A stretch of 50,138 bases of DNA from Candidatus Bipolaricaulota bacterium (GTDB lineage: Bacteria; Bipolaricaulota; Bipolaricaulia; M55B111): assembly GCA_018334915.1 (NCBI GenBank), contig JAGXLB010000004.1, forward strand, positions 1-50,138, written 5' to 3'. The notes beneath the pieces are model-generated. The model saw only the letters and a list, made by a program, of their open reading frames with translations, was not told the DNA's origin and made no database searches. Of this stretch, positions 1-50,138 are shown in pieces. How positions within the stretch are numbered: position 1 is the stretch's first letter; each line of letters begins with the position of its first letter. The position numbers and the translations under genes were made by a program.

Positions 1-153
1 AGAGAGGACGAGATTTCTCACATGTTCGAAGTATACAAGGAACTCGAGAAGGGAGAAAAAGTAGTAGAAACCCTGGGATGGTACGGTAAAGAGGAAGCGA
101 AGAGGTCTATTATGGAAGCTCAGGAAACCTACAGAGAGAAATTCCTTGAGTAA
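1..153 (+). CDS. ppa: Inorganic pyrophosphatase, C-terminal 50 residues (cut by window start)
   Basis: Frame 1 is open from the first base to TAA at 151-153. The tail reads ISHMFEVYKELEKGEK followed by LGWYGKEEA, which matches the C-terminal helix region of soluble family I pyrophosphatases (E. coli has [22 protein letters not shown] at the same place). The enzyme hydrolyses pyrophosphate to phosphate in the cytoplasm and pulls biosynthetic reactions forward. The catalytic aspartates lie upstream, outside the window, so only the family assignment can be made. A long perfect hairpin follows the stop. Confidence 0.8.
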   Translation, partial: REDEISHMFEVYKELEKGEKVVETLGWYGKEEAKRSIMEAQETYREKFLE

Positions 154-161
154 GTTGAAAT

Positions 162-205
162 TCCAGGAAAAGCACCCACCCTGAGAGATGAGTACTTTTC
201 CTGGA
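162..205. terminator. Hairpin between convergent ppa and SurA-like gene
   Basis: An 11-bp perfect inverted repeat (TCCAGGAAAAG at 162-172 and CTTTTCCTGGA at 195-205) with a 22-base loop lies between two convergent genes. There is no clear U-tract on either side, so it may be a bidirectional terminator or an mRNA 3' end stabiliser. Confidence 0.5.
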
Positions 206-240
206 TCTAGTTATAGGCTTTTAGAATGAGTGTCTGTAAG

Positions 241-1200
241 TTATAGGTTTTCCAGTTTTTTCTCTATCCTGGCTTCCTCTTTGGCCGTTTGCAGCCATTC
301 GTTCCAGGCTTTATTGGTTTTCTGATTTTTTAGCGTTCCTTCGATTTGGTCTTTAACTTCCTCAAATGGCTTAACGTTACCTTCTTCGTCGGTGTAGTTC
401 CCTTTATTTTCCTCGTAAAAGGAAGTCATTTCGTCCTCGGTGACTTCTACTTTTCCGGTTACTTCTTGCTTCAGTTTCTGCTGTCTCAGGTTTTCTCTTA
501 TTCTTGTCTTCAAGTCATCCAGGGACATATTCTGGTTCTTTTCGAGGTAGTCTTTCAGGCTTTTTTCGTCCTCGAACTGGTCGTTGTTTTCGATAATGTT
601 TTCAACTTGTTTCTGTACTTCCTCTTTGCTTACCTCTATTCCCAAATTGTCCGTTTTCTGGTTCTGGATTTCGGTTTCAATTAGCCTTTCCAGGACGAAT
701 AGCCGATAGCCCGTCATGAGAGCCGATTTATCCGTAGTCTCTACGACAACTTTTAGTTGATTACCATCAAGCGTCACGTTCTTCCCGTGTTCCAGTTCGT
801 ATTGTGTTACAAATTCATCACCAACCTTTAACCCCAGCATCATTAAGCCGGTCTGGGATAACTCATCTTTAATTTGAGCAATTAAGGCGTCGGGGCTCGA
901 GAAATCCCCGGAGTTAAGTGTCAGGTCATTTAAGTCAAGTTCGAGATTGTTGATTTTTTGACTTGACATCATGAATTGAGCAAAAGACCTAAACTGACGG
1001 CTGAGGGTCATCATTATTTGATATGTTTGGGAGCTTTGAGATAGTTCCTGCTGGGTTACCTCAGCCCCATTTACTGTGGCTACAACGGTCGGCTGATTTT
1101 GCTGTCCTGACCCTGCGTCCTGAGCTAATAAGCCAATAGATGGAGTAATCAGTAATAGAACAAGAGAAAAAATTACAAAATATCGCTTCGAAAAATTCAC
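241..1200 (-). CDS. Exported SurA-like chaperone lacking a parvulin domain
   Basis: The 319-residue product has an N-terminal signal segment (KRYFVIFSLVLLLITPS, cleavage probably near GLLAQ), then ATVNGAEVTQQEL, the typical opening of the SurA/PrsA N-terminal chaperone domain. The C-terminal helix (KPFEEVKDQIEGTL to EWLQTAKEEARIE) is the segment that closes that domain in SurA and in the trigger-factor-like fold. No parvulin peptidyl-prolyl isomerase domain is visible between or after them. It probably acts as a holdase for exported proteins. I place the start at the GTG ending at 1200 because GAGGTGA lies 4-9 bases upstream of it. An earlier in-frame GTG at 1207-1209 overlaps that ribosome site. 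No lipobox cysteine was seen. Confidence 0.7.
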   Translation of the reverse strand: MNFSKRYFVIFSLVLLLITPSIGLLAQDAGSGQQNQPTVVATVNGAEVTQQELSQSSQTYQIMMTLSRQFRSFAQFMMSSQKINNLELDLNDLTLNSGDFSSPDALIAQIKDELSQTGLMMLGLKVGDEFVTQYELEHGKNVTLDGNQLKVVVETTDKSALMTGYRLFVLERLIETEIQNQKTDNLGIEVSKEEVQKQVENIIENNDQFEDEKSLKDYLEKNQNMSLDDLKTRIRENLRQQKLKQEVTGKVEVTEDEMTSFYEENKGNYTDEEGNVKPFEEVKDQIEGTLKNQKTNKAWNEWLQTAKEEARIEKKLENL

Positions 1201-1334
1201 CAAAATCACCTCAAATAATTGTTGGATAAATTTCGTACCAGTGCAACTAAACTATCTTTTTCTGTTTACGAAATTTGCATCCTGATTAAAGTTTAAGGAT
1301 CAATATTAAAAAAACGTGAAGAAACGGTCATTAG

Positions 1335-2489
1335 TTAACTTTCCTGAATAAAAGGTTGAGAAATCGAGTAGTTTCTTATCTTTTTTGCCTCCGGGTAACC
1401 TTTAAGCTTTTTCCCGTTTTCGATAACTTTTTTCATAATCGGTTCTGCCTTTCCTTCGCACCTGGGGCATTTTAGCTCGGTCTCTCCAAACTTCCTTACC
1501 AGCCTGCTGTCGCAATTGTTGCAGATGTATAGTTGTTTTGCGCCGGATTTTTTACCTCGCTTTGAAGCAGGTTCACCTTCAATTTCTACTATATCCAGAG
1601 AGAAATCAACTACCGGAGCATTTGAGATAGCTGTACCGACTCCGTAAGCATCCGCGACCTCGTTGAGTTCGGGGATACTCTCCTCATCTAGCCCGCCCGA
1701 AATGAAGATGTCTACGTTGGTGAATCCATGGAGGTCCAGTTCCCACCTTACTTCTTTGGCTATTTCCAGCATACTCCCCCGGCGGGAGGAAGGAGTATCC
1801 AGTCTGACCGCGTTTAAACCTTCGATTAGATCGGCATTTTCCAGAGCTTCGAACTTTTCATCACCAAATGTATCCACCAGCGCAACTGTATTTACTTCCG
1901 CCCCAAATATTTCTTCGAACATTCCAGTGGCTGTTGTGGAATCCTCAAGTATTAGGATAAGTGCGTGAGGGATAGTACCAACCGGTTCCAGGCCTAGCTG
2001 GCGAGCTGTCTCTGACACTGCGACTCCATCACACCCACCTATATATGCACTGCGGCCTATCATTGGAGCTATAGCCGGATGCATTCGCCGAGAACCAAAA
2101 TGAAATACTGGATTATCCTTCGCTGCTTCAGATACGACCCTCGCCTTCGTAGAAACCCCGCTTGCCTGACATAGGAGACCGAGCAGGGGAGTTTCCAGAG
2201 GAGAGAAGTCCCGGTATGGGCCCTCGATCATCATTACGGGTTCGTAAGGCAAAAAGGAACTTCCTTCCGGAATTGACCAGACGGATGTAGTTGTCCCTTC
2301 CAGTAGCTGAATAACCTCGTCGAGTCCGGTAAGTATCCCCGGTCCTTCTCCCGGTACGTGCTTTGTCCTTACTTCTATCCTTACTTTCTTTTCAATGTCG
2401 TTCTCTTCCAGAATCTTTTGAGTTCTTTCGAAATATACGTCGGTGATTTCCCCGTTCTTTATCTTGTCCGCGGGCGCAATGTTAAAAAT
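1335..2489 (-). CDS. pncB: Nicotinate phosphoribosyltransferase, apparent ATT start
   Basis: This enzyme joins nicotinate and PRPP to make nicotinate mononucleotide for NAD salvage. The family is clear from FGSRRMHPAIAPMIGRSAYIGG, SGGLDEE, RLDTPSSRRG and GVGTAISNAPVVDF, and the C-terminus carries a zinc ribbon (CNNCDS and CPRCEG), as in the Thermoplasma enzyme. The frame is open well upstream of the first TTG: an N-terminus reading FNIAPADKIKNGEITDVYFERT continues without a gap and aligns with the start of homologues (M-N-V-F-N-T-A in Thermoplasma, from memory). No ATG, GTG or TTG exists between the upstream stop (2505-2507) and this segment. Two ATT codons (2490-2492 and 2487-2489) follow AGGAGG at 2495-2500. 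The second has a 5-base spacing and is preferred. The length is then about 384 residues. Confidence 0.85.
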   Translation of the reverse strand: MFNIAPADKIKNGEITDVYFERTQKILEENDIEKKVRIEVRTKHVPGEGPGILTGLDEVIQLLEGTTTSVWSIPEGSSFLPYEPVMMIEGPYRDFSPLETPLLGLLCQASGVSTKARVVSEAAKDNPVFHFGSRRMHPAIAPMIGRSAYIGGCDGVAVSETARQLGLEPVGTIPHALILILEDSTTATGMFEEIFGAEVNTVALVDTFGDEKFEALENADLIEGLNAVRLDTPSSRRGSMLEIAKEVRWELDLHGFTNVDIFISGGLDEESIPELNEVADAYGVGTAISNAPVVDFSLDIVEIEGEPASKRGKKSGAKQLYICNNCDSRLVRKFGETELKCPRCEGKAEPIMKKVIENGKKLKGYPEAKKIRNYSISQPFIQES

Positions 2490-2506
2490 AATGACCTCCT
2501 TTAATT

Positions 2507-2512
2507 ATTATA
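2507..2512 (-). promoter_or_regulatory. -10 box of the nicotinate phosphoribosyltransferase promoter
   Basis: A perfect TATAAT on the minus strand lies about 7 bases before the AGGAGG of the gene, so the mRNA leader would be only about 10 bases. No good -35 hexamer is present 16-18 bases upstream. The palindromic GAGATCGGTCTC (2523-2534) sits near that position instead, which hints at an operator. Confidence 0.45.
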
Positions 2513-2547
2513 GCCTTTTTACGAGATCGGTCTCATAGAGTAAGTAT

Positions 2548-2724
2548 TTACTCCCAACTTCGGTCCTCTTCATCAGTCCCTCTCAACGGCTCCTCACCCA
2601 CCAGCCCGAGGTATTTATCCAGAGAACGCCTCACCAATTCCGATATAGGAAGTCCAGTTTCTCGGGATAATTGCTGTAATTCTCTGTGCTGTTTTTCAGT
2701 GATCGTCCAGTTAACTCTACGCAT
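2548..2724 (-). CDS. Small ribbon-helix-helix DNA-binding protein
   Basis: This is a 58-residue ORF with ATG at 2722-2724. It begins MRRVNWTITEKQHREL and continues LSRETGLPISELVRRSLDKY, the strand-helix-helix pattern of CopG/Arc-type proteins: a short N-terminal beta strand with alternating polar residues, then two helices with a G-[LI]-[PS]-x-S/T-E turn. The tail is acidic. It would bind DNA as a dimer. No toxin ORF lies beside it. It sits directly upstream of the nicotinate phosphoribosyltransferase gene on the same strand, 55 bases away, so it could regulate that gene or itself. It was found by translating the gap and not from length. Confidence 0.6.
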   Translation of the reverse strand: MRRVNWTITEKQHRELQQLSRETGLPISELVRRSLDKYLGLVGEEPLRGTDEEDRSWE

Positions 2725-2732
2725 ATACCTTG

Positions 2733-2761
2733 ATTATAATCCATGATTTAATAGGTTCCAA
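2733..2761 (-). promoter_or_regulatory. Promoter of the ribbon-helix-helix gene
   Basis: On the minus strand a -35-like TTGGAA (2756-2761) and a perfect TATAAT (2733-2738) are separated by 17 bases. The expected start of transcription is about 2726, almost on the ATG (2724), so the mRNA would be leaderless or nearly so. A weak AAGG before the ATG is the only ribosome-site candidate. Confidence 0.45.
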
Positions 2762-2831
2762 CGGCGAAACAAAGTTAGACAGATTGAGTGTTATGTACTA
2801 GAATTAGCTAGGTTCGTTCTAATACTCTATC

Positions 2832-3503
2832 ATGAAAAGAATACTAGCTTATATCAAGAATACTTTCATAAATGGGTTGCTCGTCATTCTTCCCGTGGGG
2901 TTTACTTTCTATATCCTATGGCTTATATACCGGATGTTCCGGAGGTTTACGGGAGAAGGTTCGGAGTTCGGTAGCCTGATTGGCAACTTTTTGCGGGTGA
3001 CTCTAGGTAGGGAATGGCTTCCGGGAATCGGAGCGATATTTACGCTGCTGCTGGTTTTTCTGGTAGGTTTAGTAACTCGAATTTACGTTGGGAGAAAGGT
3101 TTATTCTCTCCTGGATAGGGTAATGGGTTCTACGCCGGTGGTAAACAAGATGTACGTTACTGTTAAACAGATAATCAACGCGATATTGAGTAGTGAGTCC
3201 ACAACCTTTAGAGATGTAGTCATGTTTGAATACCCGAGGAGAGGAACTTACGTAGTGGGCTTTGTGACAAACGAAGACCTGGGAGAGGTTGAAGAAATAA
3301 TTGGTGAGGAATCGGTTGCGGCCTTTATATTTACAACACCCAATCCCTTGAGCGGCATGACCGTGTTCTTACCGAAAAACGATCTGACTTACCTTGATCT
3401 GACTGTGGAAGAGGGATTGAGGTTGGTATTATCGATGGGGATTGTAATACCTTCTAAGTTTCTGGACAATAATGTTGGACCAAAAATCTTGAAAGGGGAT
3501 TAG
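2832..3503 (+). CDS. DUF502 family membrane protein
   Basis: The 223-residue protein starts MKRILAYIKNTFINGLLVILP, the characteristic opening of DUF502 proteins, with two transmembrane segments (about residues 11-33 and 66-84). A soluble C-terminal part contains STPVVNKMYVTVKQI and FIFTTPNPLSGMTVFLP, both typical of the family. The molecular function of DUF502 is not established. It ends one base before accD on the same strand, so the three genes form an operon. The partner of accD/accA here may be positional only. Confidence 0.75.
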   Translation: MKRILAYIKNTFINGLLVILPVGFTFYILWLIYRMFRRFTGEGSEFGSLIGNFLRVTLGREWLPGIGAIFTLLLVFLVGLVTRIYVGRKVYSLLDRVMGSTPVVNKMYVTVKQIINAILSSESTTFRDVVMFEYPRRGTYVVGFVTNEDLGEVEEIIGEESVAAFIFTTPNPLSGMTVFLPKNDLTYLDLTVEEGLRLVLSMGIVIPSKFLDNNVGPKILKGD

Positions 3504-3504
3504 T

Positions 3505-4344
3505 ATGCCGCTATTTCGCGACGAAGAATATCTCAGAGTAGATTTTGAAGAGGAGAAAGAAAAGGACGAGTCTCTCTGGGTGAAGTGTAAATCGTGCGGA
3601 AAACTTATTTTCAAAAAGAAACTAAAAGAGAATAATCACGTTTGTCCCAACTGTAACGCCTACTTCTTTTTGACTGCAAAAGAGAGGATCAAGACCCTGG
3701 TTGATGAAGAGTCGTTTTCGGATAAGACAAAGAGAATTGAATCGGATGATCCTCTGAATTTCGCCGATACCCAGCCCTACGAAGACAAGATCGAGGAGAG
3801 CCAAACTGAGACGGGAATGTTCGACGCTATAATAGTGGGAACCGGAGAGATCGAAAGTAATTCTCTGGTATTAGCAGTAATGGATTTCAGGTTTATCGGC
3901 GGTTCTATGGGCTCGGTCGTGGGAGAACAGATTGTCAGTGGTATAGAAAGGTCTGTTGATGAAGATCTGCCATTCGTGCTGGTAAGTTCGTCCGGTGGAG
4001 CCCGAATGCAGGAAGGTATTTTGTCACTGTTCCAGATGGTCAAGACAACTTCCGCAAGGGATCTATTGTCGGAGGCAAGTTTACCTTTTATCTCCGTTAT
4101 GACCTATCCAACAACGGCGGGCGTGGAAGCCAGTATAGCCAGCCTTGGAGACGTGACGATAGCCGAACAGGGGGCTTTGATTGGCTTCGCCGGCCGAAGG
4201 GTGATCGAGGAGACAATTGGTGAGGATTTACCTCAGGATTTCCAATCGAGCAAATTTGCTCTGGAACACGGTATAGTTGATTCAGTTGTAGAGAGGAATT
4301 CAATGAGAAACGAACTGGCAAAAATTCTGGGATTTTTTAACTGA
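3505..4344 (+). CDS. accD: Acetyl-CoA carboxylase carboxyltransferase beta subunit
   Basis: AccD with AccA transfers carboxyl from carboxybiotin to acetyl-CoA, giving malonyl-CoA for fatty acid synthesis. The 279-residue protein has the N-terminal zinc ribbon (Cys28, Cys31, Cys47, Cys50) and the crotonase-like carboxyltransferase core with SSSGGARMQEG and MTYPTTAGVEASIASLGD. The length is usual for the family. The ATG follows the DUF502 stop by one base and lies after GAAAGGGGATT. The stop is separated from the accA ATG by a single base, which suggests translational coupling and equal subunit supply. accB and accC are not in the window. Confidence 0.93.
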   Translation: MPLFRDEEYLRVDFEEEKEKDESLWVKCKSCGKLIFKKKLKENNHVCPNCNAYFFLTAKERIKTLVDEESFSDKTKRIESDDPLNFADTQPYEDKIEESQTETGMFDAIIVGTGEIESNSLVLAVMDFRFIGGSMGSVVGEQIVSGIERSVDEDLPFVLVSSSGGARMQEGILSLFQMVKTTSARDLLSEASLPFISVMTYPTTAGVEASIASLGDVTIAEQGALIGFAGRRVIEETIGEDLPQDFQSSKFALEHGIVDSVVERNSMRNELAKILGFFN

Positions 4345-4345
4345 A

Positions 4346-5308
4346 ATGAGTGACGAAAAAACGTTAAAAGAATTAGAAAAACAGATCGAACGGCTAGAAG
4401 CACTGAACTCCAAGAACGGGCTAGACTTAAATCAGGAGATAGATAACCTTACCGAAAAACTTGCTCAGCGGAAGGAAGCAACCAAAGAAGGTCTGGACGA
4501 TTGGGACCGAGTGAAACTTGCCCGGCATCCTGACAGGCCGGATTCTAAAGATTACATAAACTTTCTTACCGACGATTTTTACCCTCTTAGTGGGGACAGG
4601 TTGATCGGAGACGATAGTGCCCTGGAAGGCGGCCTTGCCAGATACGAAGGAGAAACAATAGTTGTTATCTCTCAAAATAAAGGAGGGGACGCCGAACAGT
4701 CCCAGGAAACGAATTTTGGTATGCTTCGATCCGAAGGTTACAGGAAGGCGCGCCGGTTAATGAATCTGGGAGAGAAGTTCGGTTTTCCTGTACTGACTCT
4801 TATAGATACTCCGGGGGCCTATCCCGGAAAAGAAGCGGAGGAGCTAAATATCGGCGGAATGATAGCCCGAAGCATATCCACAATGGTCTCGCTTGAGGTT
4901 CCCACGGTTGCCGTTGTTATCGGAGAGGGAGGTAGCGGAGGCGCTATCGCGATTGGGGCCGCGGATCGAGTAATTATGCTGGAGAATTCTATCTATTCCG
5001 TTATTTCTCCTGAAGGATGTGCGGCCATCCTCTGGAACGACCGGGAGCGAGCGGACGAAGCTGCTCGAGCACTTAAACTTACTGCCAAGCACGCCAAAGA
5101 ATTAGGAGTTATTGACGAAGTGATCCCCGAAGAGGACGGGGCTCACGAGGATTTCGAAACTGTTGCCGCCAACCTCAAAAATTCAGTTTCAGATCATCTG
5201 AAGAATCTAAAGGATTACGACCCGGAGACTTTACTCGCGAAGAGGCGAGAGAAGTACCGGTCGATTGGAAGTTTTCGTAAGGTCGTTCAAAAGAAAAAGA
5301 AGAAATAA
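4346..5308 (+). CDS. accA: Acetyl-CoA carboxylase carboxyltransferase alpha subunit
   Basis: The 320-residue protein has the AccA coiled N-terminus (ELEKQIERLEAL), then VKLARHPDRPDSKDYI, LIDTPGAYPGKEAEE and GEGGSGGAIAIGAADRVIMLE, the conserved carboxyltransferase alpha motifs that bind carboxybiotin and build the oxyanion holes. It forms the alpha2beta2 carboxyltransferase with AccD. The C-terminus ends in a lysine run. The gene begins one base after accD. It is convergent with punA, with about 50 bases between the stops and no clear terminator hairpin. Confidence 0.93.
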   Translation: MSDEKTLKELEKQIERLEALNSKNGLDLNQEIDNLTEKLAQRKEATKEGLDDWDRVKLARHPDRPDSKDYINFLTDDFYPLSGDRLIGDDSALEGGLARYEGETIVVISQNKGGDAEQSQETNFGMLRSEGYRKARRLMNLGEKFGFPVLTLIDTPGAYPGKEAEELNIGGMIARSISTMVSLEVPTVAVVIGEGGSGGAIAIGAADRVIMLENSIYSVISPEGCAAILWNDRERADEAARALKLTAKHAKELGVIDEVIPEEDGAHEDFETVAANLKNSVSDHLKNLKDYDPETLLAKRREKYRSIGSFRKVVQKKKKK

Positions 5309-5358
5309 CTTCTGTTTATCCAGCTCGCTAATAAAAAGTCTTTAAAGGTCTTGGATCG

Positions 5359-6177
5359 TTAAATCTTTTTGACTATCTCGCCAATAAGGTTCCCCAGTTT
5401 CTGATTTGTCTTCTCCGTGACCTCAAGCACCTCTTCGTGCGTCAACTTATCCTGCATACCTGCTGCCTTGTTCGTTACGCAGGATATAGCAAGAACTTCC
5501 ATGTTCGAATGATTTGCCGTGATAACTTCGGGAACCGTTGACATTCCGACCAGATCGGCACCAAGCGTTCTCAGCGCATTAATTTCTGCCGGCGTCTCAT
5601 AACTTGGCCCAGAGGTCATTGCGTAGACTCCCTGCTGGAGATTTATATCCAGGTTATCTGCAGCTTTGGTAGCAATTTCTTGTAATTTTTCGTCGTAGGC
5701 ATGAGACAAATCAGGAAACCTAGGGCCGAATACCTCACTATTGGGGCCCCGAAGAGGATTATCACCGGAGAAATTGATATGATCATTAATCACACATAGA
5801 TCTCCCGGAGTGAAGGCCTCATTTATCCCCCCGGCAGCGTTCGTCATAATTAACTTTTCTATCCCAAAGTACTTCTGGACCCTGACCGGGTAGATTACGT
5901 CGTCCCAAGGTAATCCTTCGTACCAGTGAATTCTTCCCTGTTGAATCAATACTTCTTTGTCATGGAGGGTACCGCATAGGTATTTACCCTCATGACCTTC
6001 CACGGTCGGTTCCGGGAAATGAGGAATCTCGTCCCAGCTAACTTCTTCTACTTCGTTCAGCAACGGTGTTAAGCTCTCGGATAGTCCCGAGCCAAGCACC
6101 ATGCCGATTCCTGGGTTATCCGATAGTCTATCGGATAATAGATTGATCGACTCTTTTATTTTCTCAATCTTGTTCAA
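5359..6177 (-). CDS. punA: Purine nucleoside phosphorylase (trimeric type)
   Basis: This enzyme splits inosine or guanosine with phosphate to the free base and ribose-1-phosphate for purine salvage. The 272-residue protein shows the trimeric PNP motifs: LGSGLSES (phosphate loop), GHEGKYLCG, GRIHWYEG, TNAAGGI, and SGPSYETPAEI with LGADLVGMSTVPEV. The start is TTG at 6175-6177, overlapping the disA stop by four bases (TTGA). GGAG lies upstream inside the disA tail, so it is read by coupling with disA as the last gene of the clpC-radA-disA-punA operon. Confidence 0.9.
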   Translation of the reverse strand: MNKIEKIKESINLLSDRLSDNPGIGMVLGSGLSESLTPLLNEVEEVSWDEIPHFPEPTVEGHEGKYLCGTLHDKEVLIQQGRIHWYEGLPWDDVIYPVRVQKYFGIEKLIMTNAAGGINEAFTPGDLCVINDHINFSGDNPLRGPNSEVFGPRFPDLSHAYDEKLQEIATKAADNLDINLQQGVYAMTSGPSYETPAEINALRTLGADLVGMSTVPEVITANHSNMEVLAISCVTNKAAGMQDKLTHEEVLEVTEKTNQKLGNLIGEIVKKI

Positions 6178-7238
6178 GTTTCTAACTCCTCCATCAGGGT
6201 AATTCTGTTTTCAAGACGTTTCAAGCCAGCTTTGATCGTGTTGGACCTGGTCTCCGCTATTCCCTTGACCTCCTGGAGATCTTCTCTGTCTGCCGACAGT
6301 ATTCCTTCCAGGTTGCCGAACTTATCTACCATTCTTTCTATAACCGTATGGGGTAACCGGGGTATCTGGTGAAGAATTCTATACCCGCGGGGAAAAAGAA
6401 AATCGTCGAGATCTTCCTCTTCGTAACCCAGTAAACCCATGATTTCTTTGGTTGAGGGAGGTGTATCTGTACATAAATCAATTATCTTCTCCCGAATTTT
6501 CTCAACGTTTTCCTCCGATTCCGTCTTTTGGAAATCCTTTATGATGAACTCGAGGTCGTTTTCGATTCCGACGATCATGTTGTCGAGCTGACGTCCGGGG
6601 AGGGCTTTTTCTTCTCCAAGTTCGATGAACATTCTCAGGATTTCTTCCTTTAAAGTGAGCATCTGGCCTATTTTTGTCAGCGGGTTGGCTACGTGAAAAG
6701 GCAGCACGTTTCCGTCCAGCTCGAGAGCGGTTAACTCCTGAAGTGCGTCATCGTAGTTCCCTCTGTATTGATCCATTATAAGTAGTGCCTGATTGACTTT
6801 ATTCATTATAGTGGAAATGTCTCTAAGGATGTAACGCTGGTCTTTGTAGTAAACTGTTACTCTGTCTCTCCTCTCGGATATTGCTACTACCGGTAATCTT
6901 AGTTGCTTGGCAGTCTGTTCTGCCGCTTTATGTCGGGTACCTGTTTCAAGGCTCTCTATCGACGGGTCAGGAGAAAGGTGGGCGTTTGAGTAGGTAATTC
7001 TCCTTAGGCCCTCGTCGACTACAATCGCCCCGTCCATCTTCGATAATTCACTCAATCTCTGGGAGGTAACCTCCGCATCCATCTGGAATCCGGTGGTTAT
7101 TATATCCTCGATATTATCCAGAGGGGAAAAGACCAGAAGTCCCCCGTGCCCTTGTTCCACAACCCTATCTATCGCGTCACGCAGGGTGGTACCAGGAGCA
7201 ATTTCTTCCAGCAATTCTTCCAGGGTTTCAAATGACAT
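6174..7238 (-). CDS. disA: DNA-integrity scanning diadenylate cyclase
   Basis: DisA makes cyclic di-AMP from two ATP and slows when it meets branched DNA. The 354-residue product has the DAC domain with D69-G70-A71 and the RH motif G-T-R102-H103-K104 (usually RHR), then a long helical spine (about 150-280), then a C-terminal helix-hairpin-helix DNA-binding domain ending in ILSADREDLQEVKGIAETR. The ATG lies four bases after the radA stop behind GAGGTAGGAAT. The radA-disA pairing is the classical arrangement of Firmicutes and other lineages and links c-di-AMP to DNA repair. Confidence 0.93.
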   Translation of the reverse strand: MSFETLEELLEEIAPGTTLRDAIDRVVEQGHGGLLVFSPLDNIEDIITTGFQMDAEVTSQRLSELSKMDGAIVVDEGLRRITYSNAHLSPDPSIESLETGTRHKAAEQTAKQLRLPVVAISERRDRVTVYYKDQRYILRDISTIMNKVNQALLIMDQYRGNYDDALQELTALELDGNVLPFHVANPLTKIGQMLTLKEEILRMFIELGEEKALPGRQLDNMIVGIENDLEFIIKDFQKTESEENVEKIREKIIDLCTDTPPSTKEIMGLLGYEEEDLDDFLFPRGYRILHQIPRLPHTVIERMVDKFGNLEGILSADREDLQEVKGIAETRSNTIKAGLKRLENRITLMEELET

Positions 7239-7242
7239 ATTC

Positions 7243-8586
7243 CTACCTCAATTCAAGTTCTGTAGTTACGTCGGCAAGGTTACCGACCGGTTGAAGGTCT
7301 AAGTTTGTGGCAAGATCGTTCGACTTTTCGTGGCTTTCAGGTATTAAAGCCTTCATGTATCCCAGTTTTTCGGCTTCATTAACTCGCGATTTCAAATTCT
7401 TTACCGGCCTGACCTCACCGCTTAACCCAACTTCTCCGATTATCACCGTCTGACTGCCAATCTTCCTGTCCTGAAAGCTCGAAAGAATTGCACTAACTAT
7501 TCCCAGGTCCGCGGCTGTCTCCTCGACCCTGAACCCTCCGACGACGTTAAGATAAATATCGAACTCCTGCAGATTTATACCAAGTTGTTTTTGAATAACC
7601 GCAAATAGTAAAGAAGTCCGATTGTAATCCAGGCCCGTGGTTCGTCTCTGAGCGCTACCACCAGAGTTAGACGGGGTTACCAGAGCCTGAATTTCTACCA
7701 GAATAGGTCTCGTTCCTTCGACGGTACAGACCGTAGTGGTTCCTTTCTGAGTCGAATGACCGTTTTTCTTGGCAAAAAACTGTGAAGGATTCAAAATTTC
7801 CTGCAGCCCTTGCTCAGTCATCTGAAATAGACCCAGAAGCCTGGTCGATCCGAACCTATTTTTGGTCGGACGCATCAACCTTACGTTTTTATCACGCTTT
7901 CCTTCAAAGTATATAGTGGAATCTACCAGGTGTTCGATTGTTTTAGGGCCAGAAAAGTCCCCGGATTTCGTGATGTGACCGATTAAGATGGTAGCTATCT
8001 CTTTCTTTTTAGCCAGCCTGGTAAATTCACGTCCCAGTTCACGAACCTGTTTGGTACTCCCGAGGGAAGAGGAGTTACCGGGTCGCTGGAGGGATTGGAT
8101 GGAGTCAACTACAACACATAATGGGTCTAGATCATGGAGGTGTGATATCGCATTCTCAAGGCTCTGTCCGCTATAGATAATTAAGTCATCTGCGGTTAGG
8201 TTAAGGCGCTCCGCCCTCATTTTGAGTTGTTTTGAGGACTCCTCGCCGGAGATGTATAGAACCTTTCCTCGCTTGGCTATGTTGGTTGCAGCCTGAAGGA
8301 GTATAGTGGACTTCCCAATGCCGGGATCACCACCTAGGAGTGTTACCGAACCGGGTATTAGTCCACCACCAAGAACACGGTCGAATTCGCCGATACCAGT
8401 AGGTATTCTCTTCTTTGAATCAAATGAAATTTCAGAAAGGGGTTTTGGAGACTCATCTACCAAGGCTTCACTGCCGGAATCTTCCTCAGATTCCTTCTGG
8501 CGGAAACTATCCCAATCTCCACACTTTGGGCAACGCCCGAGCCACTCAACGGAAGTATATCCGCAGTTTTTACATTTGTATGCCAT
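7243..8586 (-). CDS. radA: DNA repair protein RadA
   Basis: RadA is a RecA-like, DnaB-type branch-migration motor in homologous recombination. The 447-residue protein has the N-terminal zinc finger (Cys5, Cys8, Cys19, Cys22), Walker A GGDPGIGKST, the diagnostic KNRFG motif (PTKNRFGSTRLLGLFQM), and a C-terminal Lon-protease-like domain (FDIYLNVVGGFRVEETAADLG) without the Lon catalytic pair. The start ATG follows clpC by six bases. Order and spacing place it in an operon between clpC and disA. Confidence 0.94.
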   Translation of the reverse strand: MAYKCKNCGYTSVEWLGRCPKCGDWDSFRQKESEEDSGSEALVDESPKPLSEISFDSKKRIPTGIGEFDRVLGGGLIPGSVTLLGGDPGIGKSTILLQAATNIAKRGKVLYISGEESSKQLKMRAERLNLTADDLIIYSGQSLENAISHLHDLDPLCVVVDSIQSLQRPGNSSSLGSTKQVRELGREFTRLAKKKEIATILIGHITKSGDFSGPKTIEHLVDSTIYFEGKRDKNVRLMRPTKNRFGSTRLLGLFQMTEQGLQEILNPSQFFAKKNGHSTQKGTTTVCTVEGTRPILVEIQALVTPSNSGGSAQRRTTGLDYNRTSLLFAVIQKQLGINLQEFDIYLNVVGGFRVEETAADLGIVSAILSSFQDRKIGSQTVIIGEVGLSGEVRPVKNLKSRVNEAEKLGYMKALIPESHEKSNDLATNLDLQPVGNLADVTTELELR

Positions 8587-8592
8587 CCATTA

Positions 8593-11076
8593 TCAATCTC
8601 CAACGCCGACGGCGCTCTTGTTATTTACCCCCTCGAGAAGGATATCTCCGCCCTCTGAGTCGACGGAAATCGTACCAGTTTCGTCGAAATCACCCTGTAA
8701 CAGATGATCGGAGATCTTGTTTTCTATCAGTCGTTCAATGGTTCGCCTCATCGGTCTTGCCCCGTACTTGGAATCGTATCCTTCCTCGACTAGAACTTCT
8801 TTTGCGGATTGAGATATTTCCAAATTCAACCCATGCTTCTCTATCAACCTATCCTGAAGCCTGTCCAGCATGAGTTCGGCAATTTTGAATACCTCGTTCT
8901 CTGTTAACTGGTGGAATACAACGAGGTCGTCGAGGCGGTTCAGAAATTCAGGTCTAAACTCGTCCTTAACTTTATCCATGACCATATTCTTCATCTCTTC
9001 GTAGGATTCCTTTGAGTCAACTTCCTTCGAGCCAAACCCAAGCTGGGTCTTGTCGGTTATGAGTTTGCCGCCAAGATTGGACGTCATTATCATAACACTG
9101 TTCCGGAAATTGATCTGACGGCCCTGAGAATCGGTAAGTACGCCGTCTTCCATGACCTGGAGAAGAATGTTGAAAACGTCGTGATGTGCTTTTTCAATCT
9201 CGTCGAATAGGATAACCGAGTGTGGCCTGTGGCGGACCGCTTCGGTAAGCTTCCCCGCTTCTTCGTATCCTACGTAGCCGGGAGGCGCACCCGTTAACCT
9301 TGAGACGTTAAACTTCTCCATGTATTCCGACATATCTACCCGGATTAATGCCTCTTCATCTCCAAACAGGAATTCGGCGAGGGTTTTGCTGAGTTCGGTT
9401 TTTCCCACTCCCGTCGGCCCAAGAAACATGAAAGAGCCGATCGGTCGATTCGGGTCTTTTACTCCGGCATAGGCTCTGCGCAATGATTGAGAGATAGCGT
9501 TTACGGCTTCGTTCTGGCCGATTAATCGCTTGTGAATCTCTCCCTCCATATCTACCATCCGCTTTCTCTCTTCCTTCTGAAGCCTACCTACTGGAACTCC
9601 GGTCCAAGAGGATACCATTTCCGCTATATCCTTACCTTCAACCAGGCCGTCGCCGTTGTGAGACCTGTCTTCGTTCTCTTCGTAATTTTCTAGCTCTTCA
9701 GTAAGCTCCCTCCTCTGGTCCCTCAGCTCCGCCGCCTTTTCGTAATCGCCTGAGTTGGTTGCTTCTTTTTCCTCTTGTTTGATCGTAATTCTTTCCCTAG
9801 AAACTTCCCTTAATTCTGGGGGGAGGTTAAAGTTTTCCAATCTTACTTTTGCGGCTGTTTCATCAATGAGATCTATTGCTTTATCGGGTAGAAACTGCCC
9901 CGTTATATAGCGGTCGCTCAACCGGGCGGCTTGTTCGATGGCTTCTTCGGTGATCTTGACGTTATGGTGGCTCTCATATCTATCCTGTATCCCTTCTAGT
10001 ATCTCTATCGTATGCTGAATTGTCGGTTCATCTACTGTGATCGTCTTGAACCGACGCTTTAAAGCCGGGTCCTTTTCGACGGACTTACGGTAATCGTCGA
10101 TTGTTGCAGTTCCGATGCTCTGAATTGCTCCGGATGCAAGGGGTGGTTTGAGAATCGAGGATGCATCTATAGCTCCCTCGGCTCCCCCGGCCCCTACGAC
10201 AGTGCTAAGTTCGTCGATAAACAGGATTACTTCGTCCTTGTTGGTGACTTCGTTGATCAGGGCTTTGAGTCGTTGTTCAAATTCCCCTCTGTACTTTGTT
10301 CCGGCAACCATGGCAGCCATATCAACTTCGTATATCTTCTTACTTGTCAAAATACCGGGAACTGCCTGATCGGCTATCTTCTGGGCTAACCCCTCGACTA
10401 TTGCTGTTTTTCCTACGCCTGCCTCACCAATAAGTACGGGATTATTTTTCTTCCTCCGGGTTAAGGTCTGGATTACCCTATTTATCTCTTTGTCTCTTCC
10501 GATTACCGGGTCCAGTTCATCTTTTTTGGCTTCTTCAATTAAGTTTCTTCCAAATTCCTCGAGAACTCCTTCTTCCTGGCTACCTTTTTCCGTAGATTGT
10601 AGTTTAAGCTCCATCCCCTGGTTTGCGTCACTTTTCCGGACCATGGAGAAGTAGGATCGAGCCTTTCTGGTAGTGATGCCAAATTGCTTTATTACCGAGG
10701 AAGCAGTTCCGTTGCCTTCCTCTAAGATACTTATCAGGAGATGAGCAGGTTCGATTTTATTTTCGCCCTGGCTGGATCTCGCTTCGTCGTAGCCCATTTT
10801 CATTATTTTCTTCAGCTGGGACGTTGGCTCCAGCTCGTCCTCCAGCGGGAGAGATAGTTCTTCTTCATCATCCCGCTTAACTACTCTAAGAACGTGATGA
10901 TAGGACAGCCCGTTATCTTTCAAGAATTTATAAACTCTGGTATTTTTAGCTCTAAGAAGAGCCAGTAGCAGATGTTCCGGGGAGACTGCCTTATCGTTTA
11001 ACTTTTCCGCCTCGTCGTATGCCGTAGCCATTATCTCCATCGACTTCTTCGAAAACTTCTTGTACATATTACTCAC
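8593..11076 (-). CDS. clpC: ATP-dependent Clp protease ATPase subunit ClpC
   Basis: ClpC unfolds proteins for ClpP. It has two Clp-N repeats (about residues 1-145), NBD1 with Walker A GEAGVGKT, a middle domain with a UVR-type segment (EEKEATNSGDYEKAAELRDQ), and NBD2 with GPTGVGKTELSK and the C-terminal DII domain. The full length is about 827 residues. I choose the GTG at 11074-11076 because GGGAGGTGA sits 6-8 bases upstream. The GTG at 11083-11085 is inside that site. In Bacillus-like operons ctsR-mcsA-mcsB precede clpC. Here they are absent and the upstream neighbour is rplY. Confidence 0.93.
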   Translation of the reverse strand: MSNMYKKFSKKSMEIMATAYDEAEKLNDKAVSPEHLLLALLRAKNTRVYKFLKDNGLSYHHVLRVVKRDDEEELSLPLEDELEPTSQLKKIMKMGYDEARSSQGENKIEPAHLLISILEEGNGTASSVIKQFGITTRKARSYFSMVRKSDANQGMELKLQSTEKGSQEEGVLEEFGRNLIEEAKKDELDPVIGRDKEINRVIQTLTRRKKNNPVLIGEAGVGKTAIVEGLAQKIADQAVPGILTSKKIYEVDMAAMVAGTKYRGEFEQRLKALINEVTNKDEVILFIDELSTVVGAGGAEGAIDASSILKPPLASGAIQSIGTATIDDYRKSVEKDPALKRRFKTITVDEPTIQHTIEILEGIQDRYESHHNVKITEEAIEQAARLSDRYITGQFLPDKAIDLIDETAAKVRLENFNLPPELREVSRERITIKQEEKEATNSGDYEKAAELRDQRRELTEELENYEENEDRSHNGDGLVEGKDIAEMVSSWTGVPVGRLQKEERKRMVDMEGEIHKRLIGQNEAVNAISQSLRRAYAGVKDPNRPIGSFMFLGPTGVGKTELSKTLAEFLFGDEEALIRVDMSEYMEKFNVSRLTGAPPGYVGYEEAGKLTEAVRHRPHSVILFDEIEKAHHDVFNILLQVMEDGVLTDSQGRQINFRNSVMIMTSNLGGKLITDKTQLGFGSKEVDSKESYEEMKNMVMDKVKDEFRPEFLNRLDDLVVFHQLTENEVFKIAELMLDRLQDRLIEKHGLNLEISQSAKEVLVEEGYDSKYGARPMRRTIERLIENKISDHLLQGDFDETGTISVDSEGGDILLEGVNNKSAVGVGD

Positions 11077-11222
11077 CAAGCTCACCTCCCAGAGAACTCT
11101 TCAACTGTAGAATTATATGTAAATACGATTCACCATTTCAAAAAATAGTATTTGCCAGTGTTAACCTATATTTAAACGCAAAAGGGGAAGAAGGAAAAGT
11201 CAATCCTTATAGTATCGATAGG

Positions 11223-11957
11223 TTATTTCGCTCCTTCGCTTCCTTCTTCCGGTTCGGGTTCTTCTGTTTCTTCTTCGGTGGCCTCTTCTTCCAATTCTTC
11301 CCCTTCAAGTTCCTCTTCAGCTTCCAATTCTTCCCCTTCAAGTTCCTCTTCAGCTTCCAATTCTTCTTCACCCAGCAGCTCCTCGCCAATGGTGGGTTCC
11401 GTTAGATCTATCTCTATCTCCTTCCTTGGAGCCAGAATGGAGAGCACGGTTCTATCTTCAGGGGTCAAAATTTCTAAGTCACCTAAATCTAGATCCGATA
11501 CATGAATTGAGTCACCAATTTCGAGTTCTTCCACATCCAATCTAAGTATTTCGGGTATGTCCATTGCCTCTCCGTAGACTGTTATGGTTTCCATCAACTG
11601 ATCCATGATTCCGCCTGAACTAACTCCTTCCGGTGTCCCAACCGTTACTACCGGTATCTCCATTTCTACGGGGTGATCGTCCGGAACTTCGTAGAAATCC
11701 ATGTGGATCGGTTCGTCGGTTAGATGGTCGTATTGAATGTCCCTGAGGAAAACCTCGTGAACATCGTCATCGAGTTCTAGATCAATCCTGGTGCTTCTCG
11801 TTATTTCATCCAGCAGTTCTTTCATCTTTTTCTTATTTATCTTTAAGCTTATCGAATCTCTCTCGGGACCATACAATACAGCTGGTAGTTTGCCCTCACG
11901 CCGCAAAGTGTTCGGATTTTCCTCTGATTCTCTTTTGCTTACCTGAACCTTAGGCAT
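11223..11957 (-). CDS. rplY: Ribosomal protein L25, CTC/TL5 type, with acidic repeat tail
   Basis: The protein binds 5S rRNA in the large subunit. It has the N-terminal L25 domain (LRREGKLPAVLYGPE to HLTDEPIHMDFYEV) and the TL5 C-terminal domain (PVVTVGTPEGVSSGGIM to SIHVSDLDLGDLEIL). A tail of about 55 residues follows, made almost entirely of Glu and Leu with an 11-residue repeat (EGEELEAEEEL). The ATG at 11955-11957 has AAAGGTGAT upstream, and upstream in-frame codons look non-coding. Length is 244 residues. It is the last gene of glmU-prs-rplY. The acid tail fits a salt-adapted cytoplasm. Confidence 0.9.
   Translation of the reverse strand: MPKVQVSKRESEENPNTLRREGKLPAVLYGPERDSISLKINKKKMKELLDEITRSTRIDLELDDDVHEVFLRDIQYDHLTDEPIHMDFYEVPDDHPVEMEIPVVTVGTPEGVSSGGIMDQLMETITVYGEAMDIPEILRLDVEELEIGDSIHVSDLDLGDLEILTPEDRTVLSILAPRKEIEIDLTEPTIGEELLGEEELEAEEELEGEELEAEEELEGEELEEEATEEETEEPEPEEGSEGAK
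11288..11368. repeat. 33-bp tandem repeat inside rplY
   Basis: Two identical 33-bp units (11288-11320 and 11321-11353) plus 15 bases of a third encode the acidic L25 tail in frame. Perfect identity at the DNA level suggests recent expansion by slippage, so the copy number may vary among strains. Confidence 0.85.
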
Positions 11958-12017
11958 CAATATCACCTTTCTTTGAATTTCTTTTTCCAAAAAACCGTTT
12001 TGTGTCACACAATTATA

Positions 12018-12965
12018 TTAGGAATGGGGGAACAAAGTCGACACCGATTTTTCCTGGTATATCCGCTTTATCGTTCGGGCGAACAAATCTCCTACGGAAA
12101 TGTGGTTAATGAAGTCAGCTTTCTCCGCCTCCGGGCTGTGGATCGTGTTTGTTACAGTGACGGAGTCTATTGGTGATTTTTCAATCGACTCCAGTGCGCC
12201 CCCGGCGAAAATACCGTGGGTGCAGATTGCTTCTATGTGTTTGGCCCCCCTTTCTTCCAGTATTTCCGCGACCTCCGTGAGAGTACCTGCCGTACTGACT
12301 ATGTCATCGACCATCAGACATCGCTTGGATTCCACATTGCCGATTAGGTTTAAAACCTCTACCCCTTCGCCCTGACTGCCCCTCTTCTTTTCAACTATGG
12401 CAAGGGACATGTTTAGTTTTTGAGAAACTTTCCTTGCCCTTTTTGCCCCACCTACGTCGGGACTGACCACTACCCCTTCCTCATAAGATATCTCATCTTT
12501 TAACGTATCTGCCAGAACAGGATCTGCTCGAAGGTTATCTACGGGGATATCGAAAAATCCCTGTATCTGACCGGCGTGCAAATCTACCGTAAGAATCCGG
12601 TCGGCGCCGGCAGTAGATATAATATTTGCCACAAGTTTTGCACTAATCGGAACTCTTCCGGTTTGCTTTCTATCCTGTCGGGCGTAACCGTAATATGGGA
12701 TAACAGCCGCTATTTGCTTTGCCGAAGCCCTCTTTAGAGCGTCAATTATCAGAAGCAACTCCACCAGGTTGTCGTTCACAGGAGGCGAAACGGACTGAAC
12801 GACGAAGACCGATGCTCCTCTTACCGTCTCCTGCACGTGGACGTGGATTTCTCCGTCTGGAAACTTGTCTACCGAAGCTTCGGTTAGCTCTTTACTCAGG
12901 CTAGAAACAATTTCCTGAGCTAATTCGGGGTTTGAGTTTCCTGCAATAATTTTAAGGTCCTGCAA
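12018..12965 (-). CDS. prs: Ribose-phosphate pyrophosphokinase (PRPP synthase)
   Basis: The enzyme makes PRPP from ribose-5-phosphate and ATP, feeding purine, pyrimidine, His/Trp and NAD synthesis. The 315-residue protein has the class I signatures: FPDGEIHVHVQETVRG, YYGYARQDRK, VDLHAGQIQGFFDIPVDNL, VSPDVGGAKRARK and the PRPP loop MVDDIVSTAGTL. The start is TTG at 12963-12965 behind GAGGAGATAAAG. It lies between glmU (64 bases upstream) and rplY (60 bases downstream) in the common glmU-prs-rplY order. Confidence 0.95.
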   Translation of the reverse strand: MQDLKIIAGNSNPELAQEIVSSLSKELTEASVDKFPDGEIHVHVQETVRGASVFVVQSVSPPVNDNLVELLLIIDALKRASAKQIAAVIPYYGYARQDRKQTGRVPISAKLVANIISTAGADRILTVDLHAGQIQGFFDIPVDNLRADPVLADTLKDEISYEEGVVVSPDVGGAKRARKVSQKLNMSLAIVEKKRGSQGEGVEVLNLIGNVESKRCLMVDDIVSTAGTLTEVAEILEERGAKHIEAICTHGIFAGGALESIEKSPIDSVTVTNTIHSPEAEKADFINHISVGDLFARTIKRIYQEKSVSTLFPHS

Positions 12966-13029
12966 CTTTATCTCCTCGGTTTATTGAATTTTTCATGACT
13001 TCGGGATTGGTCTGGGGTTAATCATCTTT

Positions 13030-14022
13030 CTACTTCAGGAAACTAAATGGTTCAATTGTCCTATTGTCCCGGACGGAAGTACCTTTTACAACCGCATGAC
13101 TTAGCTCTACTCCCTGACCAATCTCACTGTCTATAATCTCCACGTGAGGTCCTATTTTGGCATCTGATCCGATTGAAGTCTCCCCTCTGATTATTGTAAA
13201 TGGCTCTATAGTCGTGTCCTGACCTATTGTAACATCACTTTCGATAACTATTGATTCTGGGTAAGTTAGAGTAACTCCGGAATTAAGTAGTGAATTCCTT
13301 TTCCTCCGGTTGAGTATTTTCCCCGCTAATACAAGGTCTTCTCTGGTGTTTACGCCGAGGAACTCATCCTGGCTTTTGGCCTGGAACCCCGAGACCCTTC
13401 TTCCCTTTTTTGAGAAACGTTTCGCAAGGTCAGTCAAATAGAACTCGCCCTGAGCGTTTTCCAAATCTATCGAATCAAGTTCCTCCCATAAGGCTTCCCG
13501 GTTGTGCATAAAATAGATCCCCGCGTTGATTTCTTTTATTTTTTTCTCAACTTCCGAAGCGTCCTGTTCCTCTATTATCTCTTCTACACCTCCATTCCCG
13601 GACCTCTTTATTCTACCGTAGCCACTGGGATCGTCCCGGTTTACCGTTAAAAGGGCGAGTTCGGCCTTTTTTCCCTTTGCAAAATCTATAAACGTTTTTA
13701 GTGAAGAAGTTTTTACTAACGGAAGATCACCGGGAACAACCAGGAAAGTTTCGCTCTCGATTTTATCCTTTGCCTGCTGAAGAGCATGAGCTGTGCCTCT
13801 CTGGTTTTCCTGTACCGCAAAGTCTACATCCCAATCCGACAATACACTCCTAATTAATTCCTTCTTGTATCCGACGACAGCGATGACACGAGATAAGTTT
13901 AAGGGATCGATTGATCCCAGTAAATGTTCTATTAAGGGCTTTCCGCCAATTTCGTGTAGCACCTTCGGTTTTGACGAATTCATGCGGGTCCCTTTTCCCG
14001 CTGCAAGAATTACGAAATCCAT
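13030..14022 (-). CDS. glmU: GlmU-like UDP-GlcNAc pyrophosphorylase, short form
   Basis: The N-terminal nucleotidyltransferase domain is complete: ILAAGKGTRMNSSKPKVLHE, QENQRGTAHALQQA, VVPGDLPLV and INAGIYFM. It converts GlcNAc-1-phosphate and UTP to UDP-GlcNAc for cell-wall precursors. At 330 residues it is about 125 shorter than full GlmU. Only a few left-handed beta-helix turns remain (SDVTIGQDTTIEPF to GPHVEIIDSEIG), and the acetyltransferase part with its catalytic histidine region is missing. The stop is clean and nothing homologous follows it. Glucosamine-1-phosphate acetylation must then be done elsewhere. Confidence 0.85.
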   Translation of the reverse strand: MDFVILAAGKGTRMNSSKPKVLHEIGGKPLIEHLLGSIDPLNLSRVIAVVGYKKELIRSVLSDWDVDFAVQENQRGTAHALQQAKDKIESETFLVVPGDLPLVKTSSLKTFIDFAKGKKAELALLTVNRDDPSGYGRIKRSGNGGVEEIIEEQDASEVEKKIKEINAGIYFMHNREALWEELDSIDLENAQGEFYLTDLAKRFSKKGRRVSGFQAKSQDEFLGVNTREDLVLAGKILNRRKRNSLLNSGVTLTYPESIVIESDVTIGQDTTIEPFTIIRGETSIGSDAKIGPHVEIIDSEIGQGVELSHAVVKGTSVRDNRTIEPFSFLK

Positions 14023-14174
14023 GATTCCACCGATTAAATATAATTAATCGGTTTCTTGGTTGCAATGAAAACTATGTTTCTCGACAATAGTTTGGTAAAA
14101 ATTTTTAGCTGGTTACGAGCTTGTATGGTGGCTACTAATAACTTTAACTACAATGATCAACTAAAGGAGGTATT

Positions 14175-14555
14175 ATGGCAAAAGAAGATATCAAGTATAC
14201 TGAAGATCACGATTGGGTAAAAGTCGAAGGTCGGACAGCCACAGTTGGGGTGACCGACTTTGCACAGAAAGAGCTGGGGGATATCGTTTTTGTCGAGTTA
14301 CCTGACCTGGGAGAAGAATACTCCAAGGGTGAGGAAATGGTTGTTGTCGAGTCCGTGAAATCAGTTTCGGATGTTAAGGCTCCGGTCAGTGGGGAAGTAA
14401 CGGAAGTCAATGAGTCACTAGAAGGTGAGCCGGAGAAAATAAACGAATCCCCGTTTGAGTCAGGCTGGCTCGTAAAACTTGACATGAAAGATGAAACAGA
14501 GCTGGAATCTCTAATGGAAGGGTCCGAATACGAAGAATTAAAAGAAGAAGCTTAA
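14175..14555 (+). CDS. gcvH: Glycine cleavage system H protein
   Basis: GcvH carries the aminomethyl group on a lipoyl arm between the P, T and L proteins. The 126-residue protein has the canonical motif EMVVVESVKSVSDV with lipoylated Lys62, and C-terminal SPFESGWLVKLDM. A perfect AAAGGAGGT precedes the ATG. No gcvP, gcvT or lpd lies nearby, so it is an orphan here. In such settings it can serve the whole cleavage system encoded elsewhere or act as a lipoyl carrier. It is divergent from glmU and ends at a strong hairpin. Confidence 0.93.
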   Translation: MAKEDIKYTEDHDWVKVEGRTATVGVTDFAQKELGDIVFVELPDLGEEYSKGEEMVVVESVKSVSDVKAPVSGEVTEVNESLEGEPEKINESPFESGWLVKLDMKDETELESLMEGSEYEELKEEA

Positions 14556-14577
14556 CCGAATTATCTTATAATTGCTA

Positions 14578-14607
14578 CTGGGGCAGGGCTCGTGTTCCCT
14601 GCCCCAG
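14578..14607 (+). terminator. Terminator after gcvH
   Basis: A perfect 11-bp GC-rich stem (CTGGGGCAGGG at 14578-14588, CCCTGCCCCAG at 14597-14607) with an 8-base loop lies 22 bases after the gcvH stop. The following sequence is T/A-rich but has no long T-run. Confidence 0.6.
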
Positions 14608-14653
14608 TTCGTAATTATTTAAATTGTCGGCCTCTAACCTCAACTACTCATAC

Positions 14654-15436
14654 CTACAAAAAAGAAAATGTAATTGCTAATAGAGTTGCGAGCTGAACGA
14701 GAAGAGACAAGCCCTGTCCCGATTTAGAGCTACTGCTGCTGACGGGTGGGGAGCTTTCGTCTCTTTGCTCAGAAACGTTGCTATCTTCGTAATCTTCCAT
14801 ACCTGTCTTCTCGTTCTCCAGCTTGGTCTGCTCATTTTCCTGCGGTGTCTCGCCCAATTCTGTCTCTCCTTGCTGAGCGGTTCCGCTAGGTCCCAGGGCG
14901 AAGTTAGCACTTTTAGTACCGTACTTAATCCTAAATGGGGTAGTGGAATCAAACGAACTTCCCAGAGTGATTATCCCTTTGCTTCCCCAAAAAACTTTAC
15001 CCTGGATCGGGACTTTCTCAGGCATTCTCCCTTCCTTGAAGCCGTCCGTTATTCCGATTATCTGGTTTGCCTGGGAAGTCCGGCCATTTTGCATAATTCT
15101 CAGGGCGTAAGGTTGGAATTCTACGTCCTTGTCCCTCGTTAATACTGATATTGCGACTGGTGACATACCTTCGTACTTCTTCAGCCCGGATTTTATATCG
15201 GGTCCCAATTTGCTTCGCTGAGCTTTTTCGTTTCCACCAAATATTACTATCAAAATAACTTTTTCGCCCTGGTACTCTGTCTCGATAACATTATAAACTT
15301 CCGGGGCGAGGCCAAGCTCCATCCTGACAATGCGGGTCAGCTTATCCTCTATCTCCGACCCCGTCGCGGAATTAGCCAGGAAAACCAGGCCGACAACTAA
15401 CACTACCCCTATGTAAAGTACAGTTTTTTTGGACAA
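14654..15436 (-). CDS. Unrecognised exported protein with low-complexity linker and hydrophobic C-tail
   Basis: I do not recognise a family. The 260-residue product has an N-terminal signal segment (KKTVLYIGVVLVVGLVFLA), an alpha/beta-like middle (about 28-180, with QGEKVILIVIFGG and GKVFWGSKGIITLGS), a Gln/Glu/Ser-rich linker (about 185-240, ending SSPPVSSSSSKSG) and a final hydrophobic stretch LSLLVQLATLLAITFSFL that runs to the stop with no basic tail. This layout resembles proteins held by, or processed at, a C-terminal anchor. The TTG at 15434-15436 is preferred because AGGTGAT lies 5-7 bases upstream. A GTG at 15443-15445 is inside that site. It is downstream of secA and a tiny membrane peptide. 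Confidence 0.6.
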   Translation of the reverse strand: MSKKTVLYIGVVLVVGLVFLANSATGSEIEDKLTRIVRMELGLAPEVYNVIETEYQGEKVILIVIFGGNEKAQRSKLGPDIKSGLKKYEGMSPVAISVLTRDKDVEFQPYALRIMQNGRTSQANQIIGITDGFKEGRMPEKVPIQGKVFWGSKGIITLGSSFDSTTPFRIKYGTKSANFALGPSGTAQQGETELGETPQENEQTKLENEKTGMEDYEDSNVSEQRDESSPPVSSSSSKSGQGLSLLVQLATLLAITFSFL

Positions 15437-15475
15437 TAAAATCACCTAGTTAACGGCTGTTTTTTCTGGAACTGG

Positions 15476-15571
15476 TTAACAAACCCCGCATCCCATGAAT
15501 GAAAGGAAAGCAGCTGCCCAGAGAGACCAGAAAAACCCAAGTACGAACCAAGTAGCTGTGATAGGATCCAT
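15476..15571 (-). CDS. 31-residue hydrophobic membrane peptide
   Basis: ATG at 15569-15571 follows a strong AAAAGGAGGTG ribosome site at the right distance. The product is one transmembrane helix (MDPITATWFVLGFFWSLW and AAAFLSFM) ending in GCGVC. Size and shape resemble small accessory subunits of sodium symporters, but no symporter is adjacent. It lies between secA and an exported protein, so a role in export or as a small membrane-protein partner is also possible. The strong ribosome site is the main reason to believe it is translated. Confidence 0.5.
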   Translation of the reverse strand: MDPITATWFVLGFFWSLWAAAFLSFMGCGVC

Positions 15572-15656
15572 TTAAAGCACCTCCTTTTAAATTCTTATGT
15601 TAACACTATTATAACCAGAAGGATTGATAATTCAATAAAATGGTGGGACAAAAAGA

Positions 15657-18272
15657 TCAATCGTCTGCACCACAACAGTACTTATACTTCTTTCCGCTTC
15701 CACAGGGACAGGGATCATTTCTACCGGGCTCGTCCTCTACGATTCTCTGTTCTTGACCCGACGACTCGTCTGATTTGGGTTGACGGGCGGAACTATCTTT
15801 GTCCTGCCCGGCTTTTTTTTCAGGGAGACCTGAGCTACCCTCGTCCGCCTGAAAATTGAATTTTGAGGGGTCAATCTCCGATTCAACTGGCTTCTGTTTA
15901 CCTTTGATATCTATGCGCGACTTTACCAGTAGCTCCACTATCTCCCTTCTCAACTCAGTCCTCATGTCCTGAAACAGGCGGAAGGACTCCCGTTTGAACT
16001 CGACCAGGGGATCCTTACCACCATAAGAGGACCAACCCACTCCGGCTTTCAAGTCATCAATAACGTAGAGGTGCTGACGCCATTCCCTGTCGATCACCTT
16101 GATAATTATCGATTTTATTAGCTCCGGGCTAACCTGATCCGTGTCTTTAAACTTTTCGAGCTGGTTTTCCCAGTTTGATACTACAATATCCCTTAGGGAT
16201 TCCTCCACGCTTTGGCTATTTTCTGACAGATCTTGTTCCGGTGAATAATTTTGGAATTCAGTCAATTCTTTTTCTAGGTCTTCCAATCTTTCTTCGGAAT
16301 TTCCGTCCTTCAGGCCGTATTGTTCAAGGAGATCTTCCGAAAAATCAGTCAGGACCGGCTGCAAGTAGCTGTCTATTTCTTCCCAGCTGCTTCCCTCCTC
16401 GGTCAAAACAAAGTGATCCCGCAGGCTGTAGATAGCTTCGCGCTGTTGAGCAAGAACTTTATCGTATTTTAAGACGTTTTTCCGTCTTTCGTAGTTTATT
16501 CCTTCTACTTTCTTCTGGGCCCGTCTGATAGCCTTTGTCAACAATTGATGTTCGATGGCCTCCCCGTCTTCCAGACCAACTTTATCCATTATAGAATCTA
16601 TTCTGTCACCGCCGAATATCCTAATGAGGTCGTCCTCAAGGGAAAGGTAGAACTGAGAAGACCCCGGATCACCCTGTCGGCCGGCTCGGCCCCGGAGCTG
16701 GTTATCGATTCTTCGACTTTCGTGTCTCTGAGTACCCAGTACGTGTAACCCACCCAGTTTGGCAACGCCTTCCCCCAGTTTTATATCCGTACCTCTTCCC
16801 GCCATATTTGTTGCTATTGTTATCGCCCCGGGTTGACCCGCGTCTTTTATGATTTCGGCCTCCCGGGCGTGGTTTTTGGCGTTCAATACTTCGTGGGGCA
16901 ACCCGCGTTTATCCAGGAGAGAACTCAGCCTTTCTGATTTTTCAATAGCGTTTGTTCCCACCAGAACCGGACGGCCTTTTTGGTGAAGCTCTTCAACTGC
17001 CTCGGCTACTGCTTCGTATTTGGCTTCTTTAGTCTTGAATATTACGTCGGGTTTGTGGTCCCTGCGTAAAGGTTCGTTTGTTGGAACTACGACTACATCA
17101 AGGTCGTAGATATCTTCGAACTCGTCTTCTTCAGTTTTTGCCGTTCCCGTCATCCCGCTTAATCCATCGTACAGGAGAAAGAAATTTTGCAGGGTTACCT
17201 GGGCGAAGGTCTGGTTTTCCTTCTGAACCATCATTCCTTCTTTTGCTTCTATGGCCTGATGTAATCCCTCGGAAAGTCTTCTATCCGGCATTAACCTTCC
17301 GGTGAATTCGTCCACCAAAACAACTCCCCCGTCCTGAATTATGTAATCCTCGTCCTTTTGAAAAAATTCCTCTGCCTTCAGGGCCGTCTTTAGGTGGTGG
17401 AGCATGGTGATATTTTCGGGGGAATAAAGGTCCTCGAGATGAAGGAAATTTTCCGCCTTATTTGCACCTCCGTCAGTTAAAGAGACCGACTGATTTTTCT
17501 CGTCTATTTCATAATCCTGTCCTTTATTAAATCTTGGTGCAAGACGGGCAAATCTTTTGTATAGCTTGGTGGATTCTTCCGTGGAACCTGAAATTATCAG
17601 CGGGGTTCTAGCTTCATCTATCAATATGCTATCAATCTCGTCGATAATTGCGAAATCCCTATTTGCCCCAACCCGTTGGTCCTCTGACATAACCATATTG
17701 TCTCTTAAGTAATCGAACCCAAACTGGTTCGCGGTGCCGTAGACTATATCAGCTTCGTACGCCTGTTTGCGGGCTTCTACGCCCATGTCTTCCTGAATTA
17801 CCGAAACATCCAGGCCAAGGGTCTCGTAAATGGGCCCCATCCAATTTCGATCTCGCTCCGCCAGATAATCGTTTACAGTTGCTATGTGGACCTGCCCCGT
17901 AATACCGTTTAAGTAAGCTGGCATCGTTGCGACCAGGGTTTTTCCTTCTCCGGTAGCCATCTCCGCGATCCTTCTCTGGTGTAAAGCCACACCGCCAATA
18001 ATTTGAACGTCATAGGGTCTCATTCCGGTTTCTCTTTCGGCGGCTTCCCTGACCAGAGCGAAGGCTTCGGGGATAAGTTCTTCCTTGTCCGTTCCGGAGG
18101 AAATTTTCTCCCGGAATTCTTCAGTCTTTTTCCTCATTTCCTTCTCCGATAGGTCAGCTACTTCATCCTCAAAGTCATTTACCCGATCGACGTAACTCCG
18201 GAGTCGGGAGAGTTTCTGATCGTTCGTCTGACCAAAGACCCAGTCTACGGCTCTTTTTACTTTATCAAACAT
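15657..18272 (-). CDS. secA: Preprotein translocase ATPase SecA
   Basis: SecA drives protein export through SecYEG. The 871-residue protein has Walker A MATGEGKT, the DEAD-like box IDEIDSILIDEARTP, GTNAIEKSE, ATNMAGRGTDI and QLRGRAGRQGDPG of the second helicase domain, and the C-terminal SEC-C zinc motif CPCGSGKKYKYCC after a Ser/Asp/Glu-rich linker. Length is normal. The ATG (MFDKVKRAVDW) is the family's usual start. Confidence 0.97.
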   Translation of the reverse strand: MFDKVKRAVDWVFGQTNDQKLSRLRSYVDRVNDFEDEVADLSEKEMRKKTEEFREKISSGTDKEELIPEAFALVREAAERETGMRPYDVQIIGGVALHQRRIAEMATGEGKTLVATMPAYLNGITGQVHIATVNDYLAERDRNWMGPIYETLGLDVSVIQEDMGVEARKQAYEADIVYGTANQFGFDYLRDNMVMSEDQRVGANRDFAIIDEIDSILIDEARTPLIISGSTEESTKLYKRFARLAPRFNKGQDYEIDEKNQSVSLTDGGANKAENFLHLEDLYSPENITMLHHLKTALKAEEFFQKDEDYIIQDGGVVLVDEFTGRLMPDRRLSEGLHQAIEAKEGMMVQKENQTFAQVTLQNFFLLYDGLSGMTGTAKTEEDEFEDIYDLDVVVVPTNEPLRRDHKPDVIFKTKEAKYEAVAEAVEELHQKGRPVLVGTNAIEKSERLSSLLDKRGLPHEVLNAKNHAREAEIIKDAGQPGAITIATNMAGRGTDIKLGEGVAKLGGLHVLGTQRHESRRIDNQLRGRAGRQGDPGSSQFYLSLEDDLIRIFGGDRIDSIMDKVGLEDGEAIEHQLLTKAIRRAQKKVEGINYERRKNVLKYDKVLAQQREAIYSLRDHFVLTEEGSSWEEIDSYLQPVLTDFSEDLLEQYGLKDGNSEERLEDLEKELTEFQNYSPEQDLSENSQSVEESLRDIVVSNWENQLEKFKDTDQVSPELIKSIIIKVIDREWRQHLYVIDDLKAGVGWSSYGGKDPLVEFKRESFRLFQDMRTELRREIVELLVKSRIDIKGKQKPVESEIDPSKFNFQADEGSSGLPEKKAGQDKDSSARQPKSDESSGQEQRIVEDEPGRNDPCPCGSGKKYKYCCGADD

Positions 18273-18395
18273 AATTAATCACTTCGGTAGGATATCTTCA
18301 TTTGCTTAACTCTGTAAGTAAGTACTAAGAGACAAAAAAAGATGGCCAACAAACCTGCATCAAATTATGGTTTATCGAGGGTGGTAAAATCAAGA

Positions 18396-18425
18396 AACCC
18401 CAGACCCAGAATTGGGGCTGGGGTT
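18396..18425 (-). terminator. Terminator after the acetate permease
   Basis: An interrupted inverted repeat with outer arms AACCCCAG and CTGGGGTT and inner CCCA/TGGG pairs lies about 30 bases after the permease stop. On the minus strand it is followed by a T-rich stretch (TTTCTTGATTTT), as expected for an intrinsic terminator. Confidence 0.6.
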
Positions 18426-18453
18426 ATAGTTGATTGAGCTAACTGGACTCCCT

Positions 18454-19026
18454 TTAACGCTCTCCCAGCGGGATAACAGTTTTCCCGAACATTGTGTTTA
18501 TTATAACCCCTGCTGACGAATACCAGGCTATTAATGCGCATAAGAGGCCTTCGTAACCGGCAATCTTGGCGATGGTTGGGTTAAATTCTCCCCATGCAAG
18601 AAGGAAGAATAAAATCGTCAAAGTGATAAATATCCACATAATGGCCTTTGGTTCGCGTAGAGACGCGATCGTCATGTAGAAAGTAAATATACCCCAGGCG
18701 ATCAGAGCAATCGCGATTCCTTCCTTGGGTACGTCAGTAACTATTCCTGCCCATTCGAGGAAAAAGAAGGAAGCCAGGCCTATCCAGAATGCTCCAAAAG
18801 AGGAAAATGCCGTAGCCCCAAAGACGTTATTCCGCCGAAATTCCCACATTCCGGCCAGCAGTTGAGCCAAACCTCCATAGGCTATCGCCATGGGCATAAC
18901 GATACCGAGTGATCCCTCGGCTACCAGCCCTGAATTAACAAGGTTAAGGATGAATGTTGATAGCGCGAACCCTCCCAGACCCAGAGGTGAAGGGTTGGCT
19001 ACGTCTTCGTTGATCTCCAAGTTCAA
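18454..19026 (-). CDS. satP: Acetate uptake transporter, GPR1/FUN34/YaaH (SatP) family
   Basis: The 190-residue protein has six hydrophobic segments and the family motif NPSPLGLGGFALSTF near the N-terminus (usually N-P-[AS]-P-L-G-L), followed by a YGGLAQLLAGMWEF segment. Members move acetate or succinate, probably with protons. It lies 36 bases after acs on the same strand, a pairing that supports acetate as substrate. The start is TTG at 19024-19026 behind GGAGTGA. The spacing is tight, so the start is less sure than the family. Confidence 0.9.
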   Translation of the reverse strand: MNLEINEDVANPSPLGLGGFALSTFILNLVNSGLVAEGSLGIVMPMAIAYGGLAQLLAGMWEFRRNNVFGATAFSSFGAFWIGLASFFFLEWAGIVTDVPKEGIAIALIAWGIFTFYMTIASLREPKAIMWIFITLTILFFLLAWGEFNPTIAKIAGYEGLLCALIAWYSSAGVIINTMFGKTVIPLGER

Positions 19027-19062
19027 TCACTCCATTTATTAGTTTGAGTTTGACGGGTTTAA

Positions 19063-21021
19063 TTACTCACTCAACTTTTCCTGAAGCTCTTCTACGGTTT
19101 CAGGATTTCTCAGAGTAGTCAGGTCTCCGACGTCCTCGCCCCTTACCAGGCTTTTCAAGATTCTCCGCATAATCTTGCCCGATCTCGTTTTGGGAACTTC
19201 GTCTGCGATGACAATGTCGGCGGGACGGGCTGTCGGTCCTATGGTGTCGTCGACCAGCTGGATGAGTTCTTTCTGTAATGTTTCCTCGTCGATGTCAGTT
19301 CCCCTCTCCAGCATGACGAACGCTACGGGGACTTCTCCCTTCACCTCGTCCGGACGGGATACAACTGCGGGCTCCGCGACTGCTTCGTGTTTTCCGAGCG
19401 CGTTTTCGACCTCACCAGTTGCCAATCTGTGACCAGCGACATTCATTACGTCGTCCAATCGTCCGGTTATTCTGATATTTCCGTCCTCATCCTTTCTGGC
19501 TCCGTCACTGGTGAAGTAGTAGTCCGGACCGTATTCGCTCCAGTACTCATCTTTAAACTTCTCCGGCCGTTTATAGACTCCCCTGATTAAGCTGGGTGGG
19601 AATGGGGATTTAATTGTTAGATATCCACCCTCGTCAACCCCCACGGGATTTCCTTCGGTATCGAGAAGACCAGCGTCAATTCCTGGGAAGGGTTTTCCGG
19701 CGAAGGTTGGGATAAAGGGTCCTATACCCGGTAGCGCATTGATTACGTTTGCGCCAGTTTCAGTTTGCCACCAGGTGTCCACGACAGGACAGCGCCCACC
19801 ACCTATATTATCGAAGTACCACATCCAGGCGTCCTTGTTTATCGGTTCACCTACAGTGCCCAGTATTCTCAGGCTGGAAAGATCGTGCTTTTCCGGCCAT
19901 TCGGTACCCTGCTTTATGAACATTCTAATGGCGGTCGGTGCCGTGTAAAATCCGGTAACTCCCTCCTCCTCAACAATCTGCCATAGCCTGTCGTATTCAG
20001 GATAGTCAGGCGCACCTTCGTAGACTACAGTGGTAATTCCATTTAGGAGAGGGCCATAATTTATGTAAGTGTGACCAGTTATCCAGCCTACGTCTGCGGT
20101 ACACCAGAATATGTCGTCATCGTGCAGGTTAAAATTCCACTTTGCCGTAAGGTAAGACTGGACGGTATAACCGCCTACATTGTGCATGACGCCTTTGGGT
20201 TTACCGGTTGTACCGCTGGTATAAAGGATGAATGCAAGATCGCTACTGTTCATCACTGCAGGTTCGTGTTCCGAGTCGGCGTCTTCCATGAGTTCGTGAT
20301 ACCAGTGGTCTCTACCTTCCTGCATTTCAACGTCCTTTCCCGTTCTTTGTACCGTTACGACGTCTTCTACCGGACTGCCCTGCAGTCCTTTGTTGGCGTT
20401 CTTTTTCAGGTTCAGCGGTTTCCCTCGCCTGTAGTAGCCGTCTGCCGTTACCAGGACTTTGGCATTTGCGTCCTCTAATCTGTCCCTAAGTGAATCGGGG
20501 CTAAATGCCGAGAAGACCACGCTGTGAACAGCTCCGACTCGGGCCGTCGCAAGCATAGCTATTAAGGCTTCGGGAATCATCGGCATGTAAATGCCGACCC
20601 TGTCTCCCTTTTCCACGCCAAAGCTTTCCAGGACGTTAGCGAACTTAGAAACTTCTTCCTGAAGTTCGGCATATGTCATCCGAACGGTTTCTTCGTCCGT
20701 GGGTTCCGGTTCCCAGATGATTGCATTTTTATTGCCTTTACCGTTCTCAACATGTCTGTCGATCGCATTATAGGCCAGGTTGAGTTTTCCTCCAACAAAC
20801 CATTCGTAGTTATAGGGCTCCTCTGTATAGGTCTCGTCCCATTCTTCGTACCAGTCGATGCCCTCTTTAGCATGTTTCGCCCAGAAGCCCTGAGGGTCCC
20901 TAAGGGCTTCTTCGTAGATGGATTCGTCTGAAACCCACGCTTTTTCCTTCATTTCCTCCGTTGGCCAAAAGACTTCCTCTCTTTCCGGGTCTTCCTTAAC
21001 CCATTTTTTCGGTTCTGACAT
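19063..21021 (-). CDS. acs: Acetyl-CoA synthetase, AMP-forming
   Basis: Acs converts acetate, ATP and CoA to acetyl-CoA, AMP and pyrophosphate. The 652-residue protein shows [14 protein letters not shown] (P-loop), [32 protein letters not shown] and the C-terminal [11 protein letters not shown], whose Lys is the catalytic lysine that Pat-type acetyltransferases block. The protein is very acidic, with an N-terminus rich in Glu and Trp. It is followed directly by the acetate permease. A GNAT-fused acyl-CoA synthetase at 35.3-37.9 kb is a candidate regulator. Confidence 0.96.
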
Positions 21022-21154
21022 TTAACACCCTCCCGTTTAGTAAGGTGATCGAACTTTTATTTGAGATGAACGGTACTAAACAATAAGTTTCTCACAGAGC
21101 TAATTCGGATTCAGAAGTTTGTAGTGATAATTATGGAGATCAATATTTAAATAA

Positions 21155-22345
21155 TTAACTAACCATCTCCCTCACCATTTCTCTGAATGATTTACCTCCA
21201 GTTACCGTCAGCTCTCCGACGATCCCCCGAGGCATGGAAAATACGACGAAAATAAAGATGATTCCAATTAAGATACTTGTCCAGCCGCCGATTAGAGGAT
21301 TTAAGAAGTGCTCCAGCAGTAAAATAATTCCTGCTCCCAGAATAGCCCCTTTGAGCGTTCCAAGCCCTCCAAGTACAGCAAATATGAGAGCCCGAATAGT
21401 AATAAAAGGATCGAATACATTGCCGGCACTTACCGTGAGCAAATAGGGGGCGTATAAGCCGCCAGCCAATCCAGCAATTGAGCCAGAAACAGCCAGGGCA
21501 AGTAATTTGTAGTTAAAGGTATTATAACCTATAACTTCGGTCCTCGTTTCGTTTTCCCTTATAGACTGCCATACTTTTCCCACGGGGGAACTAACGACCC
21601 TTCTGATCAGGAAGTATATGGCGACAAGGAACGATAGCGTTAAGTAGTAGCGGTTTGCGGTTAGTCTTTCAAAGCTGGCTGCTGACTCAAGGTAACTTAA
21701 ATGTTCAGTTGCAAAATAAAATATCCCTCCAATAATACCGGAGCTAACAAGCATCGTGGGGACCTGCTGGAGCAGGGAGAAATTCCTGGTATTTTTGTAT
21801 ATCGCGACCAGCAGACCGATGGCCAGTAACCCCAGAAAACCGTATTCGAAGACCCTGATTGCCCATATGGACTTCAAAATCCCGGGTAATGGTACTAGTA
21901 TTCCACCTTCTCCTCCGCTGACCGGCCTGAAGATCCTTTTTTGGAACATGGAAAGGATTATCATGACAAATGCCAGACTGAAAAAAGTAAATGGAACGCC
22001 TTTGAAGGATCTCCTGACTATCAATGACAGGATTACGCCAAGAATTGCTCCCACTAAGAGGCTGAATAAGAGGGCGACCATAAAGTTGAATTCAGTCCAG
22101 TTCAGCGTGTAGGCAGTAATATATGCACCCATCCCGAAAAATAGTGACTGACCAAAATTGAGAAGACCCGTGTATCCCAGTAATAGATCAAAAGAGAGGG
22201 CATAGATTGATATGGCAAAAATCCTGGTTAATATATCGGCAAAAGGTAAATTAAAGTAAAAAAAGATGGGTATCAAAGCAAAAAATAGCCCGATAGTTGC
22301 CAGTGGATACGAGTTAGACTTTAGGTGTTTAGCTAAATTCCTCAT
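21155..22345 (-). CDS. livM: Branched-chain amino acid type ABC permease LivM
   Basis: The 396-residue membrane protein has about ten hydrophobic segments and the LivM signature LSFDLLLGYTGLLNFGQSLFFGMGAY. Its C-terminal portion contains GLAGGLYAPYLL and AVLGGLGTLKGAILGAG. With LivH it forms the translocation path of a LIV-type importer. The ATG overlaps the livH stop by four bases (ATGA), so the two subunits are translationally coupled. It is the last gene of livK-livG-livF-livH-livM. Confidence 0.92.
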   Translation of the reverse strand: MRNLAKHLKSNSYPLATIGLFFALIPIFFYFNLPFADILTRIFAISIYALSFDLLLGYTGLLNFGQSLFFGMGAYITAYTLNWTEFNFMVALLFSLLVGAILGVILSLIVRRSFKGVPFTFFSLAFVMIILSMFQKRIFRPVSGGEGGILVPLPGILKSIWAIRVFEYGFLGLLAIGLLVAIYKNTRNFSLLQQVPTMLVSSGIIGGIFYFATEHLSYLESAASFERLTANRYYLTLSFLVAIYFLIRRVVSSPVGKVWQSIRENETRTEVIGYNTFNYKLLALAVSGSIAGLAGGLYAPYLLTVSAGNVFDPFITIRALIFAVLGGLGTLKGAILGAGIILLLEHFLNPLIGGWTSILIGIIFIFVVFSMPRGIVGELTVTGGKSFREMVREMVS

Positions 22346-23208
22346 TGTGTCGCACCCCCAAGCAGCCCCTCGGGTTTTAGTAGCAATACTGCTGCCATTA
22401 GAATAAATAAACTGGGCCCGGCGAGGAAAGGTATATAATAAGCGAAAAGTTCGTGAATTATTCCAGCCAGAAGGGCGGCGTAAAACGTACCTTTAAAGGA
22501 ACCTAACCCACCGATTACTACAATGGCGAAAGCGAAGAATAAATAGTTTAATCCGAGATCGACGCTGGCATATATCCACCCGACAGCTGCTGCCCCCCCC
22601 AGTCCGGCTAAAGCACTACCTACCGCGAAAACCAGGGTAAAAGTCCTCTTGGTATTTGCGCCCAGAGCTTTTGCCATATCGACGTCATCAATGCCTGCCC
22701 GGACTATCAGTCCGACATTAGTTCTATTTAAGAATAAGAAGACACCGCCGGCAATTATAAATCCCAGAACGATTATAAAGAGTCTGTACTTATTAATGAT
22801 AATTGGACCGGGTTTTAACGTGCCCTGGATGTAGGAAGGAATCGTGCCGTAGGTTGAGCTGGCCGCTCCGTATCTTAATAACGCCCCGTGATGGATAATA
22901 TACATTATTCCCAGAGTCAACATTATGATCGCCATCTCGTTCCCAAACTTCCGCCGCAGGAGACCGGATTCGACTAAAGCGGCTAAAATTGCCATCGCTA
23001 TACCGGCAGCTAGTAGGCCAAGGTAAAAGCTTCCAGTGTAACTAACTACCTCGTAGGAAACAAAAGCCCCGAGCATAAAAAAGCTACCGTGAGCAAAATT
23101 TACGATATCCTCAAGACCAAAGATCAGCGAAAAGCCAGAAGCTATCATAAAGTAAAGCATGCTTAACGCCAATCCGTCGATTAACGCGCTAGCCAGAGTA
23201 GAAATCAT
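22342..23208 (-). CDS. livH: Branched-chain amino acid type ABC permease LivH
   Basis: The 288-residue membrane protein carries the LivH motifs LSMLYFMIASGFSLIFGLEDIVNFAHGSFFMLGAF (abridged here to its ends: LSMLYFMIASG and NFAHGSFFMLGAF), RAGIDDVDMAKALGAN and AFAIVVIGGLGSFKGTF. Length is normal. It follows livF by about 13 bases and overlaps livM. The substrate cannot be read from the permease. The genes around it point to a carboxylic acid as much as to an amino acid. Confidence 0.92.
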   Translation of the reverse strand: MISTLASALIDGLALSMLYFMIASGFSLIFGLEDIVNFAHGSFFMLGAFVSYEVVSYTGSFYLGLLAAGIAMAILAALVESGLLRRKFGNEMAIIMLTLGIMYIIHHGALLRYGAASSTYGTIPSYIQGTLKPGPIIINKYRLFIIVLGFIIAGGVFLFLNRTNVGLIVRAGIDDVDMAKALGANTKRTFTLVFAVGSALAGLGGAAAVGWIYASVDLGLNYLFFAFAIVVIGGLGSFKGTFYAALLAGIIHELFAYYIPFLAGPSLFILMAAVLLLKPEGLLGGATQ

Positions 23209-23221
23209 TTAACTCACCCAA

Positions 23222-23929
23222 TTATTGGACTCCCGTGCCAAGATATTTCTCGGCTATCTCAGAGTTTTCGATTAATTTTTCTATATTGCCTTTTTCCTCG
23301 ACCACACCATTAGCCATAACTAAAAACTTTTCGGCGAATTTTTCTGCCAGCTGAAGATTGTCCGCAACTAAAAGGACTGAGGCTCTTTCCTTGACCTTGT
23401 CCAGAGCTCTATAAACCTTTTGGCTGTTCTCAGGGCTCAGGCCTTCCGTCGGTTCGTCTATTAAGAGTAATTCGTTGCTCTTATCGACCATTGCGCGGGC
23501 CAGAGCCAGTAACTTTTGTTCGCCACCACTGAGAGACTTGCCCAGGTTTGCGCTGTGATCTTTGAGGAGAGGAAATAGCTCGTAAGCGTATTCCAGGTCT
23601 GCGGAGTCCTGGTTGAGGGTTCCCATCCTCAAGTTTTCTTCCACAGTTAGGTTAGAAAATATCCGTGCTGAGTCGGGAGAGTATCCAATGCCCTTTTGGG
23701 CAATTTTGTAGGGTGGAACCCCGAGAAGCGATTCCCCTTTGAATGCAACATCTCCGTCAAAAGGCGGCCATAAACCGAGTATGCTTTCCAGGGTCGTAGT
23801 TTTGCCCGCCCCATTTCGCCCCAGTATTGCAACCAGCTGTCCTTCGGGAACCTGAAATGAAACCCCCTGCAAGACGTAAGCTTCCTCTATCTCTACGTGG
23901 ACGTTCTGAAGTTCTAAGATGTTTTTCAT
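23222..23929 (-). CDS. livF: Branched-chain type ABC ATPase LivF
   Basis: The 235-residue ATPase has Walker A GRNGAGKTT, signature LSGGEQKLLALARAM, Walker B LLLIDEPTEGLSPE and an H-loop region where D-N-L replaces the usual E-H (VADNLQLAEKFA). The E-H replacement is normal for LivF proteins, which typically read VEQN at this place. It pairs with LivG as the motor of the importer. Two bases separate it from livG. Confidence 0.92.
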   Translation of the reverse strand: MKNILELQNVHVEIEEAYVLQGVSFQVPEGQLVAILGRNGAGKTTTLESILGLWPPFDGDVAFKGESLLGVPPYKIAQKGIGYSPDSARIFSNLTVEENLRMGTLNQDSADLEYAYELFPLLKDHSANLGKSLSGGEQKLLALARAMVDKSNELLLIDEPTEGLSPENSQKVYRALDKVKERASVLLVADNLQLAEKFAEKFLVMANGVVEEKGNIEKLIENSEIAEKYLGTGVQ

Positions 23930-23931
23930 GT

Positions 23932-24693
23932 TTAACCCAGTGCTCCCAAATAAGCCTGCTGTACTTCATCGTTCTGTCTAATTGCTTCCGGCGTGCCTTC
24001 CGCAAGTGTTTTTCCATCAGCAAGCACACAAATTTTATCCGAAATATCCATAACTATATCCATGTTATGTTCGATTAAAACTATAGATAGGTCTCCACGA
24101 ACCTCGTTAAGCTTTTCTATCACGTCTAGAACTTCCGGTATTTCCTCCATGGCCATACCCGCGGTCGGTTCGTCGAGTAGAAGTAGTTCCGGATCCGTGG
24201 CAAGAGCAATGGCAAAGTCCAGTTTACGCTGATTGGCTCGAGTGAGGTTCCCTGCCTGGGTTCCGTATTCTTCGTTCAGGTCAACTTTATCAAGTAAATT
24301 TTGGGACTTTTCTATGAAATTTTGATAGCTATCGGCACGGGAAAACATGTCATAAGTAGTTTTTGAGCCACCACGGCTCTGGGCTGCTATTCGGACGTTT
24401 TCCAGAGTGGGAAGTGAGGGAAAAATTTGAGTAAGCTGAAATGACCTGGCAATTCCTTCTTTAGACCTCTCCTCAGGAGAAAAGTCCGTTATTATTTTTC
24501 CTTTATAGGTAATCTCGCCGCTTGTTGGCTCAAGCAAACCTGAGAGCAAATTAAAAAAGGTAGTCTTTCCTGCTCCATTTGGGCCGATTATCGCTTCGAT
24601 CTTTCCCCGGGGAATCTTGAGATCAACATGATCCACAGCAGTCAGACCGCCAAAATCTTTCGTTAAACCTTTCGTTTCGAGTATTGTTTTCAT
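23932..24693 (-). CDS. livG: Branched-chain type ABC ATPase LivG with degenerate signature
   Basis: The 253-residue ATPase has Walker A GPNGAGKTT (about 37-45), Walker B LLLLDEPTAGM (catalytic Glu175) and the H-loop VLIEHNMDIVM, as in LivG. The ABC signature, normally LPYGQQRRLE in LivG, reads LTRANQRKLDF (150-160): the signature glycine is alanine and the next Gln is Asn. I confirmed this by translating the DNA. One of the two composite ATP sites of the LivF/LivG pair may therefore be weak. The gene starts 57 bases after a long intercistronic hairpin that follows livK. Confidence 0.92.
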   Translation of the reverse strand: MKTILETKGLTKDFGGLTAVDHVDLKIPRGKIEAIIGPNGAGKTTFFNLLSGLLEPTSGEITYKGKIITDFSPEERSKEGIARSFQLTQIFPSLPTLENVRIAAQSRGGSKTTYDMFSRADSYQNFIEKSQNLLDKVDLNEEYGTQAGNLTRANQRKLDFAIALATDPELLLLDEPTAGMAMEEIPEVLDVIEKLNEVRGDLSIVLIEHNMDIVMDISDKICVLADGKTLAEGTPEAIRQNDEVQQAYLGALG

Positions 24694-24749
24694 TAACTTG
24701 TTTTAATCACCTAAAAAATGAACGATCAAACCACTTTTATATTTTTAGA

Positions 24750-24788
24750 GACTCTTTACCCCTGGATAAACTCCAGGGGTAAAGAGTC
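24750..24788 (-). promoter_or_regulatory. Intercistronic hairpin between livK and livG
   Basis: A perfect 17-bp stem (24750-24766 with 24772-24788) and a TAAAC loop lie directly after the livK stop. On the minus strand no U-tract follows, so it is probably a partial terminator or a 3' stabiliser that keeps binding-protein mRNA above the rest of the operon. Confidence 0.6.
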
Positions 24789-24805
24789 CATGATGTGTCG
24801 TACTG

Positions 24806-26164
24806 TTATTCTTCTTCTGAAATGGGTTCGTAGTCGGTCTTGATAGGCGGATCAATATACTCTCTTGGTACTTTAGTCATCCTATCGCCAATTATTAGAC
24901 CCACGGTATCGCTACTTCCGATATCGTCTTCGGCGGAATCGACTACAGCCCTGGCGATGTACATAGGTCTTACGCCCTGATGGTCTTCGGGTCTGATAAT
25001 CGTTGCACCAATAGGCGTTTCCAGTTCCATACCTTCCCAGGCCTTGATCAAGCCTTCCGGGTTGGAGACTGACCCGCGCCTGAGACCTTCCACGATGAAC
25101 TGGGCAGAAGCGAACGCCTGACCGTGCCAGAGTTCAGGTACACTTGCCTTGGAAAGCTTATCGAACATGTCCCCTTCCTCCTGAGAATAGGCCGCAGCGA
25201 AGGCATCTGGTCGGATATCGTTCTCCTGCATCGTTTCTACCAGGAAATCGTATTCAGGTCCGGAGTTCACGTCGTAGGCAAAGTAACAGAAACCCTCGGC
25301 TCCTTCGTATAGCCCCCCGGAAAGGAGGTTGACCCTGTTCATTGTAAACAGGTCTATTACGGAACCTACCGCTTTGTCCATCATTTCCATATTGTTGATT
25401 CCTTTATATAGAGGGGCAAATCCGCTACCAGCCCAGACTATATATAGGATATCAGGATCCTTGTTTTTGATCCTTTGAAGGTAAGGCTTGAAGTTTTTTG
25501 TATCGGGTGGTGCAAACTCCGTTGCCACGGATTCTACACCGTAGTCTTCAAATGCTTTCTTTGCTGTTTCAACGCCGTTTTGACCGAACGTCTGGTCGAT
25601 ACTCAGATATGCAACGGTATCGACGTCCTGTTCTTCCGAGTAGTAATAAGCGGAAGTCTTGGCGTCGTGCCAGTTACTCCGTCCAACGCGGAAGATGTAT
25701 TTATTGAATTTGGGTTTCTGGGTTAGGTCCGCGGAAGCCGCAGGGGCCATAAAGAATGGGGTTTCGTAAGTTTCGGCAATTCTTTGAATAGACGTTGCCA
25801 CCGGGCTATGGGAAGTACCAAACAATAAATCCGCGTTCCAGCTGGTAATTGCCTGGCGAGCTTTCGAAACTCCCACTTGCGGGGTTCCTTCCGTATCAAA
25901 TATTCTAATATTGATGTTCGTCCCGTTATCCATTTCATAGGGTCCTTCCCAATCCGGCGAGTCAGTCGCGTACTGGAGCCCTATCTTAAACCCCTGGATG
26001 GCCCATGTACCGTAAAAGTAAAGGCCCTTTTGAGGTCGAGGTTGAAGTACTGCTATTTTGACATCGTCATTTTGTGCTGTAGCTATCGGGGAGATACCAG
26101 CCAAAAGCACCGAAGTAACCAAAAGAACAACTGCAGTGAAAGCTAAATTTCTTTTAGCGTTCAT
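24806..26164 (-). CDS. livK: LIV-type ABC transporter substrate-binding protein
   Basis: The 452-residue protein has a signal peptide (LAFTAVVLLVTSVLLAGISPIATAQ shortened: VVLLVTSVLLAG then ATAQ), no lipobox Cys, and a type I periplasmic-binding fold: KIAVLQPRPQKG, LLFGTSHSPVATSIQRIAE, TPFFMAPAASADLT, YLSIDQTFGQNG and DILYIVWAGSGF. It is longer than E. coli LivJ/LivK (about 345 mature residues). This subfamily often binds carboxylates, amides or aromatic acids, so leucine is not assured. It lies between an acyl-CoA ligase gene and livG, all on the same strand. Confidence 0.88.
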   Translation of the reverse strand: MNAKRNLAFTAVVLLVTSVLLAGISPIATAQNDDVKIAVLQPRPQKGLYFYGTWAIQGFKIGLQYATDSPDWEGPYEMDNGTNINIRIFDTEGTPQVGVSKARQAITSWNADLLFGTSHSPVATSIQRIAETYETPFFMAPAASADLTQKPKFNKYIFRVGRSNWHDAKTSAYYYSEEQDVDTVAYLSIDQTFGQNGVETAKKAFEDYGVESVATEFAPPDTKNFKPYLQRIKNKDPDILYIVWAGSGFAPLYKGINNMEMMDKAVGSVIDLFTMNRVNLLSGGLYEGAEGFCYFAYDVNSGPEYDFLVETMQENDIRPDAFAAAYSQEEGDMFDKLSKASVPELWHGQAFASAQFIVEGLRRGSVSNPEGLIKAWEGMELETPIGATIIRPEDHQGVRPMYIARAVVDSAEDDIGSSDTVGLIIGDRMTKVPREYIDPPIKTDYEPISEEE

Positions 26165-26318
26165 GGCACTACCTCCTGTTTTGTTGAGACATTAAAATGA
26201 AAAATTACCTTGAAGTCTTATATATTACCACTAAACACCTCAGTTTTCACTTACTGAAATACCACCCCCCACTGTCCCCTAAGAATTTTAACTTAATCTG
26301 TCGGGTTCATTACTCCTA

Positions 26319-27836
26319 TCAATCCTTCTCTCTTCCGAACTTTTTTTCGACTCTGTCTCTTTCCAGCTTCCCGTAAGAATTTCTGGGGAGTTTTTCAGCC
26401 CTTTCAAAGGATTTGGGCACTTTATAGCTCGCAATTTGGTTCTCACAGTACTCTTCTAATTCCTCTTCGTCAACCTGTGAACCTTCGCTCGGAACGATTA
26501 TTGCGTGTCCCACTTCTCCCCATGTTTCATCCGGAACGCCAATCAGAGCTGCGTCAGCGACATCCGGATGCTCTTTTAACACTCTTTCAACCTCTGCGAG
26601 GTAAATATTTTCACCACCGGAAATTATCATATCTTTCTTCCGGCCCTCGATGTAAAAGTAACCCTCTTCGTCCATTCTGGCGAGGTCACCTGTATGAAAC
26701 CAGTCGTCAGTAAACGCTTCCTCAGTTTCTTCCGGTTTCTTCCAGTATCCTGAAAAAACGTGAGGACCGGCAAGTAACAATTCGCCGATCTCTCCAGGGC
26801 TAACCTCGTCACCTTGATCGTCGGCTATTCTGGCGTTTTCGTGAATGACTGGTTTTCCAACGGAACCTTCTTTCTGAAGGGATTCAGCCGCTGTTTCCGA
26901 AAAGCAATTATTCCCTACTTCCGTCAAACCGTAGCCCTCCTTGAATACCAGACCCCTTTCTCTATAAGTTTCTTTTACCGATTCCGGGGCAGGGGCTCCT
27001 CCCGATATCAGGAACCGGATTGAACTAAGGTCAGCTCGGGAAAATAAGTCAGTTTCACTCATCATTTGAAACATTACTGGAACCATAAATACCACAGTGG
27101 CGGACTCTCGCTCTACCATTCGAAGCGTATCTTCCGGGTCGAATTCCTTCGTAACCACAACTCTTCCACCGACATGATAAAGCGGTGTGAGAACTGTATT
27201 CAAACCACCTGTGTGAAACTGGGGGGTCACCACGGGAGCTATATCGTCCTCAGTTAAGCCCCAGGACGTCACCGTATTGACTGAATTCCATAAAATCATC
27301 CTATGGGGTAGCATTGCCCCCTTTGGCCTTCCGGTTGTGCCGGAAGTATAGAGTATTGCGTGAGGTTCTTCCTTTTTTACGGGAGTACTAGGTTCAGGCC
27401 GCTCGGCGGAGGCGGTCTCAAGTGCTTTCTCGTACTCGGAGAGGTGTATCCAGTTTGCGTCAGTGTAACTTCCCTTTAATTCCTCCGTGTGCTCGCTGCA
27501 TTCGTCATCGTAAAGAACTATTTCCGGTTCACAATCCCCCAGGATATACTCCAGTTCGGGCTCGGCAAGTCGCCAGTTTAGCGGTGCCAGAATCGCTCCT
27601 ATTTTACCCAGGCCAAAGTAGAGATCGGAGTAATGTACTCCGTTAAGAGCCAGTACAGAGACCCGATCACCCTTCTGGATCCCGTGCTCCTCGCGAAAGC
27701 AGTTAGCCGCTTTGTTGGCTCGCCTGTTCAACTCGTCGTAACGCAGGCGTTTCCCCTGGTCCCAGTCTACCCAACCCACCTTATTTGGTGTAAGGTTGGC
27801 TCTCCTCTCAAGTATCTGTCCTACGTCTGGCTCCAT
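26319..27836 (-). CDS. AMP-forming acyl-CoA ligase (fatty or aromatic acid)
   Basis: The 505-residue ANL-family enzyme activates a carboxylic acid with ATP and CoA. It has [18 protein letters not shown] (P-loop), GYGLTEVGNN, DDWFHTGDLARMDEEGYF, IEGRKKDMIISGGENIYLAEVE and the terminal catalytic Lys in LPRNSYGKLERD. It is of the class of medium-chain acyl-CoA and long-chain-fatty-acid ligases, and the substrate is not readable from sequence. The ATG is three bases after the upstream hydrolase stop, with GGTGATAT as ribosome site. It precedes livK by about 150 bases, so uptake and activation may be linked. Confidence 0.9.
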   Translation of the reverse strand: MEPDVGQILERRANLTPNKVGWVDWDQGKRLRYDELNRRANKAANCFREEHGIQKGDRVSVLALNGVHYSDLYFGLGKIGAILAPLNWRLAEPELEYILGDCEPEIVLYDDECSEHTEELKGSYTDANWIHLSEYEKALETASAERPEPSTPVKKEEPHAILYTSGTTGRPKGAMLPHRMILWNSVNTVTSWGLTEDDIAPVVTPQFHTGGLNTVLTPLYHVGGRVVVTKEFDPEDTLRMVERESATVVFMVPVMFQMMSETDLFSRADLSSIRFLISGGAPAPESVKETYRERGLVFKEGYGLTEVGNNCFSETAAESLQKEGSVGKPVIHENARIADDQGDEVSPGEIGELLLAGPHVFSGYWKKPEETEEAFTDDWFHTGDLARMDEEGYFYIEGRKKDMIISGGENIYLAEVERVLKEHPDVADAALIGVPDETWGEVGHAIIVPSEGSQVDEEELEEYCENQIASYKVPKSFERAEKLPRNSYGKLERDRVEKKFGREKD

Positions 27837-27838
27837 GG

Positions 27839-28630
27839 TTATATCACCTCATCCAGAAAATCCAGAACTTGGTTACAGAAAACGTCGGCACGTTCTATGG
27901 CAGATGCGTGCCCTGCATCTTCAATAATTTTCAACCGCCCATCTGGAATTCTAGACGCCATGTAACGCGAGTACTCAGGTGGAGTGAGTATATCCTTTTC
28001 CCCAACGACAATCAGGGCAGGAGCAGTTATATTTTCTATTGGTTCCGGAAGTTCAAGTATTTTTGCGCCCTCAATGAGGTTTTCCGTGGCTTCTTGCGGA
28101 GCCTCGTGAGCTGCCTCTTTAAATTGTTCAAAGAGCTCCTGATTGTTCTCCAGAAAGGTCCCCCCCCAGACGTAAGGAGTGGCTACCAGAAATCTTAGTT
28201 CAGGACTCACTCTCGCTGCTTCAAGCCACGCATCTATTTTAGCTTCAAGGATTGCATCAACGTAGGCATATGAATCAGCTAAAACCAGGGAGTTGACCAG
28301 GTGGGGATGTTCTAGAGCAAACGGCAAAAGCTCCGTGCCGCCATTAGATAACCCCAGGAAGTTCCCCTGCGATATACATAGCTCTTCCAGGAGAGCCGCG
28401 AGATCTTCTGCATGTTGGTTGACCGAATAAGGTCCTTCCGGTTTGTCGCTTTTACCCTGACCTCTCGAATCGAAGAGTAGAACCTGGTAATCGTCTTCGA
28501 AATAAGGAACGTGCTGAGCCCAGCTCTCTGTGTCAGTTAGCAATCCGTTTACCATTACCACCGTCTCTGCCTCAGGATCGCCTCTGAGTTCGTAATGGAG
28601 GTCTATTCCGTTTACGTGAGCTTTAGCCAT
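27839..28630 (-). CDS. Alpha/beta hydrolase
   Basis: The 263-residue protein has the alpha/beta hydrolase layout: VVMVNGLLTD (oxyanion loop), LFDSRGQGKS, nucleophile elbow GLSNGG, acid VGEKDILTP and catalytic His DAGHAS. Relatives include enol-lactone hydrolases, esterases and haloperoxidase-like enzymes, so the substrate is open. It resembles the next gene upstream throughout, so the two look like a tandem duplication. The ATG at 28628-28630 overlaps the upstream stop by eight bases. A GTG at 28637-28639 is an alternative. Confidence 0.85.
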   Translation of the reverse strand: MAKAHVNGIDLHYELRGDPEAETVVMVNGLLTDTESWAQHVPYFEDDYQVLLFDSRGQGKSDKPEGPYSVNQHAEDLAALLEELCISQGNFLGLSNGGTELLPFALEHPHLVNSLVLADSYAYVDAILEAKIDAWLEAARVSPELRFLVATPYVWGGTFLENNQELFEQFKEAAHEAPQEATENLIEGAKILELPEPIENITAPALIVVGEKDILTPPEYSRYMASRIPDGRLKIIEDAGHASAIERADVFCNQVLDFLDEVI

Positions 28631-29423
28631 TACTATCACTTATAAAATCGGTTACCAGAGAGTTTAATACTTCCGGTTTTTCGATATGAATAAGATGGGC
28701 TGCACCTTCAACCACCTCTAACCGGGAATTGGGTATTCCTTCGTTTAGCTGCTCGGCAAATTGGCCTGGAACTACTCTATCTTCCTCGCCGGATACTATC
28801 AGGGTATCGGTTTCAATTTCCCCGAGTCGGTCACTTAAGTCAAATTCTGAAGCAGCCTGAAATTGCCGCTGGTACGCTTCTTCCGGTTGAGCGTCCTCAA
28901 CCCTCATATCGACTAATTTCTCTACGGTCTCCTCATCCTCGAAAAAATCTTCTGAGACTGAATACCGGTACCCCTTACGGTAAATTTCTCTCTCGCTCAG
29001 ACCCTCGACGTCCAGAATTTCTTCCCATAGGTCGCCGGTGGCGGCCAGGTACTTGGGCCCACCTGCATGAGTAGAAACCAGAATCAGTTTTTCTACAAGA
29101 TCCGGCCATCCAAGTGCAAGATGCTGAGCAATATACCCCCCCATGGACAAACCCAAAACGTTAACCTGGTTCAGGTTTAACTCATCTATTAAACCCTTAA
29201 CGTCTCGAGCCATGTCTTCCATCTCGTATTCCCGATCGACGATCTCTGATTTTCCTACGTCCCTATTGTCAAACAGAACCAGCTCAAAGTCCTCTTTCAG
29301 TTCCGGAACCTGGTTGAACCAAAACCGGGACGAGTAGCCCAACCCCTGAATCATAACTAACGGGGGGCCCTCTCCCTTAACTTCGTAATACAGATCTACT
29401 CCATTAATGGTCTTTTTTGGCAT
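28623..29423 (-). CDS. Alpha/beta hydrolase
   Basis: The 266-residue protein starts MPKKTINGVDLYYEVKGEG. The ATG is at 29421-29423 with GGAGGT upstream. The TTG at 29436-29438 is less likely. It has VMIQGLGYSS, LFDNRDVGKS, GLSMGG with the nucleophile Ser, SGEEDRVVP with the acid and GAAHLI with the His. The class is that of 3-oxoadipate enol-lactonase and similar hydrolases. Four bases separate the SDR stop from the TTG alternative. It may open a lactone or thioester produced in the pathway. Confidence 0.85.
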   Translation of the reverse strand: MPKKTINGVDLYYEVKGEGPPLVMIQGLGYSSRFWFNQVPELKEDFELVLFDNRDVGKSEIVDREYEMEDMARDVKGLIDELNLNQVNVLGLSMGGYIAQHLALGWPDLVEKLILVSTHAGGPKYLAATGDLWEEILDVEGLSEREIYRKGYRYSVSEDFFEDEETVEKLVDMRVEDAQPEEAYQRQFQAASEFDLSDRLGEIETDTLIVSGEEDRVVPGQFAEQLNEGIPNSRLEVVEGAAHLIHIEKPEVLNSLVTDFISDSNG

Positions 29424-29441
29424 TCTAACCACCTCCAATTG

Positions 29442-30182
29442 TCAGATTACCAGCCCTCCGTCGACATTAAAAACGGAACCGTTGATGTAACTTGCATCAT
29501 CCGAAGCAAGAAATAGATAGGTTTTTGCTACTTCTTCTGGCTTTCCGAGTCTGCCCAGAGGTGTCCGATCTTCAATGTTTTTGATTACCTTTTCCGGTAC
29601 TCCTTCTGCCATACTGGTCTGAATAAAACCAGGAGCTACGGCGTTGACATTGACGTTTTTCGGGCCTAATTCTCTCGCCCAGACCTTTGTCATTGCAATC
29701 AATCCGGCCTTGCTTGCCGCGTAGTTCGTCTGACCGTAGTTTCCGTATAGACCTACAATTGAACTGGCATTTATAATCTTACCGTTCTCCCTTTCCACCA
29801 TTCCCGGCGCCACGGCCTGAGTGCAATTAAATGCTCCTTTGAGGTTTACGTCAATAACCTGGTCCCATTGTTCTTCCGTCATGTCGAGCAACTTTGCGTC
29901 CTGGGTAATTCCAGCGTTGTTAATCAGAACTTCAATGGGGCCGAAGTGGTTTTCGATCTCTTCAACAGTTTTATCCACCCGTTGCCTATCCGATATATCC
30001 AGCTCGAAGAATTCTGCTTCCCCCTCGGCCTCAGCGAGATCCTTCTCAACTTTTTTGCCTTCTTCATCATCCAGGTCACATATAGCTACTCTGGCACCCT
30101 CCTGGACGAAAGTTTCCGAAACTAGTCGACCAATTCCGTTAGCTCCTCCCGTAATCATCGAAACTTTGCCATCTAATTTCAT
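29442..30182 (-). CDS. Short-chain dehydrogenase, FabG/PhaB type
   Basis: The 246-residue SDR has TGGANGIG (nucleotide loop), D-L-D after strand 2 (CDLDDEE, an Asp that favours NAD(H)), NNAG, and the catalytic Ser-Tyr-Lys (NASSIVGLYGNYGQTNYAASK given by its ends: NASSIVG and YAASK). The C-terminus INGSVFNVDGGLVI is typical of 3-oxoacyl-ACP or acetoacetyl-CoA reductases. In an acyl-CoA operon it probably interconverts 3-hydroxyacyl and 3-oxoacyl thioesters. AAGGAGGTAAAA lies before the ATG. Confidence 0.9.
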   Translation of the reverse strand: MKLDGKVSMITGGANGIGRLVSETFVQEGARVAICDLDDEEGKKVEKDLAEAEGEAEFFELDISDRQRVDKTVEEIENHFGPIEVLINNAGITQDAKLLDMTEEQWDQVIDVNLKGAFNCTQAVAPGMVERENGKIINASSIVGLYGNYGQTNYAASKAGLIAMTKVWARELGPKNVNVNAVAPGFIQTSMAEGVPEKVIKNIEDRTPLGRLGKPEEVAKTYLFLASDDASYINGSVFNVDGGLVI

Positions 30183-30192
30183 TTTTACCTCC

Positions 30193-31239
30193 TTATATCC
30201 ACCTAAATAAGCTGACTGACATCACGAAGCCGGCTCCGGAAGTACAAAACGCGACAAGATCGCCGGACTCAATTTTTTCCTCCTCCAGTGCATCATGTAA
30301 AGCCATCAGGACGGAAGCTGAACCAGCGTAGCCAAATTTATCCATTACAAGATGCGTTTGAGAAAGGTCAAGATTGAGCCTTTCCATTGTTTCTTCTATA
30401 GTGGATTTATCTATTTGATTAAACAATATGCTATCTAAGTCCTTTACCTCGGCATTTACCTTGTCCATTGTTCCCTCAACTAGTTCCGGCCATCGGCTTT
30501 CGTTAAAATCCGGGGGTACGTGATGTTCGTTCTCGTGGAATCGTAAGTGGTGTTCCCCTTTCTCAATCATCTCCTTATCCAGGGGTTTAGCTGTCCCCAG
30601 ATAAATTCCGTAGGCATCCCAGAATTCACCCTCAGTCAGAGTATTGGAGGCTAAGTAACCAGGTTGCTGCGAACTTGAAAGGACTACCGCTCCGCCCCCA
30701 TCTGAGAATAGCATACCCAGGACCTTTGAGGCAGAATTAGAGTAATCGTCCCAGTCAAGCCATTTAGTCATACCGTATGCACCGGCGACCAGCACGTTCT
30801 CTATCTCCGGGTCGAGAGTGATGTATTGTGAACCAATAGCCAGACCCATGGTCTCGTCAGTACAGGCAGCGTTAATATCAAAAGACCCGGCGTTTTCGGC
30901 ACCTAGCTTATGCTGAAGGATTGCTGACGTTGGAGGGGTTACGTAATCGGGTGTATCGGTCGCTAATATAATTAGATCCAGATCCTCCGGGGATAACCCG
31001 GCTTCATCTAAAGCCTGAGAAGAAGCCTCTGCTGCCAGATCAGAGGTGCTTTCTTCAGGATCTGCTTTGAAACGTACATCGATACCTTTCTCTTCGAGAT
31101 AATCCTCTACGTCGTAATTCATCCTTTGGCCAAGTTCTCGGTTAGTAATCTTGTTCTCCGGCAGGTACATTCCCGTACCGGATATTTTTGCCGCGCTAAT
31201 ATTATCAGTAGGAAGACTCAAATCCTGCAGTTCTTTCAT
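30193..31239 (-). CDS. KAS III-like thiolase-fold protein with altered catalytic triad
   Basis: The 348-residue protein aligns over its whole length with FabH: ISGTGMYLPENKITNREL, DINAACTDETMGL with the nucleophile Cys126, LFSDGGGAVVL and the C-terminal SGAGFVMSVSLFRW. The other two triad residues are lost: the HQAN site of FabH reads N274-Q-I-D, and the G-N-T-S-A-A-S site reads G303-Y-A-G-S-A-S. Cys alone remains. It may be a non-condensing acyltransferase or a different thiolase-fold enzyme. It sits between thiolase and the SDR, 11 bases from the latter, with GGAGGTATAG as ribosome site. Confidence 0.82.
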   Translation of the reverse strand: MKELQDLSLPTDNISAAKISGTGMYLPENKITNRELGQRMNYDVEDYLEEKGIDVRFKADPEESTSDLAAEASSQALDEAGLSPEDLDLIILATDTPDYVTPPTSAILQHKLGAENAGSFDINAACTDETMGLAIGSQYITLDPEIENVLVAGAYGMTKWLDWDDYSNSASKVLGMLFSDGGGAVVLSSSQQPGYLASNTLTEGEFWDAYGIYLGTAKPLDKEMIEKGEHHLRFHENEHHVPPDFNESRWPELVEGTMDKVNAEVKDLDSILFNQIDKSTIEETMERLNLDLSQTHLVMDKFGYAGSASVLMALHDALEEEKIESGDLVAFCTSGAGFVMSVSLFRWI

Positions 31240-31298
31240 CTATACCTCCATTATAAAAGTTATCAACTTGGTTACTGGAACTTTCTGGGTTTAGCCAA

Positions 31299-32618
31299 CT
31301 AGTCCCTTTCTATCAACATTGCAAATCCCTGACCACCGCCGATACACAAAGTGGCCAACCCCAGGTCTCTTTTTTGCCGCTTTAATTCGTGAACTAAAGT
31401 AACTACTAACCGAGCGCCGGTTGCTCCGACTGGGTGTCCCAGCGATATCCCTGAGCCGTGGGGATTGATCTTGCCCGATCCTGATTGAGTAAACTCCTGA
31501 CTCTCACCGTAACGTGGAAGACCGAGTTCCTTGAGCACAGCAAGCGTCTGTGATGCAAAGGCTTCATTGAGTTCAACCACGTCCACTTCTTCCAGAGAGA
31601 AATCGTAATTGTGACGAAGCCTATTTACCGCGGCTATGGGTCCCAGTCCCATCATTCTTGGCTCCACAGCGCCGGGAGCCCAGGATTTGATGGAAGCCAG
31701 AACTTCTAGATCCAGCTTTTGAGCCAATTCTCTGGAGGTTACAAGTACGGTAGCTGCACCATCATTAATTCCCGAGGAATTACCGGCAGTTACTGTACCT
31801 TCCTGCTGAAATGCCGGAGGTAAGTCACTCATCGTTTCCACGCTCGTTTCCCTTGGCCCCTCATCCGTTGTAAAGAATTCTTCCTGGCCGGGAACCTCTA
31901 CTGGAACTATCTCGTCCTCAAAAACACCTTCTTCTAACGCCCTCAATGCCCGATGATGACTCTCTGCTCCCAGTTCATCCTGAGAGCGGCGGGATATGTC
32001 AAAGGCCTCAGCTATATTTTCTGCCGTGTTTCCCATATGGTAGTCGTGGAATATCTCATAAAGTCCATCATGAACCATTAAATCCTTTATCTCCCCTGAA
32101 CCGCCAGGATTCATTCGATAACCCCATCTGGCATCAGGAAGTACGTAAGGGGCAGCACTCATGTTTTCCATGCCCCCGGCGATGATTGCATCGGCCTTAC
32201 CCGTACTTATTTTCTCAGCCGCTAAAGCTATAGTTTTTAACCCGGAACCACAAACCTTATTCACGGTATGTGCCGGTATTTCTCTCGGTATTCCGCCCCG
32301 AATTGCCGCCTGCCTGGCAGTATTCATTCCCTGGCCACCCTGAAGTACGTTGCCCATAATGGTCTCATAAATTGGTATTCCCTTACTGTCTTTATCCCAG
32401 TTAGAATATTGCCTTTCCAGGTCAGTCAGATCTTCATCTCGCGAGACACTGGGCCGGCTAGCTTTTACCCAAGACGGGATCTCGGGGCGTAGATTTGCTT
32501 TATTAAGTAACTCTTCTATAACTACGCTCCCAAGATCAGAAACTTTTATGTCTTTAAGAGACCCCCCGAAAGTTCCAATTGGTGTTCTAGTTGCAGATAC
32601 AATTACCGGATCTTTCAT
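31299..32618 (-). CDS. Acetyl-CoA acetyltransferase (thiolase) with N-terminal insertion
   Basis: The 439-residue thiolase has VSATRTPIGTFGG, HTVNKVCGSGLKT with nucleophile Cys123, GGMENMSAAPY, ELNEAFASQ, HGSGISLGHPVGATG and CIGGGQG, so all catalytic residues are present. It is about 45 longer than usual: an insert of roughly 35 residues (about 46-82, ASRPSVSRDEDLTDLERQ and following) precedes the MGNVLQ motif, and a smaller one lies before the HGSGI motif. It could cleave 3-oxoacyl-CoA or condense acetyl-CoA. The ATG at 32616-32618 has GAGGGG upstream. The in-frame TTG at 32634-32636 is less likely. Confidence 0.92.
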   Translation of the reverse strand: MKDPVIVSATRTPIGTFGGSLKDIKVSDLGSVVIEELLNKANLRPEIPSWVKASRPSVSRDEDLTDLERQYSNWDKDSKGIPIYETIMGNVLQGGQGMNTARQAAIRGGIPREIPAHTVNKVCGSGLKTIALAAEKISTGKADAIIAGGMENMSAAPYVLPDARWGYRMNPGGSGEIKDLMVHDGLYEIFHDYHMGNTAENIAEAFDISRRSQDELGAESHHRALRALEEGVFEDEIVPVEVPGQEEFFTTDEGPRETSVETMSDLPPAFQQEGTVTAGNSSGINDGAATVLVTSRELAQKLDLEVLASIKSWAPGAVEPRMMGLGPIAAVNRLRHNYDFSLEEVDVVELNEAFASQTLAVLKELGLPRYGESQEFTQSGSGKINPHGSGISLGHPVGATGARLVVTLVHELKRQKRDLGLATLCIGGGQGFAMLIERD

Positions 32619-32656
32619 AATTACATTACCCCTCAAATCTGTGTTTTGGTTTAAAT

Positions 32657-32684
32657 AGTATAAAAATATTTATACCTGAATCAA
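32657..32684 (-). promoter_or_regulatory. Promoter of the thiolase operon with overlapping palindrome
   Basis: On the minus strand TTGATT (32679-32684) and TATACT (32657-32662) are 16 bases apart. A palindrome with 7-bp arms, GTATAAA (32658-32664) and TTTATAC (32669-32675), covers the spacer and -10 box. The predicted mRNA start is about 32 bases before the ATG. The palindrome is a likely operator, and the double TetR protein next door is the natural candidate repressor. Confidence 0.55.
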
Positions 32685-32781
32685 CTCTCATTTTACTGTG
32701 ACATACTAACATGAATTTATCCCGGTGTCAAATATGCCCAAATTCTTTTGTTTAGCAGGTAAGCCCTCAGGGGAATCCTCG

Positions 32782-34023
32782 CTAAATCCCCATTCCGTTG
32801 AGAATTAGGTCAAACATTGCATCAAATTCAGGAGCGGGAGTTCTTTCCCGGTTTTCCTGAACAAACCACTTCTGACCCAGGAAATGGCCTATACCCATCA
32901 GTGAATAAGCAAGGACCCCCGGGTGGATTGTCCGAATTTCTCCGCTTTTTGAAGCTTTTCGTAACGCTTCTCTATAACGGGTGGCAAAGTTTTCATAATA
33001 CCATCGGCCCAGGGATTTTTCTACGAACTCCGCTTCCCGAACGATCCGATACATACCAGAATGGTTGGCGATAAACATGAAGAAAACTCGGAAACCTTCA
33101 TATTCTACCTTCAACCTGTGGTCTGATTCTCGAGTCCTTTTCTCTACTTCCTCTCTCCACCTTCTATTGATCTCCCGAACCAGTTGCTCAAATACTTCTA
33201 GTTTGCTCGAGAAATGATGGTAAAACGTCCCCTGTGCCACTTCTGCCTGACGGGTAATATCCCCGATTGTAGTTCCGTAAAATCCATCTGCGCCGAAACA
33301 ATGTTCGGCGGCAGATAGTAACTTGAATCGGGTATTGCTTTTGTTTTTTGGTAATAATTCTGGTTCATTTTTGTGGTTTTTTACTTGGAGCGGTGTGAAG
33401 GGAGGCCGCTCAAAGTTTTTAGCACTATCTTCAGTACTGAGGCCCTGAATCAAAAATTCCTTCAAACTTTTGACTACTTTCTCGTCAACTGAATATGACT
33501 CCCAGATGATCCATCTCATGGAAACAAAGCTTAGCGTTCCCAGCAGGTAATGTGCCATCAATTGAGTGTCGTGCTCTTGAAAGTACCCACTATCTATACC
33601 CTGGGTAAAAACAGAACCAAGTGTTTCTGTAAGTTTTGTATAAAAGGCTTGGTGGGTATTCCAATTTACGAACTCGGCCTGCCAAAAGATTTGATAAATA
33701 GAAGAGTGGTTGCGCAGAAAGGAAAAATAAGTTTGCAAAAGTAGTGCAAGTCGACTATCAAATGGCTCTCTTGAGTCGAGAACTTTTCCTTCAATTTCTT
33801 TTGTTAGATCAGCACCCAGCTGCTCCGCTATCTCTATAAAGATATCCCGCTTATCGGTGAAGTAACGATAAAATGTCCCGTTCGAAACATTTGCCCTTCG
33901 GCATATCTCGGCAACAGAAGAGCGAAAGAACCCACGGTCCTCAAAAATCTCTTCAGCCGACCGAAGCAGTTTATTATATGTCCTCCTGGCACGAGGAGTA
34001 ATTGGTTCTTGGACCTCAGTCAT
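32782..34023 (-). CDS. Tandem (duplicated) TetR-family transcriptional regulator
   Basis: The 413-residue protein holds two complete TetR units. Unit 1 has its helix-turn-helix at about 15-62 (SSVAEICRRANVSNGTFYRYF). Unit 2 has it at about 232-276 (GTTIGDITRQAEVAQGTFYHHF, quoted in parts). The ligand/dimer domains also match: NHSSIYQIFWQAEFV in unit 1 and NHSGMYRIVREAEFV in unit 2, so the duplication covers both domains. One chain could form a pseudo-dimer. It lies upstream of the thiolase operon on the same strand and probably controls it through acyl-CoA or a related ligand. Confidence 0.88.
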   Translation of the reverse strand: MTEVQEPITPRARRTYNKLLRSAEEIFEDRGFFRSSVAEICRRANVSNGTFYRYFTDKRDIFIEIAEQLGADLTKEIEGKVLDSREPFDSRLALLLQTYFSFLRNHSSIYQIFWQAEFVNWNTHQAFYTKLTETLGSVFTQGIDSGYFQEHDTQLMAHYLLGTLSFVSMRWIIWESYSVDEKVVKSLKEFLIQGLSTEDSAKNFERPPFTPLQVKNHKNEPELLPKNKSNTRFKLLSAAEHCFGADGFYGTTIGDITRQAEVAQGTFYHHFSSKLEVFEQLVREINRRWREEVEKRTRESDHRLKVEYEGFRVFFMFIANHSGMYRIVREAEFVEKSLGRWYYENFATRYREALRKASKSGEIRTIHPGVLAYSLMGIGHFLGQKWFVQENRERTPAPEFDAMFDLILNGMGI

Positions 34024-34044
34024 TTTATTCCCCCTGGATAATCT

Positions 34045-34089
34045 ACTTTAAAAATATCATCTCCAGCTGACAAAGTCACTAACTTTGAC
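34045..34089 (-). promoter_or_regulatory. Promoter and palindrome before the double TetR gene
   Basis: On the minus strand TTGTCA (34068-34073) and TAAAGT (34045-34050) are 17 bases apart. An imperfect palindrome, GACAAAGT (34069-34076) and ACTTTGAC (34082-34089) with one mismatch and a 5-base centre, covers the -35 box. This suggests autoregulation. Confidence 0.45.
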
Positions 34090-34136
34090 CCTTAAAATTC
34101 TAAAGCTCATGGAGAAACAAAGTAGGTGTATCCGGC

Positions 34137-34940
34137 TCACTTAAGATGATTTTTTAGAAGCTCTAAAAGCTTTTTGGGTCTTTCTACTACTAACCCATGA
34201 CCGGAACCCTGTACTTCCTCATACGTGGAGTTTTCAATTGCCCCGTGAATCTTTCTTCCGAACTCAGGGGGCTTTACTCTGTCATTGGAGGCGGAAATCA
34301 CCTGAGTTGGTGCCTCAATCTCCTCCAGCCTTGGAGTTATTTTATTTTCTCTTATTTCCATAAAGGCGTTTAAAAGTTTCACGGCACCGCTGTAATCAAA
34401 ACTACTTTCTTCTAATCGGGACGTTATATTTTCTAAGATATCCGGATTTTCCCTTATGAACTCGTCTGAATAGACATCATTCAAGAAAGAAAGGGTAAAT
34501 TTTCTAGCATCTCCAGTTTTTGCCCCCACCTTCCACCTCAGAGCCTTGTAATACATTTCTATGGGTATCTCCGAAGTAGTTGTAATTAATGACAGGTCCT
34601 TGACCCTGTCGGGGTGCTCGAGGGCTAAAAGCTGGGCAACTTCTCCTCCGTATGAAGTACCGGCGACGCTTGCTTTTTCAACTTTTAACTCGTCCATCAA
34701 CGATATGATATCGTTTACATGATCGTAAAGATTGAGCTTGTCAGGACAAAATGAACCCCCCTGACACCTCATATCATGGGCTATCACAAAGAAATCTTCG
34801 GATAGTTCCTTTGAAAACGATTCCCACCTATCCAGCGTCATGAAGACACCGTTAAGTAGGATTAAAGGGCTCTCTCTGGCTTTTCCCCTGGTTTGGTACC
34901 TTAATTTTCCTTCGCCGGTTTTTAAGAACCTCTGTTCCAC
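34137..34940 (-). CDS. Alpha/beta hydrolase
   Basis: The 267-residue protein has LILLNGVFMT, AHDMRCQGGS (where most relatives have D-x-R-G-x-G-x-S), nucleophile elbow GTSYGG, acid SASNDRVKPP and His GSGHGL. It is the third such hydrolase in the island but is more distant from the other two, and it lies on the far side of the TetR gene. The GTG at 34938-34940 behind AGGGTGG is preferred to the GTG at 34947-34949. The substrate is unknown. Confidence 0.85.
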   Translation of the reverse strand: MEQRFLKTGEGKLRYQTRGKARESPLILLNGVFMTLDRWESFSKELSEDFFVIAHDMRCQGGSFCPDKLNLYDHVNDIISLMDELKVEKASVAGTSYGGEVAQLLALEHPDRVKDLSLITTTSEIPIEMYYKALRWKVGAKTGDARKFTLSFLNDVYSDEFIRENPDILENITSRLEESSFDYSGAVKLLNAFMEIRENKITPRLEEIEAPTQVISASNDRVKPPEFGRKIHGAIENSTYEEVQGSGHGLVVERPKKLLELLKNHLK

Positions 34941-35267
34941 TATAACCACCCTGACTTTTTGAAATTTATCCGAGCTACTCCGACTCTAAAAAGAACCTCT
35001 AACGACTCGGTGGAAATAAAAGTTTAAACTTTTCAGACAGTTCCTTCCCGATAAATATATCGTCTATTCGACAGAGCACTTGTCTTTGTAATGTCCTGGA
35101 GGAGCAGCCTTTATCTCTAAAATTCGACCCCCGCAAAACTGGACTTTGATTCGTAGCCTGTGCGGATACCCTATGTCAGCCCGGGATATAAATACTAGTC
35201 CAGTATTCGTTTACCGTAAACAGTGCAGATGGCCTATTACGAATTATAACCGGAGCTTAATGAAGTA
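34941..35267. other. Gene-free gap with two adjacent palindromes
   Basis: No coding region was found. Two palindromes lie side by side: AATACT (35191-35196) with AGTATT (35202-35207), and GTTTAC (35209-35214) with GTAAAC (35216-35221). They sit about 45 bases after the stop of the ADP-forming synthetase and about 270 bases before the hydrolase start, so they could be operators or a weak terminator. Confidence 0.4.
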
Positions 35268-37946
35268 TTAACGCAACTGCAAGACCATCTTCACAGTATC
35301 GGAGTCTCTCTCTTCCTCCTGGAACCCCATTTTCCGGACCAGCTGAACCATTGGTTTGTTGTTTTTCAGTATCGTTGCGTAAATGCTTTTGAGGTTTTTG
35401 TCCTCAGCTACTCCTATTATCGAATCCGTGAGTTTCTCACCAAGACCCAGTCTCTGCCAGGGGTCCCCTACGACGACCGCGTACTCCCCGGTATCCTGGC
35501 TGGGACCAATTATCAAACGGCCCACACCTATCATTTTCTTTTCTCCGTTCTCTTCCAGGATTCCGATTATCGCCATTTCCCGTCTGTAGTCTATATTCGT
35601 ATATCGGGTCATTTCCCTGTGAGAGACCTCCGTTCTGGGGCCAAAGAACCGCTGACGCCAGGTCTTATCCGAGAAAGAATCGAATAATTCGAACTCCAAC
35701 GGTTCGTCTTCCGGTTTTATCGGTCTCAGGGTAACGTTCCTGCCGTCGTCGAGCCTCCACTCTTCCGTGTACTGCCTCGGATAGGGTTCGATAGCAAGGT
35801 GTTCGTGAGTTTTTTCGACTCTCTCGTCCTTGAAGGTGTCGTCGAGGATCATCCTTGCGTCAAGAGCTTTAAAGGAACCGTCTATTACTGCAAGAGGATT
35901 TATATCGATTTCTTTGATTTCGGGAAAGTCAATTATTAGCTGGGAGAATCTGACTAATTGTTTTTCCAGCTCCCTAATATCTGCTCCTTCTTTACCCCTA
36001 TATCCCCTGAGCAACTGATAAACTTTCGTGTCTTCCATAAGCCTGTGAGCTAGCACCTGGTTTAACGGAGGGAAGCCGGCTGCAGTGTCCTTGTAAAGTT
36101 CTACCCCCGTTCCACCGCGTCCGAACAAGATGGACGCACCAAACAGGGGGTCCTTCTTTGAGCCGAGAATGAGTTCGTAGTCCACGTTGGAAAACATTTT
36201 TTGAACGGTTACCCCGAGTATCTCTGCCGAAGGCTGATGGTTCCTAGCCCGTGAGACTATCCTTTCATAAGCCTGTTTTACTTCTTCTTTGCTCTGTAAA
36301 TTAAGTTCGACCCCACCCACGTCAGTTTTGTGAGTTATGTCGTGGGAGTAAACCTTTAAAACGACCGGATAGCCTATTTCGTAGGCTTTGTTAGCTGCCT
36401 GATCGGCTGATTCGGCGACTTTGGTGGACGAAGTTGGAATATCGTAAGTGTCGAGAAATTTCTTTGACTCGACTTCGGACAGCGTTGATCTCTCCGAACT
36501 CAGAACTTTTCTTACCATCGCTTTCAGATGGTGGTGGGGAGGCTGGTTATTTACCGGAAGTTCCTCAGGAGTTTCGTAGAGCAATTCAAGGTTACGGGCG
36601 TACCGATGCATATACATATAGGCGCTTATCGCCTGCTCCGGTGTCGGTCTTGTCGGAACGTTTTCATTTCGCAGGAGCTTTCGTCCCCGGTCAACTTCCC
36701 CCGCTCCCATGAATGACGTAACTATCGGCTTCTCAGTTTCCTTGGAAACCGCTGCTACCGCCTCCGCAGCGTCCCTGGCCGTGGCTTCTCCCTGGGGGGC
36801 GTAAATTACAATTACGCCGTCCACGTCTTCGTCCTCCTGACACGTTCTAATTGCGTCTTCGTAACGAGTTGATCCCGCGTCACCCAGGACATCTACGGGA
36901 TTTTTTACGCTGGCGTGGTCGGGCAGCAGTTCGGTTAATTCCTGTTCTGTTTCGGGGTTCAGGTCTGCTAGCTCACCACCGGAATCAAGTATGGCATCAG
37001 TGGTCATTATCCCCGGTCCCCCGGCATTTGTTACCACGGCCATTTTCGGCCCTTTAGGGAGGTTCTGCTTGCTCAGAGTTTCCGAGCTGCTGAAAAGATC
37101 GTCGACGTCAGAAACACGAGTGACTCCGGCTCGCTTGAATGCAGCTTCGTATATTTGATCTTCTCCGGCCAGTGAGCCGGTATGAGATGCTACGGCTTCG
37201 GCACTCTCTGAGTACTTACCTGCCTTAACTACCAGGATCGGTTTGGTTCTTGCAAATCCCCTTGCCGCGCTCATGAACTTCTCCGCGTGTTTGACCGCTT
37301 CCATGTACATTATAATGCTATTGGTTTTAGGATCCTGGCCGAAGTAGTCTATCAAATCTCCGAAGTCGATGTCCAGCATGTTTCCCACGGAGACGAACGC
37401 GCTAAACCCAACTTTTGCCCTGGTTGACCAGTCGAGAATTGCCGATCCCATCGCGCCACTCTGGGATAAGAAAGCAACTTTTCCAGCGGCTGGATCTTTA
37501 CGCAGGAATGTAAGGTTCAAGTTCTGACCGGGTCTGATAGTTCCCAGACAATTTGGGCCGAGAAGTCTCATTCCGTGTTTTTGCCTCGCGGACTCGGTTT
37601 TTTCTTCCAGTTTCTTTCCTTCCTTTCCTGTTTCGCTAAAACCCGCGGAGATTATTATACCTGCTTCAATTCCTGATTCCCCGCATTCATCTACTATATC
37701 GGGAACCGTCTTGGCCGGCGTTGCTATGACAGCAAGGTCTACTTCCTTATCAATATCCTTAACGCTGGAAAACGCCTCGATGTCCATTATCGTTTCCTTG
37801 TTAATGTTTACGGGGTAAATTTCCCCTTCGAAGCCTTCGACGATATTCTCCATCAGAGTAGCCCCTACGGAACCTTCTTTTTCGCTTGCTCCGATCACGG
37901 CTAAAGATTCTGGATTAAAGATTTTCTCTAGGTTTTCAGCTGGCAT
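35268..37946 (-). CDS. ADP-forming acyl-CoA synthetase fused to GNAT acetyltransferase
   Basis: The 892-residue protein combines a CoA-binding domain (about 1-130, VIGASEKEGSVGATL), succinyl-CoA-ligase-like domains (about 140-460, with VASHTGSLAGED and His255 in the place of the phosphorylated His), an ATP-grasp domain (about 480-700, VLKVYSHDITHKTDVGGVEL given in part) and a C-terminal GNAT domain (about 725-892, RQRFFGPRTE and VVGDPWQRLGLGEKL). This is the architecture of Pat/PatZ protein acetyltransferases, which silence Acs. The active-site His and ATP-grasp loop look intact, so synthetase activity is possible too. GGGAGGCGG precedes the ATG. Confidence 0.9.
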   Translation of the reverse strand: MPAENLEKIFNPESLAVIGASEKEGSVGATLMENIVEGFEGEIYPVNINKETIMDIEAFSSVKDIDKEVDLAVIATPAKTVPDIVDECGESGIEAGIIISAGFSETGKEGKKLEEKTESARQKHGMRLLGPNCLGTIRPGQNLNLTFLRKDPAAGKVAFLSQSGAMGSAILDWSTRAKVGFSAFVSVGNMLDIDFGDLIDYFGQDPKTNSIIMYMEAVKHAEKFMSAARGFARTKPILVVKAGKYSESAEAVASHTGSLAGEDQIYEAAFKRAGVTRVSDVDDLFSSSETLSKQNLPKGPKMAVVTNAGGPGIMTTDAILDSGGELADLNPETEQELTELLPDHASVKNPVDVLGDAGSTRYEDAIRTCQEDEDVDGVIVIYAPQGEATARDAAEAVAAVSKETEKPIVTSFMGAGEVDRGRKLLRNENVPTRPTPEQAISAYMYMHRYARNLELLYETPEELPVNNQPPHHHLKAMVRKVLSSERSTLSEVESKKFLDTYDIPTSSTKVAESADQAANKAYEIGYPVVLKVYSHDITHKTDVGGVELNLQSKEEVKQAYERIVSRARNHQPSAEILGVTVQKMFSNVDYELILGSKKDPLFGASILFGRGGTGVELYKDTAAGFPPLNQVLAHRLMEDTKVYQLLRGYRGKEGADIRELEKQLVRFSQLIIDFPEIKEIDINPLAVIDGSFKALDARMILDDTFKDERVEKTHEHLAIEPYPRQYTEEWRLDDGRNVTLRPIKPEDEPLEFELFDSFSDKTWRQRFFGPRTEVSHREMTRYTNIDYRREMAIIGILEENGEKKMIGVGRLIIGPSQDTGEYAVVVGDPWQRLGLGEKLTDSIIGVAEDKNLKSIYATILKNNKPMVQLVRKMGFQEEERDSDTVKMVLQLR

Positions 37947-38443
37947 CTTACCGCCTCCCGGGCGCGGTATCGGAATTACGCCCTATGAGTAAACTATTAT
38001 TACTTACCTTTCCTCCTGTTTTCAGAGGAAATTATGATCTAAAAATGAGCTAAATGGCCTGTTTAAAAGTAATTGCTTCGTTATTTTAGCTATTAGTTTT
38101 TGTTTCGCAACTTTTCGTTTTGATAAAGCACAATAATCCTGTCAGATAAGTCATATATTGCTGAAAACATTATAAAGGTCCTGTAGGTTATTTGAAAGAT
38201 GTCCCAAAAAAATTTGCGCTCGTGGAAAATTGTTAAACTTGCGGTTTGAGGTTTAAGCCTTGATGGTTGGGTCTTTTACGTGAAATAAGGTAGTTGCATA
38301 TTCATGGATTTTCTGTTTAAATTACACTTCCCCGTGTGGGGTTATTGTATTGACCGATTCGGAACGTCCTAGAACTTTCTTTTCTCTGTATCGGGACCTA
38401 TATTTTAGATATATCGGCTTTTTAATCTCTTCAGGAGTAATCT
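37947..38443. other. 497-base divergent intergenic region
   Basis: It separates the minus-strand acyl-CoA synthetase from the plus-strand DUF445 gene, so it must hold two promoters. It is AT-rich. I see a short CCCC-GTGT-GGGG hairpin near 38330-38342 and several A/T-rich -10-like runs but no convincing promoter pair, no ORF with a ribosome site and no known RNA motif. Confidence 0.5.
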
Positions 38444-40048
38444 ATGGATTTTGAACTCTATCTACTCGGTCTTCCCGTGATCGCAAGTATAATAGGCTAT
38501 TCTACAAACTGGATTGCCATTAGGATGTTGTTTAGACCTCTCGAGAAAAAGGAGCTGTTTGGCTACCGGATCCCTTTTACGCCCGGACTTATTCCAAAAC
38601 GGAAATCCGATATAGCTGAGAACATAGGCAGAGCGGTCGGGGAGCACCTGTTGACTCCCGAAGCCCTGCAGGCGAGGCTGGAGGCTCCCCGTGTCAAGAG
38701 AGAACTAAGGAAAACGCTGGAGAGCTGGATAACGAGTTCGATCAATAAAGAACTTGGTTCAATCAGAGAAATTGTTCCGGAGAGTGCGGAGCCTGATCTG
38801 AAAGCCCTGACCCAGAAACTCGTTAAAGAACTCCAGCCCAGGATAGAAGATCTTTTGTTCGAAACTCAACTGGAAAAATTATTGAGAGAACTTATCAAGG
38901 CGGGGGTTGAGGAGCTTTCGGAGAAAAAACTTGGGGAATTAGTGGACAGGTGGTCTTACGAGGAGATTTCGGTAAAGCTTGAAAAGATACTTGCGGGACT
39001 GGCTGACAATCAAAACCTGGAGGCAAATATCCTGAGGTTCTGGCAAACCAGGATCGCCGAACTGAAGGATGAAGGAGGCTGCGTTGCTGACTACCTAGGA
39101 GAAGAGCTTACTGAATTAATTGTCCGCCAGGTAGAAGCTTATCTCCCGCTCCTGCTTAAAAAGGGTGCGGAACTGCTTGACCACCCGGAGCTGCGATCGA
39201 GGATAGAGGAAATTGTCGTTGAACTGCTTGAAAAAGAGATCAATGGAGAGTTCGAGGAAGATTCTGTCTGGGACCAGATCAAGCTTGGATTCCTTGAAAC
39301 CCTCGTTCTCCCGAGGGATAAGCTTCGGGCAAAAGTCAAGGAGATAATAGAGGACGGTGTCCCGAGATTAAAAGATTTACTTGAACAGAAGGAGTTAAGG
39401 GAGGAGATGACGGAATCCGCCGTCAACTCCCTGGAAAAAGCTCTTCAAAAGGATCTTTCTGACCACGGCTGGACCGATAAAGTGGGAGAAAGAGTAGCTG
39501 ATTTCCTTACGGATCTTTCTGTTACCCTTATAAGAAACGAGCGAGTTCAGTCGCTGGTGCTTGAAGGGTTGGTAGTTGTGCTGAAAAACTCGGAACACAG
39601 GAAAGTGGGTGATCTGGTAGAGCTGAACAGAGAAGACGAAAAAGAAGCGCTGGTAAGGGCGATTAGCGGGTATGTTATCGATTCTTTGAAGTCTGAAAAA
39701 GTCCGGGGAAAAGTCGTGTCAGTAATAGAGAAAAAAATCCACGACCTGGGGAGTAAGGAACTGGGAAGGCTTTCCCGGTGGATCGATCCAGAATTACTTA
39801 CCCCCTTTGCCGGACCCATAGTGGACCAACTTACAGTAGTGGTCGCCAAAGAGGGCTCTAATATTCTGGACGCGCTGAACGTAAAAGAACTCGTTAAGGG
39901 TGAAGTGGAGCAGTTTTCTACTCTAAGGGTTGAGAGGTTGATTCTGGACGTTACGGGGGATCAGTTCAAGGCTATTACCTGGTTTGGTGCCTTTTTGGGT
40001 TTCCTTATAGGTATCTTACAGATTCTCATAATAACCTTTGGAGGTTAA
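38444..40048 (+). CDS. DUF445 family membrane protein
   Basis: The 534-residue protein begins with a membrane segment (LLGLPVIASIIGYSTNWIAI) followed by MLFRPLEKKELFG and FTPGLIPKRKSDIAENIG, the DUF445/YheB signature. It ends in a second membrane segment (TWFGAFLGFLIGILQILIIT). Between them lies about 450 residues of Leu/Glu/Lys-rich helix, longer than in Bacillus YheB (about 380 total). The function is not established. CAGGAG precedes the ATG. lgt starts two bases after the stop, so the two are co-transcribed. Confidence 0.85.
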   Translation: MDFELYLLGLPVIASIIGYSTNWIAIRMLFRPLEKKELFGYRIPFTPGLIPKRKSDIAENIGRAVGEHLLTPEALQARLEAPRVKRELRKTLESWITSSINKELGSIREIVPESAEPDLKALTQKLVKELQPRIEDLLFETQLEKLLRELIKAGVEELSEKKLGELVDRWSYEEISVKLEKILAGLADNQNLEANILRFWQTRIAELKDEGGCVADYLGEELTELIVRQVEAYLPLLLKKGAELLDHPELRSRIEEIVVELLEKEINGEFEEDSVWDQIKLGFLETLVLPRDKLRAKVKEIIEDGVPRLKDLLEQKELREEMTESAVNSLEKALQKDLSDHGWTDKVGERVADFLTDLSVTLIRNERVQSLVLEGLVVVLKNSEHRKVGDLVELNREDEKEALVRAISGYVIDSLKSEKVRGKVVSVIEKKIHDLGSKELGRLSRWIDPELLTPFAGPIVDQLTVVVAKEGSNILDALNVKELVKGEVEQFSTLRVERLILDVTGDQFKAITWFGAFLGFLIGILQILIITFGG

Positions 40049-40050
40049 AG

Positions 40051-40851
40051 TTGAAACCTATTGCCTTTACCCTGGGCCCATTGACAGTTCGATGGTATGG
40101 AATTGCCTACGCAGTGGCCCTGCTGGTCGGCCTTAAGATCCTTAAAAAAGAAGTAGAGAGAAAAGGTTTGGGGCTGGATTTAACCGATTTGATCGATTTC
40201 GTCCTTATCTCATTTCCCCTGGGTTTAATCGGAGCACGGATATACTACGGCCTGTTTCGTCTTAATTACTTTCGAAGAAACCCTCTGGCGTTTTTCGGCC
40301 TGGGAGGGGGTGGCCGATTTGGGCTCTCCGGATTGGCTATTCACGGTGGGCTAATCGGCGGATTGGTGGGTTTGGTAATTTTCGTGAAGTTGAAAAGAGT
40401 GGAGTTCCGTAAATTTGTTGACGCACTGGCTCCCCCACTTATTCTCGGCCAGGCTATAGGCCGCATTGGTAACCTGTTAAATGGAGATGCCTATGGCTAC
40501 CCTACCGACCTTCCCTGGGGAATAGTCTTCCCGGCTAATACGGCGGCGGGAGCAAAATTCCCCAATCAGAGCCTTCATCCAACAATGCTCTACGAGATGA
40601 TCCTCGATTTAATAATACTTGCCTTTTTATGGCGACTTCGGAAAGGTGGATACAGACATGGGTTTATTGGAATTTTCTATTTGATATCTTATTCAGTTGC
40701 CCGGTCTCTGGTAAGTTTCTTTCGTGCGGGAAGCCTCTGGGTGGGTCCTATTAGAGCTGCTCACCTGGCCAGTATTTTAATAGTTGTACTGTCCGGCTAC
40801 TACCTGATTGAGAGGAAGCTTTACCTCCCGGAGAGAGACAGGAGTAATTAG
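40051..40851 (+). CDS. lgt: Prolipoprotein diacylglyceryl transferase
   Basis: Lgt moves diacylglycerol from phosphatidylglycerol to the lipobox Cys of prolipoproteins in the inner membrane. The 266-residue protein has about seven membrane segments, RWYGIAYAVALLVG, GLSGLAIHGGLIGG and the signature GQAIGRIGNLLNGDAYG with the catalytic Arg. The start is TTG at 40051-40053 behind GGAGG at the end of the DUF445 gene. It converges with pyrG, and the stop codons overlap by four bases. Confidence 0.94.
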   Translation: MKPIAFTLGPLTVRWYGIAYAVALLVGLKILKKEVERKGLGLDLTDLIDFVLISFPLGLIGARIYYGLFRLNYFRRNPLAFFGLGGGGRFGLSGLAIHGGLIGGLVGLVIFVKLKRVEFRKFVDALAPPLILGQAIGRIGNLLNGDAYGYPTDLPWGIVFPANTAAGAKFPNQSLHPTMLYEMILDLIILAFLWRLRKGGYRHGFIGIFYLISYSVARSLVSFFRAGSLWVGPIRAAHLASILIVVLSGYYLIERKLYLPERDRSN

Positions 40852-42485
40852 TTTGCCTGATCGCAGGCCCTGAGAAAACTCGTGAAGAGTGGGTGTGGGT
40901 CCTCGAGGCGAGACTTAAATTCGGGATGGAATTGTACCCCGATAAACCATGGATGTTCCTTAAGCTCTATTATTTCGACCAGCTGACCGTCCAGTGAAGT
41001 TGCAGCTAGTTCAATTCCCGCTTCTTCGAAAGCCTTTCTGTAATCGTTATTGAATTCGTATCTGTGTCTATGCCTTTCCTCTATCGTATCTCTTCCGTAT
41101 ATCTCTTTCGTCTTCGTTCCGTTTTTTATAGTAGTTTCGTAGCTACCGAGCCGCATGGTTCCGCCCTTCTTTTCAATATCGATCTGCTCCGGCATTAGAT
41201 TTATTACTAGATCGGACGCTTCGGGTTCGAATTCAGTGCTGTTGGCTTCCTCAATGCCTATTACGTTTCGAGCAAACTCGATAGTAGCTACCTGCATGCC
41301 GAGACATATTCCAAACAAAGGTACGTCGTTCTCCCGGGCCATTTTTACTGTGGCGATCTTGCCTTCAACCCCGCGTTCGCCAAAACCCGGAGGGATAACT
41401 ACTCCGTCGATTTCTTCCATATGGTTGCCAAGTTCATCCTGCTCGAGATCCTCAGAAGAGAACCAGGAAAATTCCGGCTTTATCCCGGTTTCCGCTGCAC
41501 CGTGCTGAAAGGCTTCGGTAATACTAATATAGGCGTCTTCCAGTTCGGTGTACTTGCCGAACATACCTATAGTCACGGTTTCGTCAGGGTTTTTTAGCCG
41601 CTCTACCCTGGAAGACCAGCTCGAAAGATGCTGGTCCCGTTTGGGCAGACTCAATTTTTCCAGGACTCTTTCGTCGAGTTCTTCCTCAGCCATTGCCAGA
41701 GGCACCTCGTAGATGATGTCGAGGTTGCGTCCCTCTATGACGTTTTGAGTGGGAACGTCGCAGAAGAGCCCAATTTTTTCCCGGACGGATTGTGGCAGAG
41801 GACGATCGCATCGAGCAACTATTATGTCGGGGGTTATACCAATTCCACGCAATTCTTTTACGCTGTGCTGGGTCGGTTTGGTCTTGAGTTCCTTGGATGT
41901 TTTTAGGTAAGGAACCAGAGTTAGATGGATAAAAGTCACGTTCTCCGAAGGTATTTCATCCTTCATCTGCCTCAATGCTTCCAGAAAAGGTAGACTCTCT
42001 ATGTCCCCAACAGTCCCTCCGATCTCCGTTATGATGAGATCCGAGTCGGAGCCCCGAAGTGGTTCGTTAATATCTTTTTTTATTTCGTCCGTAATGTGAG
42101 GAATTATCTGGACTGTTTTACCCAGATACTCTCCTTTTCTTTCTTTTTCCATTACGGAAGAATAGACTTTCCCCGTGGTGACATTGTTTGCTCCCGACAG
42201 ATCCTCGTTTATAAACCGTTCGTAATGGCCCAGATCGAGGTCGGTTTCGGCTCCATCGTCGGTTACAAAGACCTCGCCATGCTGGTAAGGATTCATCGTC
42301 CCTGCGTCCACGTTTAAATAAGGGTCGACCTTTTGTAGTGTTGGACTATATCCCCGGGACTTTAAGAGTAGTCCGAGCGAGGCGGCTATTATCCCCTTTC
42401 CGAGACCGGAAAGTACTCCTCCCGTGACAAAGATATAATTCTTTTCAGATCTGTCGAAACTATCAGTCATGGTATCAGCTTCCAT
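40848..42485 (-). CDS. pyrG: CTP synthase
   Basis: PyrG aminates UTP to CTP with glutamine. The 545-residue protein has the synthetase domain ([40 protein letters not shown] given in part, [18 protein letters not shown]) and a class I amidotransferase domain with FGICLGMQ (nucleophile Cys) and FHPEFKSR (His-Glu). The upstream ATG (42483-42485) has no good ribosome site. A second ATG five codons in (42468-42470) has only a weak GGAAG. The 3' end overlaps lgt tail to tail. Confidence 0.95.
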
Positions 42486-42591
42486 TAACTTGAATAAACA
42501 GAAATTTCAACCGGGGCCTCACAAATGAAATGAACTCTCTATGGATTGCGCTCCTCAGCCGAACTTAAGTTCCCATGTTCCCTGAGTGAGA

Positions 42592-43149
42592 CTAATCCTC
42601 GTTAATACCGGACAATAATTCTTTATGCAGGCCGTAAGAAGACTTACCATAAAGGACCAGTCGGACAAGTTCTGGTTGAGAATACCTGGTTAAAAAATCA
42701 GTTATCGTGTTGATTGCTATTTTTCCAGCTTCCTGTTCGGGATAGCCAAATGCTCCGGTGCTTAAAGCGGGAAAAGATACGCTTTCAATTCCTTTTTCCC
42801 GGACCAGTTCCAGGCTATTTCTGTAGGAAGATTCAAGCAATTCCGCATCCTCTGGAGAGTTACTGTAGACGGGCCCCACGGTATGTATAACGTAGTTTGC
42901 GGGAAGCTCGTACCCCTCTGTTATTTTGGCCTCCCCGGTCTCGCATCCCCCGAGACCTTTACATTCCTCCCATAGTTGATCCCCCGCAGCGCGATGTATA
43001 GCTCCTGCTACCCCGCCTCCAGGCGCCAGTCTTTTGTTGGCCGCGTTTACGACTGCCTCCGTTTCCTGCTTTGTTATATCTCCTCTAACCAGTTCAAACC
43101 TTGAACCATCAATTGCTTTCGTAACGCAGTCATCGTTGGTTTTAGCCAT
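42592..43149 (-). CDS. Macrodomain ADP-ribose hydrolase
   Basis: The 185-residue protein is a single macrodomain: RGDITKQETEAVVNAANKRL (binding Asp and Asn), GGGVAGAIHRAAG, HTVGPVYS and FPALSTGAFGYP. Members of this YmdB/TARG-like class remove O-acetyl from O-acetyl-ADP-ribose or release ADP-ribose from proteins. It lies 18 bases after smpB on the same strand. No clear Shine-Dalgarno site precedes the ATG, which is unusual here and may mean weak or coupled translation. Confidence 0.9.
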   Translation of the reverse strand: MAKTNDDCVTKAIDGSRFELVRGDITKQETEAVVNAANKRLAPGGGVAGAIHRAAGDQLWEECKGLGGCETGEAKITEGYELPANYVIHTVGPVYSNSPEDAELLESSYRNSLELVREKGIESVSFPALSTGAFGYPEQEAGKIAINTITDFLTRYSQPELVRLVLYGKSSYGLHKELLSGINED

Positions 43150-43167
43150 TTTTATTCTTTATGTTAA

Positions 43168-43629
43168 TTAATACTTATTCCTGCTCCTTTCCTTGAGTTC
43201 TTTTTCTATCCGTCTCTGTTGGTCTTTATCCTTGATCTTCTGACGCTTGTCGTACTCCTTTCTTCCCTCTCCCAGTCCGAGTTTTACCTTTGCATAGCCA
43301 CCCTTGAAGTAGATTTCCACGGGAATAAGTGAATACCCTTTTTGCTGAGTTTTGCCTATCAGTCTCTTGATCTCGGGTTTACGGAGCAGGAGTTTTCTTT
43401 TCCGCCTCGGCTCGTGATTCTCCCTGTTTCCTTCTTCGTAACGAGCTATGTGGACATTGTGGAGGAAAGCTTCTCCGTCTGTAACTTTTCCGTATCCGTC
43501 CTTCAGACTACATCTGCCTGCTCTAAGGCTTTTTACTTCAGTGCCCTTGAGGACTATGCCCGCCTCGTAGAACTCCTCAAAGTCGAAATTCCTGTATGCA
43601 CGCTTGTTTCTTGCAACTGTTTTTCCCAT
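43168..43629 (-). CDS. smpB: SsrA-binding protein SmpB
   Basis: SmpB brings tmRNA to stalled ribosomes. The 153-residue protein shows VARNKRAYRNFDFEEFYEAG, GIVLKGTEVKSLRAG, RKLLLRKPEIKRL and the basic tail (KEYDKRQKIKDKDQQRR). Length is normal. The tmRNA gene was sought in the neighbouring gaps by its conserved 3' end and was not found. Confidence 0.95.
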   Translation of the reverse strand: MGKTVARNKRAYRNFDFEEFYEAGIVLKGTEVKSLRAGRCSLKDGYGKVTDGEAFLHNVHIARYEEGNRENHEPRRKRKLLLRKPEIKRLIGKTQQKGYSLIPVEIYFKGGYAKVKLGLGEGRKEYDKRQKIKDKDQQRRIEKELKERSRNKY

Positions 43630-43807
43630 GGGAACTTCAACCTCTTAGAAAATGGAAAGAAGTTATTCGGAGCTCTATCTATTAAACAGCTCCGAGCACC
43701 AAAAGACCGGAAGTTTTCAATTACCTCCGCATAATCTAATAACCCTGAGGTAGTTGGTTCCAGAAATTAATCTCCGAACCCGGAGGAGGGTAGCTCAGTA
43801 TCTATGC

Positions 43808-43999
43808 CTATTCCTCTTCTTCCTCTACCTGTAAAATTTGCTCCCCTTTATAATAACCACAGCTGCCACAGACGCGGTGCGGGAGCTTCAACTCGTGACA
43901 ATGGGGACATTCCGTGGCAGTAGGATCAACTACTGGCTTGTTTCCCGCGTGTCTGGATCTTTTCTTCGATCTCGATGTCCTGAACTTTGGTACTGCCAT
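43808..43999 (-). CDS. rpmF: Ribosomal protein L32
   Basis: The 63-residue protein starts MAVPKFRTSRSKKRSRHA and carries the four-Cys type zinc ribbon (CPHCHE and CGSCGYYKG), ending in an acidic tail (EEEEE) unusual for L32 and in line with the acidic proteome. GAGGAGGAAAT precedes the ATG. In many bacteria rpmF lies beside a DUF177 gene and the fatty-acid genes; here it stands alone between dtd and smpB. Confidence 0.95.
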   Translation of the reverse strand: MAVPKFRTSRSKKRSRHAGNKPVVDPTATECPHCHELKLPHRVCGSCGYYKGEQILQVEEEEE

Positions 44000-44062
44000 A
44001 TTTCCTCCTCGTGTTCTGTATTCTCAAATCTCCTCTGATTTTAATGTAGGGCCGGTGGCTTT

Positions 44063-44503
44063 TCAACTTTCTACCAGGAACGTAATTGGCCCGTCGTTGG
44101 TCAACTCAACTTTCATGTGACTGCCAAATTTCCCGGACTCGACCCTGGTTTCAAGTGATTCTTCGAGGCCCTCTACGAAGCTTTCGTAGAGTGATTTTGC
44201 CTCTTCGTAGTCTCCCGCCTGGGAGAAACCGGGTCTACGGCCCGAACTAACGTCAGCGTACAGAGTAAACTGAGAAACCACGAGAATTTCTCCTCTTATA
44301 TCTTTAATTGAGAGGTTCATCTTTCCTTCCTCGTCAGGAAATATCCTGAGGTCGACTAATTTTTGTAATAATTCCTCCAATTGAGCCCGACCGTCTCCCT
44401 GCTTGACTCCCAGAAAGATCACCATGCCATAATCGATTGAACCTTCTACTTCTCCTTCTTCCTTCACTCTGGCATTTTCGACTACTTGAATTAACCCCTT
44501 CAT
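44063..44503 (-). CDS. dtd: D-aminoacyl-tRNA deacylase
   Basis: DTD removes D-amino acids from tRNA. The 146-residue protein has the two signature motifs SQFTLYADV and NDGPITFLVES, the latter with the Gly-Pro pair that selects against L-amino acids. The N-terminus VVENARVKEEG fits the family's QRVxxAxV pattern. It lies just upstream of rpmF. AGGAGGAAA precedes the ATG. Confidence 0.95.
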   Translation of the reverse strand: MKGLIQVVENARVKEEGEVEGSIDYGMVIFLGVKQGDGRAQLEELLQKLVDLRIFPDEEGKMNLSIKDIRGEILVVSQFTLYADVSSGRRPGFSQAGDYEEAKSLYESFVEGLEESLETRVESGKFGSHMKVELTNDGPITFLVES

Positions 44504-44676
44504 TTTCCTCCTCCCTTAAACATTCTTATAGTCAATTCTTTCACTCCGCGTTTTCGCTCGATTAAAATTGAAACCACAACCCCTTTCTATAATGGCGAAC
44601 AAGTTAAATACTATTCATCTCAGTTCTTTTACCACTATTTTGAAGCTAGCTGTAGGACATAAGAAATAACAGTATT

Positions 44677-44708
44677 TTTTAGTCCAAACCTCCTGTCCCT
44701 TACCTGGC
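44677..44708 (-). repeat. Dispersed intergenic repeat, copy A
   Basis: Read on the minus strand it is GCCAGGTAAG, three variable bases, CAGGAGGTTT, two variable bases, ACTAAAA. It matches copy C (49811-49842) at 28 of 32 positions, although the two lie 5 kb apart in opposite orientation. Confidence 0.7.
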
Positions 44709-44753
44709 TGCCGAGATTACCTCTACTGGTAGGATTTTAAGGTTAAATTATTT

Positions 44754-44773
44754 GGCAGGTAAGCGGCAGAAGG
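44754..44773 (+). repeat. Dispersed intergenic repeat, copy B (partial)
   Basis: It reads GGCAGGTAAGCGGCAGAAGG, agreeing with copies A and C over the first 20 positions except for a few substitutions, and diverging after that. It faces copy A as an inverted repeat. Confidence 0.55.
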
Positions 44774-44844
44774 CATATGAGGACAAGTCAATGATGTACA
44801 ACAATGGTGAAAGAACTGAGATTCATCATATTAATGGTTGGTTT

Positions 44845-45468
44845 TCAGCTTTCTCCCCGTACCAGGGAGGTAGCTATAATGCCCGCCAGCCTAATTGGTT
44901 CGGGTAGCGCTGAGTGTGTGGTCGTTACCTCTAAAGCTCTTTCCGCTTCGTGCGCCGAAAGATTCGCAGTCTGGTAATAAATTTGGTGCCCCTCCAGCTT
45001 GTATTCGCTGATTTCGCCAGCATTCTTGACCGCTTTCCACCTTTGCCTGAAATTCGTGAGGTTTTTTAGGGCGGATTTGAACGACTCCATATCGACTTTC
45101 TCTCTCGTCACCGACAGAACGGGCAAATTCGTATTTTCGGACACTTTCGAGATATCCACCACGTTGAATCCGGCAAGAGTGACGCCGGCGAGGACGACAA
45201 GGTTCAACTCCTCACTGTGTTTGCTTTCATTGATAGCTGTAGAGAGGAGGTTCGTCCCGTTAAGGCCGTCCACGTCAACTTCCGTTTTCAGCACACCATC
45301 GATCATTTCTCCGCCTCTGGTGATCACCCCGACCAGCGGTACCGATGCTTCCTGTCGGAAGTCAAACGGGCCCTCGTTCCAGCCGATTATCTTGCTCTGT
45401 TCCTTTATAAACATGGCTAATTTAAATGGGAATTTCGGGTCTGACAATAATATCTTACCGGCTTTCAC
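44845..45468 (-). CDS. DUF99 family protein (endonuclease V-like fold)
   Basis: The 207-residue protein matches DUF99, a mostly archaeal family related to endonuclease V: VPLVGVITRGGEMIDGVL, TEVDVDGLNGT, LVVLAGVTLAGFNVVDI and LPVLSVTREKVDMESF. The N-terminal site that reads G-I-D-D-[GA]-P-F in typical members (from memory) reads G-W-N-E-G-P-F here, so an acidic metal ligand may be lost. The biochemical role of DUF99 is unknown. The start is GTG at 45466-45468. Confidence 0.8.
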   Translation of the reverse strand: MKAGKILLSDPKFPFKLAMFIKEQSKIIGWNEGPFDFRQEASVPLVGVITRGGEMIDGVLKTEVDVDGLNGTNLLSTAINESKHSEELNLVVLAGVTLAGFNVVDISKVSENTNLPVLSVTREKVDMESFKSALKNLTNFRQRWKAVKNAGEISEYKLEGHQIYYQTANLSAHEAERALEVTTTHSALPEPIRLAGIIATSLVRGES

Positions 45469-45743
45469 ACCTGTTGGAAAGGTCTTTTAAAAGAGGTAAT
45501 ATGCCCGGACTAATTTTTTAGGAGAATCCAGAGGGGTTGATCGGTGCTAAAGTCCGAAATTTCCGGTCTATATTTTCGTTTGTTCATCACTTGTATAGAA
45601 TGACCCTGGTTAGTAAAGTTTTTGTTAAGATAGACTGGAGGTGATAGATTTAGTTAGCAGGCTAGATTAATCTTGTGGAAAGACTGTATTTTCGGTTTCT
45701 GATCCACCCAGCTTAACGCAAAGCAAAACGCAAGGAGGAGTTT
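45469..45743. other. Divergent leader region before the amino-acid ABC operon
   Basis: A possible promoter for the ABC operon is TTGTTA (45622-45627) and TAGATT (45645-45650), 17 bases apart. Upstream, CGGACT and AGTCCG near 45508-45567 could pair around about 45 bases. No ORF with a ribosome site was found. Confidence 0.3.
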
Positions 45744-46511
45744 ATGAAAAATGTTAACCTGAAGTACTTTACGACTTTACTTGTAGTGCTGGCCCTGAGT
45801 TTCGGGCTGACTGTCGCGGTCGGATTTGGCCAGGACAGCGAAGACTTAACGGTGGGAACCAGTGCCGGTTTCCCCCCTTTTGAAATTATGGAAAAAGGAG
45901 AACTTGAAGGTTTTGACGTAGATCTCATGGAAGCTATTGCTGAGGAACAGGGCTTCGATCTCAAATGGCAGGATCTGTCGTTCGCATCCCTTATTCCGGC
46001 TCTCGATGCCGGCAAGGTCGACGTAGTTGCTGCAGCAATGACTATTAACGCTGAAAGGGACAAAAAAGTTGACTTCAGCGATCCTTACTGGTCAGCGGAC
46101 CAGGCGGTCATAGTGAGGGAAGAGTCCGATTTGAATGTTGTGGAGGCCCTCCGGGGAGATCATAAGGTAGGAGCTCAAACGGGCACTACAGGAGCGTCCT
46201 GGGTTAAGGAAGAGCTAATAGAGAAGGAAATTATCGGTGAAGCTGTGCTGCGACATTACGACACCTACGTAATGGCAGTCCGAGATATGGTCAACAAGAA
46301 CATAGATTCGGTAGTTGTGGATACTCCGGTCGCAGAAACCTTTACCGAAAGGCAACCAGTGAAAGTGATAGCTCGACTGGTAACTGGAGAAAATTATGGT
46401 CTGGCAGTCAAAGAAGGTAATTCTGAGCTGGTGGCTGAACTCAATACAGGTCTGGAAAAAATAAGAAGTAGCGGGAAGTACGACGATCTCGTGGAGAAGT
46501 GGTTTGAATAG
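45744..46511 (+). CDS. Polar amino acid ABC transporter substrate-binding protein
   Basis: The 255-residue protein has a signal peptide (TLLVVLALSFGLTVAVGFGQ, no lipobox) and a family 3 solute-binding fold: LTVGTSAGFPPFEIMEKGEL, GFDVDLMEAIAEEQGF, VDVVAAAMTINAERDKKVDF and GAQTGTTGASWVKEEL. The Arg that usually contacts the ligand carboxylate (here in the TINAERD region) is retained, so an amino acid is likely. AAGGAGGAGTTT precedes the ATG. A strong hairpin follows before the first permease. Confidence 0.92.
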   Translation: MKNVNLKYFTTLLVVLALSFGLTVAVGFGQDSEDLTVGTSAGFPPFEIMEKGELEGFDVDLMEAIAEEQGFDLKWQDLSFASLIPALDAGKVDVVAAAMTINAERDKKVDFSDPYWSADQAVIVREESDLNVVEALRGDHKVGAQTGTTGASWVKEELIEKEIIGEAVLRHYDTYVMAVRDMVNKNIDSVVVDTPVAETFTERQPVKVIARLVTGENYGLAVKEGNSELVAELNTGLEKIRSSGKYDDLVEKWFE

Positions 46512-46523
46512 ATAAATTTAGAG

Positions 46524-46550
46524 ATGGGCCAGGGGAAATCCCTGGCCCAT
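46524..46550 (+). promoter_or_regulatory. Intercistronic hairpin after the binding-protein gene
   Basis: A perfect 11-bp GC-rich stem (ATGGGCCAGGG at 46524-46534, CCCTGGCCCAT at 46540-46550) with a GAAAT loop lies 12 bases after the binding-protein stop and 13 before the permease. No U-tract follows. It probably raises the binding protein over the permeases. Confidence 0.6.
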
Positions 46551-46563
46551 ATTAGAGGTAATT

Positions 46564-47259
46564 TTGATGATACAACCTTTTGTAGGCAACGTAAATTTTA
46601 GCTTGTCTATAATACCAACGCTTCTTAAGGGAACAGTGGTCACTCTGGAACTCACTTTTGTAAGTCTATTGCTCGGGTTCCTGATAGGATTGCCTCTCGC
46701 CATAGGGCAAGTATACGGACAGAAGGCCATCTCTTCTTTTATATCTATATACGAAAGGGTGGTCAGGAGTGTTCCTCTGCTGGTAATATTGATGCTGGTT
46801 TTTTATGGACTTCCCTGGATCGGTATTAACCTACCCCCTTTTCTAGCGGCAGTGATCGGAATAGGAGTAAGGTCCTCCGCATATCAATCCCAGATATTCC
46901 GGGGCGCTATTCAATCTATTAAGAGCGGTCAACTGCTGGCCGCCAGATCGATCGGTCTATCACGCGTTCAGGCAATTAGATATATTACCATTCCTCAGGC
47001 ACTCAGAAGATCGATCCCCCCCTGGGCAAACGAGTTTACCATAGTACTGAAAGATACGCCGCTCGCCTATGCACTGGGAGTTGTGGAGTTGCTGAGAAAG
47101 GGCCGTTATATTATCTATAGCACTTTTAAACCGATGGTCGTATTCCTGACAGCGGCTTTGATCTATTTCGTCCTTACACGGTTCGGCAATTCCATATTGG
47201 ACTACGTTGACAAAAAGCTGAAAATTCCTGGTTACGAAACCGGCGGGAGGATGCGGTGA
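46564..47259 (+). CDS. Amino acid ABC transporter permease 1
   Basis: The 231-residue protein is of the His/Glu/Gln/Arg permease class: TLLKGTVVTLELTFVSLLLG, RSVPLLVILMLVFYGLP, and the EAA loop FRGAIQSIKSGQLLAARSIG with PQALRRSIPPWANEF, which docks to the ATPase. About five membrane segments. GAGGT precedes the ATG. It pairs with the next gene as a heterodimer. Confidence 0.92.
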   Translation: MMIQPFVGNVNFSLSIIPTLLKGTVVTLELTFVSLLLGFLIGLPLAIGQVYGQKAISSFISIYERVVRSVPLLVILMLVFYGLPWIGINLPPFLAAVIGIGVRSSAYQSQIFRGAIQSIKSGQLLAARSIGLSRVQAIRYITIPQALRRSIPPWANEFTIVLKDTPLAYALGVVELLRKGRYIIYSTFKPMVVFLTAALIYFVLTRFGNSILDYVDKKLKIPGYETGGRMR

Positions 47260-47287
47260 CCTTTTGTTCTCTGAATAGAGTTATATA

Positions 47288-47953
47288 ATGGAATTCTTCA
47301 GGTTTGCCTGGGATATTTTTCCGGCACTGGTTGATGGATTAAAAGTGACCCTGTGGTTGACGGTAGTAGGTATCTCCATTGGAACTGCGCTGGGGACCGC
47401 ACTGGCTCTGGGGAAAATATACGGTAATAAGCCCATTCGCTGGCTGACCGGTAGTTATATTGAGCTGTTTCGGGGCACACCTTTGCTCGTTCAGCTTTTT
47501 ATTCTCTATTACGGGTTACCGGCCTGGGGATTTAGATTGTCTCCCGAAATGGCCGCTATCATAGGTCTGGGTCTGAATTCGGGAGCGTATTCAGCGGAAT
47601 ACTTTCGGGGGGCTATTCAGTCTATAAACGAAGGTCAAATGACGGCTGCAAGAAGCATGGGTCTGACCAAGAGCAAGGCTATTATATATATCATTCTCCC
47701 CCAGGCACTGCGGTTAGCCATCCCTTCCTGGTCGAACGAGTTAATTTACTTGCTTAAATACACCTCTCTGGCCTACATAATTAACGCACCCGAACTCATG
47801 GGACAGGCCAAAATAATCGGGGCTGAGACGTTCAGGTACTTCGAAGTGTTCTCCGTGGTTGCGTTAATTTACCTGGTTATCGTCATTATTCTTACCGGGG
47901 TGCTGGATCGCGTCGAGAAGGCACTGAAAATACCCGGGTTCGAGATTCGATGA
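47288..47953 (+). CDS. Amino acid ABC transporter permease 2
   Basis: The 221-residue permease mirrors the previous one: LVDGLKVTLWLTVVGISIG, IELFRGTPLLVQLFILYYGL, and EAA loop FRGAIQSINEGQMTAARSMG with PQALRLAIPSWSNEL. The usual third gene, the ATPase, does not follow. The next gene is a methyltransferase after 284 bases, so the ATPase must be shared or located elsewhere. Confidence 0.92.
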   Translation: MEFFRFAWDIFPALVDGLKVTLWLTVVGISIGTALGTALALGKIYGNKPIRWLTGSYIELFRGTPLLVQLFILYYGLPAWGFRLSPEMAAIIGLGLNSGAYSAEYFRGAIQSINEGQMTAARSMGLTKSKAIIYIILPQALRLAIPSWSNELIYLLKYTSLAYIINAPELMGQAKIIGAETFRYFEVFSVVALIYLVIVIILTGVLDRVEKALKIPGFEIR

Positions 47954-47974
47954 GGCCCGGAATCTGTCCAATAA

Positions 47975-48121
47975 ACTCAAAGATATGGGCTACCCCTTGA
48001 ATACAGGAAAATACTTGGAGGGGTCACTCCCTATTCCAAGAAAAATATTCGCTGCGTTGAAGTAAACGACCTGGTTCTGGCTGCCAGACGTATCAAAGAT
48101 AACCTTGTTCGATATTTATAG
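47975..48121 (+). pseudogene. Possible gene remnant without start codon
   Basis: A 48-codon open frame runs from a TAA to TAG with no ATG, GTG or TTG. It ends in VEVNDLVLAARRIKDNLVRYL, which faintly recalls the N-terminus of PLP-dependent threonine dehydratases (a helix ending R-I-K-x-x-x-x-R-T-P-L). The similarity is short and may be chance. Confidence 0.15.
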
Positions 48122-48237
48122 ACGATTTTCGGTATTCTGATTGGAACCCTGATAATTTGGTCACTTTTAAATACTTAGTATCAGGCACCATGTAAAATTA
48201 TTATTTTAAAATCTATTAAAAGAGGAGATCAGTAATA

Positions 48238-49641
48238 ATGTTATCGGAACAGGAAAAAAAGAAAATCTTCAATAAGGCTATGTACGTTCTGGAAAAGGTG
48301 GGAATAGAGATAAAGCACGGCGAAGCGCTGGAATTGCTCCAGGAAGCTGGTGCCAAAGTTGAAGACCAAAGGGTTTACCTGAAGCCATATCACGTAGAGG
48401 AAGCTCTGACTTCGGCCCCGAAGTACGTGCCGATCTATGATCGAAATGGAGAACTGGCACTCGAACTGGGAAGCGCGGAGAACTACTTTGGTCCCGGTTC
48501 GGATAACCCCAGCACACTTGATCTTGATACCGGTAAAAGAAGACAGAGCAAGCTAGCAGACGTAAAGAATTTCAGCCTCCTTGTAGATGCTTTGCCCAAC
48601 ATGGATTTCTTAATGAGCATGGCTTTACCTCAGGACGTTCCGCCAGAGCTGGCGGATCTATATCAGTTTAGGACGATGACGGTCAATAACAGTAAGCCGT
48701 TTGTCTTTACGTCAGCCGACAACAGAAATACAGTTGAATTGTTCGAAATGGCGGCGGCAGTCGTAGGGAACAGAGATGTACTCGAAGATAAACCGTTCTT
48801 TATTCAGTATACGGAGCCTACAAGTCCTCTCGTTGGAAGCGAAGACGCTCTTGGCCGGCTATTGCTGTCCGCGGAGTACGGAGTTCCTGCTACTTATACT
48901 TCCGGTACGCTTCCCGGAGCTTCTAGTCCGGCTACGCCGGCTGGCACGGTAGTTATGTCGCTGGCAGAGGAGTTGAGCGGCGTCGTACTATCTCAATTCA
49001 AACGACCTGGTGCACCGGTGATAATAGGTGGTGCCGCTTCACCGATGGACATGAAAACCGCCGGAGCCTCCTATGGACTACCGGCTGCCATATTAATTGA
49101 TAGGGCGTTGAGTGAGGTCAGTAAATACCTGGATATGCCGGTTTTCAGCGAAGCTGGCTTCAGCGATTCCAAATTAATCGATGGACAGCAAGCTATGGAA
49201 GCCTCTATATCCATTACTGAAATGGCCCGCAGTGAGGCGGATCTTATTCATGACGTCGGCTACCTGGAGTCGGGTCAGACGGGTTCATTGGAATCGGTTG
49301 TGATCGGAAATGAGATAGTTGGTTACATAAGAAGACTTCAGGAGGGAATAAACCTGAATGAAGACCACCTGGCGCTCGAAGCGTTAAAGAGGGTCGGTCC
49401 TGGTGGAGGTTTCCTGACCGATCAATCAACCATGAATACATTCAAGGACCTGTACCAGCCTGAATTATTGGATCGAAGTAGTTACGATAGCTGGAAAGAA
49501 AAAGGCGGAAAAAACTTCAGAGAACGAGCTCGGGTAAAGGCGAAAAAGCTACTGGACGAGCATGAACCGATACCACTTTCCGAAAATAAGGTGCAGAATA
49601 TGGATGAAATTATCGAAGAAGAGGAATCGAAAATTGGCTAG
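48238..49641 (+). CDS. MttB-like corrinoid-dependent methyltransferase (non-pyrrolysine type)
   Basis: The 467-residue protein belongs to the trimethylamine methyltransferase superfamily (COG5598). Visible features are the N-terminal helix pair KAMYVLEKVGIEIKHGEAL, YFGPGSDNPSTLDLDTG, PFVFTSADNRN, GTLPGASSPATPAGTVV and LIHDVGYLESGQTGS. The frame has no internal TAG, so it is not a pyrrolysine enzyme. Relatives of this class move a methyl group from glycine betaine, carnitine or similar quaternary amines to a corrinoid protein. No corrinoid protein or activase lies in the window. AGAGGAGAT precedes the ATG. A transporter gene pair lies upstream on the same strand. Confidence 0.88.
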   Translation: MLSEQEKKKIFNKAMYVLEKVGIEIKHGEALELLQEAGAKVEDQRVYLKPYHVEEALTSAPKYVPIYDRNGELALELGSAENYFGPGSDNPSTLDLDTGKRRQSKLADVKNFSLLVDALPNMDFLMSMALPQDVPPELADLYQFRTMTVNNSKPFVFTSADNRNTVELFEMAAAVVGNRDVLEDKPFFIQYTEPTSPLVGSEDALGRLLLSAEYGVPATYTSGTLPGASSPATPAGTVVMSLAEELSGVVLSQFKRPGAPVIIGGAASPMDMKTAGASYGLPAAILIDRALSEVSKYLDMPVFSEAGFSDSKLIDGQQAMEASISITEMARSEADLIHDVGYLESGQTGSLESVVIGNEIVGYIRRLQEGINLNEDHLALEALKRVGPGGGFLTDQSTMNTFKDLYQPELLDRSSYDSWKEKGGKNFRERARVKAKKLLDEHEPIPLSENKVQNMDEIIEEEESKIG

Positions 49642-49743
49642 ATGCCTATTTAAGGAAAGTAACGAAAGGTCCGCAATGAGTACTTCGTCGGGCCGGTCAG
49701 ACAATTTTGATTCACCTTATTTAAACGTAGAACTAAATTATGA

Positions 49744-49779
49744 CAGGTAAGGTGTGTCACCTGGGGGTGTTTCTTTTTT
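49744..49779 (+). terminator. Terminator after the MttB-like gene
   Basis: CAGGT (49744-49748) can pair with ACCTG (49759-49763), or GGTG with CACC (49751-49761), followed by a G-run and then TTTCTTTTTT. It lies about 100 bases after the stop and has the layout of an intrinsic terminator. Confidence 0.5.
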
Positions 49780-49810
49780 AAAAGTTGAACTTGACTTTCT
49801 TGATAGAGTT

Positions 49811-49842
49811 GCCAGGTAAGAGGCAGGAGGTTTAAACTAAAA
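49811..49842 (+). repeat. Dispersed intergenic repeat, copy C
   Basis: It reads GCCAGGTAAG, then CAGGAGGTTT three bases later, then ACTAAAA two bases later. It agrees with copy A at 28 of 32 positions. It lies about 30 bases after the terminator of the MttB-like gene. Confidence 0.7.
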
Positions 49843-49917
49843 CCCAAATTAAGCGACTCTTCCCGGGGGTTGGAAAACATATTTGGACTAGGGACCAATT
49901 TTCCAGCAAGAGTTGGT

Positions 49918-50037
49918 CCAGCACCCAGATGAGAAATGTAACCTGGAAATATAACCCACGATTAAACGGATCAGGCAGCCTTACCGGAGGGAAGTCAAAG
50001 ACCTTGAGGTAGGTTCCGGAGCTCATCTGGGTGCTGG
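49918..50037. repeat. 16-bp perfect inverted repeat enclosing 88 bases
   Basis: CCAGCACCCAGATGAG (49918-49933) and its exact reverse complement (50022-50037) flank 88 bases. A separate hairpin, GGACCAA (49892-49898) with TTGGTCC (49913-49919), overlaps the left arm by two bases, so the two folds compete slightly. Confidence 0.8.
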
Positions 50038-50138
50038 TTGAAAGTTACCGGAGAGCGACTTGATTTGCCACTTTAGATATCACCCAATTGGTGAAGATAA
50101 ATAAGTTTCTCAAATAGTAGGGATATTTCCTTACAAAC

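Follow-up and report, generated by a model that had tools for sequence, protein, structure and literature searches.

Several enzymes of the KAS III fold have been described with different active-site residues. In Escherichia coli FabH, decarboxylation is reported to require both the His and the Asn of the triad, and PqsC, treated in the same account, is a precedent for changed chemistry in this fold, its His not being needed for acylation of the Cys (86.9 vs 76.6 per second in the His mutant; PMC4807248). CerJ and ChlB3 are presented as acyltransferases that have the KAS III fold and an altered triad, which in ChlB3 is Cys-His-Asp (PMC9573744), and BioZ as an enzyme that keeps the canonical one (PMC7645780). 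HMG-CoA synthase (HMGCS), also of the KAS III fold, has Glu and Cys as key residues according to one report (PMC6392133) and a Cys-His-Glu triad with Glu as the base according to another (PMC13412983). In the steroid aldolases Ltp2 and Sal, a Tyr is described as acid/base in thiolase-fold C-C cleavage, within other motifs (PMC12329534).

The window, a stretch of 50,138 nucleotides from a Candidatus Bipolaricaulota genome (G000; G numbers denote genomes, L numbers loci or gene rows), encodes on its minus strand (30193-31239) a KAS III-like protein of 348 aa in which Cys-Asn-Tyr replaces Cys-His-Asn. The plus strand across these positions is full of stops, and the reading frame is that of the minus strand, which the preliminary description left unstated. 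We coin the name KASY for the KAS III branch of this gene. HMMER alignments to solved FabHs place NQID opposite HQAN and GYAGSAS opposite GNTSAAS, and alignment with FabH of E. coli K-12 pairs Cys126 with C112, Asn274 with H244 and Tyr304 with N274. These alignments, together with a check of the codons, confirm the two replacements read in the preliminary description, Asn274 for His (30418-30420, minus) and Tyr304 for Asn (30328-30330, minus). Its statement that the nucleophile is retained holds as well: Cys126 (30862-30864, minus) aligns with the KAS III cysteine and is Cys in 53 of 53 KASY rows.

By fold, full-length homology and catalytic Cys, KASY is a KAS III protein; it lacks the HQAN His and the GNTS Asn. 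Its best PDB match is Neisseria meningitidis FabH (4ryb, E 2.5e-40), and it scores 71.2 bits against Pfam ACP_syn_III_C (cut-off 26.6) and 55.6 bits against ACP_syn_III. Among the listed matches it falls below every NCBIfam cut-off, the best being NF006829 (202 vs 249 bits); the curated FabH model TIGR00747 gives 186.3 bits, under its cut-off of 292.1, and Pfam Thiolase_N 20.5 bits, under 26.4. A separate, canonical Cys-His-Asn FabH is encoded elsewhere in the window genome (L001, G000:C152). An AlphaFold2 model of KASY (11 sequences) has a mean pLDDT of 80 and a pTM of 0.84, with weak stretches at residues 1-12, 207-220 and 228-243, the latter two below 50. VIA-align superposes it on 4ryb with Z 42.8 (rmsd 2.0 over 309 residues) and on E. 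coli 1ebl with Z 42.1 (rmsd 2.4 over 310); the best 50 matches listed are all FabH or KAS III-like, which is not evidence against a likeness to thiolase or HMGCS.

Relatives were gathered from 100 related genomes (the window genome included) and from a scan of named genomes. Of these, 23 were aligned with the window protein and show 43-88% identity to it; a named near relative belongs to Candidatus Bipolaricaulota isolate GSL_GSL3510_1. A profile of these 24 sequences detects KASY in 20 of the 100 genomes of the phylum; a 21st genome over the same threshold, G013, carries a canonical protein. The scores are well separated, the lowest KASY (a truncated gene) reaching 513 bits and the best non-KASY protein 242. 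In a phylum-level group containing Caldisericota-named genomes, KASY occurs in 18 of 54 genomes. Nine of these (among G528-G537; L109-L126) carry two genes each, mostly adjacent, and the second KASY of this group, which has the same Cys-Thr-Tyr set, lies on a long branch of its own. KASY is rare in a Deltaproteobacteria-named group, where at least two of 395 genomes have it (up to five candidates scored per genome); one of its copies (L129, G445:C138) groups with Bipolaricaulota (L102) and has a similar operon, possibly through horizontal transfer or a mis-binned contig. A Chloroflexota plasmid carries a further copy (40.9% identity). The hosts are thus Bipolaricaulota, the Caldisericota group, a few Desulfobacterota-type genomes and this plasmid. 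In a literature search with partial coverage (titles and abstract openings), no paper describing the family was found.

Removed before any count were L002 and L004 (the window copy again), L034 (the L005 gene), L016 and L092 (the G019 gene with an in-frame TAG) and the fragment L013, whose longer form L098, with a gap at 332-334, was retained. The G019 gene (L055/L092, G019:C42) is either a pseudogene or an assembly error.

The 78 aligned rows fall into two states of the triad: 53 have Tyr304, with Thr (41) or Asn (12) and never His at position 274, and 25 have both His and Asn. Rows were sorted by Tyr304, so that only agreement at other positions counts as independent evidence; the 53 KASY rows represent 15 clusters at 70% identity. 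In a tree of all 78 rows built without the active-site columns, with E. coli FabH among the canonical rows, the state changes once, and all Cys-(Thr/Asn)-Tyr rows lie on one side with 100/100 support; long branches meet at this join (a warning of the tool), and no root is claimed. A second, unrooted tree of 44 rows (14 of the 53 KASY, 16 of the 25 canonical and 14 from two further groups of KAS III-like proteins described below) recovers KASY as one clade (100/98) beside the canonical rows (92/97). Among the window gene, its paralog in the same genome (L003) and L005, dN is 0.062-0.086 and dS 1.35-1.64, giving for these close copies an approximate dN/dS of about 0.038-0.058 with synonymous sites near saturation; KASY is clearly under strong purifying constraint. 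The preliminary description had proposed mapping the triad on a tree, and the result is an altered set that is fixed in a lineage: a distinct branch of KAS III, neither decay nor annotation noise.

The remodeling of KASY extends beyond the triad. Invariant in all 53 rows, and rare or absent in the 25 canonical ones, are Asp95 (T81 in E. coli FabH; 30955-30957, minus; two of 25 canonical rows), Tyr155 (D140), Met157 (L142), His296 (V266; 30352-30354, minus; no canonical row), Asn246 (likewise absent from all 25), Trp250, Pro251, Gly306 and Met312. Ser334 (30238-30240, minus) occupies the position of E. coli F304, where KASY has Ser in 48 rows, Thr in four and a gap in one, that is, Ser or Thr in all 52 rows with a letter; position 309 is Cys in 41 rows and Ser in 12. 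KASY shares with canonical FabH the whole fold, the length, the Cys nucleophile and a neighboring branch in the unrooted tree, but differs in the changes of His to Thr/Asn, Asn to Tyr, Phe304 to Ser/Thr and T81 to Asp, in many contacts to CoA and ACP, and in its catabolic operon.

Conserved His and Asn residues elsewhere in the protein raise the question posed in the preliminary description, of whether the catalytic pair has merely moved. His296 is the only invariant His of KASY, hence the only candidate, and with Asn246 it is present in all 53 KASY and in none of the 25 canonical rows; such a relocated triad would make KASY a normal decarboxylating condenser. His296, however, aligns with V266 of E. 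coli FabH, eight residues ahead of the Tyr304/Asn274 position. In the thiolase fold this should be the start of the strand that runs into the site, remote from Cys112, which makes relocation to the active site unlikely. The positions of FabH K214 and R249 are moreover replaced in KASY, and the window genome has its own canonical FabH. Thus, KASY-specific His and Asn residues exist, but we consider it very improbable that they restore the canonical reaction.

The CoA-binding residues of FabH are only partly recognizable. FabH is reported to contact CoA through W32, R36, R151 and two Asn (PMC4606726). In KASY the W32 position is aromatic in 43 of 53 rows and the R151 position Lys in 44, the R36 position holds Lys, Asn, Gly or a gap in most rows, N247 is retained in 22 of 53, and K214 and R249, presumably contacts to ACP, are replaced. 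Because these contacts are partly changed, CoA may be bound differently from FabH, or perhaps not at all; its binding may have been modified and not abolished.

The conserved acid invites comparison with HMGCS. Asp95 lies opposite the Glu of the HMGCS motif STES in a profile alignment (E 6e-10) whose profile consists of three near-identical sequences and whose match spans the N-terminal half only. KASY, like HMGCS, has the Cys and, on this alignment, an acid at the Glu position, and some KASY loci encode the same partners, an SCPx thiolase and a DUF35 protein. It differs in having Asp, not Glu, and in scoring far below the HMGCS models (TIGR01835, 41 bits vs a cut-off of 360.35; NF003274, 72.5 bits, under 244). 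An HMGCS-type His, the position of which we assume to be the HQAN site, is lacking, position 274 being Thr or Asn; the HMGCS alignment itself stops short of this position. Asp95 alone proves nothing, since two canonical rows also carry Asp there.

The preliminary description proposed that triad losses of this type mark acyl transfer or new chemistry. As a general statement this is reasonable, given CerJ/ChlB3 and PqsC, but KASY is not of the CerJ/ChlB3 type. Like these enzymes, it combines the KAS III fold and a retained Cys with an altered triad. In ChlB3, however, the GNTS position holds a His, and an Asp follows five residues later (GHLGASD); KASY has Tyr304 and Cys or Ser309 there. The same His/Asp arrangement characterizes the two additional groups in the 44-row tree, NF005308-type proteins and a 'GHFG' group, which therefore represent a different solution. 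NF005308 (PRK06840) is the third-best curated model for KASY (165.8 bits vs a cut-off of 315); its members also lack HQAN and occur as tandem pairs in two genomes, but they read GH(H/Q)GQND, with His and Asp, against GY(T/A)GSA in KASY, and form a distinct clade. At L160 and L161 (G308 and G129), the NF005308-type gene is paired with a tandem neighbor in which Gly replaces the Cys and HQAN is missing, possibly an active/inactive pair similar to PqsBC. Loci L163-L169 of the Deltaproteobacteria-named group encode a second KAS III-like variant with VNAN and GHFG..D (Cys-Val-His/Asp), which is ChlB3-like and scores under the NF005308 cut-off.

The strongest rival to the reading we favor below is plain acyl transfer without C-C chemistry, in which an O, N or S acceptor, or water, would take over the acyl group from Cys126. 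The retained Cys126, the loss of the decarboxylation residues, the precedent of CerJ and ChlB3 as acyltransferases of this fold (PMC9573744), and the alpha/beta hydrolase and CoA enzymes that adjoin KASY are all consistent with it. Against it stand the missing His/Asp pair, the separation of the KASY branch from the His/Asp groups included in the tree, and an operon that seems catabolic rather than biosynthetic; on balance we regard it as rather unlikely.

In the window, KASY belongs to a set of minus-strand genes. An SDR resembling FabG or acetoacetyl-CoA reductase (29442-30182) follows 11 bp downstream, and beyond it lie two alpha/beta hydrolases (28623-29438, with a GLSMG nucleophile motif, and 27839-28639, with GLSNG), an AMP-forming acyl-CoA ligase (26319-27836) with the usual C-terminal YGK lysine, K490, a Liv-type solute-binding protein (Peripla_BP_6; 24806-26164), and a Liv-type ABC importer of two permeases (BPD_transp_2) and two ATPases (ABC_tran, one with BCA_ABC_TP_C; 21155-24693). 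On the other side are a classical thiolase with all four catalytic motifs (C129, N357, H401 and C431; 31299-32636) and a two-domain TetR-type regulator that is often kept with the operon (32782-34023). The window thiolase contains some 35-40 extra residues around positions 50-90, an insertion found also in its paralog at L044 but not in the two aligned thiolases of the Caldisericota group. L044 (G000:C307:1-10795) is a second copy of the operon in the window genome, with TetR, thiolase, a KASY 88% identical to that of the window, SDR, ligases, hydrolases and binding protein. The region 35268-37946 encodes a protein of 892 aa in which an ADP-forming acyl-CoA ligase-like part is fused to a GNAT domain. 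Its architecture resembles, we presume, that of PatZ-type protein lysine acetyltransferases.

The gene neighborhood is conserved across the branch. Among 44 KASY loci (both operons of the window genome and two G532 contigs included), counting same-strand genes within about 10 kb and with many contigs short, we found SDR at 33, alpha/beta hydrolase at 33, TetR at 29, at least two Liv parts at 24, CoA activation (ligase or CoA-transferase) at 21, thiolase at 18 and DUF35 at nine; genes were labeled by phmmer, each family being represented by a single reference protein. At the 23 loci flanked by at least 4 kb on either side, the counts are SDR 20, hydrolase 19, at least two Liv parts 18, TetR 16, CoA activation 13 and thiolase 12. 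Three of the 23, the Deltaproteobacteria-named L038, L040 and L041, have none of these six with about 8 kb on each side, although L040 has one ABC ATPase on its strand; the contig of L039 is too short to judge. The Chloroflexota plasmid has the order SDR-KASY-CoA-transferase-thiolase-DUF35-hydrolase-ABC importer. Ligase and CoA-transferase, and classical thiolase and SCPx plus DUF35, thus replace one another while KASY, SDR and importer stay constant, which argues for one pathway; the gene families point to carboxylic-acid uptake, activation, oxidation and thiolysis. The suggestion that KASY may act on the same intermediate as the adjacent thiolase and reductase is borne out to the extent that the SDR is conserved and the thiolase often present, making action in the same pathway likely. 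Candidate substrates, namely 3-hydroxybutyrate or its oligomers, carnitine or betaine, and aromatic acids, found no support, and the best PDB relatives of the binding protein (3nnd and 3n0x) tie it to no ligand. Import of glycine betaine, described in hypersaline KB1 relatives (PMC4993014), offers a lead on the substrate.

Eight of the 44 loci combine KASY with an SCPx-type thiolase and a DUF35 protein, and DUF35 is near KASY in nine. This is the composition reported for PhlABC and for the archaeal thiolase/HMGCS/DUF35 complex (PMC6392133), and together with the eroded FabH-type CoA contacts it would suit a non-catalytic, structural partner of the thiolase, such as PhlA in PhlABC or PqsB in PqsBC. 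But PhlA is described as having Gly in place of the Cys (PMC6392133) and PqsB as lacking all three triad residues (PMC4807248), unlike KASY with Cys126 in 53 of 53 rows. The window operon also differs from these complexes in its classical thiolase; no match to DUF35 (PF01796) was found in the window genome, which is 84% complete, and many loci lack a thiolase. The invariance of Cys126 makes a structural role improbable in our judgment.

A further possibility is a thiolase-like role for KASY itself. KASY would thiolyze a specific polar 3-oxoacyl-CoA, leaving only acetoacetyl-CoA to the separate thiolase. The NEAF Asn of thiolases is reported to hold the catalytic water (PMC3406046), and in a profile alignment Asn274 falls on the corresponding N357 of the window thiolase; this Asn is present in 12 of 53 KASY rows only. 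Six loci of one Bipolaricaulota clade (L053-L058) lack a thiolase beside KASY, as the hypothesis would have it, but thiolases are encoded elsewhere in the genomes of that clade (G019, G022, G025, G028, G037 and G040). Nor is there a His at position 304, and around 300-337 the profile alignment gives no unambiguous counterpart of the GHP and CxG motifs of thiolases. Cys332 (FCTSGAG), considered as a counterpart of the CxG Cys, was invariant in the first 24 sequences, but is Cys in 33 of 53 KASY rows, the others having Val (nine), Thr (six), Ala (three), Ile (one) or a gap (one), and was for that reason discarded as a second catalytic Cys. We find thiolysis by KASY improbable.

A census of thiolases bears on the related idea that KASY replaces a thiolase. 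Of 36 KASY genomes, most of them incomplete drafts, 34 have a match to Thiolase_C and 26 to Thiolase_C_1. In nine (G000, G001, G011, G018, G094, G101, G503, G504 and G505), all matches over the cut-off are found no farther than about 10 kb from KASY; one of these genomes, G011, consists of a single contig (96% complete) and has all its thiolase matches at the KASY locus. A further eight (G010, G012, G042, G043, G103, G519, G528 and G537) have one of several thiolases at the locus, and in the remaining 19 the thiolases are elsewhere, on other contigs or were not found, no match being obtained in G099 (58% complete) and G105. At least in the nine genomes, KASY works beside a thiolase and not in its place; replacement is weakened both by these genomes and by the clade with non-local thiolases.

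The reading we tentatively favor, while giving it somewhat less than even chances, is that KASY is an active enzyme that makes or breaks C-C bonds on acyl-Cys126 without decarboxylation, in the catabolism of a carboxylic acid. KASY would descend from a FabH-like ancestor and retain acyl-cysteine chemistry at Cys126, the decarboxylation pair (His and Asn) having been replaced. The Liv-type ABC system would import a carboxylic acid, which the AMP-ligase or a CoA-transferase would convert to its CoA ester; the SDR would oxidize a hydroxyl group, and acetyl-CoA would be fed through the thiolase. In KASY, the acyl group would sit on Cys126, a carbanion would be raised or quenched by an acid/base set of Asp95 and Tyr304, and Thr or Asn274 with backbone NH groups would steady the oxyanion, a handling of the carbanion that we liken to that in HMGCS with its Glu. 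Carbanion chemistry by such a pair is plausible; we infer retained activity, the direction of the pathway and the roles of Asp95 and Tyr304 from the conserved residues and gene content. From the PqsC His mutant and the requirement of E. coli FabH for His and Asn, KASY is predicted to become acylated yet to fail in decarboxylating malonyl thioesters; the expectation in the preliminary description that decarboxylative condensation fails likewise follows from established FabH biochemistry. Counting against the favored reading are the Asp in place of Glu at position 95, seen also in two canonical rows, the partly changed CoA and ACP contacts, the three Deltaproteobacteria-named genes outside the operon and the many loci without a thiolase in reach, and with a competent thiolase next door the pathway does not require C-C cleavage by KASY.

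A bolder proposal, which we consider doubtful as it stands, is that Cys-Asp-Tyr constitutes a catalytic type new to the thiolase superfamily, performing non-decarboxylating C-C chemistry without His or Asn, and that KASY is the signature enzyme of an undescribed carboxylic-acid degradation pathway in Bipolaricaulota, Caldisericota and relatives. More generally, KASY is a KAS III variant whose function is probably new. Annotation tends to label KAS III relatives as starters of fatty-acid synthesis, the Chloroflexota copy being recorded as 'ketoacyl-ACP synthase III'; for KASY, a branch found mostly in catabolic operons, this label is probably wrong. An overlooked degradation route in poorly cultured phyla would be implied, and the branch would amount to a natural experiment on which thiolase-fold residues decide between decarboxylation and other kinds of carbanion chemistry.
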